A stretch of DNA of 64,000 nucleotides, taken from assembly GCA_012520575.1 (NCBI GenBank), contig JAAYOB010000018.1, positions 5,524 through 69,523 on the forward strand, given 5' to 3'. Positions within the stretch are counted from its first letter, which is position 1; each line of letters begins with the position of its first letter. This stretch comes from Candidatus Stramentimicrobium fermentans. GTDB taxonomy: Bacteria; Atribacterota; Phoenicimicrobiia; Phoenicimicrobiales; Stramentimicrobiaceae. A program made the position numbers and the translations under genes. Below the pieces are notes generated by a model, which saw only the letters and a list, made by a program, of their open reading frames with translations, was not told where the DNA came from and ran no database searches. Shown here one piece after another: positions 1 through 64,000 of this stretch.

Positions 1-178
1 TTACGGGATAGCCGACAAATATTAATATAAGAATATAGACTAAGACAAATGCTCCACCACCGTATTTGCCAGTGATAAAAGGGAATCTCCAGATATTCCC
101 CAAACCGATTGCAGAGCCGGCAGCAGCAGCGATAAAACCTATACGCGATTGCCACTGTTCTCTTTGATTTCCATCCAT
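1..178 (-). CDS. Sodium:neurotransmitter symporter (SNF) family transporter, N-terminal part
   Basis: The first 59 residues of a gene that runs off the left edge. It begins MDGNQREQWQSR and continues into IGFIAAAAGSAIGLGNIWRF and FVGYPV, the N-terminal half-helix and unwound TM1 signature that carries the sodium and substrate sites in SNF (LeuT-fold) transporters. The start at 178 is supported by AAAGGAG about eight bases upstream on the minus strand. Bacterial members import amino acids with sodium across the inner membrane; the substrate cannot be told from this piece. The gene faces away from everything else on the left side, with about 620 bases of gene-free DNA behind it. Confidence 0.85.
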   Translation of the reverse strand, partial: MDGNQREQWQSRIGFIAAAAGSAIGLGNIWRFPFITGKYGGGAFVLVYILILIFVGYPV

Positions 179-800
179 TCTTTTCAACTCCTTTTAAAAT
201 TAAATTTCATGATATTAATTTAGAATAAAAAATAAGTAAAATGATTCTTCAAATTGATTTTACAATGCAGGTATTTGAATGATTACCCCCCTCCCTTTAG
301 TTTATTCTATTAGGTTAGTTTTTTGTAATTGAGCAGAACGATAGATTTATGTTTATTTAACGTAACCCATTGCAGTAATGACCTTGTCAGTTATGAGTAA
401 GTCTTAATACGTATAATTGATTCAGTATGTTAGCACAATCAAATATCAATGTCAAAAATAGGAGATGAACAAAATATTGTTTTGAGAATAATTCCATTTA
501 ACTATAGAAAGTTTTTGTTTCAAGAGCTAAATAAATACAAGTATTTTGCGCTGGAGAGAGCACAACTATTAAAGCAGCCTTTATCTTGTATATATCCTAC
601 CATATAAATTATTACATTGCAATAACTTTTACAGAATACTAAATACTGTATTTTGGGATTAGAATATTCTATATCTTTACCGATACCGGGTCAACTTTTC
701 ATCGGCGGCATTTGTACTATAATTTTTCAGTTATGTTATTATAGTTATTAATTGCTATTAAATTTGATACGCTGTTTTTCATAAAGAAAAAGGTATAAAA
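179..800. other. Intergenic region without a gene
   Basis: Strongly AT-rich DNA between two divergent genes, with stops in all frames. A possible -10 box TATAAT lies at 718-723 ahead of acylphosphatase, but no good -35 box accompanies it. A short dyad (AAATAC, T, GTATTT) lies at 641-653; no regulator can be assigned. The minus-strand reading frame that covers 717-968 is only the antisense of acylphosphatase. Confidence 0.6.
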
Positions 801-1088
801 ATGAAAAAGAACAAAGAAAAGGCAGGTGCCTATATCAGAGTGAGCGGTATGGTGCAGGGAGTCGCTTATCGCCATTATGCCCGAGAAGTTGCTGAGCAGC
901 TTGGCATTAAGGGCTGTATTAAAAATTTGATTAATGGTGACGTAGAATTGATAGTAGAAGGTTCTCAAAAGGCGGTAAAACAGATGATTGAATGGTGCAA
1001 AGAGGGCCCTCGTTTAGCGATTGTTGAGAATATTGAGGTAGACTGGTTACCCTATTCGGGGGAATTTAACCGGTTTTATATAAGATGA
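801..1088 (+). CDS. acyP: Acylphosphatase
   Basis: A 95-residue cytoplasmic enzyme that hydrolyses carboxyl-phosphate mixed anhydrides such as acetyl phosphate or carbamoyl phosphate. The family signature VSGMVQGVAYR is complete, with the phosphate-binding arginine at residue 24; the second catalytic residue is Asn42 in the IKNLINGDVE strand. Length and the alpha/beta order fit the family, with about eight extra charged residues at the N-terminus. The start has only a weak AAAAAGG-like site. It stands alone, about 100 bases before ccdA, and may share its transcript. The assignment is secure; the physiological substrate is unknown. Confidence 0.93.
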   Translation: MKKNKEKAGAYIRVSGMVQGVAYRHYAREVAEQLGIKGCIKNLINGDVELIVEGSQKAVKQMIEWCKEGPRLAIVENIEVDWLPYSGEFNRFYIR

Positions 1089-1189
1089 TTTGATGATTTA
1101 TAATTAGAATTTGAATATTATAGTTTTAGCTTTTATAATTTTAGTTGATATTTGTTTCCTATTAAAAAGGCAAAAGAAAGGTGAAAGGT

Positions 1190-1912
1190 ATGTTAATCTT
1201 ACAGGATGTTTCTTTTTTAGCCGCTTTTATGGCAGGAGTTCTTTCTTTTCTTTCCCCCTGCCTTCTACCCTTAGTACCGGGATATATCTCTTTTATATCC
1301 GGATTATCTTTAGAAGAACTCAGCTCCCCAGACCATAGAAGCAGCGCCTCTCTATATCGGATTTTAACCGGTGCTTTCAGTTTTATTCTGGGCTTTTCTT
1401 TGGTATTTGTGTCTTTAGGTGCCTCAGCCACCTTATTAAGTAAATTTATGCAGGAATACGCGCTCTGGTTTAAAAGAATAGGTGGTGCAATTATTATTAT
1501 TTTTGGCTTGCACATGCTGCACGTGATAAATATTCCCTTTCTACAATATCAAAAGAAAATTAACCTGAAACAGTCCGTATCTTTCAATATATTTCTGACC
1601 CCTTTTCTTATCGGTTTTGCCTTTGCCTTCGGCTGGACACCCTGTATCGGCCCCATTTTAGCGTCTATTTTGCTCTATGCCGGTACGCAGGAGACGGTAA
1701 ATAAGGGAATTGTTCTGCTCTTGTTTTATTCCGCCGGGCTAGGCGTTCCCTTTTTGTTGACCGCATTGGCGGTCAATCAGTTTTATAAAATAGCAAGCAA
1801 AATAAAAAAAGCTTTTCTCATTATAGAAGTCGTGGGAGGAGTGCTATTAATCATTATCGGTATCCTGGTTTTTAGTGATAACCTCTCTCTCCTCTCTAAG
1901 TTAGCCGGATAA
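1190..1912 (+). CDS. ccdA: CcdA-type thiol:disulfide electron carrier, inner membrane
   Basis: A 240-residue polytopic membrane protein of the CcdA/DsbD-beta family, which carries reducing equivalents from cytoplasmic thioredoxin to extracytoplasmic thiol proteins. The two signature motifs are present: SFLSPCLLPLVPG near the start (Cys24) and FGWTPCIGPILAS in the middle (Cys152), the redox-active cysteine pair of the family. About six hydrophobic segments can be seen. I chose the ATG at 1190 because AAAGGTG sits about seven bases upstream; an in-frame GTG at 1181 lies inside that site. The next gene encodes a thioredoxin-fold lipoprotein, the expected partner on the outer side. Confidence 0.92.
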   Translation: MLILQDVSFLAAFMAGVLSFLSPCLLPLVPGYISFISGLSLEELSSPDHRSSASLYRILTGAFSFILGFSLVFVSLGASATLLSKFMQEYALWFKRIGGAIIIIFGLHMLHVINIPFLQYQKKINLKQSVSFNIFLTPFLIGFAFAFGWTPCIGPILASILLYAGTQETVNKGIVLLLFYSAGLGVPFLLTALAVNQFYKIASKIKKAFLIIEVVGGVLLIIIGILVFSDNLSLLSKLAG

Positions 1913-1981
1913 AAATTGACTTAGCATAAACTTAGTTTATAATTTAAAAATATTCTAAAAATTATGAAGAAGGTAAGAATA

Positions 1982-2530
1982 ATGTTGTTAAACAGAAGAA
2001 GAATAGGTTTACATATATTAGTTTTGGTAATAGCTTTGTCCTTTGTCTTGATAAGTTGTTCCAATGACCAGGCTAAATCTACTGAAAAAGAAAAAGAAGA
2101 AAAATTTACCTGGCTCCCTTACGATCAGGCTCTGAGCAAATCCAGTGTGGAAAATGTTCCCACCTTGCTATATTTTTACTCTGACAATTGTGGCTGGTGT
2201 AGGAAGATGGAACAGGAAAACTTTGCTAACAAAGAAGTGCAGGATATCTTAATTGAATATTTTGCCAGTGTGCGGATCGACAGCAATTCCAGCAATAACG
2301 TTGTAGCAGGGGCGCAAAAAATGACCGAGAAGCAATTGTCTGCTGAGCTTTATAATGTTACCGGACTTCCAACTATCTGGTTTTTGGATAGCGAGAACCA
2401 GAAAATCGCTAACTTACCGGGCTTTGTACCTGTTGATACCTTTTTAGATATACTGCACTATATTGGAGAAGGCTATTATAAAGAGCACACCTTTCCGGAG
2501 TATTTAGAATTAAAACAAGAGAGTCAATAA
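1982..2530 (+). CDS. Thioredoxin-fold lipoprotein with CGWC site
   Basis: About 182 residues. A basic N-terminus and hydrophobic stretch end in the lipobox LISC, giving lipidation at Cys26, so the protein should be anchored in a membrane facing the periplasm. A thioredoxin-like domain follows, with YFYSDNCGWCRKME (active site Cys70 and Cys73) and the cis-proline region TGLPTIWFLD. The ATG at 1982 follows AAGGT; an in-frame ATG at 1964 would add six residues and has no clear binding site. Placed 70 bases after ccdA, it is likely the acceptor of CcdA electrons, reducing client proteins outside the cytoplasm. The client is not known. Confidence 0.88.
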   Translation: MLLNRRRIGLHILVLVIALSFVLISCSNDQAKSTEKEKEEKFTWLPYDQALSKSSVENVPTLLYFYSDNCGWCRKMEQENFANKEVQDILIEYFASVRIDSNSSNNVVAGAQKMTEKQLSAELYNVTGLPTIWFLDSENQKIANLPGFVPVDTFLDILHYIGEGYYKEHTFPEYLELKQESQ

Positions 2531-2742
2531 TAACCTTTAATTCAAGATATAATTCCAAAAGCCAGTGCTATACTTCTGAACTGATTGGTTTTCAGTCGAG
2601 CAGCCTTCTGAAAATTATAGCAATCACCACTTTATTTAACCCAACGGGTATTCCCCGCTGTGAAGATGTGGGTGTCTGTACTAATATGTCATCTATTTTG
2701 TGACCGGCTTCGGCTAAAAATATTTTAGTCTGGTAGAATAAA

Positions 2743-3723
2743 TTGGAAAATGTTACACTTAAAATAGAGAGCACTATTAAAAACATAAGGAGAACTGCGG
2801 CAGAGGAGACTGTTATTGTTGCCTTTTCCGGAGGGTTGGACAGTACAGTAACATTATTTTTAGCCAAAGAAGCCTTGGGAAAGAAGAAAGTAATTGCAGC
2901 CCATGTAGATTTTGGATTATTTACTTACCATAAGGTTTATCAGAATGTCAAGACAATTTGTGATGAAATTGGAGTGCCGTTACAAATCATTTCCGGAGTA
3001 TCAGAGCAGCGCAGCATAATGAAAGGCGGCCCCGATTGCAATCTCTGTACCAGAAAAGTAAAATTAGGGTTAATTAGGGCAAAATTTAACAACCGGCTTA
3101 TTCTTACCGGTTCCAACCAGAGCGATAGCTGGGGTCAATATGGAATAATGTTCGTTGATGGTTTTTATGCTCCGCTCTTTCATTATTCCAAAAAAGATAT
3201 AGAAAATATAGCTACATATTTGAACTTAAAAGTTGAACACATTGGAGAAAATGTTTATCGGGAAGGATGTAAATTAAAACACCTGCTTAAGCCACTGATT
3301 AGCATGACCTATCACGGTCAGGCAGTCTCTTTGGCTAACGAAATACTGCTACAACAAATAAATAAATTAAATCTCACTACCTCTATTGCCAATGTTAAAA
3401 TTATTGGTCCTTTAAGCAGGAATATCGGGTTGATTAATGTTTTTCCCATACCGAATTGTCAGCATAGAAATGTAATTATTAAAAAAATTAGCAGTATAGC
3501 TGAAATTGATGACTGTCTAATAGTAGATAGACCATTGGAATTGACCATAAAGGCGAACAGGGGACAGTTCAATAATCTGCGTTCACGCTACTGGCTCGAG
3601 AGAGGGAGGCTGCAGCCGGAATTTGCTGCACCATTGAAATTTAAATGGCTTTTGACCACAAATCGTAGACTGCAAACATTTCAGGTTGTCGCTTTTAATC
3701 CGGCGGGAACCCCATGCCTGTAA
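2743..3723 (+). CDS. PP-loop ATPase (LarE/ExsB-like adenylating enzyme)
   Basis: A 326-residue cytoplasmic protein with the ATP-pyrophosphatase P-loop VAFSGGLDSTV (SGGLDS at 29-34), which activates a substrate as the adenylate. A CNLC pair (99-102) followed by a basic helix and the GSNQSDSW segment resemble the cysteine region of LarE/ExsB-type sulfur-transfer and tRNA-modifying relatives. The last 120 residues are less conserved. The frame opens after a TAG at 2733, so the start must be near 2743, where the codon is TTG without a clear Shine-Dalgarno site. The neighbours (thioredoxin lipoprotein, DUF2148 protein) do not define the substrate; family certain, function open. Confidence 0.75.
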   Translation: MENVTLKIESTIKNIRRTAAEETVIVAFSGGLDSTVTLFLAKEALGKKKVIAAHVDFGLFTYHKVYQNVKTICDEIGVPLQIISGVSEQRSIMKGGPDCNLCTRKVKLGLIRAKFNNRLILTGSNQSDSWGQYGIMFVDGFYAPLFHYSKKDIENIATYLNLKVEHIGENVYREGCKLKHLLKPLISMTYHGQAVSLANEILLQQINKLNLTTSIANVKIIGPLSRNIGLINVFPIPNCQHRNVIIKKISSIAEIDDCLIVDRPLELTIKANRGQFNNLRSRYWLERGRLQPEFAAPLKFKWLLTTNRRLQTFQVVAFNPAGTPCL

Positions 3724-3839
3724 GGGTGAGGGTATGTATATAATGTGATATTTAGGTTAGAATAACTTTGAGAGGGAAAATTATTCTATTAGCGTATTAT
3801 AGTCATATTTTAAAAAATTGATATAAAGGAGTATATTTT

Positions 3840-4382
3840 ATGAATTTATCTTTAGGTTATATTAATCCGGAAGATGTATTAAAAAATACGGCGGAATTGA
3901 TGGCTCTTTCCGCCCGGACGGCACCCAAGTCGGCCGGTCAAGATTTTGTAGTGATTAAAATAATTACAAGGGATGAGATAGACCGGTTGGCGGAGGCAAT
4001 GGTTCAATATGGCATTGAGACCAATAAACGGAACTTCGACCGAGATAGTAAGAATGTAAAAAACTCACCGGTAATACTTTTGATTGGCTTAAAAGATTCA
4101 CAAACAGTAGGTTTGAATTGCGGTGCCTGCGGATTCGAACGCTGTAAAGATTGTGAAGCTCACGAAGGACCGGAATTTGATGGCCCTCAATGCGCCCTGC
4201 GCATTCTGGATATGGGAATAGCTATCGGTTCAGCGGTGAAGATGGCCGGTATTATGGGAGTAGATAATAGAATAATGTATAGGATAGGCGTGGTTGCTAA
4301 AAAGATTGGCTTAATTGAAGCAAGTTTTGTAATGGGTATTCCTCTTTCTGCTACCGGTAAGAATATTTATTTTGACCGTTAG
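3840..4382 (+). CDS. DUF2148 ferredoxin-like domain protein
   Basis: A 180-residue soluble protein with the cysteine cluster of DUF2148: CGACGFERCKDC (Cys94, 97, 102, 105) and a further Cys118 in GPQCALR, a spacing suited to an iron-sulfur cluster or metal site. The N-terminal part (SARTAPKSAGQDFVVIKI) resembles the flavin-binding edge of nitroreductases, and the family is often described as a nitroreductase/ferredoxin-like redox protein. AAAGGAG stands close to the ATG. The length is typical for the family. No redox partner is adjacent, and the reaction is unknown. Confidence 0.85.
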   Translation: MNLSLGYINPEDVLKNTAELMALSARTAPKSAGQDFVVIKIITRDEIDRLAEAMVQYGIETNKRNFDRDSKNVKNSPVILLIGLKDSQTVGLNCGACGFERCKDCEAHEGPEFDGPQCALRILDMGIAIGSAVKMAGIMGVDNRIMYRIGVVAKKIGLIEASFVMGIPLSATGKNIYFDR

Positions 4383-4784
4383 AAAGTAGCGATAAATTTT
4401 CCCCTTACCTTAAAATGAAAAATAAATAGTGCGCAAGAATTACCCGGCTGATAAGACAAAATTGTATAAAGATTTCGCAGCTGAGATATGCCAGTATAGA
4501 ATATCTTTTTAATGGATAAATATTGAGGGCAACAGACACATTAATATTACTTATTTTTCAAGGGTGCTATAATATTGTAAAATATATTTAAAAAAATTAT
4601 TCCTTCTTCCAGTTTTGGCACAAATATTGCTCATCATAATCTATTAGAGAAAAATTACTGAAATTCCATAATAGGAGATGATGCTATATGAGGAACATTC
4701 TGGTAAATGAATACATTCGCAAGAAAACAATTTTTTTGTCAAATCAATCAAACACAAAATTATAAATTTTTAAAGGAGAAAGCA
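4383..4784. other. Leader/promoter region of htrA
   Basis: About 400 bases without an intact gene. It holds a sigma-54 type promoter (listed separately) and, about 50 bases before it, a TATAAT at 4568-4573 without a good -35 box. The expected transcript leader is about 140 bases. It contains AGGAG at 4674-4678 followed by a 25-codon frame (4688-4765) that could be translated as a leader peptide, but nothing in its sequence supports a function. Confidence 0.5.
4616..4631 (+). promoter_or_regulatory. Sigma-54 (RpoN) -24/-12 promoter upstream of htrA
   Basis: TGGCAC at 4616-4621, five bases, then TTGCT at 4627-4631. This matches the conserved TGGCAC-N5-TTGC core of sigma-54 promoters with exact spacing. 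Transcription would begin near 4642, about 140 bases before the htrA start. A regulator with the GAFTGA sigma-54 contact loop is encoded 3.4 kb downstream in the same direction, which makes the match more meaningful. No clear enhancer dyad was identified upstream. Confidence 0.7.
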
Positions 4785-6212
4785 ATGTTTAAGATGTTTC
4801 ATATAAATAAACAAAAAATAGCCGTTATATTGGCTCTGATTTTTCTACTGACTATGGTTTTAAATATGGGCGTATGGGCAGATCCGGCGGTATTGGCTAT
4901 ACAGTCACTGAGTGATAATATTGCCGCCATTGCCGAAAAAGTAGGGCCGGCAGTGGTTAATATTGACGTGGTTCGCTATGTAACATCCTCACCATTCAGC
5001 ATTAGGGACCCCATTTTTGAGTGGTTCTTTGAACAACGTGAAGAGTTTAGGAGAAGAGTTCCCCAAAAAGGTGCCGGTTCAGGTTTTATCGTGGATAAAG
5101 AGGGTTATGTTCTAACCAATGAGCATGTGGTAAGGGGGGCCGAAGAAATAAAAGTAACCTTAGCTGACAAGCGGGAATTTAAAGGCAAGGTTGTTGGCTC
5201 CGATACCACCACCGATATGGCTATCATTAAGATTGAAGCAAAAAATCTACCGGCGGTAGCACTGGGAGATTCTGATGAATTAAGAGTAGGTGAGATAGTA
5301 ATAGCTATTGGTAACCCCTATAATTTAGATAAAACAGTCACTATGGGTGTGGTTAGTGCCAAAGGAAGAAATATCTCTGCCGGTACGGGGGAACATGAAT
5401 ATAGTAATCTAATTCAAACAGACGCAGCCATTAACCCCGGTAACAGCGGAGGCCCTCTTTTAAATACCAAAGGAGAGGTAATCGGTATCAATACCGCAAT
5501 AATTCCCTATGCTCAAGGCATCGGATTTGCTATCCCGGTTAATGTGGCTAAAAGAAATCTTGATGATTTGATTAATTTAGGTAAAGTGAGAAGACCATGG
5601 ATAGGTGTCTATATACAAGAAGTAACTCCGGAGATTGCCGACCAATTTAAGCTGGATAAGGCAGAAGGTGTGCTTATTGCTGATGTAATCAGCGGAAGCC
5701 CGGCCGAACAATCCGGATTAGCTCGAGGTGATGTGATTCTTTCCGTAGATAATAAAAAAGTCAATTCACCCCAGGAATTACAGGATGCAATACGATCTTT
5801 GCAGATTGGTGACAAGGCTACTCTAAAGGTGAATAGAGATGGAAAAGAATCCCCCTTCGTCTTGAGAATTGAAGAAATGCCGGCAGATGAGACTACTGTC
5901 ACCGGAGATAAGATCTTTGCCGAACAAACCGGGATTAGGGTAGAGAAAGTAACACCGGAAATTGCTCGCAGATCAGGTCTGCCCAAAACTACCGGTTTGA
6001 TAATTACAGAGGTTATCCCGGGAAGTTCTGCCGAGGATATGGGCTTACGAATTGATGATATTATTTTAGAGGCAAACAGACGAGAAGTAGCAGATTTAGA
6101 GCAGTGGGAAAACATAACGAGCAATCTGAAACCCGGAAATACACTGCTTCTTCTGGTTTTTCGGAGTAATCGTACCTACTATGTGCCTATTAAGATAGCC
6201 GAATTAGAGTAA
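4785..6212 (+). CDS. htrA: HtrA/DegP-type periplasmic serine protease with two PDZ domains
   Basis: About 475 residues. A signal peptide (KIAVILALIFLLTMVLNMGV, ending near VWA) directs it to the periplasm. The trypsin-like domain has the full triad: His114 in TNEHVV, Asp144 in TTDMAIIKI and Ser221 in GNSGGPLL. Two PDZ domains follow, starting near RRPWIGVYIQEV and GIRVEKVTPEIA, as in DegP/DegQ. The ATG at 4785 follows AAAGGAG by seven bases; an in-frame ATG 78 bases upstream would put extra sequence before the signal peptide. A sigma-54 promoter precedes it and a two-component system follows, so it probably belongs to an envelope-stress response that degrades misfolded exported proteins. Confidence 0.94.
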   Translation: MFKMFHINKQKIAVILALIFLLTMVLNMGVWADPAVLAIQSLSDNIAAIAEKVGPAVVNIDVVRYVTSSPFSIRDPIFEWFFEQREEFRRRVPQKGAGSGFIVDKEGYVLTNEHVVRGAEEIKVTLADKREFKGKVVGSDTTTDMAIIKIEAKNLPAVALGDSDELRVGEIVIAIGNPYNLDKTVTMGVVSAKGRNISAGTGEHEYSNLIQTDAAINPGNSGGPLLNTKGEVIGINTAIIPYAQGIGFAIPVNVAKRNLDDLINLGKVRRPWIGVYIQEVTPEIADQFKLDKAEGVLIADVISGSPAEQSGLARGDVILSVDNKKVNSPQELQDAIRSLQIGDKATLKVNRDGKESPFVLRIEEMPADETTVTGDKIFAEQTGIRVEKVTPEIARRSGLPKTTGLIITEVIPGSSAEDMGLRIDDIILEANRREVADLEQWENITSNLKPGNTLLLLVFRSNRTYYVPIKIAELE

Positions 6213-6263
6213 TTTATTGTTGTCAACACTTGTACTCATAGTGTAACTAAGTAATAGAAGAGG

Positions 6264-6304
6264 AAAGGAGAATCAGCTTTATTGTTTTTTGCTGGTTCTC
6301 CTTT
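6264..6304 (+). terminator. Hairpin terminator after htrA
   Basis: A 14-base stem: AAAGGAGAATCAGC (6264-6277) pairs with GCTGGTTCTCCTTT (6291-6304) with one G-U pair and a 13-base T-rich loop. The downstream T tract overlaps the stem and is short. It separates htrA from the histidine kinase, so it may stop or only reduce read-through into the two-component genes. Confidence 0.65.
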
Positions 6305-6329
6305 TCTTATCAGAAGGAAATAATATTAT

Positions 6330-8036
6330 ATGACATCTTTATCGGTTAGAAATAGTAAACCCATGTCATCTAAAAATAATATTTTTTTGGTATGGATATT
6401 GATTGTCTTGTTTACCGTAGCTCTTGGCTCTATCAGTTACTATGAGCTGCAGAGAGAAAAGAATTATTTGCTGGAACTGGCACATTCAGAAGGTCTCAAT
6501 ATCGCCTTTTCTATTCAGGCCTTAGGTTCTGAATTCATCGTGAATAGAAATGTGTTGACAGAAATTCTCACTCTGTTTCAAAAAGAGGGTGTTGCTTTCA
6601 TTGACATTCTGGATCAGAGTGGAGCTGTACGTATGTCTACTGATAGACTCAGGCTGAACGAACAGACTAATATTCAATTTCCGGGAAAAATTAATTATTT
6701 CCAGATCCGGAATCACGATAATAAGAGAACTCTGCAAATTATCAAACCATTTGAATTCAGTGACCGCTTTTCCTCTGATCTATTTGGTTTTCTTTTTTTA
6801 CGCGATAAGTACCTTTCTATTGGCATTAACTTAGAAGGATATTATCAACGTTATAATCAAATTAAACAGAGGGTGATTCTGAATTATGCTGTTATTCTGA
6901 TTGTCTTATTGTCGGGCATCTTTATGGCTTTTCGCTTGCAAGAAAACATTATAGTAAAAAGAACACTCCAGAATATGAAAGACTATACCGGTAAGCTCCT
7001 TGAGACTATGGATAGCGGAGTTTTGTCGGTAGACCAAAAGAATATTATCCGGACTATTAACAGAAAGAGTGAGGAGATATTTCAGGTAAGAAGAGAAGAA
7101 GTCTTAAACCGGAATGCCGAAGAGGTTGTGCCGATTAAGATTGGGGGTAAATCTATTTACGAACTGGGCCTGGTAGAAGGAAAGAAGATCGAGCAAGAAA
7201 CTGAAATTATAACCAAAGAAGGTGTTCACAAAATATTGGAAATCAATACCTCTTTTCTGGAGGGAGAAAAGAATCAACCGGGTGGAATGGTAGTTTTAAT
7301 CAGGGATATTACTCGGTTGAAAAGATTGTCAGAGGAGATTAACCGTAACAAAAGGCTAGTCTCATTAGGACAGATTGCCAGCGCTATTGCTCATGAAATA
7401 AGGAATCCGCTCAGTTCTATCCGCGGTTTGACTCAATTTCTCTTTCAATCCTGCCCCGATGAGGAGGAGCGAAAAGGTGATTTAAAAATAATTATGAAAG
7501 AGGTGGACCGTCTCAATCAACTGATTAATCAGGTACTTGATTTTTCCAGGCCAAAAAAATTAAATATTTCCCACTTTTCTCTCAGTGAAATGATTAAAGA
7601 TTTAATAAATCTGTTAAAATTAAAAGATAGGGAAAAGGCAGTGCAATTCCAGCTCTCCCTGGAATCTCCGGTACAAAGCATCTTTGCCGATCAGGATCAG
7701 ATAAGACAGGTTCTAATGAATATTATCCTGAATGCCATTCAAGCAGTAGATAGTCAGGGGAAGATTGTTATTGATTTGCAACCTTCTTATTATAACGGGA
7801 AGGAAGCCGTGCTAATTTCGATTAAAGATAATGGAGCTGGGATAGGGGAGGAGGAGCTAAGCCATATTTTTGACCCCTTCTTTACTACCGGTGGCCAAGG
7901 AACCGGGTTAGGACTTTCCATTGCTTACAACATTATAGAGGCACACCAGGGCAGCATTGCCATCTCCTCAGAACAGGGTCGGGGAACTGAGGTAAAGATT
8001 TTTATTCCGGTAGGTGACGGTAGAAAAAATGAATAG
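6330..8036 (+). CDS. Membrane sensor histidine kinase with PAS domain (NtrB/ZraS-like)
   Basis: 568 residues. Two membrane segments (about 16-37 and 183-203) enclose an extracytoplasmic sensor of about 145 residues. A PAS domain follows (about 215-325, VDQKNIIRTINRKSEEIF), then the HisKA dimerisation helix with the phosphorylated His355 in AHEIRNPLSS, and the ATP-binding domain with the N box (MNIILNAIQA), G1 (DNGAGIGEEE) and G2 (GTGLGLSIAYNII). Everything needed for catalysis is present. GAAGGAAA precedes the ATG. Its gene overlaps the sigma-54 regulator by eight bases, so the two are translationally coupled and form a cognate pair. The signal is probably periplasmic. Confidence 0.93.
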   Translation: MTSLSVRNSKPMSSKNNIFLVWILIVLFTVALGSISYYELQREKNYLLELAHSEGLNIAFSIQALGSEFIVNRNVLTEILTLFQKEGVAFIDILDQSGAVRMSTDRLRLNEQTNIQFPGKINYFQIRNHDNKRTLQIIKPFEFSDRFSSDLFGFLFLRDKYLSIGINLEGYYQRYNQIKQRVILNYAVILIVLLSGIFMAFRLQENIIVKRTLQNMKDYTGKLLETMDSGVLSVDQKNIIRTINRKSEEIFQVRREEVLNRNAEEVVPIKIGGKSIYELGLVEGKKIEQETEIITKEGVHKILEINTSFLEGEKNQPGGMVVLIRDITRLKRLSEEINRNKRLVSLGQIASAIAHEIRNPLSSIRGLTQFLFQSCPDEEERKGDLKIIMKEVDRLNQLINQVLDFSRPKKLNISHFSLSEMIKDLINLLKLKDREKAVQFQLSLESPVQSIFADQDQIRQVLMNIILNAIQAVDSQGKIVIDLQPSYYNGKEAVLISIKDNGAGIGEEELSHIFDPFFTTGGQGTGLGLSIAYNIIEAHQGSIAISSEQGRGTEVKIFIPVGDGRKNE

Positions 8037-9375
8037 AATTATGATAGTTGACGATGAAAAAAGTATACGAGTTATGCTGAAGAGAGTGCTGTCAGATAAA
8101 CAATTTGAAATAGATGAGGCGGCAGACGGCAGGGAAGCCCTGGAAAAAATTAAACAGGGGAAATATAGTGCTATATTACTTGACCTAAGAATGCCGGAAG
8201 TGAATGGTATAGAGGTCATCGAAAAGTTGAAAGAACAGGATATCGATACTCCTATCGTGATGATGTCCGCCTATGGTACCGTTCCGGAGGCAGTTGAGGC
8301 AATGAAATTGGGGGCTTTGGATTATCTGGTTAAACCCTTTGATTTGGATGAACTGAAGCTGATTTTAGAGCGAATTATCCGCCAAAATGAGATACAAAAG
8401 GAAAATATCTACTTCCGTGAAGAAGAAGATAAAAAGTTCAATTTTAAAGAGATAGTAGGCGAGAGCAGCGCAATGAAAAGGGTTTTAGAAATGGTAAAGA
8501 AGGTGGCACACCTGCCCACCACTGTTCTGATTACCGGTGAAAGCGGAACCGGTAAAGAATTGATTGCCCGTGCAATTTATAAAAATAGTCCTCGTCAGGA
8601 AAAACCCTTTGTGGTGGCTAATTGTGTAGCTTTTTCATCTAACCTTCTGGAAAGTGAGCTTTTCGGTCATGAAAAGGGCGCCTTTACCGGAGCAAATTCC
8701 ACACGAATAGGACGATTTGAAATTGCCCATAACGGAACTCTCTTTTTGGATGAGATTGGCGAGATTACTTTATCTACTCAGGCAAAACTGCTGAGGGTAA
8801 TACAGGAAAAAGAGTTTGAGAGGGTGGGTAGTTCAACCAGCATTAAGGTTGATACCAGAATTGTGGCAGCTACCAATAAAGACCTGTTAAAAGAGATAAA
8901 GGAAAACAGATTCCGGGAAGATCTTTTTTACCGTATAAATGTTTTTACCATCGACATTCCCCCTTTAAGAGCAAGAATAGAGGATATTCCTTTATTAGTT
9001 CAACATTTTATCAGGAAATACAATCAAATTTTAAATAAACGAATTACCGGTATCTCTCAGGAGGCTATCTCGCTCTTGATGGATTATACTTTTCCGGGCA
9101 ATATAAGGGAACTGGAGAATATTATAGAAAGAGCTATGATAATGTGTAACAATACAATTATGGACCGTAATCTATTCTTCTTTTTAGAGCAAAAAGAGGG
9201 GTTTACAGAAGCCGGGACCTTGAAAGAAATGGAAAGGGAGATGATTAAAAAAACACTTATTCTAAATAACGGCAATAGGACTAAAACAGCCCAATCCCTA
9301 GGCATCAGCAGAAGGAGTCTGCTATTGAAATTAAAAGGATATCATATTGATATAAAACCGGGGAAAGGCAAATAA
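8029..9375 (+). CDS. NtrC-family sigma-54-dependent response regulator
   Basis: About 448 residues in the classic three-domain order. The receiver domain has acidic Asp8-Asp9, phosphoacceptor Asp52 (LLDLRMP) and VKPFD. The AAA+ domain has Walker A GESGTGKE (from 170), the sigma-54 contact loop GAFTGA (217-222) and Walker B TLFLDEIG. The C-terminus is a Fis-type helix-turn-helix ([20 protein letters not shown]). The ATG at 8029 is preferred over an in-frame GTG at 8014 because a GGTGA-like site lies between them. It should activate sigma-54 promoters when phosphorylated by the preceding kinase; the likeliest visible target is the htrA promoter. Confidence 0.94.
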
Positions 9376-9407
9376 AGGCATTAAGTTTAAAGAAGGAGGA
9401 CATGCCT

Positions 9408-10172
9408 ATGTTAATGGTTACTGATGTAGGAAATACCCATACAGTTATAGGAATATACCAAGGGGAAGAGCTGAAAAGTCATTGGCGTATCTCTACAGAT
9501 CTCAGAAAAACCGAAGATGAACTTGCCATGCTCTTTAGAAATTTATTGGCTGAGCAAAATCTAAATTTTAGAAATATCGATGCCGCTGCTATATCCTGTG
9601 TAGTTCCCCCTTTAATCTGGATTTATAACAAGGTATACTATAAATACTGTCAGATTAAACCGCTTATAGTTAACTCTAAAATTAATTTGAATATTCAAAT
9701 AAAGACTGATTATCCGGAAGAAGTGGGAGCCGACAGATTAGTAAATGCAGTAGCGGTGAAAGCGCTTTATGGCGCCCCTGCCATTATAATTGATTTCGGG
9801 ACAGCCACTACCTTTTGTGCCCTGGATAAGGCTGGAAACTATATTGGCGGGGCAATAGCACCCGGCTTGGAATTAGCCAGCAATGCCTTATTTGCAAAAA
9901 CTGCCAAACTGCCCAAGGTAGAGCTGGTATCCTGTGTACAGGCAATAGGCAGAAATACGGTAGAGGCGCTACAATCGGGTATATTTCTGGGTCATTTAGG
10001 CCTCATCAGAGAATTAACAGAGCGTTTTAGAGAAGAATTAGGAGGGGAACCATTGGTAATTGCCACCGGTGGATATGCCAAATTATTAGGGAAGTGCACC
10101 CCCCTGTTCGATAAGATAGACCCCTTACTGTCCTTAGCCGGTTTAAAAATAGCCTATCAGCTGAATAAGTAA
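9408..10172 (+). CDS. coaX: Type III pantothenate kinase
   Basis: About 254 residues. It phosphorylates pantothenate in the first step of coenzyme A synthesis. The N-terminal TDVGNTHTVIGIY is the ASKHA phosphate-1 motif with its Asp, and YPEEVGADRLVNAVA plus IIIDFGTATTFCALD and GGAIAPGLELA are hallmark CoaX segments. The ATG at 9408 is chosen because GGAGG (9395-9399) is eight bases away; the ATG at 9402 is only two bases from it. It lies 32 bases after the response regulator and probably rides on the same transcript, though the functions are unrelated. Confidence 0.93.
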   Translation: MLMVTDVGNTHTVIGIYQGEELKSHWRISTDLRKTEDELAMLFRNLLAEQNLNFRNIDAAAISCVVPPLIWIYNKVYYKYCQIKPLIVNSKINLNIQIKTDYPEEVGADRLVNAVAVKALYGAPAIIIDFGTATTFCALDKAGNYIGGAIAPGLELASNALFAKTAKLPKVELVSCVQAIGRNTVEALQSGIFLGHLGLIRELTERFREELGGEPLVIATGGYAKLLGKCTPLFDKIDPLLSLAGLKIAYQLNK

Positions 10173-10184
10173 ACAATTGGTTCA

Positions 10185-10213
10185 TTGACATCTAAAATAA
10201 ATAAAGCTAAGAT
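10185..10213 (+). promoter_or_regulatory. Sigma-70 type promoter before guaB
   Basis: A perfect TTGACA (10185-10190), a 17-base spacer and TAAGAT (10208-10213), which matches four of six -10 positions. It would start a transcript about 75-80 bases ahead of guaB. No riboswitch fold was recognised in that leader. Confidence 0.5.
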
Positions 10214-10296
10214 AATTTAAATTTAAAGTTTTATCAGGTGCTATCTATTAAAATAATGGCCTGAAAAAAGAAAAAAATAGGGAAAGGAGTTTTTTC

Positions 10297-11763
10297 ATGT
10301 GGGAGGATAAATTGATAAAAGAAGATGCTCTGACCTTTGATGACATCCTCTTGGTTCCTCAAAATTCTAAACTAATTCCCAAAGAAATAGATTTACATAC
10401 CCCTTTGTCAAGAAATATCAGCCTGAACATACCTCTGGTAAGTGCAGCCATGGACAAAGTAACCGAATCAAACTTAGCTATCGCCCTGGCTCGTGAGGGC
10501 GGTATCGGCATAATTCATAAAAATATGGCTATACCGGACCAAGCACGAGAGATCGATCGGGTAAAGCGTTCGGAAAGTGGAATTATTGCGGAACCCATAT
10601 CCTTAACAGAGGACAAAAAGGTCAAAGATGCTCTGGAATTAATGAGACATTATCGTATTTCCGGGATTCCAATCATAAATTATGAAAAAAAATTGGTAGG
10701 TATTCTAACCAATAGGGATATACGATTTTTAGAAGATGAGGAGCTTAGAATTAGCGAGGTAATGACCCCAGCACCATTAATTACCGGTAAGTTGGGAACT
10801 ACATTGGAAGAGGCGAAGAAGGTTTTGCACCAAAACCGTATTGAAAAATTACCATTGGTGGACGAAAACTATGTTTTAAAAGGGTTGATCACTATTAAGG
10901 ATATTGAAAAAGTCCGGAAATACCCCAATGCCTGCAAGGATAAAAATGGACGCTTAAGAGTAGGTGCCGCAGTAGGTGTTACATCGGATACTATGGAAAG
11001 GGTTCAGGCTATCATAGAGGCTCATGGTGATGTAGTGGTAGTAGATACTGCTCATGCTGATTCCGAACGGGTACTGAATATTATCAAGGAGATAAAGGAC
11101 AATTTTGATGTAGAAGTAATTGGTGGAAATGTAGCGACCTATGACGGTGCCAGAAGATTGATAGCAGCGGGAGTGGATGCGGTGAAAGTAGGGATAGGGC
11201 CCGGTTCTATCTGTACCACCAGAGTAGTAACCGGTGTGGGAGTTCCGCAAGCTTATGCTATTAGAGAGTGTGCCAAAGCCTGTCAGGAAAATAATATTCC
11301 TCTTATAGCAGATGGGGGTATTCGTTACTCCGGTGATATTTGTAAAGCCTTAGCTATCGGCGCTGACTCAGTAATGATTGGCAGTCTCTTTGCCGGTACT
11401 GAGGAAAGTCCCGGAGAAGTCGTATTATATAAGGGAAGAAGCTATAAAGAGTATCGGGGAATGGGCTCCATCGGAGCTATGAAAGAGGGCAGTAAAGACC
11501 GTTATTTCCAGGAAGAGGATGAAATATCTAAATTGGTTCCGGAAGGAATTGAGGGGAGAGTACCCTATAAGGGCTCATTGGCTAATGGAGTGTATCAATT
11601 GATGGGGGGATTAAGAGCGGGAATGTCTTACTGCGGTGCAGCAAATATAAGAGAACTGCAAGATAAGAGCCGATTAGTCAAGATTACTAGTGCCTCTTTA
11701 AAAGAAGGTCATCCCCATGATATTATTATTACTAAAGAAGCCCCCAATTATGAGGTTGAATAG
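10297..11763 (+). CDS. guaB: IMP dehydrogenase
   Basis: 488 residues, the usual full length. It oxidises IMP to XMP with NAD in guanine nucleotide synthesis. The order is: N-terminal barrel half ([13 protein letters not shown]), two CBS repeats in the middle (about 95-210, with [11 protein letters not shown] and [12 protein letters not shown]), then the catalytic half with [15 protein letters not shown], where Cys306 forms the thioimidate with IMP, and the mobile flap ([12 protein letters not shown]...DRYFQEE). AAAGGAG precedes the ATG by seven to nine bases. A likely promoter lies upstream. The dipeptidase gene follows after 80 bases. Confidence 0.96.
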
Positions 11764-11844
11764 AATCAGCTATTTTTGAAGAAATTGATTGCCTAATCTA
11801 TCATTAATTTGTATAAAGCAAAATTATCAGGAAGCAGTCTGTTT

Positions 11845-12804
11845 ATGAGAAATAATATAGTATGTGATGCCCACTGTGACACTGTATTAGCTCTTAATAG
11901 GGGTGATAGGAAGATTGAAGAGCTATCTTCTCAGGGGCACCTTGACATTCCCCGTTTAAAAAAGGGCATGGTTGATGTACAAGTATTTGCAGTCTATATC
12001 GAGCAACAGTATAAGCCGAAACGTTCTTTACACCGTGCGCTGCAACTAATCGATTGTCTGTTGACCGAATTAGAGAAAAACTATGATAGCATTGAACCTG
12101 CTTACGTCTTTGGTGATATAGAAAGAATAACCTCTCAAAATAAAATTGCAGTTATCCTGGCAATTGAGGGCGGAGAAGCCATAGAAGGAAAGCTCTATAA
12201 TTTACGAATCTTCCACCGTCTGGGAGTTCGCCTGATAACCCTTACTTGGAATCAACGCAATGATATAGCCGATGGAAGTTCTCATCCAAATTCTAAAAGA
12301 GGATTAACGACCTTTGGTAGGAAGGTGGTTAAGGAGATGAATCGTCTGGGGATGTTGATAGATGTCTCCCATCTTTCTGAATCAGGCTTTTGGGATGTCA
12401 TAAAGACCACCTCTCAGCCCATTATCGCTTCCCACTCTAACAGTTATACACTTTGTCCCCACCGCCGCAACTTAAAGGATGAGCAGGTCAAAGCTATAGC
12501 CGAAAATGGCGGTATGATTGGGGTAACCTATGTTCCGGATTTTTTAACTGCCGAAAAACGGAAGGCTGCCATAGATGATGTAATAAACCACATTGATTAT
12601 CTGGTAAAACTGGCAGGTATTGATTTTGTGGGTTTAGGTTCAGATTTTGACGGTTGTGAGGAACTGCCTGTAGGATTGGAAGGGGCAGATAAAGTCTATA
12701 AAATTGGAGAAAAATTGGCTCAGAAAGGTTATACCGAAAGTGATATTGATAAGATCATGGGCAAAAATTTTCTCCGTTTATTTCAACAGGTTATTAATCC
12801 TTAA
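11845..12804 (+). CDS. Membrane (renal) dipeptidase family, M19 zinc peptidase
   Basis: About 319 residues. The family hydrolyses dipeptides with a two-zinc site. The ligands can be seen: His10 and Asp12 in CDAHCDT, the bridging glutamate in AIEGGEAIEG, and histidines in DVSHLS and IIASHSNSY, plus GLGSDFDG near the end. I chose the ATG at 11845, after AGGAAG; an in-frame TTG at 11809 would add twelve residues unlike the family. No signal peptide, so it is cytoplasmic. It is followed by an ECF S component 44 bases later. Confidence 0.9.
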   Translation: MRNNIVCDAHCDTVLALNRGDRKIEELSSQGHLDIPRLKKGMVDVQVFAVYIEQQYKPKRSLHRALQLIDCLLTELEKNYDSIEPAYVFGDIERITSQNKIAVILAIEGGEAIEGKLYNLRIFHRLGVRLITLTWNQRNDIADGSSHPNSKRGLTTFGRKVVKEMNRLGMLIDVSHLSESGFWDVIKTTSQPIIASHSNSYTLCPHRRNLKDEQVKAIAENGGMIGVTYVPDFLTAEKRKAAIDDVINHIDYLVKLAGIDFVGLGSDFDGCEELPVGLEGADKVYKIGEKLAQKGYTESDIDKIMGKNFLRLFQQVINP

Positions 12805-12848
12805 TAACTTTTAATATTGAAGACATATTCAGAAAAGGATAAAAAAAG

Positions 12849-13370
12849 ATGAATAATTCTATACGTAATATTACTTTAGTCGGTTTATTAGTGGCTATGA
12901 GTATAGTATTGTCTCGGGTGGCGAGTATTAGAATTCCCTTTGCCGGAGTTGAGGGCGTTCGGATTGGTTTCGGTAAACTGCCGATTTTTCTGGCGAGTCT
13001 TATGTTGGGGCCGCTCTATGGCGGATTGGTTGGGGCAGTAGCTGATTTTCTGGGTTATATTATTCAACCCATTGGTCCTTATGTACCGCACTTTACCATT
13101 ATCTCGGCTCTATGCGGGGTTATTCCCATCATGGTATTACGTATTATAAAAGGGAAAGAAGATCATATTATAAATATTACTATATCGGTAGGTATTGCTG
13201 TTATAGTCACTGAACTGTTCTTAATTCCCTACAGTTTAAACCTTATTTTCGGTATTCCCTGGCCAGTTCTTGTTGTTCCGCGCTTAATTAGCGTACCGCT
13301 TACCATTGCGATTTATTCTTATCTCATTCATGTTTTTATTCGACGCAAAGTGTTACAGATCGTTCATTAA
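12849..13370 (+). CDS. ECF transporter substrate-binding (S) component, FolT-like
   Basis: 173 residues with about six hydrophobic helices. The opening ITLVGLLVAMSIVLSR and the region RIGFGKLPIFLASLMLGPLYGG followed by VGAVADFLGYIIQPIG are typical of the folate-type group of ECF S components, which bind a vitamin and dock onto a shared EcfA/A'/T module. No ECF module is nearby, so it would use a shared one encoded elsewhere. A folate or related substrate is an inference from the family pattern only. A hairpin terminator follows. Confidence 0.85.
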   Translation: MNNSIRNITLVGLLVAMSIVLSRVASIRIPFAGVEGVRIGFGKLPIFLASLMLGPLYGGLVGAVADFLGYIIQPIGPYVPHFTIISALCGVIPIMVLRIIKGKEDHIINITISVGIAVIVTELFLIPYSLNLIFGIPWPVLVVPRLISVPLTIAIYSYLIHVFIRRKVLQIVH

Positions 13371-13465
13371 CAGGAATAGTAGATAGATAAATTTGCCGGA
13401 TTTTTTTTATCGCCCAAGTCCTTTAGTTTAACAAAAAGATTTGCCTTTGACTTTGTATAACAAAT

Positions 13466-13503
13466 AAAATAATTCCACGCCGAGTAGGGTGTGGAATTAT
13501 TTT
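13466..13503. terminator. Bidirectional hairpin terminator between convergent genes
   Basis: AAAATAATTCCAC (13466-13478) pairs with GTGGAATTATTTT (13491-13503) around a loop of about 12 bases. An A-rich 5' side and T-rich 3' side allow it to serve both the ECF gene to the left and the zinc ribbon gene to the right. Confidence 0.85.
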
Positions 13504-13543
13504 AATAAACACTTTATAGAATAAAATAAAAAATTATACTCGT

Positions 13544-13861
13544 TTAAGCACGAGTAGACTCTTTCTCCAGTTTCCCTTGTGGGGTCTTGCCATCTCCATT
13601 GCCATTGGAACCGTCAACTATTTTATCTTTTTTATCGGACTTGCTAAGGCTGCTGCCCGTCTTTTCTTTAGGTGTGCTGCTCTTTCGGTTATCGGTACTA
13701 TAATAGCCGCTTCCTTTTAAAATAAAGTTACAATTTTTACTGATTAAACGAAATACTTCTCCCTCACATTTTGGGCAAACTTTCAATGGTTCTTCAGTGA
13801 TAGATTGAAATTTTTCAAATTCATAACCGCATTTTTTACATTTATATTCATAAGTTGGCAT
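13544..13861 (-). CDS. FmdB-family zinc ribbon protein
   Basis: 105 residues. The N-terminal 50 residues, [20 protein letters not shown] followed by [14 protein letters not shown], carry two CxxC knuckles and are the FmdB (CxxC-CxxC-SSSS) putative regulatory domain. The rest is a polar, low-complexity tail rich in Ser, Lys and Gly. An AGGAG lies before the start. These small proteins occur near many unrelated genes and their role is not established. The stop lies 40 bases from a shared terminator. Confidence 0.9.
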
Positions 13862-14029
13862 ATTTTTTCAGCTCCTTAACTAATCATACAATTAGAAACA
13901 TTATGCCATTTCACCTAAAAAGTCAAGTACTTTTTACCGACGTAATTATAGCGGCAAGGGTAGGTAGTTTACAGTAAATTTTTTGAGGAAAATAATTCAG
14001 AGTGTTTCACCCAAGCATCTTGGCAAAAA

Positions 14030-14290
14030 AATTAGGTAGAAATGGGATTATGATGTTACCCTCGATAAAGCTGACAGAAAATTTGTTTTGCCATTTTTAA
14101 TTCGAACAAAAATAGACTATTTGTTATAGAAACCAATTATTACAGCGATGGTGGTTCTGAGTTAAGCCACAGTCTGTGTCATCTCTGTTAGAATATTGGT
14201 ACTTACAGGATACATCAGGGGCCCCTGGGCAGGTTTTTTAAGAAAATTATTCCAATTGGAGATTGTGTAATTAAATATAAATTATTTAAA
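14030..14290 (+). pseudogene. Remnant of a DpnII-like type II restriction endonuclease
   Basis: No open frame, but two plus-strand frames joined near 14096 read WDYDVTLDKADRKF and then NKNRLFVIETNYYSDGGSEL. This follows the conserved core of DpnII/MboI-type endonucleases, in which a RFDF strand is followed by an IExNFYxxGGSKL motif holding catalytic acidic residues. The frame then meets a stop after about eight more codons. No methyltransferase is adjacent. The match rests on pattern memory, so family assignment is moderate; that this is decayed coding DNA is more certain. Confidence 0.5.
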
Positions 14291-14451
14291 TAAAATAGAT
14301 TTTTGCTATAAACTAAGTAAAATAAGGATATCTTGTACGCATTTAAACCAACTCTTTCCTAACCAGTAGGGCAGGTCTACCTGAAACTATTATAATTTTG
14401 TAAGAAAAAAGCACCTACAAAAATTTAACATAGACAAAACAATTCGCGAAC

Positions 14452-14480
14452 TTGACAAATAGCAAGCACTTTGTTATTAT
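14452..14480 (+). promoter_or_regulatory. Sigma-70 type promoter before the DapA-family gene
   Basis: TTGACA (14452-14457), a 17-base spacer and TATTAT (14475-14480), which differs from the -10 consensus by one base. It lies about 60 bases before the aldolase start and is among the best promoters in the window. Confidence 0.75.
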
Positions 14481-14547
14481 TTGCGCATTTAGGTGTTTAT
14501 TTAAATAGAATCAATAAAATAAGAATAAGATAGGGAGGAAGTCTATA

Positions 14548-15432
14548 ATGTTTAGGAAATTTAAAGGAATAATTACTGCTCTAGTTACACCATTAAGAGA
14601 AAACGGGCAAGTAGACATAGACCAATTTGTAAGGTTAATTAATATTCAAATCAAAGCTGGAATAGGCGGGTTGCTTATTTTGGGTGGCACGGGTGAATAT
14701 ACCGCTCTTTCAACAGAAGTAAGAAAAAAAGTAGCCGAAATAGCAGTTAATGAGGTTAATGGAAGAATCCCTGTTATAATTGGAAACCTGGAACCAGGTA
14801 TAGGCGAAAGTATAAAGTTTTGCCGGCACATTAAAGAAGTTGGCGCAGATGCAGCTCTGGTGTTGACACCATTCTATGTTCATCCAAGCCAACAGGGAAT
14901 TATAGATTTCTACCAGAAAATTGCAACTGAAGTTGATATGCCAATTATGATTTATGATATACCATATAGAACTTCCGTATCGGTTAAACCAGAAACTTAT
15001 GAGAAGTTGGCTGTAGTAAAAAATATAGTAGGCTTGAAAGATTGCTCTACCTCATTGGGGCAAGCAATTGAGCTGATAGATAAAGTGGGAGACAAAATCG
15101 CAGTTTTAAATGGTGAAGATTATATAGCTGTTTATTCTTTTATCATGGGTTCACCAGGAGCCATAGTTGCCAGTTCAAACCTCATTCCCAAAGAATGGGT
15201 TAAAATATATAACCTGACACAAGAAAAAAAATATGATGAGGCAGTAAATCTACACAAAAAATACTACTACTTAATGAAAGGGATATTTACCGAGGTAAAT
15301 CCAGGCCCATTAAAATATGCCATGAATCGTTGTGGATTATTCTGTGGCAAACCTAGTATTCCTCTTCTTGAACCGACCAGTGAAACAAAAGAATTAATAG
15401 ATAATCTATTAGCGAAGTATAATTTATTATAA
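14548..15432 (+). CDS. DapA/N-acetylneuraminate lyase family aldolase
   Basis: 294 residues, a TIM-barrel class I aldolase that forms a Schiff base with a 2-keto acid. The catalytic Lys164 lies in VGLKDCS, the partner Tyr140 in YDIPYRTS, and the GGTGEYTALS loop binds the carboxylate. A GGAGG precedes the ATG. The context (TRAP transporter and 2-hydroxyacid dehydrogenase, no lysine genes) suggests breakdown of a sugar acid or keto-deoxy acid rather than lysine synthesis, so I withhold the name dapA. The preceding promoter is strong. The next intact gene is more than 1 kb away across decayed DNA. Confidence 0.88.
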   Translation: MFRKFKGIITALVTPLRENGQVDIDQFVRLINIQIKAGIGGLLILGGTGEYTALSTEVRKKVAEIAVNEVNGRIPVIIGNLEPGIGESIKFCRHIKEVGADAALVLTPFYVHPSQQGIIDFYQKIATEVDMPIMIYDIPYRTSVSVKPETYEKLAVVKNIVGLKDCSTSLGQAIELIDKVGDKIAVLNGEDYIAVYSFIMGSPGAIVASSNLIPKEWVKIYNLTQEKKYDEAVNLHKKYYYLMKGIFTEVNPGPLKYAMNRCGLFCGKPSIPLLEPTSETKELIDNLLAKYNLL

Positions 15433-16451
15433 TTGTATTTTAAAAAATTTTTACATGGATCTTAGCAAGATAATACTTGATCTATGGCAATCAAAGAAGT
15501 TTTTAATGTTTTAAATAGCTCAGAGTGTGGGTAGATGGAGCATCTTGCGTATATGGTGATTACCATTCTTGTTTATCTTCTACTACCTCTTACCGATTTA
15601 CCGGACTCTTTATAGACAACAGAGCCTGCCCTACTATATTTCTCGAATCTATTAGCACCTTGATAATAATGGAATGGAGTAAGAATGTTCGATCCCACCT
15701 TCCCACCTATGGTAGTAATGGTTGTAAGTCTTTTGAAGTATTTGTGTAAAATGGTATGCTCTTCTATATAGCCTTTAATCTTAAAAAAGAATTCATTTCC
15801 ATTCTTGTTTCCTTCGGAGTTCTTGCTTTAGTAGTTTCTGTATACTTTTTTGGTGATACTATTTAAGTAATTGGAAATAGATGTTCTTAAGGTATATTTA
15901 ATCCGTTTCACTTCCGTTACCGTCCAGGATTTACGAAGGGCGGCCCCGTGTTTAGTTTTAAACTCATCAGCTCTTGTGGTTCGTCTAATTTAACCGATCT
16001 TCTCTGTTTCAAATTCTTCTGTTATCAGGATAACAGAATTGAGTAAGAGGGCAATTTTATTTGTATAGCATAAACCATTTAACAAAAAATTTCTCTATAA
16101 TATTCTACATGGATAGTTGTGATATTAAAGATAAAAATGCTATGTGAGAGTAAAAACACTTTCAGTCGTCACTATGCTATTCAATAATTAGCTAGAATAT
16201 AATAAATGATTAACTTAACATAAAGTAAAGGATTACTTTGTTATTTCATAGAGACTTTTCTTGTTTATTATGCTGAATTTATAAAAATCAAGAATTACTT
16301 ATAGAACATATACTTACATATTTTTTCGAATTATTAAAATTTGAAATAAAAGGAGGTAGATATTTGCAAAATAACATTAAAATAGAAAAACATTAAGGTT
16401 ATGTAAACTATTCTAAATTGATAAATAGTAATAATTAAGGAGATATGTAAA
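15433..16451. other. Gene-free stretch between aldolase and TRAP binding protein
   Basis: About 1 kb with no gene that can be supported. The half from 15480 to 16016 reads on the minus strand as a broken transposase (listed separately). The rest is AT-rich, with no clear promoter for the downstream TRAP gene. A 74-codon plus-strand frame at 15525-15749 is judged to be antisense to the remnant. Confidence 0.55.
15480..16016 (-). pseudogene. Decayed transposase, possibly IS110 type
   Basis: Read on the minus strand, one frame is protein-like for about 170 codons with three to four stops. It includes KRLTTITTIGGKVGSNIL and, after a gap, ANRFEKYSRAGSVVYKESGK and SVRGSRR. The order of an L-TI-x-G-x-G helix-hairpin segment followed by a SGKSVRG-type stretch resembles the C-terminal Transposase_20 domain of IS110 elements. 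No terminal repeats were found. The family is tentative. Confidence 0.4.
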
Positions 16452-17525
16452 ATGACTAAAATTATGAAAAAAAGTTTGATTACTGTAGTATTGTTATTTT
16501 TTGCAATCACATTATTTCCAACAATAATCTTTTCAGCAGATCAACCAAGTGTAGTGATTAAGTTTAGTCAGTGGGACGGGGAAGTAGGGATGTTGGAAAA
16601 TATTTATCCAGCATATGTGCAAACATTTAAATCTTTGGTGGAAAGTAAATCGAATGGGAAAATTACTATACAGGTATTTCCAAATCAACAATTAGGTAGT
16701 TTACCGTCGACGCTAGAACAAGTTTATAAAGGAACCATTGAAATGACTTCTGGGCAGAATACAGGTTTATTTGCTAGTTATTATCCAGATATAGCAGTTT
16801 TTGATATTCCCTTTGCATTTAGAGATCTTTTGGTTGCTTTTGAAGTTGCTAAAGGTGAGTTTGGAATAAACATGAAAAAGAATATTGTCGAAGAAACTGG
16901 TATAAGAATTTTATCATTTCTCCCAACCAGTTATAGAAATTTTGGCAATAATATAAGATTGATTAAAGAACCTAATGACTTAAAAGGAATGAAAATTAGA
17001 GTAATGCAGGGAGACATATACATGGAATTGATGAAAGTATTAGGAGCTAATCCTGTTGTAATAGATGCAGCAGAATTGTACACGGCTATTCAAACTGGAG
17101 TTGCCGACGGTCAAGAAAATTCACCATATAATATTTTAGGTATGAAACTTGAAGAAGTAATAGACTATTATACTCTATCTGCTCATCTTCTCAATATAGC
17201 AGCGGTTTCAATAAATGAAAAATTTTTTCAGTCATTACCAAAAGAATATCAAAAAATAGTATTAGATTCTGCGAGAATAGCCGAGATAAGTATGATAGGT
17301 ACTGCAATCGCAAAAGAAAAAAATATTGATTTGAAAGCAATTAAAAAAGCGGGAGTTGAAATTTACCAGCCGAATGAAGAAGAAATTTTAAAATTTAAAG
17401 AATTAGCCCAGGAGCCAATCAAAAAACTATTAGTCGAAAAGATGAGAGTTAATCCCGCAACTATAGATGAAATGTTTCAAGCTATACAAGAAGCAGAATA
17501 TAAGCTTGATACACTATGGTACTAA
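16452..17525 (+). CDS. dctP: TRAP transporter solute-binding protein, DctP family
   Basis: 357 residues. A signal peptide (LITVVLLFFAITLFPTIIFS) exports it. The mature part follows the DctP fold: VVIKFSQWDGEVG, IQVFPNQQLGSLPSTLEQV, an arginine-bearing segment LKGMKIRVMQGDIYMELMKV for the substrate carboxylate, and VADGQENSPYNI. It should bind an organic acid in the periplasm and deliver it to DctQM. AAGGAG precedes the ATG. The membrane genes do not follow directly: about 840 bases of decayed DNA intervene, which is unusual for TRAP operons and suggests an insertion later eroded. Confidence 0.92.
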   Translation: MTKIMKKSLITVVLLFFAITLFPTIIFSADQPSVVIKFSQWDGEVGMLENIYPAYVQTFKSLVESKSNGKITIQVFPNQQLGSLPSTLEQVYKGTIEMTSGQNTGLFASYYPDIAVFDIPFAFRDLLVAFEVAKGEFGINMKKNIVEETGIRILSFLPTSYRNFGNNIRLIKEPNDLKGMKIRVMQGDIYMELMKVLGANPVVIDAAELYTAIQTGVADGQENSPYNILGMKLEEVIDYYTLSAHLLNIAAVSINEKFFQSLPKEYQKIVLDSARIAEISMIGTAIAKEKNIDLKAIKKAGVEIYQPNEEEILKFKELAQEPIKKLLVEKMRVNPATIDEMFQAIQEAEYKLDTLWY

Positions 17526-18365
17526 TAGCAAATGTTAATAAAGGGCTTACTGAAAAATGGGCTACATATAAGGTATTCTAACCAATACATCTAAAGATAT
17601 GCTAGAATATCCTAGGCAAATTAGATACTAAATAATGTATACACCAAAATCGTGCTACCCCTGTGAATAGTATTAAGATGCACAGACATCGTGAACTATA
17701 AATAATCGATCTTTGCCAATAACATAGAGCTTTTTGGTAAAGGGTAAGCATATCCCCCATAACTATCTTATGACCATGATAGATATGCAGCCTTTCTTCC
17801 TATGTATCAATGGTTGCCCAAACATGCTTATGTTCTAACTCCTTCAGATATGGCGAATCCCTCCCCAAAAGACATTCAATAGGCAGCTGCTGCGAATAAA
17901 ATGGATAAGATAAATGATCCAGGCATAATTACCATCTTTTCTGGCAACTGAAAATCCGTTGGTAGATACTCAGATTTTCTGGTATATTTATCCGTTGTGT
18001 TAGGGCGTCCTAATGCGTGCTGCAATGATGATATTGATTATTAAATTGCTCAATGAAATTGATTTCTCCTTATCGACTTTGGGACTCTGGTGTGGTCTTC
18101 TGGAACGCTCTTTGGCCCATTGAGTCCCATCTAAGCTATACTTTTGGCCATTTAAAAAACCAAGTCTTTCCTTTACCAAGGCTCTTATAAGCCTCTTTAG
18201 GTGGTTTACCAGCAAGGTGTCATAGTCTTTTCTATTAACTTTGCTATATCCATATACCAATCCCCTTATTATCAAGGTCAGTATATAAAATGTCTGTAGC
18301 TATAGTTTGCGGTATATATAAATTTGTCAATTAAATATTAAAATAACCAGAAAGGAGTTCAGTCA
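17526..18365. other. Decayed DNA splitting the TRAP genes
   Basis: About 840 bases without an intact gene. From about 17760 to 17930 the plus strand reads as protein-like text (DHDRYAAFLPMYQWLPKHAY, then LTPSDMANPSPKDIQ) with isolated stops, while the minus strand over the same bases reads VWATIDT, stop, EERLHIYHGH. Only one can be real and I cannot tell which. A minus-strand frame at 18000-18275 (91 codons, with GLVYGYSKVNRKDYDTLLV) may be part of a broken transposase. No inverted ends were seen. Confidence 0.4.
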
Positions 18366-18878
18366 ATGCTGGAGATTGTTAAATTATGCGAAAGATCAAG
18401 TAAGATCATAAAAAATGTTTCTGAAACAATATCTTCAATTATTTTAGGACTTGTCGTAATTATATTATTTGTTCAAGTCTTATTGAGATATTTATTTAAA
18501 GCTAGTATTGCTGGAAGCGATACTTTGGCTGTTTATTCAATTATATGGGTAGCTATGTTAGCATGTAATGCTCTTATACAAGAGAAAAATTTAATAAAGG
18601 TTGATTTTTTCGATCATTTATGGCCTCAAAGCTTGAAAAAAATAAGAAAAATTATGCTAGATATAATCTTTTTGATTTTGCTTTACATTTTAACAATTGA
18701 AGGGTTTAAACAAGCTATTGATGGTTTAAAAATTACTATACCAGGTCTTAATCCTGTTCCATGGTTTTGGGCATATTTAGCCATTCCTATAGGCGCGGCG
18801 CTTATGCTTTGTCAATATTTAAGTTCAATCATAATTGATATTGCTAGTACATCTAATAAGGGGGATTTAAACAAATGA
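18366..18878 (+). CDS. dctQ: TRAP transporter small permease, DctQ family
   Basis: 170 residues with four hydrophobic helices, the normal layout of DctQ: helix 1 ISSIILGLVVIILFVQVLLR, then DTLAVYSIIWVAMLACNALI with the family's hydrophobic WVAMLA segment. AAAGGAG lies before the ATG. It works with the large permease and the binding protein to import an organic acid using an ion gradient. Its last four bases overlap the start of the next gene, the usual coupling. Confidence 0.9.
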   Translation: MLEIVKLCERSSKIIKNVSETISSIILGLVVIILFVQVLLRYLFKASIAGSDTLAVYSIIWVAMLACNALIQEKNLIKVDFFDHLWPQSLKKIRKIMLDIIFLILLYILTIEGFKQAIDGLKITIPGLNPVPWFWAYLAIPIGAALMLCQYLSSIIIDIASTSNKGDLNK

Positions 18879-20173
18879 GCTTTGCTTTATTTACAGTTGT
18901 ATTTGTACTTTTATTTTTACTCATATTAGGATCTCCTGTAGTATTTGCAATAGGTGCATCAGGTTTGAGCTACTTTATAGTTAAGCCAGAAATGATTAGT
19001 CTGATTTCAATTATTCCGCACAGATTTTTTACAGGAATGGATAGTTTCATTTTTTTATGTATTCCATTTTTTATGCTAGCTGGCGAATTGATGTCTCAAG
19101 TGGGAATGATGGATCAGCTAGTGAGATTTGCTCAATTAGTTGTTGGTAGATTAGAAGGTGGATTAGCATATACAAATGTTTTAGCTAGTATGTTATTTGG
19201 AGGGATATCCGGGTCAGCTTTAGCGGATGTTGCGGCACTTGGACCAGTTGAAATAGGATTGATGACCAAAGATGGCTATTCACCAGAATTTAGCGCTGCA
19301 CTTACTGCGACATCATCTATACAAGGGCCAATAATTCCTCCGAGTATACCTATGGTAATATTTTCTAGTTTAACTTATGCATCTATAGGGGGATTATTTT
19401 TAGGCGGTTTGATTCCAGGCATTTTAATTGGAATTGGACAAATGATAGTTGTCTACATTATGTCGAAAAAAGGAAATTTTCCTAAGCGAACTGAAAAAAT
19501 TGGTTTTAAGGAAAGTATCAACATATGCAAAACTGCGATTCCGGCACTGCTTATGCCGTTAATTATTATAGGAGGAATAATAACTGGAGTCGTTACGGCC
19601 ACCGAGGCCTCAGTTTTATCCGTTTTTTATACCGCTATAGTTGGAATATTTTATTACAAGAAACTTACAGCATCTATGGTTTTAGATGCACTAAAAAAAA
19701 CTGTTAAATTAACAAGCTCAATTTATTTAATTATTGCATTTACTTCAATAATTGGTTGGATATTTGCTATAGAAAGAGTGCCAACAATTATTCAAGGTAT
19801 TGTTGAAGACAATAATTTATCTGTCTATCAATTGTTCTTTTTTGTTAATATTTTTTTCCTGTTCAATGGGATGTGGATTTCGGATGTTGTGCAATTAGTA
19901 TTATTTGCACCAATTTTCACGCCTATTTTTGCTTCTTTAGGCATACATCCAATTCATTTTGGTGTTGTTATGGTGGTAAATGTAATGTTAGGTATGATTA
20001 CTCCCCCTTATGGTACAGCTCTATATCTAGCAGCTGAAATAGGGGGTGTTCAATTGAAGGACTTAGTTAGAGAAACTATCCCATTTACCATAGTAAGTAT
20101 TTTAGTGTTATTTTTAATAACTTATTTTCCACCAATAATTTTGTTTGTTCCACGGTTGTTTGGTTTCTTATAA
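18875..20173 (+). CDS. dctM: TRAP transporter large permease, DctM family
   Basis: 432 residues, about twelve hydrophobic segments. Family marks include IPFFMLAGELMSQVGMMDQL, GGISGSALADVAALGP and IQGPIIPPSIPMVIF, with a closing segment MITPPYGTALYLAAEI. This subunit forms the ion-coupled channel in the inner membrane. It overlaps dctQ by four bases (ATGA). Together with the binding protein upstream it forms a complete TRAP system whose neighbours (aldolase and 2-hydroxyacid dehydrogenase) hint at a sugar acid or hydroxy acid substrate. Confidence 0.93.
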   Translation: MSFALFTVVFVLLFLLILGSPVVFAIGASGLSYFIVKPEMISLISIIPHRFFTGMDSFIFLCIPFFMLAGELMSQVGMMDQLVRFAQLVVGRLEGGLAYTNVLASMLFGGISGSALADVAALGPVEIGLMTKDGYSPEFSAALTATSSIQGPIIPPSIPMVIFSSLTYASIGGLFLGGLIPGILIGIGQMIVVYIMSKKGNFPKRTEKIGFKESINICKTAIPALLMPLIIIGGIITGVVTATEASVLSVFYTAIVGIFYYKKLTASMVLDALKKTVKLTSSIYLIIAFTSIIGWIFAIERVPTIIQGIVEDNNLSVYQLFFFVNIFFLFNGMWISDVVQLVLFAPIFTPIFASLGIHPIHFGVVMVVNVMLGMITPPYGTALYLAAEIGGVQLKDLVRETIPFTIVSILVLFLITYFPPIILFVPRLFGFL

Positions 20174-20360
20174 AATAAACGTTATATTTTATTTCAATAA
20201 TAAAAGCAAGTTTCTATGTTGCTCGTTTTTATTTTTGTGTGAATATAGACTTGAGTTAAGAATTATACATAATATAAAAATATAATAGTTACTTTTTGAA
20301 ATATCTATATTTTCAAGGATAATGTACTTAGTAAACAAGCTATAAGTTTTTATTCTTAAG

Positions 20361-20388
20361 ACATGATAACTTCCAGAAGTTATCATGT
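20361..20388. promoter_or_regulatory. Perfect 13-base inverted repeat, likely operator
   Basis: ACATGATAACTTC (20361-20373), a two-base centre CA, then GAAGTTATCATGT (20376-20388). The arms match at all 13 positions. A two-base loop and the lack of a following T run argue against a terminator; a dimeric repressor site is more likely. It lies 73 bases before the 2-hydroxyacid dehydrogenase start and about 190 bases after dctM. Confidence 0.55.
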
Positions 20389-20461
20389 ATACTAAACAGA
20401 AAACTGCCTTTCCAGAGTAGACAGCACACAATAAGTTTAAATTAATGAATGGGAGCAAGAT

Positions 20462-21415
20462 ATGAGAAAAAATGTTCTACTTATAAATCCTACAATAAGA
20501 CCTATTGGGGTAGAGTTGTTAGAAAAAGAGTGCAATATTTTTATGGCGCCAGATGGCAAAGAGGATACACTTATTAGATATATAGTCGATAATAATATTG
20601 ATGCAATTGTTACCCGGGTTGAAAAGATTACTAAGAATATTATTAAAAATTGTAATAAACTGAAAATAATAGCTCAACATGGAGTTGGAGTAGACAACAT
20701 TGATGTAATTGCCGCAACAGAAAAGGGAATAATGGTATTAAATGTTCCTGACGCGAATTATGTTTCTGTAGCCGAACATGCCCTAATGTTGGTATTAGCA
20801 TTAAGCAGAAGGTTATTAATGGCTGATAAAAATGTAAGAATGGGAAACTGGGAGTTTAGAGAAACCAATATTCCTATTGAGATAGCTAAGAAAAATTTAT
20901 TTATTATAGGATTAGGAAGGATAGGGAAGGAATTCGCACAAAAAGCGAAAGCCATGGATATGAATGTCAAAGGATATGATTTGTATGTGTCTAAAGCAGA
21001 GATGGCATCGATAGGAGTCGAAAAAATTGATGAACTTATGGATGGAATAAAAGACGCAGATTTTATAAGCATACACACCCCTTTAACACTAGAAACAAAA
21101 GGATTGATATCGAGTGAGCAGTTTAGTGCGATGAAAAACGATGCATATATAATAAATCTTGGCAGGGGCTCTATAATAGATGAAAAAGCATTATACGATG
21201 CTTTAAAAAATAAAGAGATAGCTGGAGCAGGACTAGATGTTTTTGAATTAGAACCAGCAGATAAAAGTAATCCATTATTTGAATTTGATAATGTTATTGT
21301 TACACCACATTTTGGTGGAGATACAATAGAGGGAAAAGATAGATGTTCATTAAAATGTGCGCAAGCATTAATAGAGGCTTTAAATGGGAAAATCCCATAT
21401 AATTGCGTTAATTAG
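20462..21415 (+). CDS. D-isomer specific 2-hydroxyacid dehydrogenase
   Basis: 317 residues, NAD-dependent oxidoreductase of the SerA/GhrB type. The Rossmann signature is LFIIGLGRIGKEFAQKAK, and the catalytic triad is Arg235 in NLGRGSIIDE, Glu264 in FELEPAD and His283 in TPHFGGDT. There is no C-terminal ACT domain, so a serine biosynthetic role is not indicated. GGGAG is six bases before the ATG. It probably acts on a 2-keto acid or hydroxy acid brought in by the TRAP system, but the substrate is not readable from sequence. A perfect inverted repeat upstream may control it. Confidence 0.9.
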   Translation: MRKNVLLINPTIRPIGVELLEKECNIFMAPDGKEDTLIRYIVDNNIDAIVTRVEKITKNIIKNCNKLKIIAQHGVGVDNIDVIAATEKGIMVLNVPDANYVSVAEHALMLVLALSRRLLMADKNVRMGNWEFRETNIPIEIAKKNLFIIGLGRIGKEFAQKAKAMDMNVKGYDLYVSKAEMASIGVEKIDELMDGIKDADFISIHTPLTLETKGLISSEQFSAMKNDAYIINLGRGSIIDEKALYDALKNKEIAGAGLDVFELEPADKSNPLFEFDNVIVTPHFGGDTIEGKDRCSLKCAQALIEALNGKIPYNCVN

Positions 21416-22951
21416 GTATTCAGCTAAATAAAACATTTAGAGCATATAATAGCGGGGTCTATAATTGAAAAATAATACCCAATCATAAATTTATCTAAAA
21501 AGTGAGGGTAGCAAAAAGATAACTTTGATATCATAATAAATAATTAATAGTGTGGAGCAGTTCCCAAATTATAAGTTCTTAAAAGTTACACTGGTTCTAC
21601 AGGGGGGATTATTATACCCAATTTTCAGAAACATTTTTACTGATATAATTCTTGGAATGTCGAAAGTTTAACATGTAGATAAGCTATTAAATCTTCAGAA
21701 AGGTTATACAATGTCTTTTTAAGCCCAAATGACTTTACCGTAATGCTTGATTTAAAGATTAAATGAGTATATTTGCAAAACAGCCGGTATCTCAATTTTC
21801 CAAAAAGACAACTAACGGTTAATCAAATATTTTCCTCTGTTTGTGAATATTGCAATTTTGCTCTGATTTTTCGAATCTACTTCGGTGATTCTCCTACTGG
21901 GAGAGCCTTTTCCTCTAAATTCTAATAGTTTTACTCCATTTTTCTTTGGTTGATTTAGCTTATCTCCTCTGGGCCGAAGTCCTCCGGGAAATCATAAGCA
22001 ATTATGTTTTTATAATAGCTGCCACTTTTATCATTTGTAGAAGATCATTCGTTTTTTAATACTTACAAAAGATGCGTTCCGGGATTATAGAATGTCCGGC
22101 TTTTCTCTAAGAAGATAGAGTTTTCTTTCGATAAGAGAATTGGGAAAGGAGGATAAAGGCTGGTCTGTGATACGGGCTGATATGCCCAGAATCTTCAGTT
22201 TACTGTATTAATCTGCTTTTTTACTTATCAGTTTTCTTTGTTGGGCAAATAATTTAGGAAACTTATCTTTTTCCAATAAGACACTCATAAAACTCTCTCT
22301 TTTTTCTTATCCCTACAATGCAAAAGCGAAAAACTGAAGTATAAAAGATGATAAAAATATTTTTATTTCTAAATTTAAAAAGCTATTTCTAATATAAAAT
22401 CTAATTTTAAAATTCTCTCTCAGAGAGATTGGTATTATTCAGAATTAGTGTTCTTCTTGCTACCTTAGGTAGCTACCCATACTGCAAAAATACAACAAGG
22501 TGATTATCTGAGGTAAGGAGGGGAATTAACAGAAAGTGGTTAGTGTAAAGAGCAAAAAGAATTATAATTTTAAATAAAGAGTGTGGGAATAAATGGATGG
22601 GACTGCCACAAAAAAGCTTGTGTTTTTTGGCAAAGGCAGGTAAGACACCTTCTATAATGTTTCCCCCTTCTGTTTTTAATAGAAATATTGCAACTGCTTT
22701 ATATTTACTTTTTCGTTATTTATTTCTTAGAGAGTAGTCCTTGTCTTGATATAGATACTAAACAAGAGAAATTATTAATAATGGGAATACAAGGTGGCAT
22801 TCTTTTTAATAGGTCATGTCTTGATTCATCAGTTTTTTGTGATGTTTTTAAAAATGGTCATCTGTTTATAGATAAACAATACTTTGCAATTCTATAAGAT
22901 AATAAGGGAATGAGTATGAATACTGCTTGTAATGAGAGGGAGTGACTCTAA

Positions 22952-23134
22952 ATGGAAAAAGCGGGATATTGCATTTTAATACTCGCAACCATTGCCTGGA
23001 TTATTGCCGGTATTTGCGGAATGTTTCAGAACGTCTGGATTGGCATAATCTGGGTTCACCATAATTGGATTGCAGGTACGTACACCCGCAAAAAGGAATT
23101 TTTCAATCACGGGTGCACTCAACTAAACAATTAA
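22952..23134 (+). pseudogene. Small membrane protein, C-terminus probably disrupted
   Basis: 60 codons with a GGGAG nine bases before the ATG. The first 40 residues, KAGYCILILATIAWIIAGIC, then GMFQNVWIGIIW, form two hydrophobic stretches and resemble very small two-helix membrane proteins. The last 20 residues turn abruptly polar (TYTRKKEFFNHGCTQLNN) and are encoded by an inverted repeat (23080-23118), as if that repeat had inserted or the frame had slipped. Could also be a chance frame. Confidence 0.35.
23080..23118. repeat. Inverted repeat (hairpin)
   Basis: GTACACCCG (23080-23088) and CGGGTGCAC (23110-23118) pair over nine bases with one mismatch and enclose 21 bases. It lies across the 3' end of a doubtful small frame. 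The T-rich loop and lack of trailing T run make it a weak terminator candidate. Confidence 0.4.
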
Positions 23135-23264
23135 ATTGTGGCAAAAAAGGAATATTTATGAGATAATATGTAGATAATAAGAGTACTTTGATTCTCATTT
23201 CTCAAGTATTATCATTGCTGCCATTTACAGCCAGCGTTCCTTGAATAAATAGAATGGAGATAAT

Positions 23265-24722
23265 ATGAAAGAGCCAGGGGGAAATTTTACCTCAAAAAGA
23301 AAATTATCAAAACAGCAGCAGACAGAGCTCATTGCAAACGAAGACAGGTTTCATAATCTCATTGAAATGCTGCCCGGCATGGTTGTTGAATCGGACCTTG
23401 ACGGGAATATTGCTTATATTAATAAAAAGGGTTTAGAAATACTGGGCTATACAGCTGAGGAAATAAAAGAAAAGAATATCTGGGAATTACTTGCCAGACC
23501 ATGTTTGGGGAAAGACAAGAATAGATTAAAAAAATTATTTTTAAAAGGAATAAAATACCCGCAGGAATATTATTTAATTCGGAAAGACCAATCCTTGCTC
23601 CCCATTGAAATTCACTGTTCTCCCATAAAAGATTCTAAAGGTAAATTGATCGGTTTTCAAGGTATCCTGCTCGATATAACTTCACGTAAGAAATACGAAG
23701 ATAAGATTAAGCATCTCTGTTTTCATGATAAATTAACCGGTCTATATAACCGCGCTTATTTTGAAGAAGAGCTGGAGAGATTAAATAATAGCCGGCTGCT
23801 GCCCATAAGCGTCATAATGGGTGATGTGAATAATCTAAAGGTGATTAATGATACTTTCGGTCATCAGCACGGTGACCAGCTGTTGATTAAAATAGCTGAT
23901 ATTTTGCGCTCCACCTTTAGGAAGAGTGACGTAATCAGCCGGTTCGGGGGAGATGAATTTAGCATCATCCTTCCCAATACTTCTTACGAAAAGGGTGTAG
24001 AGATAATTAACCGAGTGAAAAAAGCCTGTCAAAAGAACAGTACCCTAAATTTGTTCTTAACTATCTCACTGGGGATTGCCACTAAAGAGTATGCCTCTCA
24101 AAATATTAATACCGTACTGAGAGATGCAGAAGCAGAAATGTATCGCTTTAAAACACTTAATAAGGCAACCATAGAGAGGGATATATTCGCTTCTTTAGAG
24201 AGAGCTTTACGTCAAAAGGATGTAGAAACTGAGGAATATCGGCATGATCTTATTGAATGCGCTCTAAAATTTGGCAAATTCTTAAAATTAAAGAAGAAAG
24301 AATTGGAAGATCTGAAATTATTGGCTACCATCTGCGATATAGGAAAGATAGCAGTGAGTGAAGAGATTATTCTGAAAAAAGGCTGGCTGAGCGAGGGTGA
24401 ATGGTGTGAAATAAGGAAGCATCCTGAAATCGGCTTCAGAATTGCCAAGTCGGCTCCCAAGATTGCCCATTTAGCCGATGCAATTTTGTACCACCATGAA
24501 TTTTGGGATGGCAATGGTTATCCCCATGGTTTAAAAGGTGAGAAAATACCGTTTCTTTCCAGGATCATACATGTAATAACTGCCTATCAGGCAATGACTC
24601 ATAAGCGTCCTTATCGTGAAGCTATGACTAGGGAGGATGCCATTCAAGAGTTGAGAAATGGTCTGGGCAGCCAATTTGATCCCGAATTGACTGTTATGTT
24701 TATTGATATGCTTGCTGACTGA
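23265..24722 (+). CDS. PAS-GGDEF-HD-GYP protein (cyclic di-GMP turnover), altered HD motif
   Basis: 485 residues, cytoplasmic. A PAS domain (about 25-145, NLIEMLPGMVVESDLDGNIA) is followed by a diguanylate cyclase domain with intact GGDEF (228-232) and an inhibitory RxxD site (RKSD) five residues before it. The C-terminal domain is HD-GYP-like: HHEFWDGNGYPHGLKG is intact, but the usual HDxGK reads CDIGK with Cys357 in place of the metal-binding histidine. The enzyme therefore probably makes cyclic di-GMP, and the second domain may bind without cleaving. GGAG stands before the ATG. No partner is visible. Confidence 0.9.
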   Translation: MKEPGGNFTSKRKLSKQQQTELIANEDRFHNLIEMLPGMVVESDLDGNIAYINKKGLEILGYTAEEIKEKNIWELLARPCLGKDKNRLKKLFLKGIKYPQEYYLIRKDQSLLPIEIHCSPIKDSKGKLIGFQGILLDITSRKKYEDKIKHLCFHDKLTGLYNRAYFEEELERLNNSRLLPISVIMGDVNNLKVINDTFGHQHGDQLLIKIADILRSTFRKSDVISRFGGDEFSIILPNTSYEKGVEIINRVKKACQKNSTLNLFLTISLGIATKEYASQNINTVLRDAEAEMYRFKTLNKATIERDIFASLERALRQKDVETEEYRHDLIECALKFGKFLKLKKKELEDLKLLATICDIGKIAVSEEIILKKGWLSEGEWCEIRKHPEIGFRIAKSAPKIAHLADAILYHHEFWDGNGYPHGLKGEKIPFLSRIIHVITAYQAMTHKRPYREAMTREDAIQELRNGLGSQFDPELTVMFIDMLAD

Positions 24723-25025
24723 GTGAGTATAAAGGTAGAATAAAACAATACAAAAATTTAGCAAATGTTTTTCCTAATTCCCGCTTGGATACTTTTTCGC
24801 TGAAAGATAATTAAAAATAATTTGATTTATTCTTATTTCTCCCGCTAAAGCCGTTGCTTGTCACCCCTATGTATTTCTGCCTTGCACTTCTTCTGCAATA
24901 ATGATAACCATAAATATAGTGTGCAATATTGGTAATAATATAATAGTATTGTAATGGAACAGAACATTCTGCTAAGTGATCTTAACACTGTTTGAGAAAA
25001 GATGAGTCATAGGGAGGGGTATAGG

Positions 25026-25718
25026 ATGACTCTTTTAGAACTAAAACAAATCAAAAAGACTTACTTACAGGGCAAGATGGAAGTACCCGCTCTTAGAGGA
25101 GTGGACTTGATAGTAGATAAGGGCGAGTTTATTACTATCTTTGGTCCCTCCGGGTCGGGTAAAACCACTCTGCTCAACATGATTGGTTGTTTAGATACCC
25201 CTACCGATGGCGAGATTTATCTTAACGGTAATAGAATCAGTGCCCTCTCTAAGAAAGAACTCGCCCTGATTAGAAGGAATAATATCGGGTTTATTTTTCA
25301 AAGCCATAACCTTATACCGGTTTTGACGGCATATGAAAATGTGGAATTTGCCCTGCTGCTTATTGGAAGATTATCAGAGGGAGAGACGAGAGAAAGAGTA
25401 TTTAAAATGCTGGCTAAGGTAGGTTTAAAGGGCAAAGAAAATCGTAAACCCGGAGAATTATCCGGTGGAGAGAATCAGAGAGTAGCCATAGCACGTGCTT
25501 TAATCAAAGAACCCAAGTTAATTTTAGCCGATGAGCCTACCGCTAATTTAGATTCAGAGAATGCCCTGGATGTTATTAAGATTATGACCATGATGAATAT
25601 GGAATTAGGCAACACTTTTATTTTTTCCACTCATGACCCGCAGATTAGGGAATATGCCCGGAGGTATATCAATCTGAGAGACGGGCTTATTTTTTCCGAT
25701 AAGAAGAAGGAGCAGTAA
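25026..25718 (+). CDS. ABC transporter ATPase, LolD/MacB type
   Basis: About 230 residues. Walker A GPSGSGKTT, Q-loop FIFQSHNLIPVLTAYENV, signature LSGGENQRVAIARAL and Walker B LILADEPTANLD are complete and of the LolD/MacB subfamily, which powers mechanotransmission rather than transport through the membrane. I chose the ATG at 25026 because GGGAGG lies eight bases upstream; an in-frame ATG at 25002 would place that site inside the gene. It heads an operon with two FtsX-type permeases and a LolA-like protein. Confidence 0.93.
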   Translation: MTLLELKQIKKTYLQGKMEVPALRGVDLIVDKGEFITIFGPSGSGKTTLLNMIGCLDTPTDGEIYLNGNRISALSKKELALIRRNNIGFIFQSHNLIPVLTAYENVEFALLLIGRLSEGETRERVFKMLAKVGLKGKENRKPGELSGGENQRVAIARALIKEPKLILADEPTANLDSENALDVIKIMTMMNMELGNTFIFSTHDPQIREYARRYINLRDGLIFSDKKKEQ

Positions 25719-25725
25719 ACCGGAG

Positions 25726-26967
25726 ATGTTTTTTAGTATTTATCTGGGCTTAAAGAATCTGTTAAGACAGAAAAGAAGGAATATTATCACTATTCTGGTG
25801 ATTGCCTTCTCCTTTTTAGGTTATCTTTTTGCAGAATCCCTGATGAACGGTATGGAAGAGATGTCCTTTGAGAGCATTCAAAATTTCGAAACAGGCAATA
25901 TTCAGATTGCCGAGCCGGATTATTGGGAAGAGAGGGATGAATTACCCATAAAAGGGTTAGTAGCTTGGAATGAGGAGCTGGAGGGGATTATCGGTCAGAC
26001 TGACGGTGTAATTGGTGTTTCTCCTGAATTAAAGTTCCCTGCCAATCTGAATAACGGCATAGATGAGATGTCCATTATAGGATTGGGAATTAATCCGAAA
26101 AAATATAATGAGGTCTTTCAGACCGGAGAATACTTCATAGAAGGGTCATTGGGGACCCTGAATGATAATAAAGCCGTAATCGGTACAGTACTTGCCGAGC
26201 TGATGGATTTAAAGAAAGATGACCATATTATTTTACTGATAAGGACAAAAGAGGATACCTTTAATACTATTGACTTAGAGGTGGGCGGCATCATACGTAC
26301 ACCCAATCCGATGTTGAACAGCAGAATAGTTTTAATGCCATTGGATATAGCGCAACGCTCTTTGAATGTAGGCGATATGGTAAGCATGGTTTCACTGAAG
26401 ACCTCTCCCGCTATGCCCGAAAAAAGTATCATTAAATCTTTAGAAGATAGTTTTCGAGTAAAAAAACTTTCCTCGCAGGTCTATTCCTGGCGAGAATCAG
26501 CGGCTGATGTTATTACACTGAGTACTGCTAAAAAAGGAGGTGCCGGTGCCATCCTCTCCGTAGTTCTCTTAATTGGTATAGTGGGTATCGTAAATAATAT
26601 CATACTCTCCGGCATAGAAAGAACTGCCGAAATTGGTATGATGAAAGCCCTGGGAATGAGAGAATGGGAGATTGTCTTGGTCTTTATGGTAGAAGCTGCC
26701 GGTATCGGGGTATTGGGAGGATTGGCAAGCTGTCTCTTGGGTTACCTCTCGGTATTATGGTTGGTGAGTAGTGGATTTAATGTGGCTAATTTTGGGGATT
26801 GGTCTCAATATGGAATTCCTATAGTTGACAGGATTTATGGTGTCTGGAATTGTCAGGCTTTTCTGTATATCTTTGTATCAAGTGTAGCCGTTGCGGTATT
26901 ATCCAGTATATGGCCCTCTTATTGGGCAGCACGGAAAGACCCGGTTGAGGCGATATACCGGCATTGA
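25726..26967 (+). CDS. ABC transporter permease, FtsX/MacB (LolE-like) family
   Basis: 413 residues: one N-terminal membrane helix (IITILVIAFSFLGYLF), a large periplasmic domain (about 45-265), then three helices including GAILSVVLLIGIVGIVNNII and a coupling region GIERTAEIGMMKALGMRE, as in LolC/LolE/MacB. Seven bases separate it from the ATPase gene. The second permease follows after ten bases and is different in sequence, so the complex is probably a LolCDE-like heterodimer plus ATPase dimer, extracting or pushing a lipid-linked substrate from the inner membrane. Confidence 0.9.
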   Translation: MFFSIYLGLKNLLRQKRRNIITILVIAFSFLGYLFAESLMNGMEEMSFESIQNFETGNIQIAEPDYWEERDELPIKGLVAWNEELEGIIGQTDGVIGVSPELKFPANLNNGIDEMSIIGLGINPKKYNEVFQTGEYFIEGSLGTLNDNKAVIGTVLAELMDLKKDDHIILLIRTKEDTFNTIDLEVGGIIRTPNPMLNSRIVLMPLDIAQRSLNVGDMVSMVSLKTSPAMPEKSIIKSLEDSFRVKKLSSQVYSWRESAADVITLSTAKKGGAGAILSVVLLIGIVGIVNNIILSGIERTAEIGMMKALGMREWEIVLVFMVEAAGIGVLGGLASCLLGYLSVLWLVSSGFNVANFGDWSQYGIPIVDRIYGVWNCQAFLYIFVSSVAVAVLSSIWPSYWAARKDPVEAIYRH

Positions 26968-26977
26968 GGGTTTTAAA

Positions 26978-28231
26978 ATGAAATTTTTATGGGATTTAGC
27001 CCAAAAAAATCTTTCCCGTTCCAGAGCGAGAACCATAGTATCGGTTTTTGCTATTGCTATTGCTGTTATTTCAGTGGTATTTTTGCGGGGCCTAATCAAT
27101 GGAGTGCTGGATACCACCTTTGCCAACCATATTCACTATAAAGCGGGACATATCAGAGTCATTGATCAGGAATATAAATTGAAAGAAGAACTGATACCAC
27201 TCAACTATACGGTCAATGGTTTTAATGGAGAAGGTTTTAAAGGTATAGCTGAGGAATTAAAGCAGATCGAAGGAGTAAAACAGATTCTGCCCCGACTCAG
27301 GTTTGCGGCTCTGGTTCCCCATGATGAGAAACTGATAGGTATGCAAGGTTGGGGTGTAGACCCGGAAGGCGAGATCGGCTTTACAGGAATTGACAAGTAT
27401 ATTACTGAAGGCAGAATGGTGCAATCAGAAAAAAGAGAGTTGGTAATGGGTGCTGATTTAATGGAAAAGCTGGGTAAGCAAGTCGGAGATAAAGTCACTT
27501 TCCTCTATAATACTGTCTTTGATTCTTTTCGTGCTTCTACTTTTCTGCTGGTAGGGAAGGTGGAGAGCAACCTTGATTTTTTAGATAAGGCGGTATTCTT
27601 TTTGCCATTGGAACAGGCACAGACCATTCTGGAGATGGATGGCGAGGTTACCGAATTACTGATTATCACACCGAATTACAATCAAGCGGATAAGATATTG
27701 CCCCAAATTACAGAACTTTTTAAGATTAAAGATCCGTTCCAAAAGTATGCCCTGCAGCTCTGGAACAGAGATTATGAGCTGATTGAGCTGTTTAACTTTG
27801 CTAATGTTTTTTATGATTTTATATATATCTTTATTCTGATTCTATCCTGCTTTGTGCTGATAAATACGCTTATTATGATTGTCAATGAGAGAAAGAGAGA
27901 GATAGGTATGATGAGCGCACTCGGTTTAAACTCCAATGAGATCCTCTCACTCTTTGCTTTGGAAGGGGTAATCATCGGTACTTTAGGTAGTGCTATCGGA
28001 GTGGTTATTGGTGGGGTGCTGACCAAAGTTTTTTCCACGGCGGGTTTGGATTTTAGCGCAGCCATGGAGGGAGTATCGGCAGATTTACTGTTTGAACCGA
28101 TGTTTTATACAGTGTTCAGTATGGAAAATTTAATTTTTGCTTTTCTATTGGGAGTGACAGTGGTGACACTGGCATGCATGATACCGGCCGGTATGGCAGC
28201 TCGATTGGATCCGGTGGGGGCTTTACGTTAA
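26978..28231 (+). CDS. ABC transporter permease, FtsX/MacB (LolC-like) family
   Basis: About 417 residues with the same four-helix layout: helix 1 TIVSVFAIAIAVISVVFLRG, periplasmic domain, then helices beginning FIYIFILILSCFVLINTLI with the coupling motif ERKREIGMMSALGL. The ATG at 26978 follows GAGGG; a longer in-frame opening from 26891 overlaps the previous gene and lacks a site. Partner of the preceding permease. The pairing of two distinct permeases with a LolA-like protein next door favours a lipoprotein or lipid release role over drug export. Confidence 0.9.
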   Translation: MKFLWDLAQKNLSRSRARTIVSVFAIAIAVISVVFLRGLINGVLDTTFANHIHYKAGHIRVIDQEYKLKEELIPLNYTVNGFNGEGFKGIAEELKQIEGVKQILPRLRFAALVPHDEKLIGMQGWGVDPEGEIGFTGIDKYITEGRMVQSEKRELVMGADLMEKLGKQVGDKVTFLYNTVFDSFRASTFLLVGKVESNLDFLDKAVFFLPLEQAQTILEMDGEVTELLIITPNYNQADKILPQITELFKIKDPFQKYALQLWNRDYELIELFNFANVFYDFIYIFILILSCFVLINTLIMIVNERKREIGMMSALGLNSNEILSLFALEGVIIGTLGSAIGVVIGGVLTKVFSTAGLDFSAAMEGVSADLLFEPMFYTVFSMENLIFAFLLGVTVVTLACMIPAGMAARLDPVGALR

Positions 28232-28339
28232 ATATATTAAGAGAAAAAGATAGTCGAGAAAGGAGAATGCAGTCTGGAGAATAGAAAAAAATTCAAAAAG
28301 AATAAGGATAGAAATAAATATAGTAATAAAAATATCTTA

Positions 28340-29068
28340 GTGAGAATAATCTCATTCTTGTTTTTAATGATTTTTGCAATAGCCGCATCTGCCGAGCTGA
28401 CTGCTTTAGAAATCATAGAAAAGAGAGATGAGAATGAATATATACGCTCAGCCGTTGTTGAAGCTACCATGATAATAAGCCGGGGGAATAGAAAAATAGA
28501 GAAAACCATGGTCAGCTATACTAAAGACAAAAACGCCTTAGCGGAATTTACCAATCCTGCTGATAGGGGAAGTAAGTTTTTGAAAAGGGACGATAATCTC
28601 TGGCTCTTTTTTCCGGATGCCGAGGAGATTGTAAAAATATCCGGTCATATGTTGGAACAAGGGTTTATGGGCAGTGATTTTTCATTTCAGGATGTGATGG
28701 AATCTGATAAATTGGTTGAGCTTTATACCTTTAGCCTATTAGGAAAAGAGGTTTTTGAAGAGCGTCCTTGTTATGTCATTGAAGCAACCGCCCTCCCCGG
28801 TAAGAAGGTATCCTATTACCGCAGGAAAGTATGGATAGATAAAGAGCGTTTTGTGACCCTGAAGGGCGAGCTCTATACCCAAAACGGACGACTGCTAAAG
28901 GAGAGCAAAGTAGAGAAGCTCGAGGAGATAGATGGGCGGTGGTTAGCAGTACAGTCTATTATGGAGAACAAATTACGGAAGAATACCTATACTCGATTTA
29001 TTATTAATAATATTGACTTAGCTCCCAAATTAGATGATAAAATTTTTAGCCTGCAGAGCTTACGTTAA
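28340..29068 (+). CDS. LolA-like outer-membrane lipoprotein-sorting domain protein
   Basis: About 242 residues with an N-terminal signal (ISFLFLMIFAIAASA) and a beta-rich domain of the LolA/LolB-like fold (NLWLFFPDAEEIVKISGHML, GSDFSFQDVM, KVWIDKERFVTLKGELY), a periplasmic carrier of acylated substrate. It follows the ATPase-permease-permease genes by about 110 bases and is likely their acceptor. The start is uncertain: GTG at 28340 fits the signal peptide but has no ribosome site, whereas a CTG at 28274 in the same open frame lies eight bases after AAAGGAG and would add 22 charged residues. Confidence 0.85.
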   Translation: MRIISFLFLMIFAIAASAELTALEIIEKRDENEYIRSAVVEATMIISRGNRKIEKTMVSYTKDKNALAEFTNPADRGSKFLKRDDNLWLFFPDAEEIVKISGHMLEQGFMGSDFSFQDVMESDKLVELYTFSLLGKEVFEERPCYVIEATALPGKKVSYYRRKVWIDKERFVTLKGELYTQNGRLLKESKVEKLEEIDGRWLAVQSIMENKLRKNTYTRFIINNIDLAPKLDDKIFSLQSLR

Positions 29069-29309
29069 TAAGTAAAAAAATTAGGATACCATTCGAACAG
29101 TTTCTACAGAACCCCTTTTTTATTTTACAATGGGAAAATAAGGAAGGGAATTTTTATTTATAAGTTTAGCTAAATATTTTAAAAGCTTGTTTTATAAAAC
29201 GATGTTATAGCCTTTTTAAAATTTCCATAATAAGTTATTATTACTATACCATTGTAAATAGATATGTATTTTGTAAAGAAGGTTGCTAAGTGAAAGGAGT
29301 AAGTAGCAA

Positions 29310-30347
29310 ATGGTGATTAATTTAAGGAGTGATACCCAGACTCTGCCTACTGAGGAGATGTTAGAGGCAATGAGAAATGCCTCTTTGGGTGATGATGTGT
29401 TAGGAGAAGATCCTACGGTCAATAAGCTGGAAAAGTTATCTGCCGAAATGTTAGGTAAAGAAGCAGCGCTTTTGGTGGCGAGCGGTACCATGGGCAATCT
29501 CTGTGCCCTGATGAGCCATACCCATCCCGGTGATGAAGTTATCTTAGAGGCCGAGTCTCATACCTACTATTATGAAGTGGGTGGATTTTCGGCCTTAGCC
29601 GGGCTTTCTCCCCGTTTTGTACAGGGTGAACATGGCATAATGTCAGTGGATAAGATTAAAGAGGCAATCAGACCGGGAGATATTCATTTTCCTCACCCGA
29701 CTCTATTATGTATTGAGAATACCCATAACCGTGGTGGAGGGACAGTATATCCGGTCACTCTGATGGATGAGATTGCCCAATTTGCCCATAAGCAGGGTTT
29801 GAAAGTTCATATAGATGGTGCGCGTATCTTTAATGCCTCTGTTGCCTTAGGGGTTTCGGTAACGGAATTAGTGAAAAGTGCCGATTCAGTGATGTTCTGC
29901 CTCTCCAAAGGATTGAGCGCACCGATTGGTTCCATACTGGCAGGAGATAAGGGCTTTGTAGAGAAAGCAAGGAAAGTAAGAAAGATGGTTGGAGGGGGTA
30001 TGAGGCAGGCAGGAATAATAGCTGCTGCCGGTATAGTAGCTTTAGAGAAAATGGTTGACCGCTTATCAGAGGACCATGCATATGCCCGCTATATTGCTGA
30101 GGAATTGATTAAAGTTGGCGGTTTGAATATTGATTTAGAAACTGTACAGACCAATATGGTCTATTGCGATACCAGCCCTTTGAAAATTAGCGCAGACCAA
30201 TTTGCCAACCTGCTTAAAGAACAGGGATTGTTAGTTTCAGCAGTTTCAACCGATCAGATACGCCTGGTAACCAGCCGCCATATAACTGATAAAGAGGCCG
30301 GCGAGGTTATTGCAACAATTAAGAGAGTAATCGAAAACGTACTGTAA
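29310..30347 (+). CDS. ltaE: Low-specificity L-threonine aldolase
   Basis: 345 residues, PLP enzyme of the beta-eliminating lyase family that splits threonine into glycine and acetaldehyde. Family marks: INLRSDTQTLPTEEMLEAM at the start, GDDVLGEDPTVNKLE, the cofactor stacking region SHTYYYEVGG, IDGARIFNASVA with the PLP aspartate, and the Schiff-base lysine in FCLSKGLSAPIGS. GAAAGGAG precedes the ATG by 9-10 bases. It stands alone between the LolA-like gene and the DUF1538 genes. It could provide glycine or ferment threonine. Confidence 0.93.
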   Translation: MVINLRSDTQTLPTEEMLEAMRNASLGDDVLGEDPTVNKLEKLSAEMLGKEAALLVASGTMGNLCALMSHTHPGDEVILEAESHTYYYEVGGFSALAGLSPRFVQGEHGIMSVDKIKEAIRPGDIHFPHPTLLCIENTHNRGGGTVYPVTLMDEIAQFAHKQGLKVHIDGARIFNASVALGVSVTELVKSADSVMFCLSKGLSAPIGSILAGDKGFVEKARKVRKMVGGGMRQAGIIAAAGIVALEKMVDRLSEDHAYARYIAEELIKVGGLNIDLETVQTNMVYCDTSPLKISADQFANLLKEQGLLVSAVSTDQIRLVTSRHITDKEAGEVIATIKRVIENVL

Positions 30348-30440
30348 ATAAATAATAATTTCGGCTTAATGTATGTTAGAATAAACATGAGTTACTCAGG
30401 ATAAGGAAACACTAATTCGTGAGATGTAAAGGATTAACAT

Positions 30441-31133
30441 GTGAACATAATTAAAGACACCTTGAAGGAAGTGATCTACGCTATTTTGCCGATAGCCTTA
30501 GTGATTGTTTTCTTTCAATTTACCATTCTCCATCTTCCCACCAAGGACTTTCTTAATTTTTTGGTGGGGGTATTCTTTGCCTTCGTCGGTTTTGTACTAT
30601 TTCTTGTGGGAGTTAATGCCAGCTTATTGCCCATCGGTGAAGCTTTTGGGGCTACTCTAATTCAGGATGAGAAGGTCTGGCTTTTAATGGGTTTTGGTTT
30701 TACCTTAGGTTTTACAGTGGTAATAGCAGAGCCGGGACTGCAGATTTTAGCAGGCCAGGTTGCAAAGTCCTCCGGTGGTGAAATACCTAAATACCTATTA
30801 CTAGTAATGGTTGCTTTAGGGATGGGGTCATTTTTTACCCTTTCTCTAACCAGGATTATCTTTGGAGTGTCTTTATTAAAAATACTGTTGGTTAGCTATA
30901 TTCTATTGTTTACATTAGCATTGTTTTCCCTACCGGAATTCTTTACAGTGGCTTTTGATGCCGGAGGAGTAACCACAGGTCCTTTAGTGGTACCTTTTAT
31001 CTTGGCACTGGGGGTGGGTATGTCTGCTATCAGAGGACCTAAGGCGGGTACTGAAGACAGTTTTGGATTTGTGGGTTTGTCTGCCGTCGGTTCCATTATG
31101 GCAGTGTTGATATTGGGGATAATATACCGATGA
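30441..31133 (+). CDS. DUF1538 family membrane protein (first of pair)
   Basis: 230 residues with about seven hydrophobic segments. The duplicated-looking motifs of DUF1538 are present: VVIAEPGLQILAGQVAK and DAGGVTTGPLVVPFILALGV. The family is thought to be a transporter but no substrate is established. The GTG start has AAAGGA seven bases upstream. It overlaps the second DUF1538 gene by four bases and a PII signal protein follows, so the three probably act together, with PII gating the membrane pair according to cell energy or nitrogen status. Confidence 0.88.
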   Translation: MNIIKDTLKEVIYAILPIALVIVFFQFTILHLPTKDFLNFLVGVFFAFVGFVLFLVGVNASLLPIGEAFGATLIQDEKVWLLMGFGFTLGFTVVIAEPGLQILAGQVAKSSGGEIPKYLLLVMVALGMGSFFTLSLTRIIFGVSLLKILLVSYILLFTLALFSLPEFFTVAFDAGGVTTGPLVVPFILALGVGMSAIRGPKAGTEDSFGFVGLSAVGSIMAVLILGIIYR

Positions 31134-31933
31134 CGATATTTGTTGACGAATTGATAGTGTTAGTCAAAGAAATATTTATATCTTTACTACCACTACTAAT
31201 TATATTTTTAATATTTCAGTTTATTCGTTTAAAGCTGCCCAAAGAACAATTTTTGGTCATAATTAGGGGAATAGTTTTGACTTTTGTGGGTTTAGTGCTT
31301 TTTTTATTGGGTATAAAGGTTGGCTTTATCAGGGTGGGAGAATTAATAGGGCAAACCCTAGGCACACTTGATCATAATTGGATTTTGATACCTATCGGCT
31401 TTTTATTAGGATTATTAGTGACTCTGGCTGAACCGGGGGTCAGAATTTTAGCTCTTGAGGTAGAAAAAGTTACCGGTGGATATATCAGTAGAAAGATAAT
31501 TCTTTATTTTCTAGCGATTGGAGTGGCTCTCGCAGTTGCCCTGTCTATGTTTAGAATGTTAAAAGGTATATCCTTATGGTATTTCTTATTACCGGGTTAT
31601 TGCACTATTTTAACTTTGATGTGGTTTGTAAAACCGATGTTTGTAGCCATTGCCTTTGATTCAGGAGGGTTTGCCACCGGGCCGATGATTACTACCTTTA
31701 TGCTGGCTCTTATGGTGGGCAGCTCTGCAGCCATTAAAGGAAGTAATCCGCTTTTAGATGCCTTTGGTATGGTGGCAATGGTGGCAATGGTTCCTATTTT
31801 TTCTGTCTTGGTCTTGGGAGTATTATACAAAAGAGAAGAGTTAAGAATAGCAAGACTCGAAAAGCAGGATAGATTAAAAGAAGAAAAAGAGATAGGGAAC
31901 GCAAATAGCATATCTCATTCTTTGGATAGATGA
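31130..31933 (+). CDS. DUF1538 family membrane protein (second of pair)
   Basis: 267 residues with the same layout as the preceding protein: LVTLAEPGVRILALEVEKV and DSGGFATGPMITTFMLALMV line up with its partner's motifs. The C-terminus adds a charged tail of about 35 residues (REELRIARLEKQDRLKEEKE) that should lie in the cytoplasm, where it might contact the PII protein encoded next; that contact is inference. Start codon overlaps the previous stop (ATGA). Confidence 0.88.
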   Translation: MTIFVDELIVLVKEIFISLLPLLIIFLIFQFIRLKLPKEQFLVIIRGIVLTFVGLVLFLLGIKVGFIRVGELIGQTLGTLDHNWILIPIGFLLGLLVTLAEPGVRILALEVEKVTGGYISRKIILYFLAIGVALAVALSMFRMLKGISLWYFLLPGYCTILTLMWFVKPMFVAIAFDSGGFATGPMITTFMLALMVGSSAAIKGSNPLLDAFGMVAMVAMVPIFSVLVLGVLYKREELRIARLEKQDRLKEEKEIGNANSISHSLDR

Positions 31934-32008
31934 TATCATGATATTATTTTCTGAATTGTCAGGAAAATTAGATGGATGTTTTTATAAATGGAATAGGGGG
32001 TAAGGGAG

Positions 32009-32356
32009 ATGGCTGAAGTTGACATTGAATTCGATTTAATTGTAACTATCGTCGATAAAGGAAAAGCCGGCTATGTAGTGGAAGCATCTAAAAGGGCAGG
32101 AGCTTTAGGGGGCACTATACTCTTGGGGCGAGGTTCGGGAACTCGTGAAGGTAGGAAGATATTCGGGATTCCGATCGAGCCGGAAAAAGAGATAGTCTTA
32201 ACTTTGATTGACCAACAGCAATCTTCTAAGGTGCTGAAGGCAATTCAAGTAGAGCTGCACTTGGATGAACCGGGAAAAGGGATTGCCTTTGCGTTAGATG
32301 TAAAACATATTGTTGGCATTCATCATGTTTATAATCTTTGTAACAAAGATAGCTGA
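32009..32356 (+). CDS. PII-like signal protein associated with DUF1538 transporter
   Basis: 115 residues with the ferredoxin-like PII fold: VTIVDKGKAGYVVEASKRAG, then GGTILLGRGSGTREG and the C-terminal DVKHIVGIHHVYNL. The T-loop region (REGRKIFGIPIEPEKEIVLT) differs from GlnB and lacks the tyrosine modified by GlnD, so control should be by ligand binding alone. GGGGG stands eight bases before the ATG. No ammonium transporter or glutamine synthetase is nearby. Its place after two DUF1538 genes suggests it regulates that membrane complex. Confidence 0.88.
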   Translation: MAEVDIEFDLIVTIVDKGKAGYVVEASKRAGALGGTILLGRGSGTREGRKIFGIPIEPEKEIVLTLIDQQQSSKVLKAIQVELHLDEPGKGIAFALDVKHIVGIHHVYNLCNKDS

Positions 32357-32425
32357 CCTAACTAACCAAAGAATAATTAGAATTAGGCATAACTATTTTT
32401 TAATAATGGCCTTTACTAACAAAAG

Positions 32426-33256
32426 ATGAAAGATGACAAGTTTTCTCATAAGAAATATCTTCACTACTCATATTCATGGGTATTACTAATAATATTGCTC
32501 TTTCTGCCCATAGTTTCTTGCTGTCAGAAAATTATAGTTGATGATGATAATGAACTCATCAATCTTCTTTCCTATGAAATTATCGATATTTTTCCTCATG
32601 ACCCCGCTGCCTTTACCCAGGGGTTAGTCTGGGAAGATGGTTTTCTCTATGAAGGGACCGGGCTTTATGGCTCCTCCTCTTTACGCAAGGTAGAACTAAA
32701 GACCGGAAAGGTTTTACAATGCCATAATCTTAATGATGATTATTTCGGAGAAGGAATCACTATCTTCAATGGCAGAATATATCAACTGACCTGGCAGGAG
32801 AAGACCGGCTTTATCTATGATAAGGAGACTTTTAAACTACTGGACACTTTTACTTATCTCTCTGAAGGGTGGGGAATTACGCATGATGGAGACAATCTCA
32901 TTATTAGTGATGGGAGTTCGACTCTCCGCTTTTTAGATCCAATCAAAATGGAAGAAGTAAAGCAGCTACGAGTACATTACAAAGGAAACACCATCTCTAA
33001 TCTCAATGAATTAGAATATATCAAAGGTAAAATATATGCCAACATCTGGCAGACTACTCTGATTGCTATCGTCGACCCGGATACCGGAGAAGTGGTCAGC
33101 TGGATTAATTTAGGAGAGATCCTTATTTCGGTCGAGGAGGACAGTTGCCAAAAGATAGACGTCTTAAACGGTATTGCCTACAATGAAGGGAAGGATAGCC
33201 TCTTTGTTACCGGTAAACTCTGGCCCAAAATATTTGAGATAAAAATCCATAATTAG
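32426..33256 (+). CDS. Glutaminyl-peptide cyclotransferase (plant/bacterial type), exported
   Basis: 276 residues. The N-terminus is a signal with a possible lipobox (LLFLPIVSC), so the protein is outside the cytoplasm. The rest follows the five-bladed propeller family of glutamine cyclotransferases: FPHDPAAFTQGLVWEDGFLY, EGTGLYGSSSLRKV, FGEGITIFNGRIYQLTWQE, EGWGITHDGDNLIISDGSS, NELEYIKGKIYANIWQT and VLNGIAYNE. The family forms pyroglutamate at peptide N-termini. The start codon lacks a clear ribosome site. Its role here, 70 bases after the PII gene, is unknown. Confidence 0.88.
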   Translation: MKDDKFSHKKYLHYSYSWVLLIILLFLPIVSCCQKIIVDDDNELINLLSYEIIDIFPHDPAAFTQGLVWEDGFLYEGTGLYGSSSLRKVELKTGKVLQCHNLNDDYFGEGITIFNGRIYQLTWQEKTGFIYDKETFKLLDTFTYLSEGWGITHDGDNLIISDGSSTLRFLDPIKMEEVKQLRVHYKGNTISNLNELEYIKGKIYANIWQTTLIAIVDPDTGEVVSWINLGEILISVEEDSCQKIDVLNGIAYNEGKDSLFVTGKLWPKIFEIKIHN

Positions 33257-33434
33257 ATAACTATCTGCTAATTAATTGGTATGGTTTTTTAACAAGTTAA
33301 CCAATTATATTCTATTAAAACCTCTGCTATGGTGTAAAATTTATTTTAAAATGAGCTTATTCGATGTTATATTAATTATGCTAATTTTTAATTGTCAAAA
33401 ACGTAACCAAGAATTAATAAAATTGTGAGATGTG

Positions 33435-35183
33435 ATGTTTAAAAAATTCATTCATTATTATAAACCTTATAAGGGAATATTTTTTATAGATTTATTGAGT
33501 GCCACCATTATTGCGGCTATTGACTTGGTATTTCCGGCGATAACCAGATTGTTTATTAATAACATAATTCCGGAAAACCAATTCCGGCTTTTTTATATCT
33601 ATATCGGGGTTTTAGTAATTCTTTCCATAATACGAACTATTGCCAACTATGTAGTAAATTTCTGGGGTCATGCTATGGGAACCAGAATGGAAAGGGATAT
33701 GAGGACAGACATCTTTACCCATTTACAAACATTATCCTTAGACTATTTTGATAATGTTAAGACCGGGCATCTAATGTCCCGAGTGATCAATGACATAAGT
33801 AATATTGGGGAGCTGGCTCACCATGGTCCGGAAGATTTGTTCTTATCCTTTATTATGATTGTTGGGTCTTTTATCATCCTATTTCGTATAGAATGGCGGC
33901 TTACCATAGTCCTCTATAGTTTTCTGATTATATTAATGGGCTATACGGTCTATAAGAGAAAAAAGATGACCGCAGTATATCGCTTGGTTAGAAAAAAAAT
34001 TGCCAATGTGAATGCCCAATTAGAGAATAGTATTTCCGGGATAAGGGTGGCTAAGGCCTTTACCAATGAAGAGTACGAATTAGAAAAATTTGACATGGGG
34101 AATCAAGAGTTTAACCAATCCCGGGAGATGGCTTATAAGGTTATGGCTGAATTTTATTCTACAATAATGTTCTTACTCGGCTTTTTAGATATAATAGCTC
34201 TGGGATTGGGCGGCTATTTAGTTTTTCAGAAAGTAATAAATATTGGTGATTTAGTTGCTTATCTCTTGTATATCAGTTTTTTCCTACAGCCGATTCGTAG
34301 ATTGACTAACTTTACCGAACAGCTGCAAGAAGGTATCAGTGGTTTTGAAAGACTGGTAGAGATAATGTCCATTAAACCTACTATTATTGACAAAGAAGAT
34401 GCTGTTGAGTTGAATAGTGTTAGTGGAAGAATTGAATTTAAAAATGTCTCCTTCAGCTATAAAAAAGAAGAAGTTGTATTGTCAGATATTAACCTGACTA
34501 TCAATACCGGTCAGACTTTAGCATTGGTAGGGCCTTCTGGTGCCGGTAAAACCACCTTATGTCATCTCATACCACGCTTTTATGAGATAAATTCAGGTGA
34601 AATTCTTATAGATGGTATCAATATTCAAGATATTACCATGTATTCTCTGCGTAAAAATATCGGTCTGGTGCAGCAGGATGTCTTCTTATTTACCGGTACT
34701 ATTGGGGAGAACATCTTGTATGGTAAACCGGATGCCAACGAAGAAGAGGTAATACAGGCGGCTATTGATGCTAATATAGATGATTTTATTCAGACTTTGC
34801 CTGATAAATATGATACCTATGTCGGTGAAAAGGGCGTTATGCTCTCCGGTGGTCAAAAACAGAGAATATCGCTGGCTAGGGCTTTTCTGAAAAATCCGCC
34901 TATCTTAATTTTGGATGAGGCAACCTCCTCGCTCGATGCCGAAACAGAGGCAATTATCCAGGAATCACTAGAAAAACTGGTCATTGGTCGTACTGTTCTG
35001 GTCATAGCACACCGCCTTTCTACCATTAGAAATGCTGACCAGATTATCGTTCTGACCAATAAAGGGATTATTGAAAAAGGAACACATGAAGAATTACTCG
35101 CCAATGATAAGTTGTATTCCAAGCTCTACCAATCACAATTCAAGGGCTTCATACCTGATGAGGTGCAGAAAAATAACAATTGA
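33435..35183 (+). CDS. ABC exporter, fused membrane and ATPase domains (MsbA/multidrug type)
   Basis: About 582 residues, a half-transporter acting as homo- or heterodimer. Six membrane helices lie within residues 15-300; the ATPase domain follows with Walker A GPSGAGKTT, signature LSGGQKQRISLARA, Walker B ILILDEATSSLD and the switch histidine in VIAHRLST. The ATG at 33435 directly follows a GTG; neither has a strong site. No second half-transporter is adjacent, so a homodimer exporting lipids or hydrophobic compounds is likely. It stands alone, with about 300 bases to plsX. Confidence 0.92.
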   Translation: MFKKFIHYYKPYKGIFFIDLLSATIIAAIDLVFPAITRLFINNIIPENQFRLFYIYIGVLVILSIIRTIANYVVNFWGHAMGTRMERDMRTDIFTHLQTLSLDYFDNVKTGHLMSRVINDISNIGELAHHGPEDLFLSFIMIVGSFIILFRIEWRLTIVLYSFLIILMGYTVYKRKKMTAVYRLVRKKIANVNAQLENSISGIRVAKAFTNEEYELEKFDMGNQEFNQSREMAYKVMAEFYSTIMFLLGFLDIIALGLGGYLVFQKVINIGDLVAYLLYISFFLQPIRRLTNFTEQLQEGISGFERLVEIMSIKPTIIDKEDAVELNSVSGRIEFKNVSFSYKKEEVVLSDINLTINTGQTLALVGPSGAGKTTLCHLIPRFYEINSGEILIDGINIQDITMYSLRKNIGLVQQDVFLFTGTIGENILYGKPDANEEEVIQAAIDANIDDFIQTLPDKYDTYVGEKGVMLSGGQKQRISLARAFLKNPPILILDEATSSLDAETEAIIQESLEKLVIGRTVLVIAHRLSTIRNADQIIVLTNKGIIEKGTHEELLANDKLYSKLYQSQFKGFIPDEVQKNNN

Positions 35184-35399
35184 CAACAGATTGGAAAGTA
35201 GCCCAGCTAATGATGACATAAGGGTAAAACCAAGGGCTGAGCCATAGACAAAGTTGATAGACCCCTTTAAGCCATATTAATGATCTCATACCATATTCTT
35301 TTTTATGCCTATTGCTAAGAGTCGAAATCTAATAAGGAGTCAATAGATATAGTTCAAATAATTTTGTAAAAAACAAATGGTAAAATGTTCTAAAAAATT

Positions 35400-35428
35400 T
35401 TGCCATATAACTACACTTTCATTATAAT
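35400..35428 (+). promoter_or_regulatory. Sigma-70 type promoter before plsX
   Basis: TTGCCA (35400-35405), 17-base spacer, perfect TATAAT (35423-35428), about 55 bases before the plsX start. The 300-base interval between the ABC exporter and plsX otherwise shows nothing recognisable. Confidence 0.72.
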
Positions 35429-35483
35429 GTTACTAAATATTTTACTAATATCAGTTATGGGTTGGTATTGAGGAGGAAATGAA

Positions 35484-36476
35484 TTGAATATAGCATTAGA
35501 CGTAATGGGGGGAGATTATAGTCCTGAGGAGACCATTAAAGGTGCCTCTCTTTTTTTGAAAGAAAAGGACTGTACTCTAACTCTTTTAGGAGAAAAAGAT
35601 GTAGTTAGTTCCGTTATGGGCAACTATTCTTTTGACAAAAACAAGGTTAAAGTTGTGAATTGCCCCAACAGTAATAGTAATGAAGTATTTTCTATTGATG
35701 TCATAAAAGGGAAAGAGGGTTCTCCCATAATAACAGGTATGGATTTGTTAAAAAATGATAAGGCGGATGCCTTTGTTTCAGCCGGTAATAGCGGTGCAAT
35801 CATGGCTGGTGCCCTTTTGAAGCTGGGCTGTATTCCGGGTGTAAAACGTCCGGCAATAGCTATCATTATCCCGACTTTAAACGGCAATAAAGTTATCTTG
35901 GATGTGGGTGCCAATGTAGATTGTAAACCAATTCATCTGCTCCATTTTGCCCTTATGGGTAATGCCTATGCTAAATACGAATTGGGATTTGAAAACCCTA
36001 AAGTAGCGCTCTTGAATATTGGAGAAGAGGAGAATAAGGGAAATCGATTAACCCGAGAGGCATACCCGCTGCTCGCCGAGAGAGGGGATTTAAATTTTGT
36101 CGGCAATATCGAAGGTCGGGATATTTTTATGGGAACGGCAGATGTTATTGTCTGTGATGGATTTGTAGGTAATATTATCTTAAAGACAGCTGAAGGGCTT
36201 TCCGGTATGTTTATGACGGATTTTAAACTGAGTATTTTGAGGAGTCTTCCCGCGGGAGATATAACGGAAATGCTCAAAGAAAGATTTAACGATTATGCCA
36301 TCCGAAGAAATTATAAAACATATGGCGGGGTACCTCTCTTAGGGGTAAACGGACTATGCTTTATCTGTCATGGCCGTTCCAAAGCCGAAGCGATTAGAAA
36401 TGCTTTACATGGTGCCTCGATATTTGTGCAGAATAAGGGGTTAGAGCACCTGAAAAAAATAAACCTTGAAAATTAA
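35484..36476 (+). CDS. plsX: Phosphate acyltransferase PlsX
   Basis: 330 residues. PlsX makes acyl-phosphate from acyl-ACP and phosphate, the acyl donor for glycerolipid synthesis by PlsY. The family opening NIALDVMGGDYSPEETIKGA is clear, as are SAGNSGAIMAGALLKLG, DVGANVDCKPIHLLHFALMG and CDGFVGNIILKTAEG. The start is TTG at 35484, with AGGAGG eight bases upstream; the ATG in between reads only two codons. Unusually, no fab genes or rpmF accompany it; instead a convergent membrane gene ends two bases away. Confidence 0.94.
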   Translation: MNIALDVMGGDYSPEETIKGASLFLKEKDCTLTLLGEKDVVSSVMGNYSFDKNKVKVVNCPNSNSNEVFSIDVIKGKEGSPIITGMDLLKNDKADAFVSAGNSGAIMAGALLKLGCIPGVKRPAIAIIIPTLNGNKVILDVGANVDCKPIHLLHFALMGNAYAKYELGFENPKVALLNIGEEENKGNRLTREAYPLLAERGDLNFVGNIEGRDIFMGTADVIVCDGFVGNIILKTAEGLSGMFMTDFKLSILRSLPAGDITEMLKERFNDYAIRRNYKTYGGVPLLGVNGLCFICHGRSKAEAIRNALHGASIFVQNKGLEHLKKINLEN

Positions 36477-36477
36477 T

Positions 36478-36924
36478 TTAAAAGATACGTCCCAGAATAA
36501 AGCCTAAGAGTAAACCAATTAGGAAAATGGTAGTTATAATGCGGGCATCTTTAACCATGCTCATTCCTTTAAAACGAATTACTATCAGTGTAACAAAGTA
36601 AGCAGACACATTTAAGGTTACAAAGATAGGCCAGGTGATGATATTGGCAATCATAGGCCCGATGTAAGGAATTGACTGTATCAAAACTAAGAGACAAGTA
36701 AATAGACTACTGAATACCTCTATAACAATCCCTGCCAGAGCTACAATCACGGTGATAAGGAAAGCATCTATTTCGGTGTAACGGAAAAGATAGTAGACTA
36801 ATGAGAATAGAAAAACAGCGTAAAAAACATGGCGGGTTGAGATCTTTGATTTTTCGGGAATACGGGGCTTTAAATCCTGTTTCAACGGAGTATTTTGCTC
36901 TTGGTTTTTATTGTCTATATCCAT
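36478..36924 (-). CDS. Membrane protein of unknown function
   Basis: About 148 residues, not recognised. A polar, lysine-rich N-terminal 40 residues precedes four hydrophobic segments (FYAVFLFSLVYYLF; AFLITVIVALAGIVIEV; IGPMIANIITWPIFVTLNV; IITTIFLIGLLLGFILG). I chose the ATG at 36924; an in-frame TTG at 36951 is possible, and neither has a good ribosome site. It converges on plsX with one base between the stops and no terminator, so the transcripts overlap. Confidence 0.65.
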   Translation of the reverse strand: MDIDNKNQEQNTPLKQDLKPRIPEKSKISTRHVFYAVFLFSLVYYLFRYTEIDAFLITVIVALAGIVIEVFSSLFTCLLVLIQSIPYIGPMIANIITWPIFVTLNVSAYFVTLIVIRFKGMSMVKDARIITTIFLIGLLLGFILGRIF

Positions 36925-37305
36925 TTTTTTATTCTTAACAATTATTAACAACTATATAACTGTACCCAGATTATCAATTTATTAATCTTTAGTTAATCAA
37001 TAATTCCTATACTGTTATTTGCTATCATATAGAAATATGCGCTTGACTGTCAAATATTTCCCCAATAATTCGTATTAAGGACAATATTATGTGGTATATT
37101 TAAGCCACTATCCTTTCACATATCAGAAATGGCTAACGTATACTAAGAAAAAATTAACCGTAATAGTAGACCGTGCACTCATTATTTGTTAAAATCAACT
37201 AAGAATTATAAATATTATACTTTTTATTCACCAAGGTTGGTTAGCATTGTCTTGATAATGATTGAGAATCTATCTTGGATTGAGGCAAGGTAAGAAAGAG
37301 CTTAA
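36925..37305. other. Divergent intergenic region before mntP
   Basis: About 380 AT-rich bases between the divergent membrane gene and mntP. No yybP-ykoY manganese riboswitch core was recognised. GATAATGATTGAGAATC near 37254 looks like half of a Fur-type box but lacks the second arm. No convincing promoter was assigned. Confidence 0.45.
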
Positions 37306-37866
37306 ATGACTTCTTTTTCTATGGTGCTTTTAGCTTTGGGATTAGCTATGGATGCCTTTGCTGTTTCTATCACCGGAGGCATGGTGACCAGTTCTATTAA
37401 TATCCTTTTTGCTCTGAAGATTGCCCTGTTCTTTGCCGGTTTCCAGATGATTATGCCCTGGCTGGGCTGGTGGTTTGGGAGAAACATAGCTCCTTATTTG
37501 GAATGTTGTAATTATTGGATAGCTTCTTTACTCCTCTTCTTAATAGGGTTTAAGATGGTCTATGAGTCATTTCAATACAAAGAAAATAAACAGTGCTTAA
37601 ACTTTAAAAGTATATCAGTGTTATTTCTTTTAGCTATTGCCACCAGTATGGATGCCTTTGCCGCGGGGGTGAGTCTCTCTTTCTTGGGGCCGGACATTGT
37701 AAAGGCACTATGGATTATAGGAACTACTACTCTCTTGTTATCTTTACTGGGGGTTAGCATAGGTAAGATGTTGGGTCATGTTTTAAAAAGGTATGCTGAG
37801 CTAGCCGGTGGTGTGATCTTAATATTAATTGGCTTACAGGTTTTAGTAGGTCACCTGGGAGGTTAA
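37306..37866 (+). CDS. mntP: Manganese efflux pump MntP
   Basis: 186 residues, six membrane helices. The family's repeated acidic motifs are both present: GLAMDAFAVSITGG in helix 1 and ATSMDAFAAGVSLSFLG in helix 4, whose aspartates bind manganese. It exports Mn(II) from the cytoplasm. A caspase-like lipoprotein gene begins one base after its stop and uses a ribosome site inside the mntP end, so the two are co-transcribed and coupled. Confidence 0.92.
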   Translation: MTSFSMVLLALGLAMDAFAVSITGGMVTSSINILFALKIALFFAGFQMIMPWLGWWFGRNIAPYLECCNYWIASLLLFLIGFKMVYESFQYKENKQCLNFKSISVLFLLAIATSMDAFAAGVSLSFLGPDIVKALWIIGTTTLLLSLLGVSIGKMLGHVLKRYAELAGGVILILIGLQVLVGHLGG

Positions 37867-37867
37867 A

Positions 37868-39007
37868 ATGCATAATAGGACCAAATATTTTTTTCCTAAT
37901 TTAATAATTCTTTTGGCAATAACTGTATTCCTTGGCGGATGCACCTTCTTCCCCACTTGTTCACTTGATATAACTAGCAATCCTTCCGGTGCCCAAATAT
38001 TTCTTAATGGTAATTACACCGGAGAAGTTACTCCCGCTCTGATTGAAAACATTTTTCCGGGTACTTATGATATTTTGCTGACCCTGGATAATCCGCCTAT
38101 GACCGGTTCCGAAACAGTGGTTATTGACTCCGGCCAGACTCTTAACTTAGCAATGGAATTAGCCCCTAAGGTAACATACCGTGCTCTATTAATAGGGATT
38201 GACAAATATAAACACCACCCTTTAATTTTTAATTTAATAGCCCCTCCCTATGATGTCTTCAGAGTAAGTCAAGTTTTAGAGCATGCTCGGTTTGGTGAAA
38301 ATAAAACCACCTTTTCAGTTGTCAATACTTTGACTGGAGAAGAGGCTACTTATTTTAATATTATGCAGGGAATTACCTCTACCTTCCGAGATGCTAATAA
38401 TAATGATATATCTTATTTTTATTATTCCGGACACGGCTTAAATGAGGGCGGCACAGTAGCTATTTCGTCCTATGATGCGACACTCGAATATGGCAGTTTT
38501 AATGGGTGGATTACAGTCGATGAGTTGGCTGCTAAGTTGGCAAGCATTCCCGGAACAAAGGTAGTTATTCTCGATTCCTGTCATTCCGGTGGTTTTATCG
38601 GCAAGGATTTATCTTTAAGAGAAGTAATGGATAAGGTAAGATTGCAATCGATAAACACAAGTATCTTAGATTCCTTTAGTGCCTATGATGTTATCAGGGA
38701 GAAAGGAAACCTTGCCTCAAGTGGATTCAGGGTAATTGTGTCTGCTACAAGTAAACAGGAGTGTTTTGAGACCTCCAGACCCCATCCCGTTGATGGAAAT
38801 CCCTATGGCTATTTTACCATGGCTTTATGTGAAGGGTGCGGATATAATAGTTTCCGCTTCCCATACCCTGCAGATCAGAATCAGAATCAACGGATAGCCT
38901 TAAGTGAAATGTATCAATATATTTATCAACATCCTTTTTTAGCACACTTAGATCAGGATGCACAGGTCTATCCCCAAAATTCTAATCTTTCTTTTTTAGA
39001 ATATTAA
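37868..39007 (+). CDS. Caspase-like (peptidase C14) lipoprotein with N-terminal PEGA domain
   Basis: 379 residues. A signal peptide ends in the lipobox FLGGC, so it is exported and lipid-anchored. A PEGA domain follows (about 35-100: LDITSNPSGAQIFLNGNYTG). The caspase domain starts at YRALLIGIDKYKHHP and has the dyad His189 (YYSGHG) and Cys238 (VILDSCHSGG). Basic or acidic substrate preference cannot be read with confidence. GGGAGG inside mntP serves as ribosome site, and coupling to the Mn exporter is tight. Metacaspases often need divalent ions, so a link is conceivable but unproven. Confidence 0.9.
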   Translation: MHNRTKYFFPNLIILLAITVFLGGCTFFPTCSLDITSNPSGAQIFLNGNYTGEVTPALIENIFPGTYDILLTLDNPPMTGSETVVIDSGQTLNLAMELAPKVTYRALLIGIDKYKHHPLIFNLIAPPYDVFRVSQVLEHARFGENKTTFSVVNTLTGEEATYFNIMQGITSTFRDANNNDISYFYYSGHGLNEGGTVAISSYDATLEYGSFNGWITVDELAAKLASIPGTKVVILDSCHSGGFIGKDLSLREVMDKVRLQSINTSILDSFSAYDVIREKGNLASSGFRVIVSATSKQECFETSRPHPVDGNPYGYFTMALCEGCGYNSFRFPYPADQNQNQRIALSEMYQYIYQHPFLAHLDQDAQVYPQNSNLSFLEY

Positions 39008-39126
39008 TAAGAATTCCTTTTAACAGAATAGAAAACGTATTTAAGAATCAGGTTTCAACTATTATAATATCTCTGAAAATCTATTTAATTTGAAATAAAC
39101 CCAATTCACTATTAAAAAAGCTACTC

Positions 39127-39174
39127 AAAAAATAAGCAAGGACCACTCGTTTTAAAAGAATCCTTGCTTATTTT
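39127..39174. terminator. Strong bidirectional hairpin terminator
   Basis: AAAATAAGCAAGGA (39128-39141) pairs perfectly with TCCTTGCTTATTTT (39161-39174), loop 19 bases, with A and T tracts on the outer sides. It ends the mntP-caspase transcript and could also end a minus-strand transcript from the small remnant to its right. Confidence 0.85.
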
Positions 39175-39184
39175 AATCTACTCA

Positions 39185-39290
39185 ACTTTCTTCTTTTCGC
39201 TCAGTTGTTTTCATGGCATCAATCAGCTCGATAGCTTCATCACGGGTTATATTTCCTTATTTGAGCATATCCAAACTTTTTAAATATTAT
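39185..39290 (-). pseudogene. Remnant of a SHOCT-like C-terminal segment
   Basis: On the minus strand one frame reads LKSLDMLK, stop, GNITRDEAIELIDAMKTTER and ends at a stop just before the terminator hairpin. The pattern of a short helix, a G-x-I turn and EAIELIDAL-like helix is that of SHOCT and related short oligomerisation segments. An internal stop and lack of an upstream body indicate a leftover 3' end of a deleted gene. Confidence 0.4.
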
Positions 39291-39391
39291 ATAGAATACT
39301 AATATAGTTAAGTTTTACATTTTTCAGGATTTGTTAAATTATTGGAAAGAAAGTATGATATAGGATAGAAACAGAAAGAAAGGGAAAGATA

Positions 39392-40252
39392 TTGAGATTA
39401 GGATGCCATGTCTCTATTGCGGGAGGTATTGAACAGTCAATTTCCCGGGCGAAAGCCCTTGAAATTAATACCATGCAGATTTTTTCTAAAAACTCTCGCG
39501 CCTGGCAGGAAAAGACTTATACCAATTCGGAAATAATAGAATTTCAGAGAAAATTACAGAAATCAACCCTTTCACCGATTTTTATCCATGCTTCTTATCT
39601 TATCAATCTTGCCTCACCGGATGAAGAGATATATACCAAGTCTATAGCTGCCTTCCGGGAAGAACTGAAAAGAGGGGGCGATTTGTTAGTCAATTTAAGT
39701 CAGCCTTATCTTATCATTCATCCGGGTGCCCATCGCGGTGCCGGGGAAGAGTTTGGCTTAAATAGAATAATCAAAGCTCTAAGAAATGTTTTAAAACAAA
39801 GTTCATATTTGAAACTATCTACTATGGTCTTATTAGAAAATACTTCCGGTATGGGGAGCGGCTTAGGTCATTCCTTCAGTCAGTTAAAATATATTATGGA
39901 GCAGATAGATTATCCGGACAAGGTAGGAGTATGTTTTGATACCTGTCATGCTTTTGCTGCCGGGTACAATCTGGCAGAAGAGCAAGGGATAGAGGAGACC
40001 ATTGCCCAGTTTGATAGAGAAATCGGTTTAGATAAATTAAAGGTTATTCACCTAAATGACTCAAAATATGGCTTAGGTTCTAAACGAGACAGACATACCC
40101 ATATCGGAGAAGGATTTATCGGTACAAATGGTTTCAGACTTTTGATAAATCACCCTCAGCTTAAGGATCTGCCCTTTATCCTGGAAACCCCTAAAAAGAA
40201 TGATAAAGATGACCGGAGAAATATTGAATTGGTGAGAAGTTTGAGGGAATAG
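39392..40252 (+). CDS. nfo: Deoxyribonuclease IV (AP endonuclease)
   Basis: 286 residues, TIM-barrel endonuclease with three zinc ions that cuts DNA at abasic sites in base excision repair. Metal ligands and signatures: RLGCHVSIAGGIEQS at the start, IHPGAHRG, LLENTSGMGSGLG, GVCFDTCHAFAAGYN, VIHLNDSKYGLGS and DRHTHIGEG, then FILETPK. The start is TTG at 39392, preceded by GAAAGGGAAAG. Single gene with its own upstream gap. Confidence 0.94.
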   Translation: MRLGCHVSIAGGIEQSISRAKALEINTMQIFSKNSRAWQEKTYTNSEIIEFQRKLQKSTLSPIFIHASYLINLASPDEEIYTKSIAAFREELKRGGDLLVNLSQPYLIIHPGAHRGAGEEFGLNRIIKALRNVLKQSSYLKLSTMVLLENTSGMGSGLGHSFSQLKYIMEQIDYPDKVGVCFDTCHAFAAGYNLAEEQGIEETIAQFDREIGLDKLKVIHLNDSKYGLGSKRDRHTHIGEGFIGTNGFRLLINHPQLKDLPFILETPKKNDKDDRRNIELVRSLRE

Positions 40253-40395
40253 ACCGATAGAACCGGTTAAAGCAACGGCTAAGGCTTGTTAAGATTCACT
40301 TTCTAACTCAGGTTTGTTATAATAAGGCGGTTAAGTGCTTTAATCTTAATATGATAGGTAGGCTTGCATGTTATTGCAGGTAGGTTAATTTAGAT

Positions 40396-40483
40396 TGGTG
40401 CCGAAGGGGGGATTTGAACCCCCACAGGTGTGAAACCTACTACGCCCTGAACGTAGCGCGTCTGCCGATTCCGCCACTTCGGC
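40396..40483 (-). tRNA. tRNA-Leu, anticodon CAG
   Basis: On the minus strand the acceptor stem GCCGAAG pairs with CTTCGGC and the encoded CCA end is present. The anticodon stem CTACG/CGTAG holds the loop TTCAGGG, anticodon CAG (reads CUG). There is a long variable arm (TAGGTTTCACACCTG), as required for leucine tRNA, and the T arm has GGGGGTTCAAATCCCCC. Total 88 bases including CCA. Confidence 0.96.
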
Positions 40484-40685
40484 TGCATAACTATAATAAT
40501 AGACAATTCAAGGTAAATGAATTAGCATATAGATTATTTTCTAACACATTATAGCATAGATAAAATTAGGTATCTTGTCAAGAAAATTACCTCATTGAGG
40601 CAGATAGATTAGTAAGACATTTTATAGGAGAGACAGCGCAAAAACAAAAATAATAAAATAATGAGGATTGTTAAGGAGTAGAGTT

Positions 40686-41684
40686 TTGAATAGTGAGAAA
40701 AGAATTATCGATTTAAATTTGGGGGATAAGGTCAATAGGATTTTTTATATAAAAGAAACAGAATTTAGACTGCGCAGAGATGGCAGGACTATCGATGGGT
40801 TTTTAAAAATTTCTGATGGTACCGGTGAAATTGAGGCAATCTACTGGGATATGCCTCCCAGTAAGGTAAAACAACTGGAAAAGATGCAGTTTGCTCAGAT
40901 TGATGGACAAGCAAGCAGGAAGAGAAAAGACGGAGAGCTGCAAATAAACATAAAATCCATAACGGAAGGCCAGAAATCATTATTACAATTAGAGGATTTT
41001 ATACCCTCTACCCCATTTGATATTGCAGAACTGATGGAGAAAATTGATGGCAAGATTAGCTCCATAAAGAATCAGTATTTAAGAAGCCTTTTACTCTCTT
41101 TTTTTCAAGATCCGATTTTAAGGGGAATATTCAGGATAGCACCGGCAGCTAAAAAATTGCATCAGGCCTACCAGGGCGGTTTAGCTGAGCACACCCTCAA
41201 TGTAGCTGAAATATGTGAAAAAATCTGTGAGCTTTATCCCCAGATTAATCGCGATTTTCTGATTAGTACGGCACTGCTCCATGATATAGGTAAGCTGGAA
41301 GAATATCAGTTTGAGGGTGTAATTGAGTATACCGATAAGGGGAAACTGATAGGGCATGTTGTAATGGGTGCAGAAATGGTTGATGCGAAGATTAAGATGA
41401 TTAAAGGTTTTCCGGAAGACCTGGCTATTATGTTTAAACACACTATCTTGAGCCATCATGGAAAACTTGAATTTGGTTCACCAAAACTACCCAGTATCTT
41501 GCCGGCGGTAGCCCTTTACTATGCCGATGATACCGATGCCAAACTAAATGGATTGATTGGATTGAAAGAACAGAATAAGAATATAGATAAAAAATGGAGC
41601 GAATGGGTCTGGTGGTTAGAACGCTCTTTTTATCTGGCGGAGCAGGACATTTTAGACCCTAACAGAGAGGAATTAACAGATTAA
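40686..41684 (+). CDS. yhaM: 3'-5' exoribonuclease YhaM-type (OB fold plus HD domain)
   Basis: About 332 residues. An N-terminal OB-fold (FRLRRDGRTIDGFLKISDGT) is joined to an HD domain with AEHTLNVAEICEKI, the metal-binding His199-Asp200 in ALLHDIGKLEE, and HTILSHHG. This is the layout of YhaM/CBF1 nucleases that trim RNA or single-stranded DNA 3' ends. The TTG at 40686 is preferred: AAGGAG lies seven bases upstream, whereas the in-frame TTG at 40668 precedes it. Cytoplasmic, single gene. Confidence 0.9.
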   Translation: MNSEKRIIDLNLGDKVNRIFYIKETEFRLRRDGRTIDGFLKISDGTGEIEAIYWDMPPSKVKQLEKMQFAQIDGQASRKRKDGELQINIKSITEGQKSLLQLEDFIPSTPFDIAELMEKIDGKISSIKNQYLRSLLLSFFQDPILRGIFRIAPAAKKLHQAYQGGLAEHTLNVAEICEKICELYPQINRDFLISTALLHDIGKLEEYQFEGVIEYTDKGKLIGHVVMGAEMVDAKIKMIKGFPEDLAIMFKHTILSHHGKLEFGSPKLPSILPAVALYYADDTDAKLNGLIGLKEQNKNIDKKWSEWVWWLERSFYLAEQDILDPNREELTD

Positions 41685-41784
41685 TAGTAAAAACAAGAGT
41701 ACACATTTTAGCCACTAAAAAATTAACATAATATTAATATAATGCAACTATAATTTATAATGCACAGGCAAACGGAGGAAGATT

Positions 41785-43155
41785 ATGCAGAATAGATTAA
41801 CAGATGTTCTTTCCGGACAAAAAGCGGATTATTTAGAAGTAAGGTTAGAGGAATTTGAGGCAAACAATGTTCGTTTTCAAGGAAAGGATTTAGAAAGGAT
41901 AAGCAGTGCCCAGGAAAAAGGGGGCAATGTCAGAGCACTGGTCAAAGGACGCTGGGGGTTTGTTACCTTTAATCGTTGGGAAGAATTAGAAGAAAAGATT
42001 AAACAGGCTATAGAGATTGCCACACTTATTGGGGATGGAGAGCAAGTCAGTACTTTAGCCCCTGCTGAACCGGTAATAGAAGAGCTAACAGCGGGGAACG
42101 TGAGAGATTTCAGGCAAATTAGTTTGAAAGAAAAAGCTGAAACAATGAAAAACTACAGCAATATCATAGTCAACTTCAGTCCGAAAATCCAATCATCGAT
42201 TGCCAATTATGCTGATCGTTATACCATTACCCATTTTGCCAACTCAGAAGGAACCTATATCAAAAAAGAAAGTCCTTACCTTAGCATTCATCTTACGGCA
42301 ATTGCCCGTGACAGTGATGATGTGCAGATGGCCAATGAAAGCATAGGCAGTAATAAAGGATATGAAAATGCAGAGCGGCTCTCTTCATTAGCCCAGAAGG
42401 CGGCACAAAGGGCAGTAAATCTATTGCAAGCCAAAAATACTCCCGGCGGTCAATATACTGTAATCCTGGACCCAATTCTGGCAGGAGTTTTTATCCATGA
42501 GGCCTTCGGGCACTTGAGTGAAGCTGATTTTTTATATGAAGATACCAGAATACAGAAGTTGATGACTTTGGGTAAAAAAGTGGCATCAGAAGAGCTTAAT
42601 GTAGTGGATGACGGTTCCTTGCCGGGATTATTAGGGTCTTCTAGATACGATGATGAAGGAGTTCCTACCCGGAAAAATTATTTAATCAAAAAAGGTGTTT
42701 TAACAGGAAGGCTTCATTCCCGAGAGACAGCTGCTAAGATGGGAGAGCCGATTACCGGGAATGCCAGAGCTATAAACTACCATTTTAAGCCTATAGTGCG
42801 GATGACCAATACCTATATAGAGAGGGGGAAAACTCCCTACAAGAAATTATTTGACGGGATTAAAAAAGGAATTTATGCTCGTCATTTCTATGGCGGAAAT
42901 ACTACCTTTGAAATGTTTACTTTCAGTGCCGGAGAAGGCTATCTCATCGAAAATGGCCGTGTCACCGAACCGCTCAGAAATATAACCTTGAGCGGAAATT
43001 TATTTGAAACACTGCACCATATTGAAGGAATTGCCAATGACCTCAGTATCATTGAATCGGGAGGAGGCTGCGGCAAAGGCGGACAGAGCCCTTTACCGGT
43101 AACTTTTGGCAGCCCACACATTCGTATAAGTAATGTAGTGGTAGGAGGGAGATAA
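41785..43155 (+). CDS. tldD: TldD metalloprotease subunit
   Basis: 456 residues. TldD is the zinc-bearing, catalytic partner of the TldD/TldE heterodimer, which cuts unfolded or modified peptides. The HExxxH motif is HEAFGH (238-243), and the C-terminal GGGCGKGGQSPLPVTFGSPH carries the cysteine ligand. GGAGG precedes the ATG. tldE follows five bases later. No peptide precursor gene or maturase was found nearby, so the pair may act as a general processing protease. Confidence 0.93.
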   Translation: MQNRLTDVLSGQKADYLEVRLEEFEANNVRFQGKDLERISSAQEKGGNVRALVKGRWGFVTFNRWEELEEKIKQAIEIATLIGDGEQVSTLAPAEPVIEELTAGNVRDFRQISLKEKAETMKNYSNIIVNFSPKIQSSIANYADRYTITHFANSEGTYIKKESPYLSIHLTAIARDSDDVQMANESIGSNKGYENAERLSSLAQKAAQRAVNLLQAKNTPGGQYTVILDPILAGVFIHEAFGHLSEADFLYEDTRIQKLMTLGKKVASEELNVVDDGSLPGLLGSSRYDDEGVPTRKNYLIKKGVLTGRLHSRETAAKMGEPITGNARAINYHFKPIVRMTNTYIERGKTPYKKLFDGIKKGIYARHFYGGNTTFEMFTFSAGEGYLIENGRVTEPLRNITLSGNLFETLHHIEGIANDLSIIESGGGCGKGGQSPLPVTFGSPHIRISNVVVGGR

Positions 43156-43160
43156 TTAGT

Positions 43161-44474
43161 ATGAAACATTTAATGAAGAGACTAAAGGATAAGGTTTCCT
43201 CAGCGGAACTCTATAAAATGAATTATAAATCAACGCCGATTGAATATGAGATGAACAGGCTAAAGACGATAAGCACTGAAGAGTCAGAGGGGTGGGCTCT
43301 AAGGGTTATTATTAATGGTAAGGTAGGTTTTTCTTCGGCAACTTCAGAAAGTCAGTTTGATGCTATGGCAGAAAAGGCAATAGAGATTGCTCAATTTGGA
43401 CAGCCTGCTATCTTTGATTTTCCCAAGCAGCTTGATAGGAAATTAGAGGACACTATAAAATTGTATGACCCCTCCATTCCCGTAAAAAGTACTGCTCAGA
43501 TGATCGAAGAAGGTAATAGTATTGTTGCTAAAATTCAATCTTATAATCCTGATTTACGTTGCGATGTTGACATTACCAAATTGGAGGGAGAAGTAGGGTA
43601 CCGCAATACCTATTGCAATCCATTTAACTATCAAAAAACTTTTTTTAAACGATCTATCATGATTCAAGATACACAGGAAGATGATATGATGATGTTGTTG
43701 GAGGCGCAGGGATGGGGTCAGGACAACCTCTCCTTTGAGGCTCTATGGGAAAAAATAGAGCAGAAATTGGAGTGGGGCAAGAAGATAGTTGAAGTCTCTG
43801 ATGACTATCTGCCGGTAATTTTTACTCCTAAGGCGCTATTAGTCTTAATACTTCCTCTTATTGCGGGACTGAATGGTAAGATGGTCAATAAAAAGATTTC
43901 ACCGTTGCAAGATAAACTGGGACAAATTCTCTTTAATCCCCTGCTTTCTATTTACAGTGATGGAACGATTGATTATGCTGGCGGCAGCGGACCATATGAT
44001 GATGAAGGTATAGTTATGAGGCGGCTGCCATTGGTAGAGAAGGGAGTATTAAAGAATTATTATTATGATTTAGAAAATGCCGCAGAAGCAAAAGTAGAGC
44101 CTACCGGGAACGGGAACAGGCCAGGTTTTCACACCTCTCCTTCCCCGGGGATAAATAATCTCATTATTCCGGAAGGAGAATCTTCCTTTAGCGATATGGT
44201 TAAGGACATTAAATCAGGCATTATAGTAGACCAAGTTTTGGGATTAGGTCAGGGCAATGTCTTGAGCGGGGCTTTTTCTAATAATGTACAGCTGGGCTAT
44301 AAGATAAAGGAAGGCAAAATTGTCGGCAGAATTAAGAATGTAATGATTGCCGGTAATGCCATAGAGGTTCTGAAAGATATTGTTGCTGTGGGCAATGAAA
44401 CGGAATGGATATCAGGAAGGTATTGTTTCCCGCACCTCTATCTGAAATCAATCTCGGTTTCTACTAAAAAATAA
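43161..44474 (+). CDS. tldE: TldE/PmbA subunit
   Basis: 437 residues, the non-metal partner of TldD. The family pattern is clear: GWALRVIINGKVGFSSATS at the start, then AGGSGPYDDEGIVMRRLPLV and GLGQGNVLSGAFSNNVQLGY near the end, with no HExxxH motif, as expected. Five bases after tldD and probably translated with it. The complex is cytoplasmic. Confidence 0.92.
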   Translation: MKHLMKRLKDKVSSAELYKMNYKSTPIEYEMNRLKTISTEESEGWALRVIINGKVGFSSATSESQFDAMAEKAIEIAQFGQPAIFDFPKQLDRKLEDTIKLYDPSIPVKSTAQMIEEGNSIVAKIQSYNPDLRCDVDITKLEGEVGYRNTYCNPFNYQKTFFKRSIMIQDTQEDDMMMLLEAQGWGQDNLSFEALWEKIEQKLEWGKKIVEVSDDYLPVIFTPKALLVLILPLIAGLNGKMVNKKISPLQDKLGQILFNPLLSIYSDGTIDYAGGSGPYDDEGIVMRRLPLVEKGVLKNYYYDLENAAEAKVEPTGNGNRPGFHTSPSPGINNLIIPEGESSFSDMVKDIKSGIIVDQVLGLGQGNVLSGAFSNNVQLGYKIKEGKIVGRIKNVMIAGNAIEVLKDIVAVGNETEWISGRYCFPHLYLKSISVSTKK

Positions 44475-44609
44475 AAACTTATTTCTAATAAATATAATAA
44501 CTTTTATGTTTTTTAGTTGAGATTCAGAATATAGATAAGAATATTTTGACTATTATCAGTATAAAAATAAGTCTTAAAAATTTAAAATATATTGGCAGGA
44601 AAAATAAAA

Positions 44610-45254
44610 ATGTTGAAATTATTAATTATGAGACACGCAGAGAGTTCGAGTAATGTGGAAAACCTTTTTTCAGGTCATCAGGATGTAGGATTAACCAAAA
44701 AAGGAATCTGGCAGGCAGAGCAGTTGGCAGAACGTTTAGCAGAAACTAAGATTGATGTCATATATTCCAGTGACCTAAAAAGAGCCATAAGTACAGCTAA
44801 TATTATAAACAAAAAACACCAATTGACTTTAAATGTAGAGACCCTCTTTAAAGAAATCCATTTTGGTGACTGGGAAGGAATGTGCTATGAGGAAGTTTAT
44901 GCCTATAGTGATTATGAAAATTATCGAAACTGGTGGAGACAACCGCATATAGCCCTCCCCGGTGGAGAGAGTATCGCCGAAGTAAATCAAAGAGTTACCA
45001 AAGGTTTAAAAAAACTTATTACTAACCATTACAATAGTGATGGACAGGACAAAACAGTGGCAATTGTCTGCCATGGTGGAGTTGCTAAGATTATGATTGG
45101 CATTGCACTCGATATTCCACTGGAGAGAATCTGGTATATCAGTCAGTATTCTACTGCGCTAAATATCATTCTTTATGAAAATCAGGATAACTACTACGTT
45201 AAAAAAGTCAATGATACCAGCCATCTTGACGGAAAGGTAATGGTTGTTGATTAA
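44610..45254 (+). CDS. cobC: Histidine phosphatase, probable alpha-ribazole phosphatase
   Basis: About 214 residues of the phosphoglycerate mutase-like phosphatases: the phospho-histidine motif LLIMRHAESSSN, then GHQDVGLTKKGIWQAEQLAE, EIHFGDWEGM and CHGGVAKIMIG with the second histidine. The role is taken from context: it directly abuts cobT, followed by cobU and cobS, so it likely dephosphorylates alpha-ribazole phosphate or cobalamin phosphate in nucleotide-loop assembly. The ATG at 44610 follows AGGAAAA; an in-frame TTG lies 18 bases upstream. Confidence 0.85.
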   Translation: MLKLLIMRHAESSSNVENLFSGHQDVGLTKKGIWQAEQLAERLAETKIDVIYSSDLKRAISTANIINKKHQLTLNVETLFKEIHFGDWEGMCYEEVYAYSDYENYRNWWRQPHIALPGGESIAEVNQRVTKGLKKLITNHYNSDGQDKTVAIVCHGGVAKIMIGIALDIPLERIWYISQYSTALNIILYENQDNYYVKKVNDTSHLDGKVMVVD

Positions 45255-46334
45255 TTGGGCGAAACCGCTATCTATAATATCATGAAACAAATTCGACCGA
45301 TTGACGATGTGGTCCAAAAGGATGTCTTGGCCCGTTTTGATGAGCTTGCGAAACCGCAAAATAGCTTGGGCAGATTAGAAAAATTAGTAGCGCAGGCTGC
45401 CGGCATTTATGGCAAACATAGTCCAACTATCGAGAGAAAGATTATTTTTCTGATGGCGGCTGACCATGGCATAACACAGGAACAGGTCAGCCCCCATCCT
45501 TCCGATATTACCCGTCAAATGGTCCTGAATTTTTTAAACGGCAGGGCAGCTATCAATGTCTTGGCTCGCCACTTTAACACCGAGATAGTAATAACCGATA
45601 TGGGTGTAAAGGGTGATCTTTCTCAATTATTGGGTATTTTTAATAAGAAAATTGCCCAAGGGACAGGAAATATAGCAAAAGAGGCGGCTATGAGCCGTGA
45701 AATGGCAGAAAGGTCGATTAAGATAGGCAGAGAGGTTTTTGAAGAAGTATTTGCCCAGCGGCAGATTGACCTCATCGGATTAGGGGAAATGGGTATCGGT
45801 AACACCTCTGCCAGTAGTGCCATTATCAGCTTACTGACCGGCGCCGAAGTAGAAGAGGTAGTAGATAGCGGCAGCGGGCTTACCCCGGATGGAATCAAAC
45901 ACAAAATAACCGTGATTAAGCAGGCTATTTCTTTACATAAACCTGATATTAATGACCCTATTGATATACTGTCTAAGGTGGGAGGATTTGAGATTGGCGG
46001 ACTGATTGGGTGCATCTTTGCTGCCGCTCAAAGGAAAATCCCTATAGTAATGGATGGTTTAATATCAGGAGCCTGTGCCTTACTGGCGATAAAATTAAAT
46101 AGGGTAATAAAAGATTATCTCTTTACCAGCCACTGTTCTCGGGAAAAGGGGCATAAAGTTGTACTCGATTATCTGGGCATGACCCCGATTTTTGATTTAG
46201 AAATGTGTTTAGGTGAGGGAACCGGAGCAGTTTTTGGAATGAATTTTCTGGAGGCAGGTTTTAAACTGTTAAATCAGATGGCAACCTTTACTGATTTAAA
46301 AAAGATAAACCAATCTATGAGAAATAATAACTAG
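45255..46334 (+). CDS. cobT: Nicotinate-nucleotide-dimethylbenzimidazole phosphoribosyltransferase
   Basis: 359 residues. It activates the lower ligand base as alpha-ribazole phosphate for cobalamin. Family marks: LAKPQNSLGRLEKLVAQAAG, MAADHGITQEQVSPHPS, FLNGRAAINVLAR, GEMGIGNTSASSAI, and DGLISGACALLAIK with SHCSREKGH. The frame begins with TTG at 45255 directly after the cobC stop; an ATG at 45282 is possible but would shorten the N-terminal helix that the family usually has. Part of cobC-cobT-cobU-cobS. Confidence 0.93.
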   Translation: MGETAIYNIMKQIRPIDDVVQKDVLARFDELAKPQNSLGRLEKLVAQAAGIYGKHSPTIERKIIFLMAADHGITQEQVSPHPSDITRQMVLNFLNGRAAINVLARHFNTEIVITDMGVKGDLSQLLGIFNKKIAQGTGNIAKEAAMSREMAERSIKIGREVFEEVFAQRQIDLIGLGEMGIGNTSASSAIISLLTGAEVEEVVDSGSGLTPDGIKHKITVIKQAISLHKPDINDPIDILSKVGGFEIGGLIGCIFAAAQRKIPIVMDGLISGACALLAIKLNRVIKDYLFTSHCSREKGHKVVLDYLGMTPIFDLEMCLGEGTGAVFGMNFLEAGFKLLNQMATFTDLKKINQSMRNNN

Positions 46335-46373
46335 AGCCCTCTTTTTTATAGATGATAACCTTAGGCTTAAAAG

Positions 46374-46940
46374 ATGAAACAAGGAAGACCAAAACTAATT
46401 CTGATTACCGGCGGGGTACGTAGCGGTAAGAGCTCTTTTGCCGAAGCATTGGCTCAAGAAATAGGCAGCAAGATTGCCTATATTGCCACTGGACAGGCCC
46501 TAGATAAAGAGATGACCGAAAGAATATCAAAACATCGCCGGAGGAGACCACAAGACTGGCAAACATATGAAGAGCCCGAACAGGTGGAGAAGGTTATTCC
46601 GGAAATTGGTGATACTGCAGAAGTAATTATTCTCGATTGCCTCAATTTCCTGGTGGCTAACCTTATCTCTGATTATAAAGAAGAGGAGCCAAAAGAACCT
46701 TTAATTTCCAAGATCAGATATAAGATTGATACCCTTGCTAGCGAAGCCCTGAAAAGTCCAGCGACTATCATTGTAGTATCTAACGAAGTAGGCTCCAGCT
46801 TAGTACCGGTTAATCCAACCGGGCGTTTTTTTCAAGAGCAATTAGGTCAAGCCAACCAAGTAATTGCCTTCCATGCTGAACTGGTGTATCTTATGGTGGC
46901 AGGTATACCTCTTTTGATAAAGGGAGTTCGCGATGAATAA
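46374..46940 (+). CDS. cobU: Adenosylcobinamide kinase / guanylyltransferase
   Basis: 188 residues. It phosphorylates adenosylcobinamide and transfers GMP to give AdoCbi-GDP. The P-loop is GGVRSGKSSFAE (from 13), followed by YIATGQALDKEM, the basic KHRRRRPQDWQT segment containing the guanylylation region, ILDCLNFLVANLI and VSNEVGSSLVPVNPTGRFF. Its end overlaps cobS by eight bases. Confidence 0.94.
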   Translation: MKQGRPKLILITGGVRSGKSSFAEALAQEIGSKIAYIATGQALDKEMTERISKHRRRRPQDWQTYEEPEQVEKVIPEIGDTAEVIILDCLNFLVANLISDYKEEEPKEPLISKIRYKIDTLASEALKSPATIIVVSNEVGSSLVPVNPTGRFFQEQLGQANQVIAFHAELVYLMVAGIPLLIKGVRDE

Positions 46941-47724
46941 TCTATTCAGAAGGTTTTTCCTAGCATTATCCTTTTTGACTACCCTGCCATTTTCATCTCT
47001 CATTACTAAACAAGAAACAAAAGCTCCGGAAGATATTGATGCTGATTTGTCAAAATCAAGTACCTTCTTTCCGTTGATTGGATTTTTACTAGGAGCGATT
47101 CTATTTATCTTTAATAAGTTCTTAGAATATACTGATATACTCCCACAATTATCAACCGGACTTACCCTCGTCCTATGGGTACTTCTAAGCGGGGGATTGC
47201 ACTTAGAAGGCCTTGCCGATATGGTGGATGGTTTTTCCGGTGGAACAAACAAAGATGAAATTCTACGTATTATGAAAGATGGCTCTGTCGGTGCCAAAGG
47301 AGCCATTAGTTTAATTCTGACACTACTTTTAAAATACCTGCTCCTTTATAGTTTGACTGGTGATATCAAAGGTAAAGCACTACTGCTTTCCCCTGTGTTG
47401 GGAAGATGGGCTATGGTTTTAATGGGTTATTTTGGCAAACCCGCTTCCTCTAGTAATACCCTGACCAGAATGTTTGTCCAATATTTAGAGAAAAAAGAAC
47501 TGCTAATTGCTACTTTTTTTGCCGTTTGTCCGGTTTTATTCATTTTGCCTGTACGTTTTATTCCTCCCGGGTCACTATTATGGTTTATAATCGGAGTCCT
47601 CGTAGCCTTCCTGCTCGTTTTTTCTAATAAAAAGATAGGAGGCATCTGCGGTGATATTATCGGCGCTGCCAACGAACTTGCCGAACTTGCTGTCTTATTC
47701 TTTTTTCTCTTAATCTTAAGGTAA
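46933..47724 (+). CDS. cobS: Adenosylcobinamide-GDP ribazoletransferase (cobalamin synthase)
   Basis: 263 residues, polytopic membrane enzyme that joins alpha-ribazole to AdoCbi-GDP. Marks: FFLALSFLTTLPF at the start, GGLHLEGLADMVDGFSGGTN with the acidic metal-binding residues, MKDGSVGAKGAISLIL, and near the end GGICGDIIGAANELAELA. The four cob genes finish cobalamin from salvaged cobinamide; no corrin ring genes occur in the window. Overlaps cobU, so co-translated. Confidence 0.94.
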   Translation: MNNLFRRFFLALSFLTTLPFSSLITKQETKAPEDIDADLSKSSTFFPLIGFLLGAILFIFNKFLEYTDILPQLSTGLTLVLWVLLSGGLHLEGLADMVDGFSGGTNKDEILRIMKDGSVGAKGAISLILTLLLKYLLLYSLTGDIKGKALLLSPVLGRWAMVLMGYFGKPASSSNTLTRMFVQYLEKKELLIATFFAVCPVLFILPVRFIPPGSLLWFIIGVLVAFLLVFSNKKIGGICGDIIGAANELAELAVLFFFLLILR

Positions 47725-47874
47725 ATTGCGCATAAGGGGTATAACAGGTTATCGGTTTAAATTTTTTACAGCTGAGTCACAAACTAAGATCTTTCCTCTT
47801 TTTAGTTTCAGATTATAGCCATTGGTGTATACTGTTAATTTTTAATTGTCAATTAAAAATTGTAAAAAAATTGT

Positions 47875-47903
47875 TTGACATTCAAATTTGTTAATGGTAA
47901 TAT
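47875..47903 (+). promoter_or_regulatory. Sigma-70 type promoter of the arcC-pyrB operon
   Basis: Perfect TTGACA (47875-47880), 17-base spacer, TAATAT (47898-47903). Transcription would start near 47910, just ahead of the PyrR-type hairpin, which is where attenuation control needs it. Confidence 0.8.
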
Positions 47904-47918
47904 TTTTTTGAAAAATAT

Positions 47919-48055
47919 CTTTAATTTAGTCCAGAGAGGCTAGAAAGGCAACTAAAAGTTTTGAATACTTTTGCTAACATCTTGCTATACCTGAGCATAA
48001 AAATAGAAAATGAGTTAAATGGAGATCTTCCCCGTTTTTCGGGGGAGATTTTTTT
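47919..48055 (+). promoter_or_regulatory. PyrR-type transcription attenuator
   Basis: The leader RNA carries AGTCCAGAGAGGCT (47928-47941), which matches the PyrR binding loop of Bacillus-type pyr operons, closed by TAG/CTA and a lower stem CTTT..TTTAGT with ACTAAAAG. A strong intrinsic terminator follows at 48025-48055. In the known mechanism UMP-bound PyrR stabilises this hairpin and lets the terminator form, so genes downstream are expressed when pyrimidines are low. No pyrR gene is in the window. The competing antiterminator was not traced base by base. Confidence 0.75.
48025..48055 (+). terminator. Attenuator terminator before arcC
   Basis: ATCTTCCCCG (48025-48034) pairs with CGGGGGAGAT (48040-48049) around TTTTT, followed by a run of seven T. 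A strong intrinsic terminator located within a leader rather than after a gene. Confidence 0.88.
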
Positions 48056-48256
48056 ATATCTGAATAATAACTTAAAGGATGAGGAAAATGATTATTGATA
48101 AATTTTATGAGGAGTTTTATAGAGCCCGGCTTATGTAGAGTTTTATTTTCTTACAAGTTGTTGCCGGATATTTATTGTTTTTTTGCTTATCTCTATTAAA
48201 GGGTTTATGGATATATTTAAGATAGTTAAATAAAAAGTAAGGAGAATAAACAAAAA

Positions 48257-49225
48257 ATGGCCAATACCATATTAATCGCGCTGGGTGGCAATGCTATCAA
48301 ACAAGCAGATGAAAAAGGTACTACAGAAGAACAATTCAAAAACTGTCGGGAGACAACAGGGCATATTGCAAATATCATTCAATATCTTGCTCCGGAAGAC
48401 CGTTTAATTATTACACACGGCAATGGTCCACAAGTGGGTAATCTTATGGTTCAGCAGAAAGCCGCCCAGAATATAGTGCCGGCACACCCAATGGATGTAG
48501 TAGGTGCCATGACTCAGGGGCAAATAGGCTATATGCTGCAACAGACATTGATGAATCATTTAAATGAAAAGAATATAAAAAAACCGGTCTGTGTTTTATT
48601 GAACCAGGTGTTGGTAGACAGCAATGATCCGGAATTTATAGGAGAAAATGCCTCTAAGCCGGTTGGTAATTTCCTAACAAAAGAAGAGGTCCAGGAATTA
48701 AAAATTAAGCACCCCGAATATATTGTTAAAAAAGTAAAACCCAATGACGAGCGCTGTTGGAGAAGGGTAGTCCCTTCTCCTGACCCTATTGCCAATTTGG
48801 ATGGAGAGGTAATTAATAAATTAGTTGATGCCGGTGTTGTTGTAATTACCTCCGGTGGAGGAGGGATACCGGTATTGGAGAATGGAAAGGGACAATTAAA
48901 AGGGATAGAAGCGGTTATTGACAAAGATTTGGCCGGAGAAAGGTTGGCTAAGATTGTGGGAGCAAATATTATGTTTGTACTTACCGATGTAGAAAAAGCC
49001 AAGATTAATTACGGTAAAGCTGATGAACAAGATTTAGGGAAAATAAGCTATGATGTAGCGAAAAAGTATTATGATGAAGGTCAATTCTTAGCGGGGAGTA
49101 TGGGTCCTAAAGTGAAAGCCTGCCTAAGATTCCTGGAAAATGGCGGAGAGAAAGCCATTATATCCTCTTTAGATAAAGTGGTAGAAGCTTATCGTGGTGA
49201 AACGGGTACTATTATTGCGAAATAG
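48257..49225 (+). CDS. arcC: Carbamate kinase
   Basis: 322 residues. It interconverts carbamoyl phosphate + ADP with carbamate + ATP, usually in the ATP-forming direction. Family marks: ILIALGGNAIKQADEKGT at the start, IITHGNGPQVGNLMVQQ, WRRVVPSPDP, VVITSGGGGIPV and FLAGSMGPKVKACLRF. AAGGAG is about 12 bases before the ATG. It is the first gene behind the PyrR-type attenuator and 50 bases before pyrB, an arrangement that ties it to carbamoyl phosphate use or formation by aspartate carbamoyltransferase rather than to arginine breakdown. Confidence 0.95.
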   Translation: MANTILIALGGNAIKQADEKGTTEEQFKNCRETTGHIANIIQYLAPEDRLIITHGNGPQVGNLMVQQKAAQNIVPAHPMDVVGAMTQGQIGYMLQQTLMNHLNEKNIKKPVCVLLNQVLVDSNDPEFIGENASKPVGNFLTKEEVQELKIKHPEYIVKKVKPNDERCWRRVVPSPDPIANLDGEVINKLVDAGVVVITSGGGGIPVLENGKGQLKGIEAVIDKDLAGERLAKIVGANIMFVLTDVEKAKINYGKADEQDLGKISYDVAKKYYDEGQFLAGSMGPKVKACLRFLENGGEKAIISSLDKVVEAYRGETGTIIAK

Positions 49226-49275
49226 ATAAATATAATTTATATAGAATCCAGAATACTTTAAAGGAGCTTTAAACT

Positions 49276-50199
49276 ATGTTACGGGGAAAAGACATTTTAA
49301 GCATGGTCCAGTTTTCCAAGCAAGAGCTTAACCTCATTATGAATACCGCAGCCAGTTATGAGCGCAGAGTTAAGAACAATGATTATATTGACGATATGGA
49401 TGGGCAAGTCGTCGCTTGCCTCTTTTTTGAACCAAGCACCAGAACACGTCTTTCTTTTGAATCGGCTGCTAACAGATTAGATGCCAGGGTAATTAATGTG
49501 ATTGGAGCAGACAGTTCTTCTACCGCTAAAGGAGAAAGCTTAGAGGATACTATTAGAGTAGTAGATGGTTATATTGATGTTATTGTAATACGCCATTCTA
49601 TAATCGGCTCTGCTCAAATCGCTGCCGATAATGCTGTCCATCCGGTTATCAATGCGGGTGACGGAAGTAATCAACATCCTACTCAATCCCTCGTTGATAT
49701 CTATACAATTCGTAAAGAAAAAGGCACCTTAAACGGACACACTGTTACCTTTTTAGGAGATTTAAAATATGGCAGAACCGTCCACTCCCTAGGCTATTTC
49801 ATGACCCTTTACGGTAATAAGATGATATTTGTTTCACCTAAAGCCTTATGTATGCCTGAAGAATTGACCGCTGATTTCCGCAGTCGTGGTGCAGATATAG
49901 AAGAGACTGAAAATTTAGAAGAAGCCCTTGCTAAAAGTGACATTGTTTATGTTACCAGGATACAAAAAGAAAGATTTGCTGACTCGGAGGAATATAATAG
50001 ACTGAAAGGTAGTTATATTATAGACCGGAATACCATTGCCAGAGCCAAAAAAGGAATTACCGTTCTCCATCCGTTGCCAAGGGTTGATGAGATAGCCACC
50101 GATGTAGATGACTATGAGGGTGCTGCCTATTTCAGACAGGCCAATAATGGCATGTATGTTCGTATGGCCTTGCTTTCTTTAGTCAGTGGTAGTGTGTAA
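49276..50199 (+). CDS. pyrB: Aspartate carbamoyltransferase catalytic subunit
   Basis: 307 residues. It condenses carbamoyl phosphate with aspartate to N-carbamoyl-aspartate. The carbamoyl phosphate site FEPSTRTRLSFESA, the catalytic HPTQSLVD and the aspartate-site segments GDLKYGRTVHSLGYF and VLHPLPRVDEIATDVD are those of the enterobacterial/archaeal-type enzyme, not of ornithine transcarbamoylase or YgeW. That type often pairs with a PyrI regulatory chain, which is absent here. AAGGAG precedes the ATG. Carbamate kinase lies directly upstream and a pyrD remnant directly downstream. Confidence 0.95.
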   Translation: MLRGKDILSMVQFSKQELNLIMNTAASYERRVKNNDYIDDMDGQVVACLFFEPSTRTRLSFESAANRLDARVINVIGADSSSTAKGESLEDTIRVVDGYIDVIVIRHSIIGSAQIAADNAVHPVINAGDGSNQHPTQSLVDIYTIRKEKGTLNGHTVTFLGDLKYGRTVHSLGYFMTLYGNKMIFVSPKALCMPEELTADFRSRGADIEETENLEEALAKSDIVYVTRIQKERFADSEEYNRLKGSYIIDRNTIARAKKGITVLHPLPRVDEIATDVDDYEGAAYFRQANNGMYVRMALLSLVSGSV

Positions 50200-50243
50200 T
50201 CGTAGAAAATTAAATTTAAACAAGATTAACTATCAGGCTTTTA

Positions 50244-50432
50244 ATTATTCGTATGGTTTGGGAAGTTAGGAAAGTAGTTAATGTTCCTATAATTAACACA
50301 GACGGCATAATATGTGTAGAAGATGCTTTGGAAATATTTTGGCTGGTAAACGCTATTCAGACAGGAAGCCAGTTTTAATAATCCTATGGTTACATATTAA
50401 ATAGCAGAGGACATTAAAAAAATATTTAGATA
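50244..50432 (+). pseudogene. pyrD: Remnant of dihydroorotate dehydrogenase (PyrD) C-terminus
   Basis: In the gap after pyrB one frame reads RMVWEVRKVVNVPIINTDG then GIICVEDALEIFWLVNAIQT and GSQF before a stop; the neighbouring frame continues NNPMVTY, stop, IAEDIKKIFR. This follows the end of PyrD proteins (RMVWEVxKAVxIPIIGxGG, EDALEFILAGAxAVQxGT, NPMVxxEIxxGI). The N-terminal three quarters are missing and stops and a frameshift are present. It shows that the attenuator-arcC-pyrB unit once continued with pyrD. Confidence 0.75.
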
Positions 50433-50597
50433 AAAAATTATATATCCTTAATCAAGGATACTGTTGGCATTGTCTAAGTATTTCAAAATAAAAGAACACC
50501 ATGCCTCTCACTATTTTAATATAAATACATAGTTACCAATTTTTAAAGTTTTTACATAATTAAATTGAATACCTAAACTTATAAGGAGGAGCAGCCT

Positions 50598-51464
50598 GTG
50601 AGTTTACAGATGATTATCAATGCCATTCTGTTAGGAGGATTGTATGCTTTGATGGGAATAGGGTTTTCTTTGCAATGGGGTATTAGCGGCATCATCAATC
50701 TTTCCTATGGGGCTATGGTAGTGCTGGGCTCGTATATATCTTTAATCATTTTTGATGTATTTAAAATTGACCCGTTTATTAGCATGTTGTTTTCCGGCTT
50801 TTTATTATTTCTGATAGGTGCATTTGCCTATAAATTCATAATCCAGCCCTCTATTAAAGGTGGCATTGTTTTTACTCTTATTATTACCTTTGCACTCAGA
50901 CTGATAGTAGAAAACTTAATACTCTATATTTGGTCTGCAGACTATCGAACTATTAGGATTAGTTATGCAGGGCGTAATTTCCAATTTTTAAATTCATTTG
51001 TTCCACTTACCAAGTTTATTACCTTTCTAATAGCAGGAATCTTAATTTACTTTACGCACTTATTTATGATGAATACCAAAATTGGCAAAGGAATTCAGGC
51101 AGTTTCCTTAGACAAAATAGGTGCATTGGCAGTTGGGGTAGATGATAAAAAAATGTATCTGATAAATTTTGCTGTCGGAACCGCTCTTGCCGGTATTACC
51201 GGGTCACTATGGGCAACTGTCTATAGTTTTTCTCCACATGTAATTGATGTTATTATTGGCCGAGTCTTTATTATTGCCATTTTGGGTGGTTTGGGAAATA
51301 TTTGGGGTGCAGCCGCGGGAGGAATGCTTTTGGGATTTGTTGAAACCTGCGGGGCTACCTTTCTTGGGGCCCATTGGCAAGAAGCAATCGGTCTGGCAAT
51401 GATGGTCTTAATTCTTCTGTTCAGACCACACGGCTTAATGGGCAAAAAATTTTTTGGGCAATAA
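50598..51464 (+). CDS. livH: Branched-chain amino acid type ABC transporter permease LivH
   Basis: 288 residues, about eight membrane helices. Family marks: AILLGGLYALMGIGFSLQWG, LSYGAMVVLGSYISLI, IQAVSLDKIGALAVGVD (the cytoplasmic coupling region) and ILGGLGNIWGAAAGGMLLG. The GTG start has AAGGAGG nine bases upstream. First gene of livH-M-G-F-K. The family also includes urea and nucleobase or ureide importers, so the substrate here is open; the metabolic neighbours favour an aspartate-related or ureide compound. Confidence 0.92.
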   Translation: MSLQMIINAILLGGLYALMGIGFSLQWGISGIINLSYGAMVVLGSYISLIIFDVFKIDPFISMLFSGFLLFLIGAFAYKFIIQPSIKGGIVFTLIITFALRLIVENLILYIWSADYRTIRISYAGRNFQFLNSFVPLTKFITFLIAGILIYFTHLFMMNTKIGKGIQAVSLDKIGALAVGVDDKKMYLINFAVGTALAGITGSLWATVYSFSPHVIDVIIGRVFIIAILGGLGNIWGAAAGGMLLGFVETCGATFLGAHWQEAIGLAMMVLILLFRPHGLMGKKFFGQ

Positions 51465-51519
51465 GTAAATGTTTGATTATAGCTTTAGGTTTATCTGTTT
51501 AGAGAGGAAGTGAGAATAG

Positions 51520-52506
51520 GTGTTGGTACAAAATGATAAGAGATGTACTATGAACATAGTATGGATTGTCGTTGCTATTATTATTTTTACAATTTTGCCT
51601 AATTTTATTTCCGGTTATTATATCCGCATACTTACCGCAATTTTCATGTATGCTGTTTTATCTCAGTGTATTAATCTGATGTCCGGTTACATGGGATACC
51701 TGCCCTTTGGACATGTGATGTTTTTTGGTATAGGTGCCTATATGACTGCTATCTTGATGAGAGGGAATCTGCCCTTTATAGTCGCTATGTTGCTAGCTTC
51801 TCTATCCGCGATAGTGGTGAGCATTATTTTGGGATTCCCTGTACTTAGACTAAGAGGGCACTATTTTGCAATTGCTACTATCGGTATGAATGGAGCACTT
51901 ATGACAGTGGTTCAGAATATCGATATTACGGGAGGGGCAAGAGGCACTACCTTTCCCATAATTATGCTTCCGCCGGGTCAGGTTTATAGCTATTTTTATT
52001 ATGCCTTTTTAGCTCTGATGATTATAACCACCTTTGCCATCTATTTCATTGTTAATTCCAGATTTGGATTTGCCATTAGAAGTATTAAAGCAAATGAAGA
52101 TGCAGCCAACTCTATGGGGATAAATACTACCAATACCAAAGTAGTAACCTGGGCAATCGCCGCTCTATTTACCAGTATCGCCGGAGGATTGTATGGTTAC
52201 TGGATGTCCTTTATAGCACCCGATGAAGTATTTGACCTGATGTTTATTACTAATTCCATAATTATGATGCTTATTGGAGGAGCGGGAACAATTTTAGGGC
52301 CTGTCATCGGAGCTTTTATTGTTGAAACGGTATCAGAATTTGCTTGGAGTGGTTTCATGGAATACCATTTAGCAGTGCTGGGTATAATAACTATCATCAT
52401 AGTCTTTTTTGTTCCGGGAGGTGTTATCGGCACTATTACTGAGAAAATTAGAGATAGAAAAATAGCTGCCAGTATAAAGTCGGAGGTAGCAGCTAATGAT
52501 CGATAA
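51520..52506 (+). CDS. livM: Branched-chain amino acid type ABC transporter permease LivM
   Basis: 328 residues, second membrane subunit. Marks: CINLMSGYMGYLPFGHVMFFG near the start, LRLRGHYFAIATIGMNGAL, FAIRSIKANEDAANSMGI (coupling region) and IGGAGTILGPVIGAFIVETV. The frame begins GTG-TTG at 51520 behind GAGGAAG; an ATG at 51550 lacks a nearby site. It overlaps livG by 11 bases. An internal phrase GGARGTTFPI replaces the more usual GGxxGL, as in divergent Liv systems. Confidence 0.9.
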   Translation: MLVQNDKRCTMNIVWIVVAIIIFTILPNFISGYYIRILTAIFMYAVLSQCINLMSGYMGYLPFGHVMFFGIGAYMTAILMRGNLPFIVAMLLASLSAIVVSIILGFPVLRLRGHYFAIATIGMNGALMTVVQNIDITGGARGTTFPIIMLPPGQVYSYFYYAFLALMIITTFAIYFIVNSRFGFAIRSIKANEDAANSMGINTTNTKVVTWAIAALFTSIAGGLYGYWMSFIAPDEVFDLMFITNSIIMMLIGGAGTILGPVIGAFIVETVSEFAWSGFMEYHLAVLGIITIIIVFFVPGGVIGTITEKIRDRKIAASIKSEVAANDR

Positions 52507-53269
52507 TAATAATGTCATATTGGATGTCAGAGCTATAAGTAGACATTTTGGTGCCTTAAAAGCTGTTGACCGGGTATCTTTCCAGGTAAGGAAGGGGGAG
52601 ATTATCGGTTTGATTGGTCCCAATGGTGCCGGGAAAACCACCATAACTAATCTGGTTACCGGTGATTTAAAAAAGAATGCGGGTGAAGTCCATTATAAGG
52701 GAACCGATGTTAGCAGTATGCAGCCATTTCAGATTGCCCGTATTGGTTTAACCAGAACCTATCAGATAGTAAAACCATTACAGGGCATGACTGTGGAAGA
52801 GAATGTTTTAGTTGGCTCCCTTTATGGTCGCGGTAATAGAATAAATGATTTAAGTAATGCACGGAAAACAGTCCATGATGTAATGGAATTAGTCGGATTG
52901 TACAAAAAGAAAGATTTCATGGTAAGTGATGTTACTCTTCCTGATTTAAAGCGTATGGAGTTTGCTCGAGTTTTAGCGATGGATCCGGAGGTGGTTTTCT
53001 TAGATGAAGTTATGGCTGGGCTTAACCCTTCTGAAGTGGAAGAATCGATGGAATTGGTGAAGAAAGTTAGAGAGGATAGACAATTAACCATAGTCTATAT
53101 TGAACACATTATGAAAGCAGTAATGGGAATTTCTGATCGAATTATTGTGTTGCACCATGGCAAAAAGATATGTGAAGGCTCTCCTCAAGAAGTTCGTGAT
53201 AACCCTGCGGTTATAGAGGCTTATCTAGGTAAAAAGTATGCCAAGGAGGTTATGAAAGCAAATGAATAG
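52496..53269 (+). CDS. livG: ABC transporter ATPase LivG
   Basis: 257 residues. Walker A GPNGAGKTT, a long insert after the Q-loop (RTYQIVKPLQGMTVEENVLV) as usual for LivG, a degenerate signature (VSDVTLPDLKRMEFARVLA instead of LSxGQxR), and Walker B VVFLDEVMAGLNPSE. The degenerate LSGG motif, where the family usually has LSxGxxR, is noteworthy but LivF carries an intact one. GGAGG precedes the ATG. Overlaps livF by eight bases. Confidence 0.9.
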   Translation: MIDNNNVILDVRAISRHFGALKAVDRVSFQVRKGEIIGLIGPNGAGKTTITNLVTGDLKKNAGEVHYKGTDVSSMQPFQIARIGLTRTYQIVKPLQGMTVEENVLVGSLYGRGNRINDLSNARKTVHDVMELVGLYKKKDFMVSDVTLPDLKRMEFARVLAMDPEVVFLDEVMAGLNPSEVEESMELVKKVREDRQLTIVYIEHIMKAVMGISDRIIVLHHGKKICEGSPQEVRDNPAVIEAYLGKKYAKEVMKANE

Positions 53270-53990
53270 CAACACTTTGTTAAAAACAATAGGTATTAAT
53301 GCTGGTTATGGGGCTATCCAGGTATTATGGGATGTGAGTTTTGAACTGAATAAGAAAGAAATAGTTTGCTTTATTGGGACCAACGGTGCCGGTAAAACCA
53401 CTTTTCTAAATAATATTGTGGGGATCTTAAAACCTTTTTGTGGTCAGATAATATACCAGAATCAGGATGTCACCCAGCTCAATTCTCCGGAGAGAATAAA
53501 AATGGGTATTGGTTATGCACCGGAAGGAAGACACCTTTTCCTCGGTTTAACTGTTGAAGATAATCTACTGATGGGTGCTTTTCCACGGAAAGTTAATCAC
53601 AGAACTCTCAAAGAAGATCTTGACTTTATATATAATTTATTCAAACCCCTTAAGGGATACCGAAAAAAATATGCCGGTAATCTTTCCGGAGGAGAACAAC
53701 AGATGTGTGCTATTGGTAGGGCACTTATGTCTAAACCGATTCTACTGATTATCGATGAATTGTCTTTGGGATTAGCCCCGGTAGTAGTAGATGATTTAAT
53801 TGAAACTATTATTAGATTGAGGGACGAAGAGGGGATAACTATTTTGATAGTCGAGCAGGATGTGCAGGTAGCCCTGGATATCGCCGATCGAGGTTATGTG
53901 TTTGAAAACGGCTCTATAGCGATGGAAGGATATTCTGAAAATTTGGCTAAAAATAAGCATATCAAGACAGCATATCTCGGTATTGCTTAA
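53262..53990 (+). CDS. livF: ABC transporter ATPase LivF
   Basis: 242 residues. Walker A GTNGAGKTT, the LivF-type region IGYAPEGRHLFLGLTVEDNL, signature NLSGGEQQMCAIGRAL and Walker B LLIIDELSLGLAP, with the H-loop position occupied by Gln (VEQDVQVAL), as in many LivF proteins. It pairs with LivG to power LivHM. AAGGAGG lies 11 bases before the start inside livG. Confidence 0.92.
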   Translation: MNSNTLLKTIGINAGYGAIQVLWDVSFELNKKEIVCFIGTNGAGKTTFLNNIVGILKPFCGQIIYQNQDVTQLNSPERIKMGIGYAPEGRHLFLGLTVEDNLLMGAFPRKVNHRTLKEDLDFIYNLFKPLKGYRKKYAGNLSGGEQQMCAIGRALMSKPILLIIDELSLGLAPVVVDDLIETIIRLRDEEGITILIVEQDVQVALDIADRGYVFENGSIAMEGYSENLAKNKHIKTAYLGIA

Positions 53991-54099
53991 TATATGAATC
54001 AATTCGATTAATAGGGAGGTGATTGAATATTAAAGGTCTTATTTTTCAATAATAGTACCAAGTAAAAAGATAAAGAATAAACGGAGGAAAGTAAAAATA

Positions 54100-55329
54100 A
54101 TGAAAAAAGCCACGGTAGTATTCTTAGTAAGCATGTTCTTGTTAGTTTCAGCTGTAGCTGTATTTGCACAGCAGTTTGATGATATAATTAAAATTGGAGC
54201 AGCAGTCTCCCTTACCGGTAAAACAGCATATGAAGGTCAAATGGTTAAGCGGGGATATGAGGTATGGGAAAAATGGGTTAATGAACATGGTGGAATTAAG
54301 GCTGATGGTAAAACCTATGGTGTAGAAGTTCTTTATTATGATGATGAGAGTGACCCGGTACGTTCGGCAAGACTAACGGAAAGATTGATAACCGAAGATA
54401 ACGTTAATTTTTTAGCCGGACCTTATTCTAGTTCGATCACTTTTGCTACAACAGCCATCGGTGAAAAATATGGGGTTATAACTATTGCTTCCACTGCCAA
54501 CGCCAGAAATATCTATGAACGAGGGTATAAAAATGTCTTTTCAGTTCTTCCGCCGGCACCATTACTTATGGCTCCAATTGCTTATATGATGGATGAAGTG
54601 CTGGAACCCAGACCCAAGACGGTAGCTATTGTTGTAGCTAATGATTTATTTCCACTGGATGTTGCTACCGGATTTAATGATATCTGCACAGAACTTGGGT
54701 TTGACGTTGTGATGTTCGAAAAATACCCTCCTGGTTCTACAGACCTATCTGCCTTATTAACAAAGGTCAAAGCTCTAGATGCGGATATTTTAGCTGGCGG
54801 AGGATACACCGCTGATGCCTTGATGATTTTAAGGCAGTGCAAGGAATTAGATTACACTCCCAAAATGTTCGCCAGTATAGTGGGGGTATTTGTACCAGGC
54901 TTTTTAAAGGAAATAGGTGCTGATGGTAATTACGCAGTAGAGGGTGAATGGTGGGTACCGGCAATGAAAACCGAGGACCACATATTTGGGACAACTGAAA
55001 ATTACTTACAAGCTTGTATAGATATGTTTGGAGATGATTTTATAGCTAACTATCAGACAGCTGCCGCTAGTGCAACCGTTAGCATCATTCAAATGGCTAT
55101 TGAAAAAGCAGGAACTATTGAAACTGAACAAGTAAGAGATGCATTAAAAAGCTTTGATGTAATCGAGCTTGCTTGTTTCTCACCGGTTGAGTTTGCTGAA
55201 AATGGAGAGAATATCCAATGGGAGCACCCGGTAATCCAAATTCAAAATGAAGTAGTGAAAGTGGTATATCCATTAAGTTCGCAAGAAAGTGCACCACTTT
55301 ATCCGGCTCCAACCTGGAAAGAAAGATAA
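54100..55329 (+). CDS. livK: ABC transporter substrate-binding protein, LivK-like
   Basis: 409 residues. Signal peptide FLVSMFLLVSAVAVFAQQ, then a type I periplasmic binding fold: IIKIGAAVSLTGKTAYEGQM, EVLYYDDESDPVRSARLTER, FLAGPYSSSITFATTAI and VAIVVANDLFPLDVATGF. The ligand is an amino acid or similar small amide in known relatives. GGAGG precedes the ATG. It follows livF by about 110 bases and is separated from the fumarase genes by a broken amidohydrolase. Confidence 0.92.
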   Translation: MKKATVVFLVSMFLLVSAVAVFAQQFDDIIKIGAAVSLTGKTAYEGQMVKRGYEVWEKWVNEHGGIKADGKTYGVEVLYYDDESDPVRSARLTERLITEDNVNFLAGPYSSSITFATTAIGEKYGVITIASTANARNIYERGYKNVFSVLPPAPLLMAPIAYMMDEVLEPRPKTVAIVVANDLFPLDVATGFNDICTELGFDVVMFEKYPPGSTDLSALLTKVKALDADILAGGGYTADALMILRQCKELDYTPKMFASIVGVFVPGFLKEIGADGNYAVEGEWWVPAMKTEDHIFGTTENYLQACIDMFGDDFIANYQTAAASATVSIIQMAIEKAGTIETEQVRDALKSFDVIELACFSPVEFAENGENIQWEHPVIQIQNEVVKVVYPLSSQESAPLYPAPTWKER

Positions 55330-57119
55330 TAAATAAAGCAATTAATCAAGGGGGTTTCCATTATTATGATTGCCCACCCCTTTGACTTATTTAACTATTT
55401 AGGGGTCTTTGAGAAATAAACCCATATTATAGACTAGAATAATGAGTATGGGTAGGAATATTTATTTATCATATTGCTATAAAAATAGGTAAGATAAAAA
55501 TATTTAGTAATATTTCTATAATAATACAATACAATATTTAGTTTAATACATTTAATAGTTGACAAGAATTATCAAAATTGACAGCATTTGGGTTTGATAA
55601 ACTAATTTAGTCTAGCGATTTAAGATTGCAACTCTCAAGTAGGGGCTATGCAGTATATAATAAGAGACAAACATGTTATTTACGACTCAGAAATTAATTC
55701 AAATAGAATATTAACAGATGCTACTGTTTGGCTGTTTGTGTTTTTGATGGTAAAATTGAAAGTACAGGGTTTTATGTTTTAAAATAAAAATATCCAGACA
55801 ATACAATCAAGGGTAATGGTGGGCAATAATATGCCTGGTTTAATGAACGCTCATATTCATGGTGCGGTGTTATCTCCATTCCAACAAGGAGTTGTATATG
55901 ATTATGCTGAGTGCAATATTATGTGCAATGCGTCATTTGTGTAATGGTTGCACTACATTACGTCACAACCAATTCAGTAATCAAAATGGATTTTAATAAT
56001 GTCAAGAAGATTTTAAACGGTTATAGCAAAGTTGGAATCAGAGTTGCTTGTTCAAGTGGAATTAGTGACTTAAATATGATTAAATATAATAATAAAGAAC
56101 TTTTTAAAGCTCTCCCTCCAGAATTACAACAATACTTTAAACCAATTATATATCAGCATAAAAACCTGATACAAGAAAAGTATTTTGAGCACTTTTACTA
56201 GTTATTTAATGAATTTAATTAAAAAAGATAGAAAAATTACTTTCGGTCCTCTCTTGGTATAGGGTGCACAGATGAATTCCTATTAAAAATCAAAGAAGAA
56301 TCAGATAAAATAGGGAAAATTCCGATACTTATACATACCTTTCAGACCTTAATTCAAAAAAACTATGATAAACAAAAATATGGAAAATCTCTATTGTTTC
56401 ATTTAAAAGGTCCGGGTTTAGTTGATAGCTCTTTAGTTTTAGGGTATGCAGTTTTTCTCAGTGGAAAAGATATTCAATTATATAGCGGAAAATAATGGAT
56501 CTGTCACTCACCATGCAAGTTGTAATTTAGCAGTTAGAAATGGAATTCCCCGGTTTATTATTTACAAAAAGCAGGAGTAAATGTTGCACTAGGAATAAAT
56601 GATAAGGGGATTAATGATGATGAAGACTCTTTTATGGAAATGAGAGTGATTTACTATCTTCACAGAGTGGCCGGTTTCCATTTATCTGCATCAGAAGCTT
56701 TGACACCTTTTGATATTTTGAAAGTGGCTGCCTCGAGCGCAGCAAATAGTTAATTTTAATGGTTCAATAGGTGCTCTTAATAGGAATGAAAGCAGATCCG
56801 GCTTTATTAGGCCCCAGTCGTATTTTAGGAGATCCCTGGATGAACCCCTGTTGAATATCATTGAGATTATCATTCATAGAGCAAAGGGTTATAATGTACA
56901 TTCAGTTATGGTCAGTGGTGAGCGTGTAATTGAAAATAAAAAGTTTTGATGAAATATATATCGATTCAGTATATTAAAGAAGCTAAAGGCCAAGTTAACG
57001 AAGGCAATAGCCAAGAGCAAGTTGAATATGCTGAATATCTACGGCAAATAAAGCCCTATTGCCAAGCATGGCACAATCAATATCTTAATAAATATACTAA
57101 ATAGGAGGCAAAGATAACA
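55330..57119 (+). other. Interval between livK and the fumarase genes, mostly a pseudogene
   Basis: About 1.8 kb without an intact gene. The first 300 bases are AT-rich and include a weak hairpin near 55348-55384 (AAGGGGGT with ACCCCTT) that could end the liv transcript. From 55648 to 57104 the DNA reads as a broken amidohydrolase, listed separately. A 96-codon frame at 55911-56201 is one piece of it. Confidence 0.7.
55648..57104 (+). pseudogene. Broken amidohydrolase (SsnA/guanine deaminase-like)
   Basis: Successive plus-strand frames read MQYIIRDKHVIYDSEIN, MPGLMNAHIHGAVLSPFQQG (metal-binding HxH), SVTHHASCNLAVRNGIP, GVNVALGINDKGINDDEDSF, YYLHRVAGFHLSASEALTPF and VMVSGERVIENKKF. This is the order of motifs in the cytosine/guanine deaminase and chlorohydrolase group of amidohydrolases. 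At least five frameshifts or stops break it. It ends immediately before the AGGAGG of the fumarase alpha gene, so it was once the preceding gene of that operon. Recent decay is suggested by how readable it remains. Confidence 0.8.
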
Positions 57120-57965
57120 ATGAGAAAAATTGATGCTATAGAAATTTCAGACAAAGTGAAGAGCCTGTTTTTGGAAGCAAATTTTAATATAGGGGAGGAT
57201 GTTCTGGAGGCATTAGAAAAAGCCTTAAAAGCAGAAACATCTAAAGTGGGACAAGACGCTTTAAAGATGATTATTGAAAATAACCGCTTAGCCTCTTCTG
57301 AAGAGTTGGCAATATGCCAGGACACCGGACTGGCAGTACTGTTTGTAGAGTTAGGTCAGGAGGTCTGTGTAGTTAATGGCGACTTTACTGAAGCAATTAA
57401 TGAAGGTGTTAAAGCAGCTTATAAGGATGGCTATTTAAGAAAATCGGTAGTAGATGATCCGGTATTTGATAGGAAGAATACTACCACCAACACCCCAGCC
57501 TTTATCTACACCGACATTGTTCCTGGTGACAAGATTAAGATAACAGCCCTACCTAAAGGTTTTGGCAGTGAGAATATGAGTGCTTTAGCAATGCTCACCG
57601 CAGCTCATGGCGCTAAAGGAATAGTTGATTTCATCGTCGATACTGTTAGAAAAGCAGGTCCTAACCCTTGTCCTCCTACCGTAGTGGGAGTTGGTATTGG
57701 CGGAACAGCCGACAAAGCTATGGTAATAGCCAAAAAGGCAACAGCCCGTTCTATTGGTGAGTATAATGCTAATCCTAAGTATGCTCAGATGGAAAAGGAA
57801 GCCCTAGAAAGAATTAATAAATTGGGTATAGGTCCAGCTGGTTTAGGCGGTAATACTACATCTTTAGCAGTGCATATTAATTATCTGCCTACCCACATTG
57901 CCGGTATGCCGGTTGCGGTTAATGTCTGTTGTCATGCTGCACGTCATGCCTATGGAGAAATTTAA
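57120..57965 (+). CDS. Class I fumarase / tartrate dehydratase-type alpha subunit
   Basis: 281 residues, the Fe-S cluster-bearing N-terminal half of a two-subunit class I hydro-lyase. Cluster cysteines lie in CQDTGLAVLFVELGQ (Cys66), in GPNPCPPTVVGVGIGGTADK and near the end in VNVCCHAARH. GNTTSLAVHINYLPTHIAGM is conserved in FumA/TtdA. AGGAGG precedes the ATG. With the beta subunit it interconverts fumarate and malate; the adjacent malic enzyme and aspartase make fumarase more likely than tartrate dehydratase. Confidence 0.93.
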   Translation: MRKIDAIEISDKVKSLFLEANFNIGEDVLEALEKALKAETSKVGQDALKMIIENNRLASSEELAICQDTGLAVLFVELGQEVCVVNGDFTEAINEGVKAAYKDGYLRKSVVDDPVFDRKNTTTNTPAFIYTDIVPGDKIKITALPKGFGSENMSALAMLTAAHGAKGIVDFIVDTVRKAGPNPCPPTVVGVGIGGTADKAMVIAKKATARSIGEYNANPKYAQMEKEALERINKLGIGPAGLGGNTTSLAVHINYLPTHIAGMPVAVNVCCHAARHAYGEI

Positions 57966-58000
57966 TTTATTAAATACTTGATGGAAGGAGTTTTAGAATA

Positions 58001-58558
58001 ATGAGCCAAGAGATTAAAATCACTACCCCGCTGGATGAATCTGCGGTATTAAAGTTAAAAGCCGGTGATTCAGTGAAGATAACCGGTTATATCTATACCG
58101 GAAGAGATGCTGCCCACAAAAGACTCTTTGAATTAATTAAAGAGGGAAAAGAACTACCAATTACCTTAGAAGGGCAGATAATCTACTATGTAGGTCCTGC
58201 ACCGGCCAAGCCGGACTATGCCTGTGGACCTGCCGGTCCCACAACCAGTTACCGCATGGATTCCTATACCCCCTCTTTATTGGAGAAGGGGTTGAAAGGA
58301 ATGATCGGAAAAGGACTAAGGTCCAAAGAAATAATTGATAGCATGAAAAAAAATAAGGCTGTTTATTTTGCAGCAATCGGTGGAGCTGCCGCCCTAATTT
58401 CCCGTACCATTAAAAAATCTGAGGTTATTGCCTACCCCGATTTGGGAGCAGAGGCTATTCATCGCTACTATGTTGAGGATTTCCCTGCCATTGTCTGTAT
58501 TGATGCCTTCGGGAACGATCTTTATGAGACCGAACCCCCTAAATATAGAAAAGAATAA
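58001..58558 (+). CDS. Class I fumarase / tartrate dehydratase-type beta subunit
   Basis: 185 residues, the C-terminal swivelling half. Marks: LKAGDSVKITGYIYTGRDAAHKRL, YYVGPAPAKPDYACGPAGPTTSYRMD and AAIGGAAALISRTIKKSEVI with an end pattern VEDFPAIVCIDAFGNDLY. GGAG precedes the ATG, 35 bases after the alpha subunit. The two together make one complete hydro-lyase. Confidence 0.93.
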   Translation: MSQEIKITTPLDESAVLKLKAGDSVKITGYIYTGRDAAHKRLFELIKEGKELPITLEGQIIYYVGPAPAKPDYACGPAGPTTSYRMDSYTPSLLEKGLKGMIGKGLRSKEIIDSMKKNKAVYFAAIGGAAALISRTIKKSEVIAYPDLGAEAIHRYYVEDFPAIVCIDAFGNDLYETEPPKYRKE

Positions 58559-58597
58559 TAAAAATATTAAATATTATATTAAAGAAGGAGGCAAATT

Positions 58598-59773
58598 ATG
58601 AATATCAATGAAAAAGCCCTGAAACTGCACAGTGAAAACAGAGGTAAGATAGAGGTAGTAAGTAAGACTGAAATCAAGGACATGCAGGATCTTGCTGTAG
58701 TCTATACCCCGGGAGTAGCTGAACCCTGCCGCAAAATCCATCAGAATAGAGATGATGTCTACACCTATACTACCAAAGGTAATATGGTAGCTGTAGTATC
58801 TGATGGCACAGCAATACTGGGACTGGGTGATATAGGACCTGAAGCCGCTATTCCGGTTATGGAAGGAAAAGCCGTACTATTTAAGTATTTTGCCGGAGTA
58901 GATGCCTTTCCCATTTGTTTAGATACCAAGGATACCGAAGAGATAATAAAAGCCGTTACCCAGATTGCCCCGGTATTCGGCGGAATCAACTTAGAGGACA
59001 TCAGTGCTCCCCGCTGTTTTGAAATAGAAAAGAGATTAAAGGAAACTCTTGATATCCCGGTCTTCCATGATGACCAGCATGGTACAGCAGTAGTAGTTCT
59101 CTCCGGGTTAATCAATGCCCTCAAAGTTGCTAAAAAGAAGATGGAAGAAGCAAAGATAGTGGTAAATGGTGCCGGTGCTGCCTCCATCGCTGTTACTAAA
59201 TTTCTATTCTCTGCCGGTGCAGAGCATGTCATTCTCTGTGACTCCAAGGGTGCTATCTATGAGGGACGTAGTGAAAATATGAACTCAGCCAAAGAGGAGA
59301 TGGCAAAAATTACTAACAAAGATTTACTGAAAGGAACTTTAGCCGATGCCTTAGTAGGTGCTGATGTGTTTATAGGATTATCCGGTCCTAATTTGGTTAC
59401 CAAAGAGATGGTAAAGACTATGGCGCATGATCCCATCATCTTTGCCATGGCTAACCCCATTCCGGAAATATTGCCTGATGAAGCCAAAGCCGGTGGTGCC
59501 CGTATCATCGCTACCGGCCGGTCTGACTTTCCCAACCAGGTGAACAACTGTCTCGGATTTCCAGCACTCTTTAAAGGTGCCCTGCAAGTGAGAGCATCTG
59601 AAATCAATGAAGAGATGAAATTAGCAGCAGCCCATGCCATTGCCTCCGTTATTCCGGATAGTGAATTAAGTGAGAATAACATTATTCCCAATGTCTTTCA
59701 TCCTGAGGTGATGAAGAAAGAGGCAGAAGCAGTAGCTCAGGCAGCACGTGATACCGGAGTAGCTAGAATATAA
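58598..59773 (+). CDS. NAD(P)-dependent malic enzyme
   Basis: 391 residues, the short bacterial form without a phosphotransacetylase tail. It decarboxylates malate to pyruvate. Catalytic tyrosine lies in AVVYTPGVAEPC, the lysine in EGKAVLFKYFAGVDAFPI, metal ligands in NLEDISAPRCFEIE and FHDDQHGTAVV, and the Rossmann loop is VVNGAGAASIAVTKFL. AAGGAGG precedes the ATG. Directly after the fumarase genes, it completes fumarate to malate to pyruvate. Confidence 0.94.
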   Translation: MNINEKALKLHSENRGKIEVVSKTEIKDMQDLAVVYTPGVAEPCRKIHQNRDDVYTYTTKGNMVAVVSDGTAILGLGDIGPEAAIPVMEGKAVLFKYFAGVDAFPICLDTKDTEEIIKAVTQIAPVFGGINLEDISAPRCFEIEKRLKETLDIPVFHDDQHGTAVVVLSGLINALKVAKKKMEEAKIVVNGAGAASIAVTKFLFSAGAEHVILCDSKGAIYEGRSENMNSAKEEMAKITNKDLLKGTLADALVGADVFIGLSGPNLVTKEMVKTMAHDPIIFAMANPIPEILPDEAKAGGARIIATGRSDFPNQVNNCLGFPALFKGALQVRASEINEEMKLAAAHAIASVIPDSELSENNIIPNVFHPEVMKKEAEAVAQAARDTGVARI

Positions 59774-59797
59774 GGATACAGGTTTGAATCAACAAAT

Positions 59798-59828
59798 AAT
59801 CCCCACCTTTAAGGGGAGGGTGGGGATT
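59798..59828 (+). terminator. Hairpin after malic enzyme
   Basis: AATCCCCACC (59798-59807) pairs with GGTGGGGATT (59819-59828). The stem is GC-rich and stable but only a weak T-rich stretch follows about seven bases later, so it may protect mRNA ends or give partial termination before aspA. Confidence 0.55.
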
Positions 59829-59948
59829 ACAATCTGTTTTGGATTACTTAAACAGTCTTATTTTGGTATCCAGTCTAATTAATATTACACTGCACGGATT
59901 GAGTTTCTAAAAATATAGAATTATAACAATAGAATTAAGGAGATAAAA

Positions 59949-61370
59949 ATGGCAAACTATCGTATTGAAGAAGATTTATTGGGTAAAAAGGAAGTACCTA
60001 AAGAAGCCTATTATGGTATACAGACTTTAAGAGCTCGAGAAAATTTTCATCTCACCGGTCTGAAAATGGATAAAGATTTTATTAAAGCTTTAGGAATAGT
60101 TAAGAAAGCTGCAGCAAAGGCTAATATGGATGTTGGTCTTCTTGATGAAAAACGGGCAAAAGCCATTATAGAAGCTTCTCAAGAGGTAATTGATGGTAAA
60201 CTGAACGATGAGTTTGTGCTCGATGTGATTCAAGGCGGGGCGGGAACTTCCAATAATATGAATGCCAATGAGGTAATTGCTAACAGAGCTATTGAACTTT
60301 ACGGAGAAGGAGAAAGAGGAGATACTTCTGTTATATCTTCTTTAACCCATGTCAATATGGCGCAATCAACCAATGATGCTGTTCCCACAGCCATCAAGAT
60401 TGCACTTCTCATCAAATCGAAGGGTTTATTAGATGCTACCGATAAATTGGCAAAATCTTTTAGAGTAAAAGCTAAAGAATTTGACCATGTTTTAAAGATG
60501 GGGCGAACTCATCTGCAAGATGCTGTTCCTATAAGATTAGGTCAAGAATTTGCCGCTCATGCTACTGCTATTGAAAGATCAAGGGAGAGAATAGCCCTAT
60601 CTATAGAAGGTTTGAAAACCATAAATATGGGTGCCACAGCAGTAGGTACTTGCCTTAATGCAGATCCTGAATATATTAAAAAAGTTGAAAAAGAGTTAAG
60701 TAGTATATCCGGTTTTGATCTGGTTGTTGCTGAGGACTTGGTAGATGCTACCCAGCATACAGATGCCTATATAGAGGCATCATCAGCAATAAAAGCTCTG
60801 GCAGTAGTACTATCAAAAGTAGCCAATGACTTTAGGTTGATGGCTTCCGGACCAAGGGCAGGAATATTTGAAATTAGATTACCTGAAGTTCAGCCCGGTT
60901 CTTCTATTATGCCCGGAAAAGTAAATCCGGTCATTTTAGAGGCAACTAACCAAGTTGCTTTCCAGATAATGGGTAATGACCTGACTGTAAACTTGGCCGC
61001 TGAGGCAGGTCAGCTGGAATTGAATGTGATGGAGCCGGTGTTAGCTTTCAATTTAATGCAGAGTTTCGATCTTATAACTAATGTTCAGAATATGCTTAGA
61101 GAAAAATGTATAGACGGCATTATAGCCAATGTAGAAAGATGCAAGGAATTAGTAGAAAAAAGTATTGGCACGTTAACAGCTTTAAATCCCCATATCGGAT
61201 ATGAACAGACTTGTCTGGTTGCCAGAGAAGCATTTCTGAAAGATAAGAGTGTCAGAGAAGTAGTTTTAGAGCATAAAATAATTAGCGAAGATAAGCTAAA
61301 CAGGATACTCGACCCTTATGAAATGACCAACCCAGGTATCGCCGGAAAAGAATTGTTAGAGCATAAGTAA
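59949..61370 (+). CDS. aspA: Aspartate ammonia-lyase (aspartase)
   Basis: 473 residues of the aspartase/class II fumarase superfamily. It removes ammonia from aspartate to give fumarate. Marks: YRIEEDLLGKKEVPKEAYYG at the start, GGAGTSNNMNANEVIANRA, MAQSTNDAVPTAIK, GRTHLQDAVPIRLGQEF and the mobile catalytic loop GSSIMPGKVNPVI. Aspartase is favoured over class II fumarase by the N-terminal pattern and because a class I fumarase is already encoded next door. A GGAG precedes the ATG. Confidence 0.9.
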   Translation: MANYRIEEDLLGKKEVPKEAYYGIQTLRARENFHLTGLKMDKDFIKALGIVKKAAAKANMDVGLLDEKRAKAIIEASQEVIDGKLNDEFVLDVIQGGAGTSNNMNANEVIANRAIELYGEGERGDTSVISSLTHVNMAQSTNDAVPTAIKIALLIKSKGLLDATDKLAKSFRVKAKEFDHVLKMGRTHLQDAVPIRLGQEFAAHATAIERSRERIALSIEGLKTINMGATAVGTCLNADPEYIKKVEKELSSISGFDLVVAEDLVDATQHTDAYIEASSAIKALAVVLSKVANDFRLMASGPRAGIFEIRLPEVQPGSSIMPGKVNPVILEATNQVAFQIMGNDLTVNLAAEAGQLELNVMEPVLAFNLMQSFDLITNVQNMLREKCIDGIIANVERCKELVEKSIGTLTALNPHIGYEQTCLVAREAFLKDKSVREVVLEHKIISEDKLNRILDPYEMTNPGIAGKELLEHK

Positions 61371-61442
61371 GTTGTTCAAATATTAATATAATAGTTATAA
61401 AAGCTATAGACATACTCTTTGTTAAACACAGGAGGAAAGATA

Positions 61443-62822
61443 TTGGATAATTTTGACCTGGCTATTAATTTTGGCGATGTGTTTTTGAATGGTGAGTTAG
61501 TGAATTGTAATATTGGTATCAAAGGCGGAAAGATTGCAGCATTAAGTAAAGATGTTTTAAATGGGGAAAAGGTCATTGATGCAAAAGGTAAAACTGTTTT
61601 ACCCGGCACGGTAGACCCTCATGTTCACATCAGAGTCCCGGGTAATGAATACCGGGAGACATTTCTAACCGGAACAGAAGAGGCTGCTTTAGGTGGTGTT
61701 ACTACTGTACTGGAAATGCCCATTTCTTCCCCACCACCTTATTCACTGGAAATAGTAGAAAACCGGATGTCTATTGCAGCAAATGAGGTGGTAGTGGATA
61801 TTGCCTTTTTCGGTGCGGCTGGTACAGACCAAAAGGATTGCATTATCCCCTGTTCTAAATCCGGCATAGCTGCCTTTAAAACATTTTTACATGAAGCACC
61901 TGAAGGAAGGGAAAAAGAGTTTATAGGACTGACTGCCCCTGATACCGGTGACCAGTATGAACTGATGGAAATTTTGGCTGAGACAGGGCTTATCACTGCT
62001 TTTCATGCTGAAAATAATGACATGATTAAAAAGAATATCGCCCGCCTTAGAAAAGAGGGAAAGACCTCTCCAATTTATCATGAAAGGTCTCGGCCCCCTG
62101 TGGTAGAGATTGAAACCACTGCAAAAATATTACTGTTTGCGGAAAAGACCGGGGCAAAGGTAGAAATTGCCCATATCAGTACACCGGAGGCGGCTCTATT
62201 AGTGCAAGATGCAAAGGATAAAGGGGTATACGCCATTGCCGAAACCTGTCCTCACTACTTATTCTTAAATGAAGAGAATCTTATTAAGCATGGTTCTTTC
62301 GCCAAATGTAACCCGCCAGTCAGAAGTGAAGAGCAGCGAGAAGGGATGTGGGAATTACTAAGAGCGGGATTTTTTGATATAGTGGGAAGTGACCATGCTC
62401 CCTACACTAAAGAAGAGAAAGAAAAGGGTAACGGAGATATCTTCGTACCCCCAGCCGGTTTCCCGGGGCTTTCTACCAGACTGCCCCTAATGTTTACCGC
62501 AGTTAAAGAGGGTAAGATAGACCTGGCTCTGATGGTAGAGTTAATATGTGAAAACCCGGCTCGTATCTTCGGATTGTATCCGCAAAAGGGCGTGATTCTG
62601 CCCGGTTGTGATGCGGACCTGATTATTATTGATCCTGACAAAAAAGGAAAGATAGACAAGAACAAGATGTTTACTAAGTGCCGGGATAGCGCCTTGGTCT
62701 ATGATGGCTGGGAAGTTTACGGGCAACCGGAACAGACTATTGTCAGAGGGGAAGTTGTTTATGAACATGGTGCAATAAAGGTCAAACCGGGGTATGGCAG
62801 GATTATCAAAGTAGTACACTAA
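61443..62822 (+). CDS. Dihydroorotase/allantoinase-like cyclic amidohydrolase
   Basis: About 459 residues. Metal-site motifs: DPHVHIRVPGNEYRETFLTG, the lysine to be carboxylated in AAFKTFLHEA, FHAEN, EIAHIST and the catalytic aspartate in VGSDHAPYTKEEKE. The opening of the metal motif is dihydroorotase-like, while the lysine position and GGVTTVLEMPISSPP are closer to allantoinase/hydantoinase. The start is TTG at 61443 with AGGAGG seven bases upstream; an in-frame TTG at 61419 precedes that site. It follows aspartase by 70 bases and should open a cyclic ureide such as dihydroorotate, allantoin or a hydantoin. Confidence 0.88.
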   Translation: MDNFDLAINFGDVFLNGELVNCNIGIKGGKIAALSKDVLNGEKVIDAKGKTVLPGTVDPHVHIRVPGNEYRETFLTGTEEAALGGVTTVLEMPISSPPPYSLEIVENRMSIAANEVVVDIAFFGAAGTDQKDCIIPCSKSGIAAFKTFLHEAPEGREKEFIGLTAPDTGDQYELMEILAETGLITAFHAENNDMIKKNIARLRKEGKTSPIYHERSRPPVVEIETTAKILLFAEKTGAKVEIAHISTPEAALLVQDAKDKGVYAIAETCPHYLFLNEENLIKHGSFAKCNPPVRSEEQREGMWELLRAGFFDIVGSDHAPYTKEEKEKGNGDIFVPPAGFPGLSTRLPLMFTAVKEGKIDLALMVELICENPARIFGLYPQKGVILPGCDADLIIIDPDKKGKIDKNKMFTKCRDSALVYDGWEVYGQPEQTIVRGEVVYEHGAIKVKPGYGRIIKVVH

Positions 62823-62833
62823 TTGGTCTAACC

Positions 62834-62881
62834 AAACTAACAGTTTACTGATTTAGATTAACAGTAAATAAAGGTTAGTTT
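62834..62881. terminator. Hairpin terminator after the amidohydrolase
   Basis: AAACTAAC (62834-62841) pairs with GTTAGTTT (62874-62881), with an inner helix AGTTTACTG / CAGTAAAT. T-rich on the 3' side and A-rich on the 5' side, so it may serve both the amidohydrolase and the convergent genes on the right. Confidence 0.7.
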
Positions 62882-62891
62882 TCAATTACAT

Positions 62892-63107
62892 TCAATGATA
62901 TTGGGGATTAATCTTTTCTTTTTTTGGTGAAAGGAGAACCGATATACCAAACCCTAAAGGGTAGACTATAGCGATAGACGAACCTGCCGGCAAGTCCGGG
63001 AAGAAAGAGAGCAAAAGACCGGTTAAAGAGAAGAGTATTCCGAAAAGAGGGGAGAAGATTAGTATCTTTTCACCCTCTATAGATAGTATTAACATCTGTT
63101 GTTTCAA
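62892..63107 (-). pseudogene. C-terminal stump of a metal ABC transporter permease (ZnuB-like)
   Basis: 71 codons holding only two hydrophobic segments. LFGILFSLTGLLLSFFPDLP and AGSSIAIVYPLGFGI match the end of ABC-3 type zinc/manganese permeases (SYYLDLPSGATIV-like). The other six or so helices are missing, so a deletion removed the 5' part. It begins eight bases after the FmdE gene stop, with TTG or an internal ATG at 63095 as nominal start. Confidence 0.6.
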
Positions 63108-63115
63108 TTATGTTA

Positions 63116-63565
63116 TTAGGGTACTTCACTCTCTACCCTATAGTCGAACAACTCACTATCGCTCATACCCAGTATTCTATCAGCTAAACTCTCGCCACTA
63201 TTTTTTTTGAAATCCAGCAATTGGTATATTTTCGGCTTTAAGGAAGCTATCATCGTTTTGTGATTTGTTTTAGACTTAATAAGTACTTTGATAGGAATAG
63301 GATTATTCTTTACCATGATGTTCCCCTTTCCTAAGGTGCACCCTGTCGATATTTGTAATCCGTCAATTAAACAGGACATAGGGGTACGATATTCTAATTC
63401 AATCTCAGCAGTAAGATCAAAATATCCCTTCGCCTCTAACTGGTCTAACGCCAGCAATCCCATTCTGATACCTAAATTGAGGTAAGGACCGGCATGCCCA
63501 TGTAACTTTATACCACGTTCTACTATATCATTGATATTATTGCGTTCCGCATTAAGTTTAATCAT
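63116..63565 (-). CDS. FmdE domain protein
   Basis: 149 residues. The formylmethanofuran dehydrogenase subunit E-like fold is seen in IKLHGHAGPYLNLGIRMG and MSCLIDGLQISTGCTLGKGN. The usual HGHxCPG motif has lost its cysteine (HGHAGP), although SCLIDG and GCTLGKGN keep theirs. GGGGAGAGG stands eight bases before the ATG. In other genomes such proteins sit beside metal ABC transporters, and a permease stump follows here, so a metal-handling link is likely. The biochemical role is not established. Confidence 0.82.
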   Translation of the reverse strand: MIKLNAERNNINDIVERGIKLHGHAGPYLNLGIRMGLLALDQLEAKGYFDLTAEIELEYRTPMSCLIDGLQISTGCTLGKGNIMVKNNPIPIKVLIKSKTNHKTMIASLKPKIYQLLDFKKNSGESLADRILGMSDSELFDYRVESEVP

Positions 63566-63883
63566 CTATTGTGCCTCTCCCCAGTACTTTAAATATTTGT
63601 TCTGCATCATAAATAAGCATATCAGCAAAGGTTTCAGTTAAACTCCTCCTTAGATACATCTTGTGTTACAAATTTTAAAAAAAATAATACCATTAAATAC
63701 ATTTAAATGCTATCATAGAATTGAAAAATGTCAAGGCAATTAAGGCAGTTTTTAACGGCTTATTATTCGCTATGATTATGTAACATGTTTAATCAATAGT
63801 CTCTACCAGAATTATCTCAAAGAAATTTTAATCCACTAGGAGCTCCCCACCCGTAAGGGTGCGAGGTGTCTGTATAAACAAGT
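63566..63883 (-). other. Intergenic region upstream of the FmdE gene
   Basis: About 320 bases. On the minus strand a 33-codon frame (63659-63558, with ETFADMLIYDAEQIFKVLGR) overlaps the FmdE start by eight bases; it may be a leader peptide or the 3' end of a lost gene. A small CACCC/GGGTG hairpin lies near 63850 behind the cut-off gene on the right. Nothing else recognised. Confidence 0.45.
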
Positions 63884-64000
63884 CTAAAAGACAAACTCCA
63901 TATTCTTTATTTCAAGAGGCTCTGTACTGATAAAGGCTTCACCGAATTTCTTGCCGATTAATATCCCGTAATAACGATTAAGATGCAGTATATTTTCAAA
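63884..64000 (-). CDS. C-terminal end of an unidentified gene cut by the right edge
   Basis: The last 38 codons of a minus-strand frame, open to the window edge and ending TAG at 63884-63886. It reads ENILHLNRYYGILIGKKFGE then AFISTEPLEIKNMEF. The amino acid make-up is that of a soluble protein; no family could be assigned from so short a piece. Confidence 0.55.
   Translation of the reverse strand, partial: FENILHLNRYYGILIGKKFGEAFISTEPLEIKNMEFVF

Follow-up and report, generated by a model that had tools for sequence, protein, structure and literature searches.

A carbamate kinase-aspartate carbamoyltransferase gene pair behind a copied PyrR leader in Candidatus Stramentimicrobium fermentans, a probable entry into pyrimidine biosynthesis

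Results

Gene content of the locus

The window, by which we mean the whole analyzed stretch of 64,000 nucleotides (G000:C45:5524-69523), stems from the genome of Candidatus Stramentimicrobium fermentans (hereafter G000), a draft of 1.58 Mb in 50 contigs that is 98% complete. From arcC to the cyclic amidohydrolase gene, every gene of the locus is encoded on the plus strand. Coordinates are those of the window, and the cut-offs of the TIGR profiles are the curated ones:

47866..48131, +, copy of the pyrF-operon leader (promoter, PyrR site, terminator, ribosome binding site, pyrF start)
47875..47903, +, predicted sigma-70-like promoter TTGACA-17-TAATAT (a consensus match alone is no proof)
47914..48058, +, predicted PyrR binding site/attenuator (RF00515, 59.2 bits, Rfam gathering threshold 54)
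48021..48053, +, the attenuator's intrinsic terminator (94% identity with that of the pyrF leader)
48088..48138, +, 5'-terminal piece of pyrF, left over as a 16-codon ORF (MIIDKFYEEFYRARLM, then a stop)
48257..49225, +, arcC, carbamate kinase (TIGR00746, 363.7 bits, cut-off 358.25)
49276..50199, +, pyrB, aspartate carbamoyltransferase (TIGR00670, 368.9 bits, cut-off 236.95)
50229..50474, +, pyrD2 remnant (second DHODH gene in the ancestral locus; tblastn E=3e-14)
50598..53990, +, Liv importer: permeases 50598-51464 and 51520-52506, ATPases 52496-53269 and 53262-53990
54100..55329, +, Liv-type substrate-binding protein (Peripla_BP_6)
about 55780..56960, +, broken amidohydrolase, chlorohydrolase/SsnA-like pseudogene with frameshifts and stops
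57120-57965 and 58001-58558, +, class I fumarase, alpha and beta, intact
58598..59773, +, malic enzyme, intact (PF00390, PF03949)
59949..61370, +, aspartase aspA, intact (PRK12273, 670 bits, cut-off 510)
61419..62822, +, cyclic amidohydrolase, putative dihydroorotase or carboxymethylhydantoinase (TIGR00857, 290 bits, cut-off 279.05)

An earlier note on this DNA had named carbamate kinase, aspartate carbamoyltransferase, a Liv importer, class I fumarase, malic enzyme, aspartase and an amidohydrolase as neighbors on one strand, and all of them were recovered as intact genes. The two members that it had called broken are indeed broken: the pyrD2 remnant aligns with residues 221-303 of the pyrD found at this position in relatives, and the pieces of the pseudogene gave weak matches to the chlorohydrolase/SsnA type (best E=4e-5). 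Two of the four importer subunits have profile support; the importer shares 79-85% identity with that of G001, and its gene order is the same in relatives.

ArcC is 52% identical to the Pyrococcus carbamate kinase structure 1e19. This nearest solved structure was considered as a marker of an anabolic ArcC and discarded, since the ArcC of a ureide cluster in a relative also matches 1e19 first. The nearest structure of PyrB (1ml4, P. abyssi) is equally undiagnostic, as the canonical PyrB of G007 has the same top match. If G000 is compared with its genus, dN/dS amounts to 0.04-0.05 for arcC, 0.08-0.10 for pyrB and 0.035-0.045 for the amidohydrolase gene. These values resemble those of the pyrF-K-D-E genes and indicate purifying selection on all three.

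The amidohydrolase had been labeled dihydroorotase/allantoinase-like. Its TIGR00857 score is above the cut-off, and the protein stays below the allantoinase cut-off and below that for hydantoinases as well. Overall, its scores fall between dihydroorotases, allantoinases and hydantoinases and are closer to hydantoinases and allantoinase. It is the single cyclic amidohydrolase match in G000, where class II dihydroorotase is absent. The residues that we presume to be metal ligands (HxH, Lys, His, His and Asp) are all present, in DPHVH, AFKTF, FHAEN, IAHIS and GSDHA. Among the carboxylate binders of dihydroorotase, which we take to be Arg, Asn and His, one of three is kept, namely the Arg of HxHxR (HVHIRxPG), while Asn became Ile (MPIS for MPN) and His became Tyr (DHAPY for DHAPH). 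The enzyme would probably act as dihydroorotase in G000. In relatives, a hydantoin racemase gene adjoins the amidohydrolase gene, which makes 5-carboxymethylhydantoin plausible as original substrate; to our knowledge, no gene is assigned to carboxymethylhydantoinase (EC 3.5.2.4). Recoding of in-frame stops, considered for the amidohydrolases of family f2, was dismissed: in G022, the one case checked, the alignment begins before the ATG.

The leader of arcC

The 266-base leader of arcC aligns with the pyrF leader of the same genome (L109, G000:C30) with 76% identity over 274 bp (blastn, E=2e-48), and fainter homology extends past 48131 to about 48205. The identity is 88% in the promoter, 93% in the PyrR site and 94% in the terminator, against about 55% each in the spacer and the pyrF fragment. 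Thus, the regulatory elements were preserved whereas the remainder decayed. Among the leaders of the genus, the one of arcC is closest to the pyrF leader of G000, and both have details in common that are missing in G001-G004. A PyrR motif precedes pyrF in G000, G001, G002 and G003; in front of the arcC genes of relatives, none was found at thresholds as permissive as E=2. By these alignments, the arcC leader is a duplicate of the pyrF leader that arose in the lineage of G000.

The PyrR-type attenuator that had been pointed out ahead of arcC-pyrB holds up against the Rfam model. PyrR is encoded as well (G000:C10:7879-8400; NF003549, 244 bits, cut-off 138), so that two components of a PyrR-regulated operon are present, the site with its terminator upstream of arcC and the gene of the regulator. 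PyrR may well bind to this leader. In G002, the interval between cob and arcC contains a GGDEF-type gene and IclR, which, from its position, would control the locus in relatives. The leader copy occupies the place of IclR, so that control of the module has probably shifted from IclR to PyrR. The pyrF leftover retains a Shine-Dalgarno-like GAGGAAA, and its translation would yield a 16-residue peptide ahead of arcC.

Pyrimidine and carbamoyl phosphate genes elsewhere in the genome

A search of the remaining genome for carAB, pyrE and pyrF, as the earlier note had advised, gave a divided result: pyrE and pyrF are present, grouped as pyrF, pyrK, pyrD and pyrE on contig 30 behind a PyrR leader, and carAB is absent. 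This absence refers to a 98% complete draft, in which the best matches reached 30.0 bits for CarA (cut-off 307) and 25.7 bits for CarB (cut-off 1027), while 14 of 14 controls were positive in the same profile searches. Four genomes of the same genus lack CarAB, too. No OTC was detected in G000 either, the window pyrB being its sole transcarbamoylase match. In G001 and G003, OTC lies beside pyrR; the syntenic flanks are joined in G000, with 85 residues of a neighboring gene left, which marks a deletion and not an assembly gap. ArcC of G000 therefore lacks the OTC partner that an arginine-deiminase-type ArcC would have. HypF, an additional consumer of carbamoyl phosphate, is encoded.

With pyrF-K-D-E present and CarAB missing, no entry into pyrimidine synthesis other than ArcC-PyrB is visible. 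Any de novo formation of UMP must then draw its carbamoyl phosphate, carbamoyl-aspartate and dihydroorotate from arcC, pyrB and the amidohydrolase gene.

The locus in related genomes

Conservation in relatives had been proposed as a check on the locus, and the linkage of arcC-pyrB-(pyrKD)-liv-...-amidohydrolase does recur in two families, the one comprising the genus itself and a sister family, so that it is not due to chance. The order in relatives is IclR - arcC - pyrB - pyrK2 - pyrD2 - livHMGFK - ... - amidohydrolase, with local gains and losses; between liv and the amidohydrolase gene may lie aldehyde:ferredoxin oxidoreductase and hydantoin racemase, and aspartase or PEP carboxykinase. Examples are L035+L160 (G001), L036+L161 (G002), L037 (G003), L041+L162 (G021), L044+L100 (G013), L047+L099 (G010) and L038 (G022). 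None of the relatives showed the contrary case, with arcC-pyrB as part of a complete pyr operon distant from liv. At L047:15784-18744, genes for aldehyde:ferredoxin oxidoreductase, hydantoin racemase and a small iron-sulphur protein with weak similarity to AegA/YgfT lie directly 5' of the amidohydrolase gene.

The pyrD2 sequences of the locus branch separately from the biosynthetic pyrD present in these genomes (support 100/99); the second DHODH is thus a copy dedicated to the locus. It is intact in G001, G003, G013 and G021. In the window only the remnant is left, and the DHODH expected of an orotate fermentation locus is missing there. G000 lost pyrK2-pyrD2, IclR and the hydantoin racemase, and the oxidoreductase is missing from its locus position. 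The missing parts would serve catabolism alone, and they comprise most parts of this kind. In relatives, the locus probably degrades a cyclic ureide via carbamoyl-aspartate.

Eleven genomes contain arcC together with the locus pyrB; nine of them lack CarAB and two (G011, G016) possess it. No arcC was detected among the 25 genomes searched from families f4-f7 of the phylum, and CarAB occurs in most of them. This distribution agrees with arcC replacing CarAB, in genomes that are related and hence not independent.

Several relatives deviate from the common arrangement. G014, G017 and G020 (L039, L045, L046) carry the locus pyrB without adjacent arcC, and all three lack CarAB; a distant arcC lies elsewhere in G014 and G017, none in G020. 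G007 encodes CarAB and pyrB-pyrI-pyrC; there, an arcC with 72% identity to that of the window adjoins an aspartase/fumarase-family gene without pyrB (L098:3670-6151). G004 (1.1 Mb; L170, L114-L115) possesses pyrF-K-D-E and the amidohydrolase gene, with no match for arcC, ATCase, PyrR or CarAB; either sequence is missing or G004 scavenges late intermediates.

Discussion

We consider it probable that arcC-pyrB of G000 is a biosynthetic operon, switched by PyrR and UMP, that leads from ArcC via PyrB and the amidohydrolase to pyrF-K-D-E. Evidence for this comes from the gene content, the duplicated and conserved leader, the gene losses and the purifying selection. Carbamate kinase normally breaks carbamoyl phosphate down. 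In G000, ArcC would instead use ATP to phosphorylate carbamate formed from NH4+ and HCO3-, and PyrB, whose equilibrium lies far towards carbamoyl-aspartate, would trap the carbamoyl phosphate in this form and thereby pull the unfavorable ArcC step. The amidohydrolase would then close the ring, and pyrF-K-D-E on the other contig would complete UMP. Through their sister leaders, both gene groups would respond to PyrR and UMP. The duplication of the pyrF leader into the position of IclR, as seen by comparison with a relative, would have turned genes of a larger, catabolic-looking locus to biosynthesis.

Some observations argue against this interpretation. Of the three presumed carboxylate binders, the amidohydrolase has kept one, and its scores are closer to hydantoinases and allantoinase. 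Liv, fum, mae and aspA persist though unnecessary for UMP, and the genome sequence is a draft. In addition, carbamate kinase favors ATP formation (PMC13260591).

Anabolic and catabolic carbamate kinases are structurally alike (PMC6022934), and the direction of ArcC is consequently inferred from its context. The closest precedent is the anabolic carbamate kinase proposed for Pyrococcus furiosus and P. abyssi (1e19; PMC6022934), where an apparently CPS-less genome likewise goes along with a carbamate kinase linked to ATCase. G000 differs in being bacterial, in having one arcC-pyrB operon behind a PyrR leader and in lacking OTC. The physiological role of the enzyme in Thermococcales is disputed: according to a 2026 genetic study, Thermococcus obtains carbamoyl phosphate from arginine and not by carbamate kinase, since deletion of arcC in T. 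kodakarensis barely altered carbamoyl phosphate supply while OTC was not dispensable (PMC13260591). Such an OTC route is closed in G000, because OTC is missing. At least as cited there, CPS-less E. coli grew with the P. furiosus carbamate kinase and 20-50 mM ammonium bicarbonate (PMC13260591).

With known PyrR-attenuated pyr operons (RF00515), G000 shares the PyrR site, the terminator, the PyrR protein and the pyr genes 3' of the leader; in contrast to them, its leader, a copy of the one at its own pyrF operon, drives a carbamate kinase gene. We found no PyrR-controlled bacterial carbamate kinase in the literature. Synthesis of carbamoyl phosphate by carbamate kinase in vivo has been disputed since the Pyrococcus work. 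G000 lacks the classical CPS and the OTC route, yet contains carbamate kinase and ATCase under the predicted UMP switch that also precedes its other pyrimidine genes. Its arcC-pyrB is a clean gene pair that can be tested in a mesophile, and as a bacterial UMP-switched case it would make anabolic carbamate kinase testable. It would also exemplify how a catabolic-looking operon is made biosynthetic through regulatory leader capture.

A wider and more tentative interpretation, possible but doubtful in our view, takes the locus as an ancestral, reversible carbamoyl-aspartate pathway that is used for fermentation in relatives, was reversed for UMP and had its direction fixed by the leader in G000. 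Relatives would gain aspartate and ATP by fermenting orotate or 5-carboxymethylhydantoin with racemase, amidohydrolase, PyrB and ArcC. Run in reverse, these enzymes would be the single way in which the lineage makes UMP since it lost CarAB, and the amidohydrolase gene would be that of carboxymethylhydantoinase, whose product doubles as dihydroorotase.

The earlier note had envisioned a catabolic ureide or orotate pathway: the locus would ferment orotate, dihydroorotate or a related ureide, with carbamoyl-aspartate split by PyrB running backwards, ATP formed by ArcC, and aspartate passing via fumarate and malate to pyruvate. This idea suits the relatives, where IclR, a second PyrKD clade, Liv, oxidoreductase, racemase and aspartase or PEP carboxykinase are conserved and where G011 and G016 keep CarAB in addition to the locus. 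It suits G000 less well and is unlikely there: pyrKD2, IclR, racemase and oxidoreductase are missing, CarAB is absent, and a UMP-sensing leader would turn arcC-pyrB on during pyrimidine shortage. The relatives' locus resembles orotate fermentation by Clostridium oroticum in its DHODH, cyclic amidohydrolase and route from aspartate to C3 compounds. C. oroticum splits carbamoyl-aspartate by hydrolysis, whereas here PyrB and ArcC would do so, and in G000 the pathway is incomplete. Genes for orotate fermentation were not found in the literature.

Alternatively, ArcC, PyrB and the amidohydrolase could be amphibolic, fermenting imported ureides when these are abundant and otherwise supplying UMP. 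The nine genomes with arcC and locus pyrB but without CarAB possess pyrE/pyrF, and most retain catabolism-type genes, in favor of this idea. However, they also show OTC-type matches, and thus an alternative source of carbamoyl phosphate, and the PyrR control in G000 argues for a single dominant direction there, which renders amphibolic use quite improbable. That pyrF-K-D-E merely salvages imported orotate or dihydroorotate, with ArcC-PyrB a leftover or in other use, would fit the importer within the locus and the lack of arcC or pyrB in some relatives (G004, G020), but is very improbable in view of the strong purifying selection on arcC and pyrB and the PyrR switch they share with pyrF-K-D-E.

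Apart from the biosynthetic role favored here, the gene set invites comparison with ygeW-arcC-type ureide/purine clusters, which likewise combine transcarbamoylase, carbamate kinase and cyclic amidohydrolase, while their transcarbamoylases are divergent and the window locus encodes a true ATCase. Such clusters are present in relatives, at L172:6551-18112 (G022) and L173:4475-17254 (G010), with a divergent transcarbamoylase and a hydantoinase-like enzyme. Both comprise an extra ATCase-like gene, 36-37% identical to the window PyrB, and the one of G022 includes arcC. With two transcarbamoylase genes adjacent, they look like clusters for ureide or purine breakdown.
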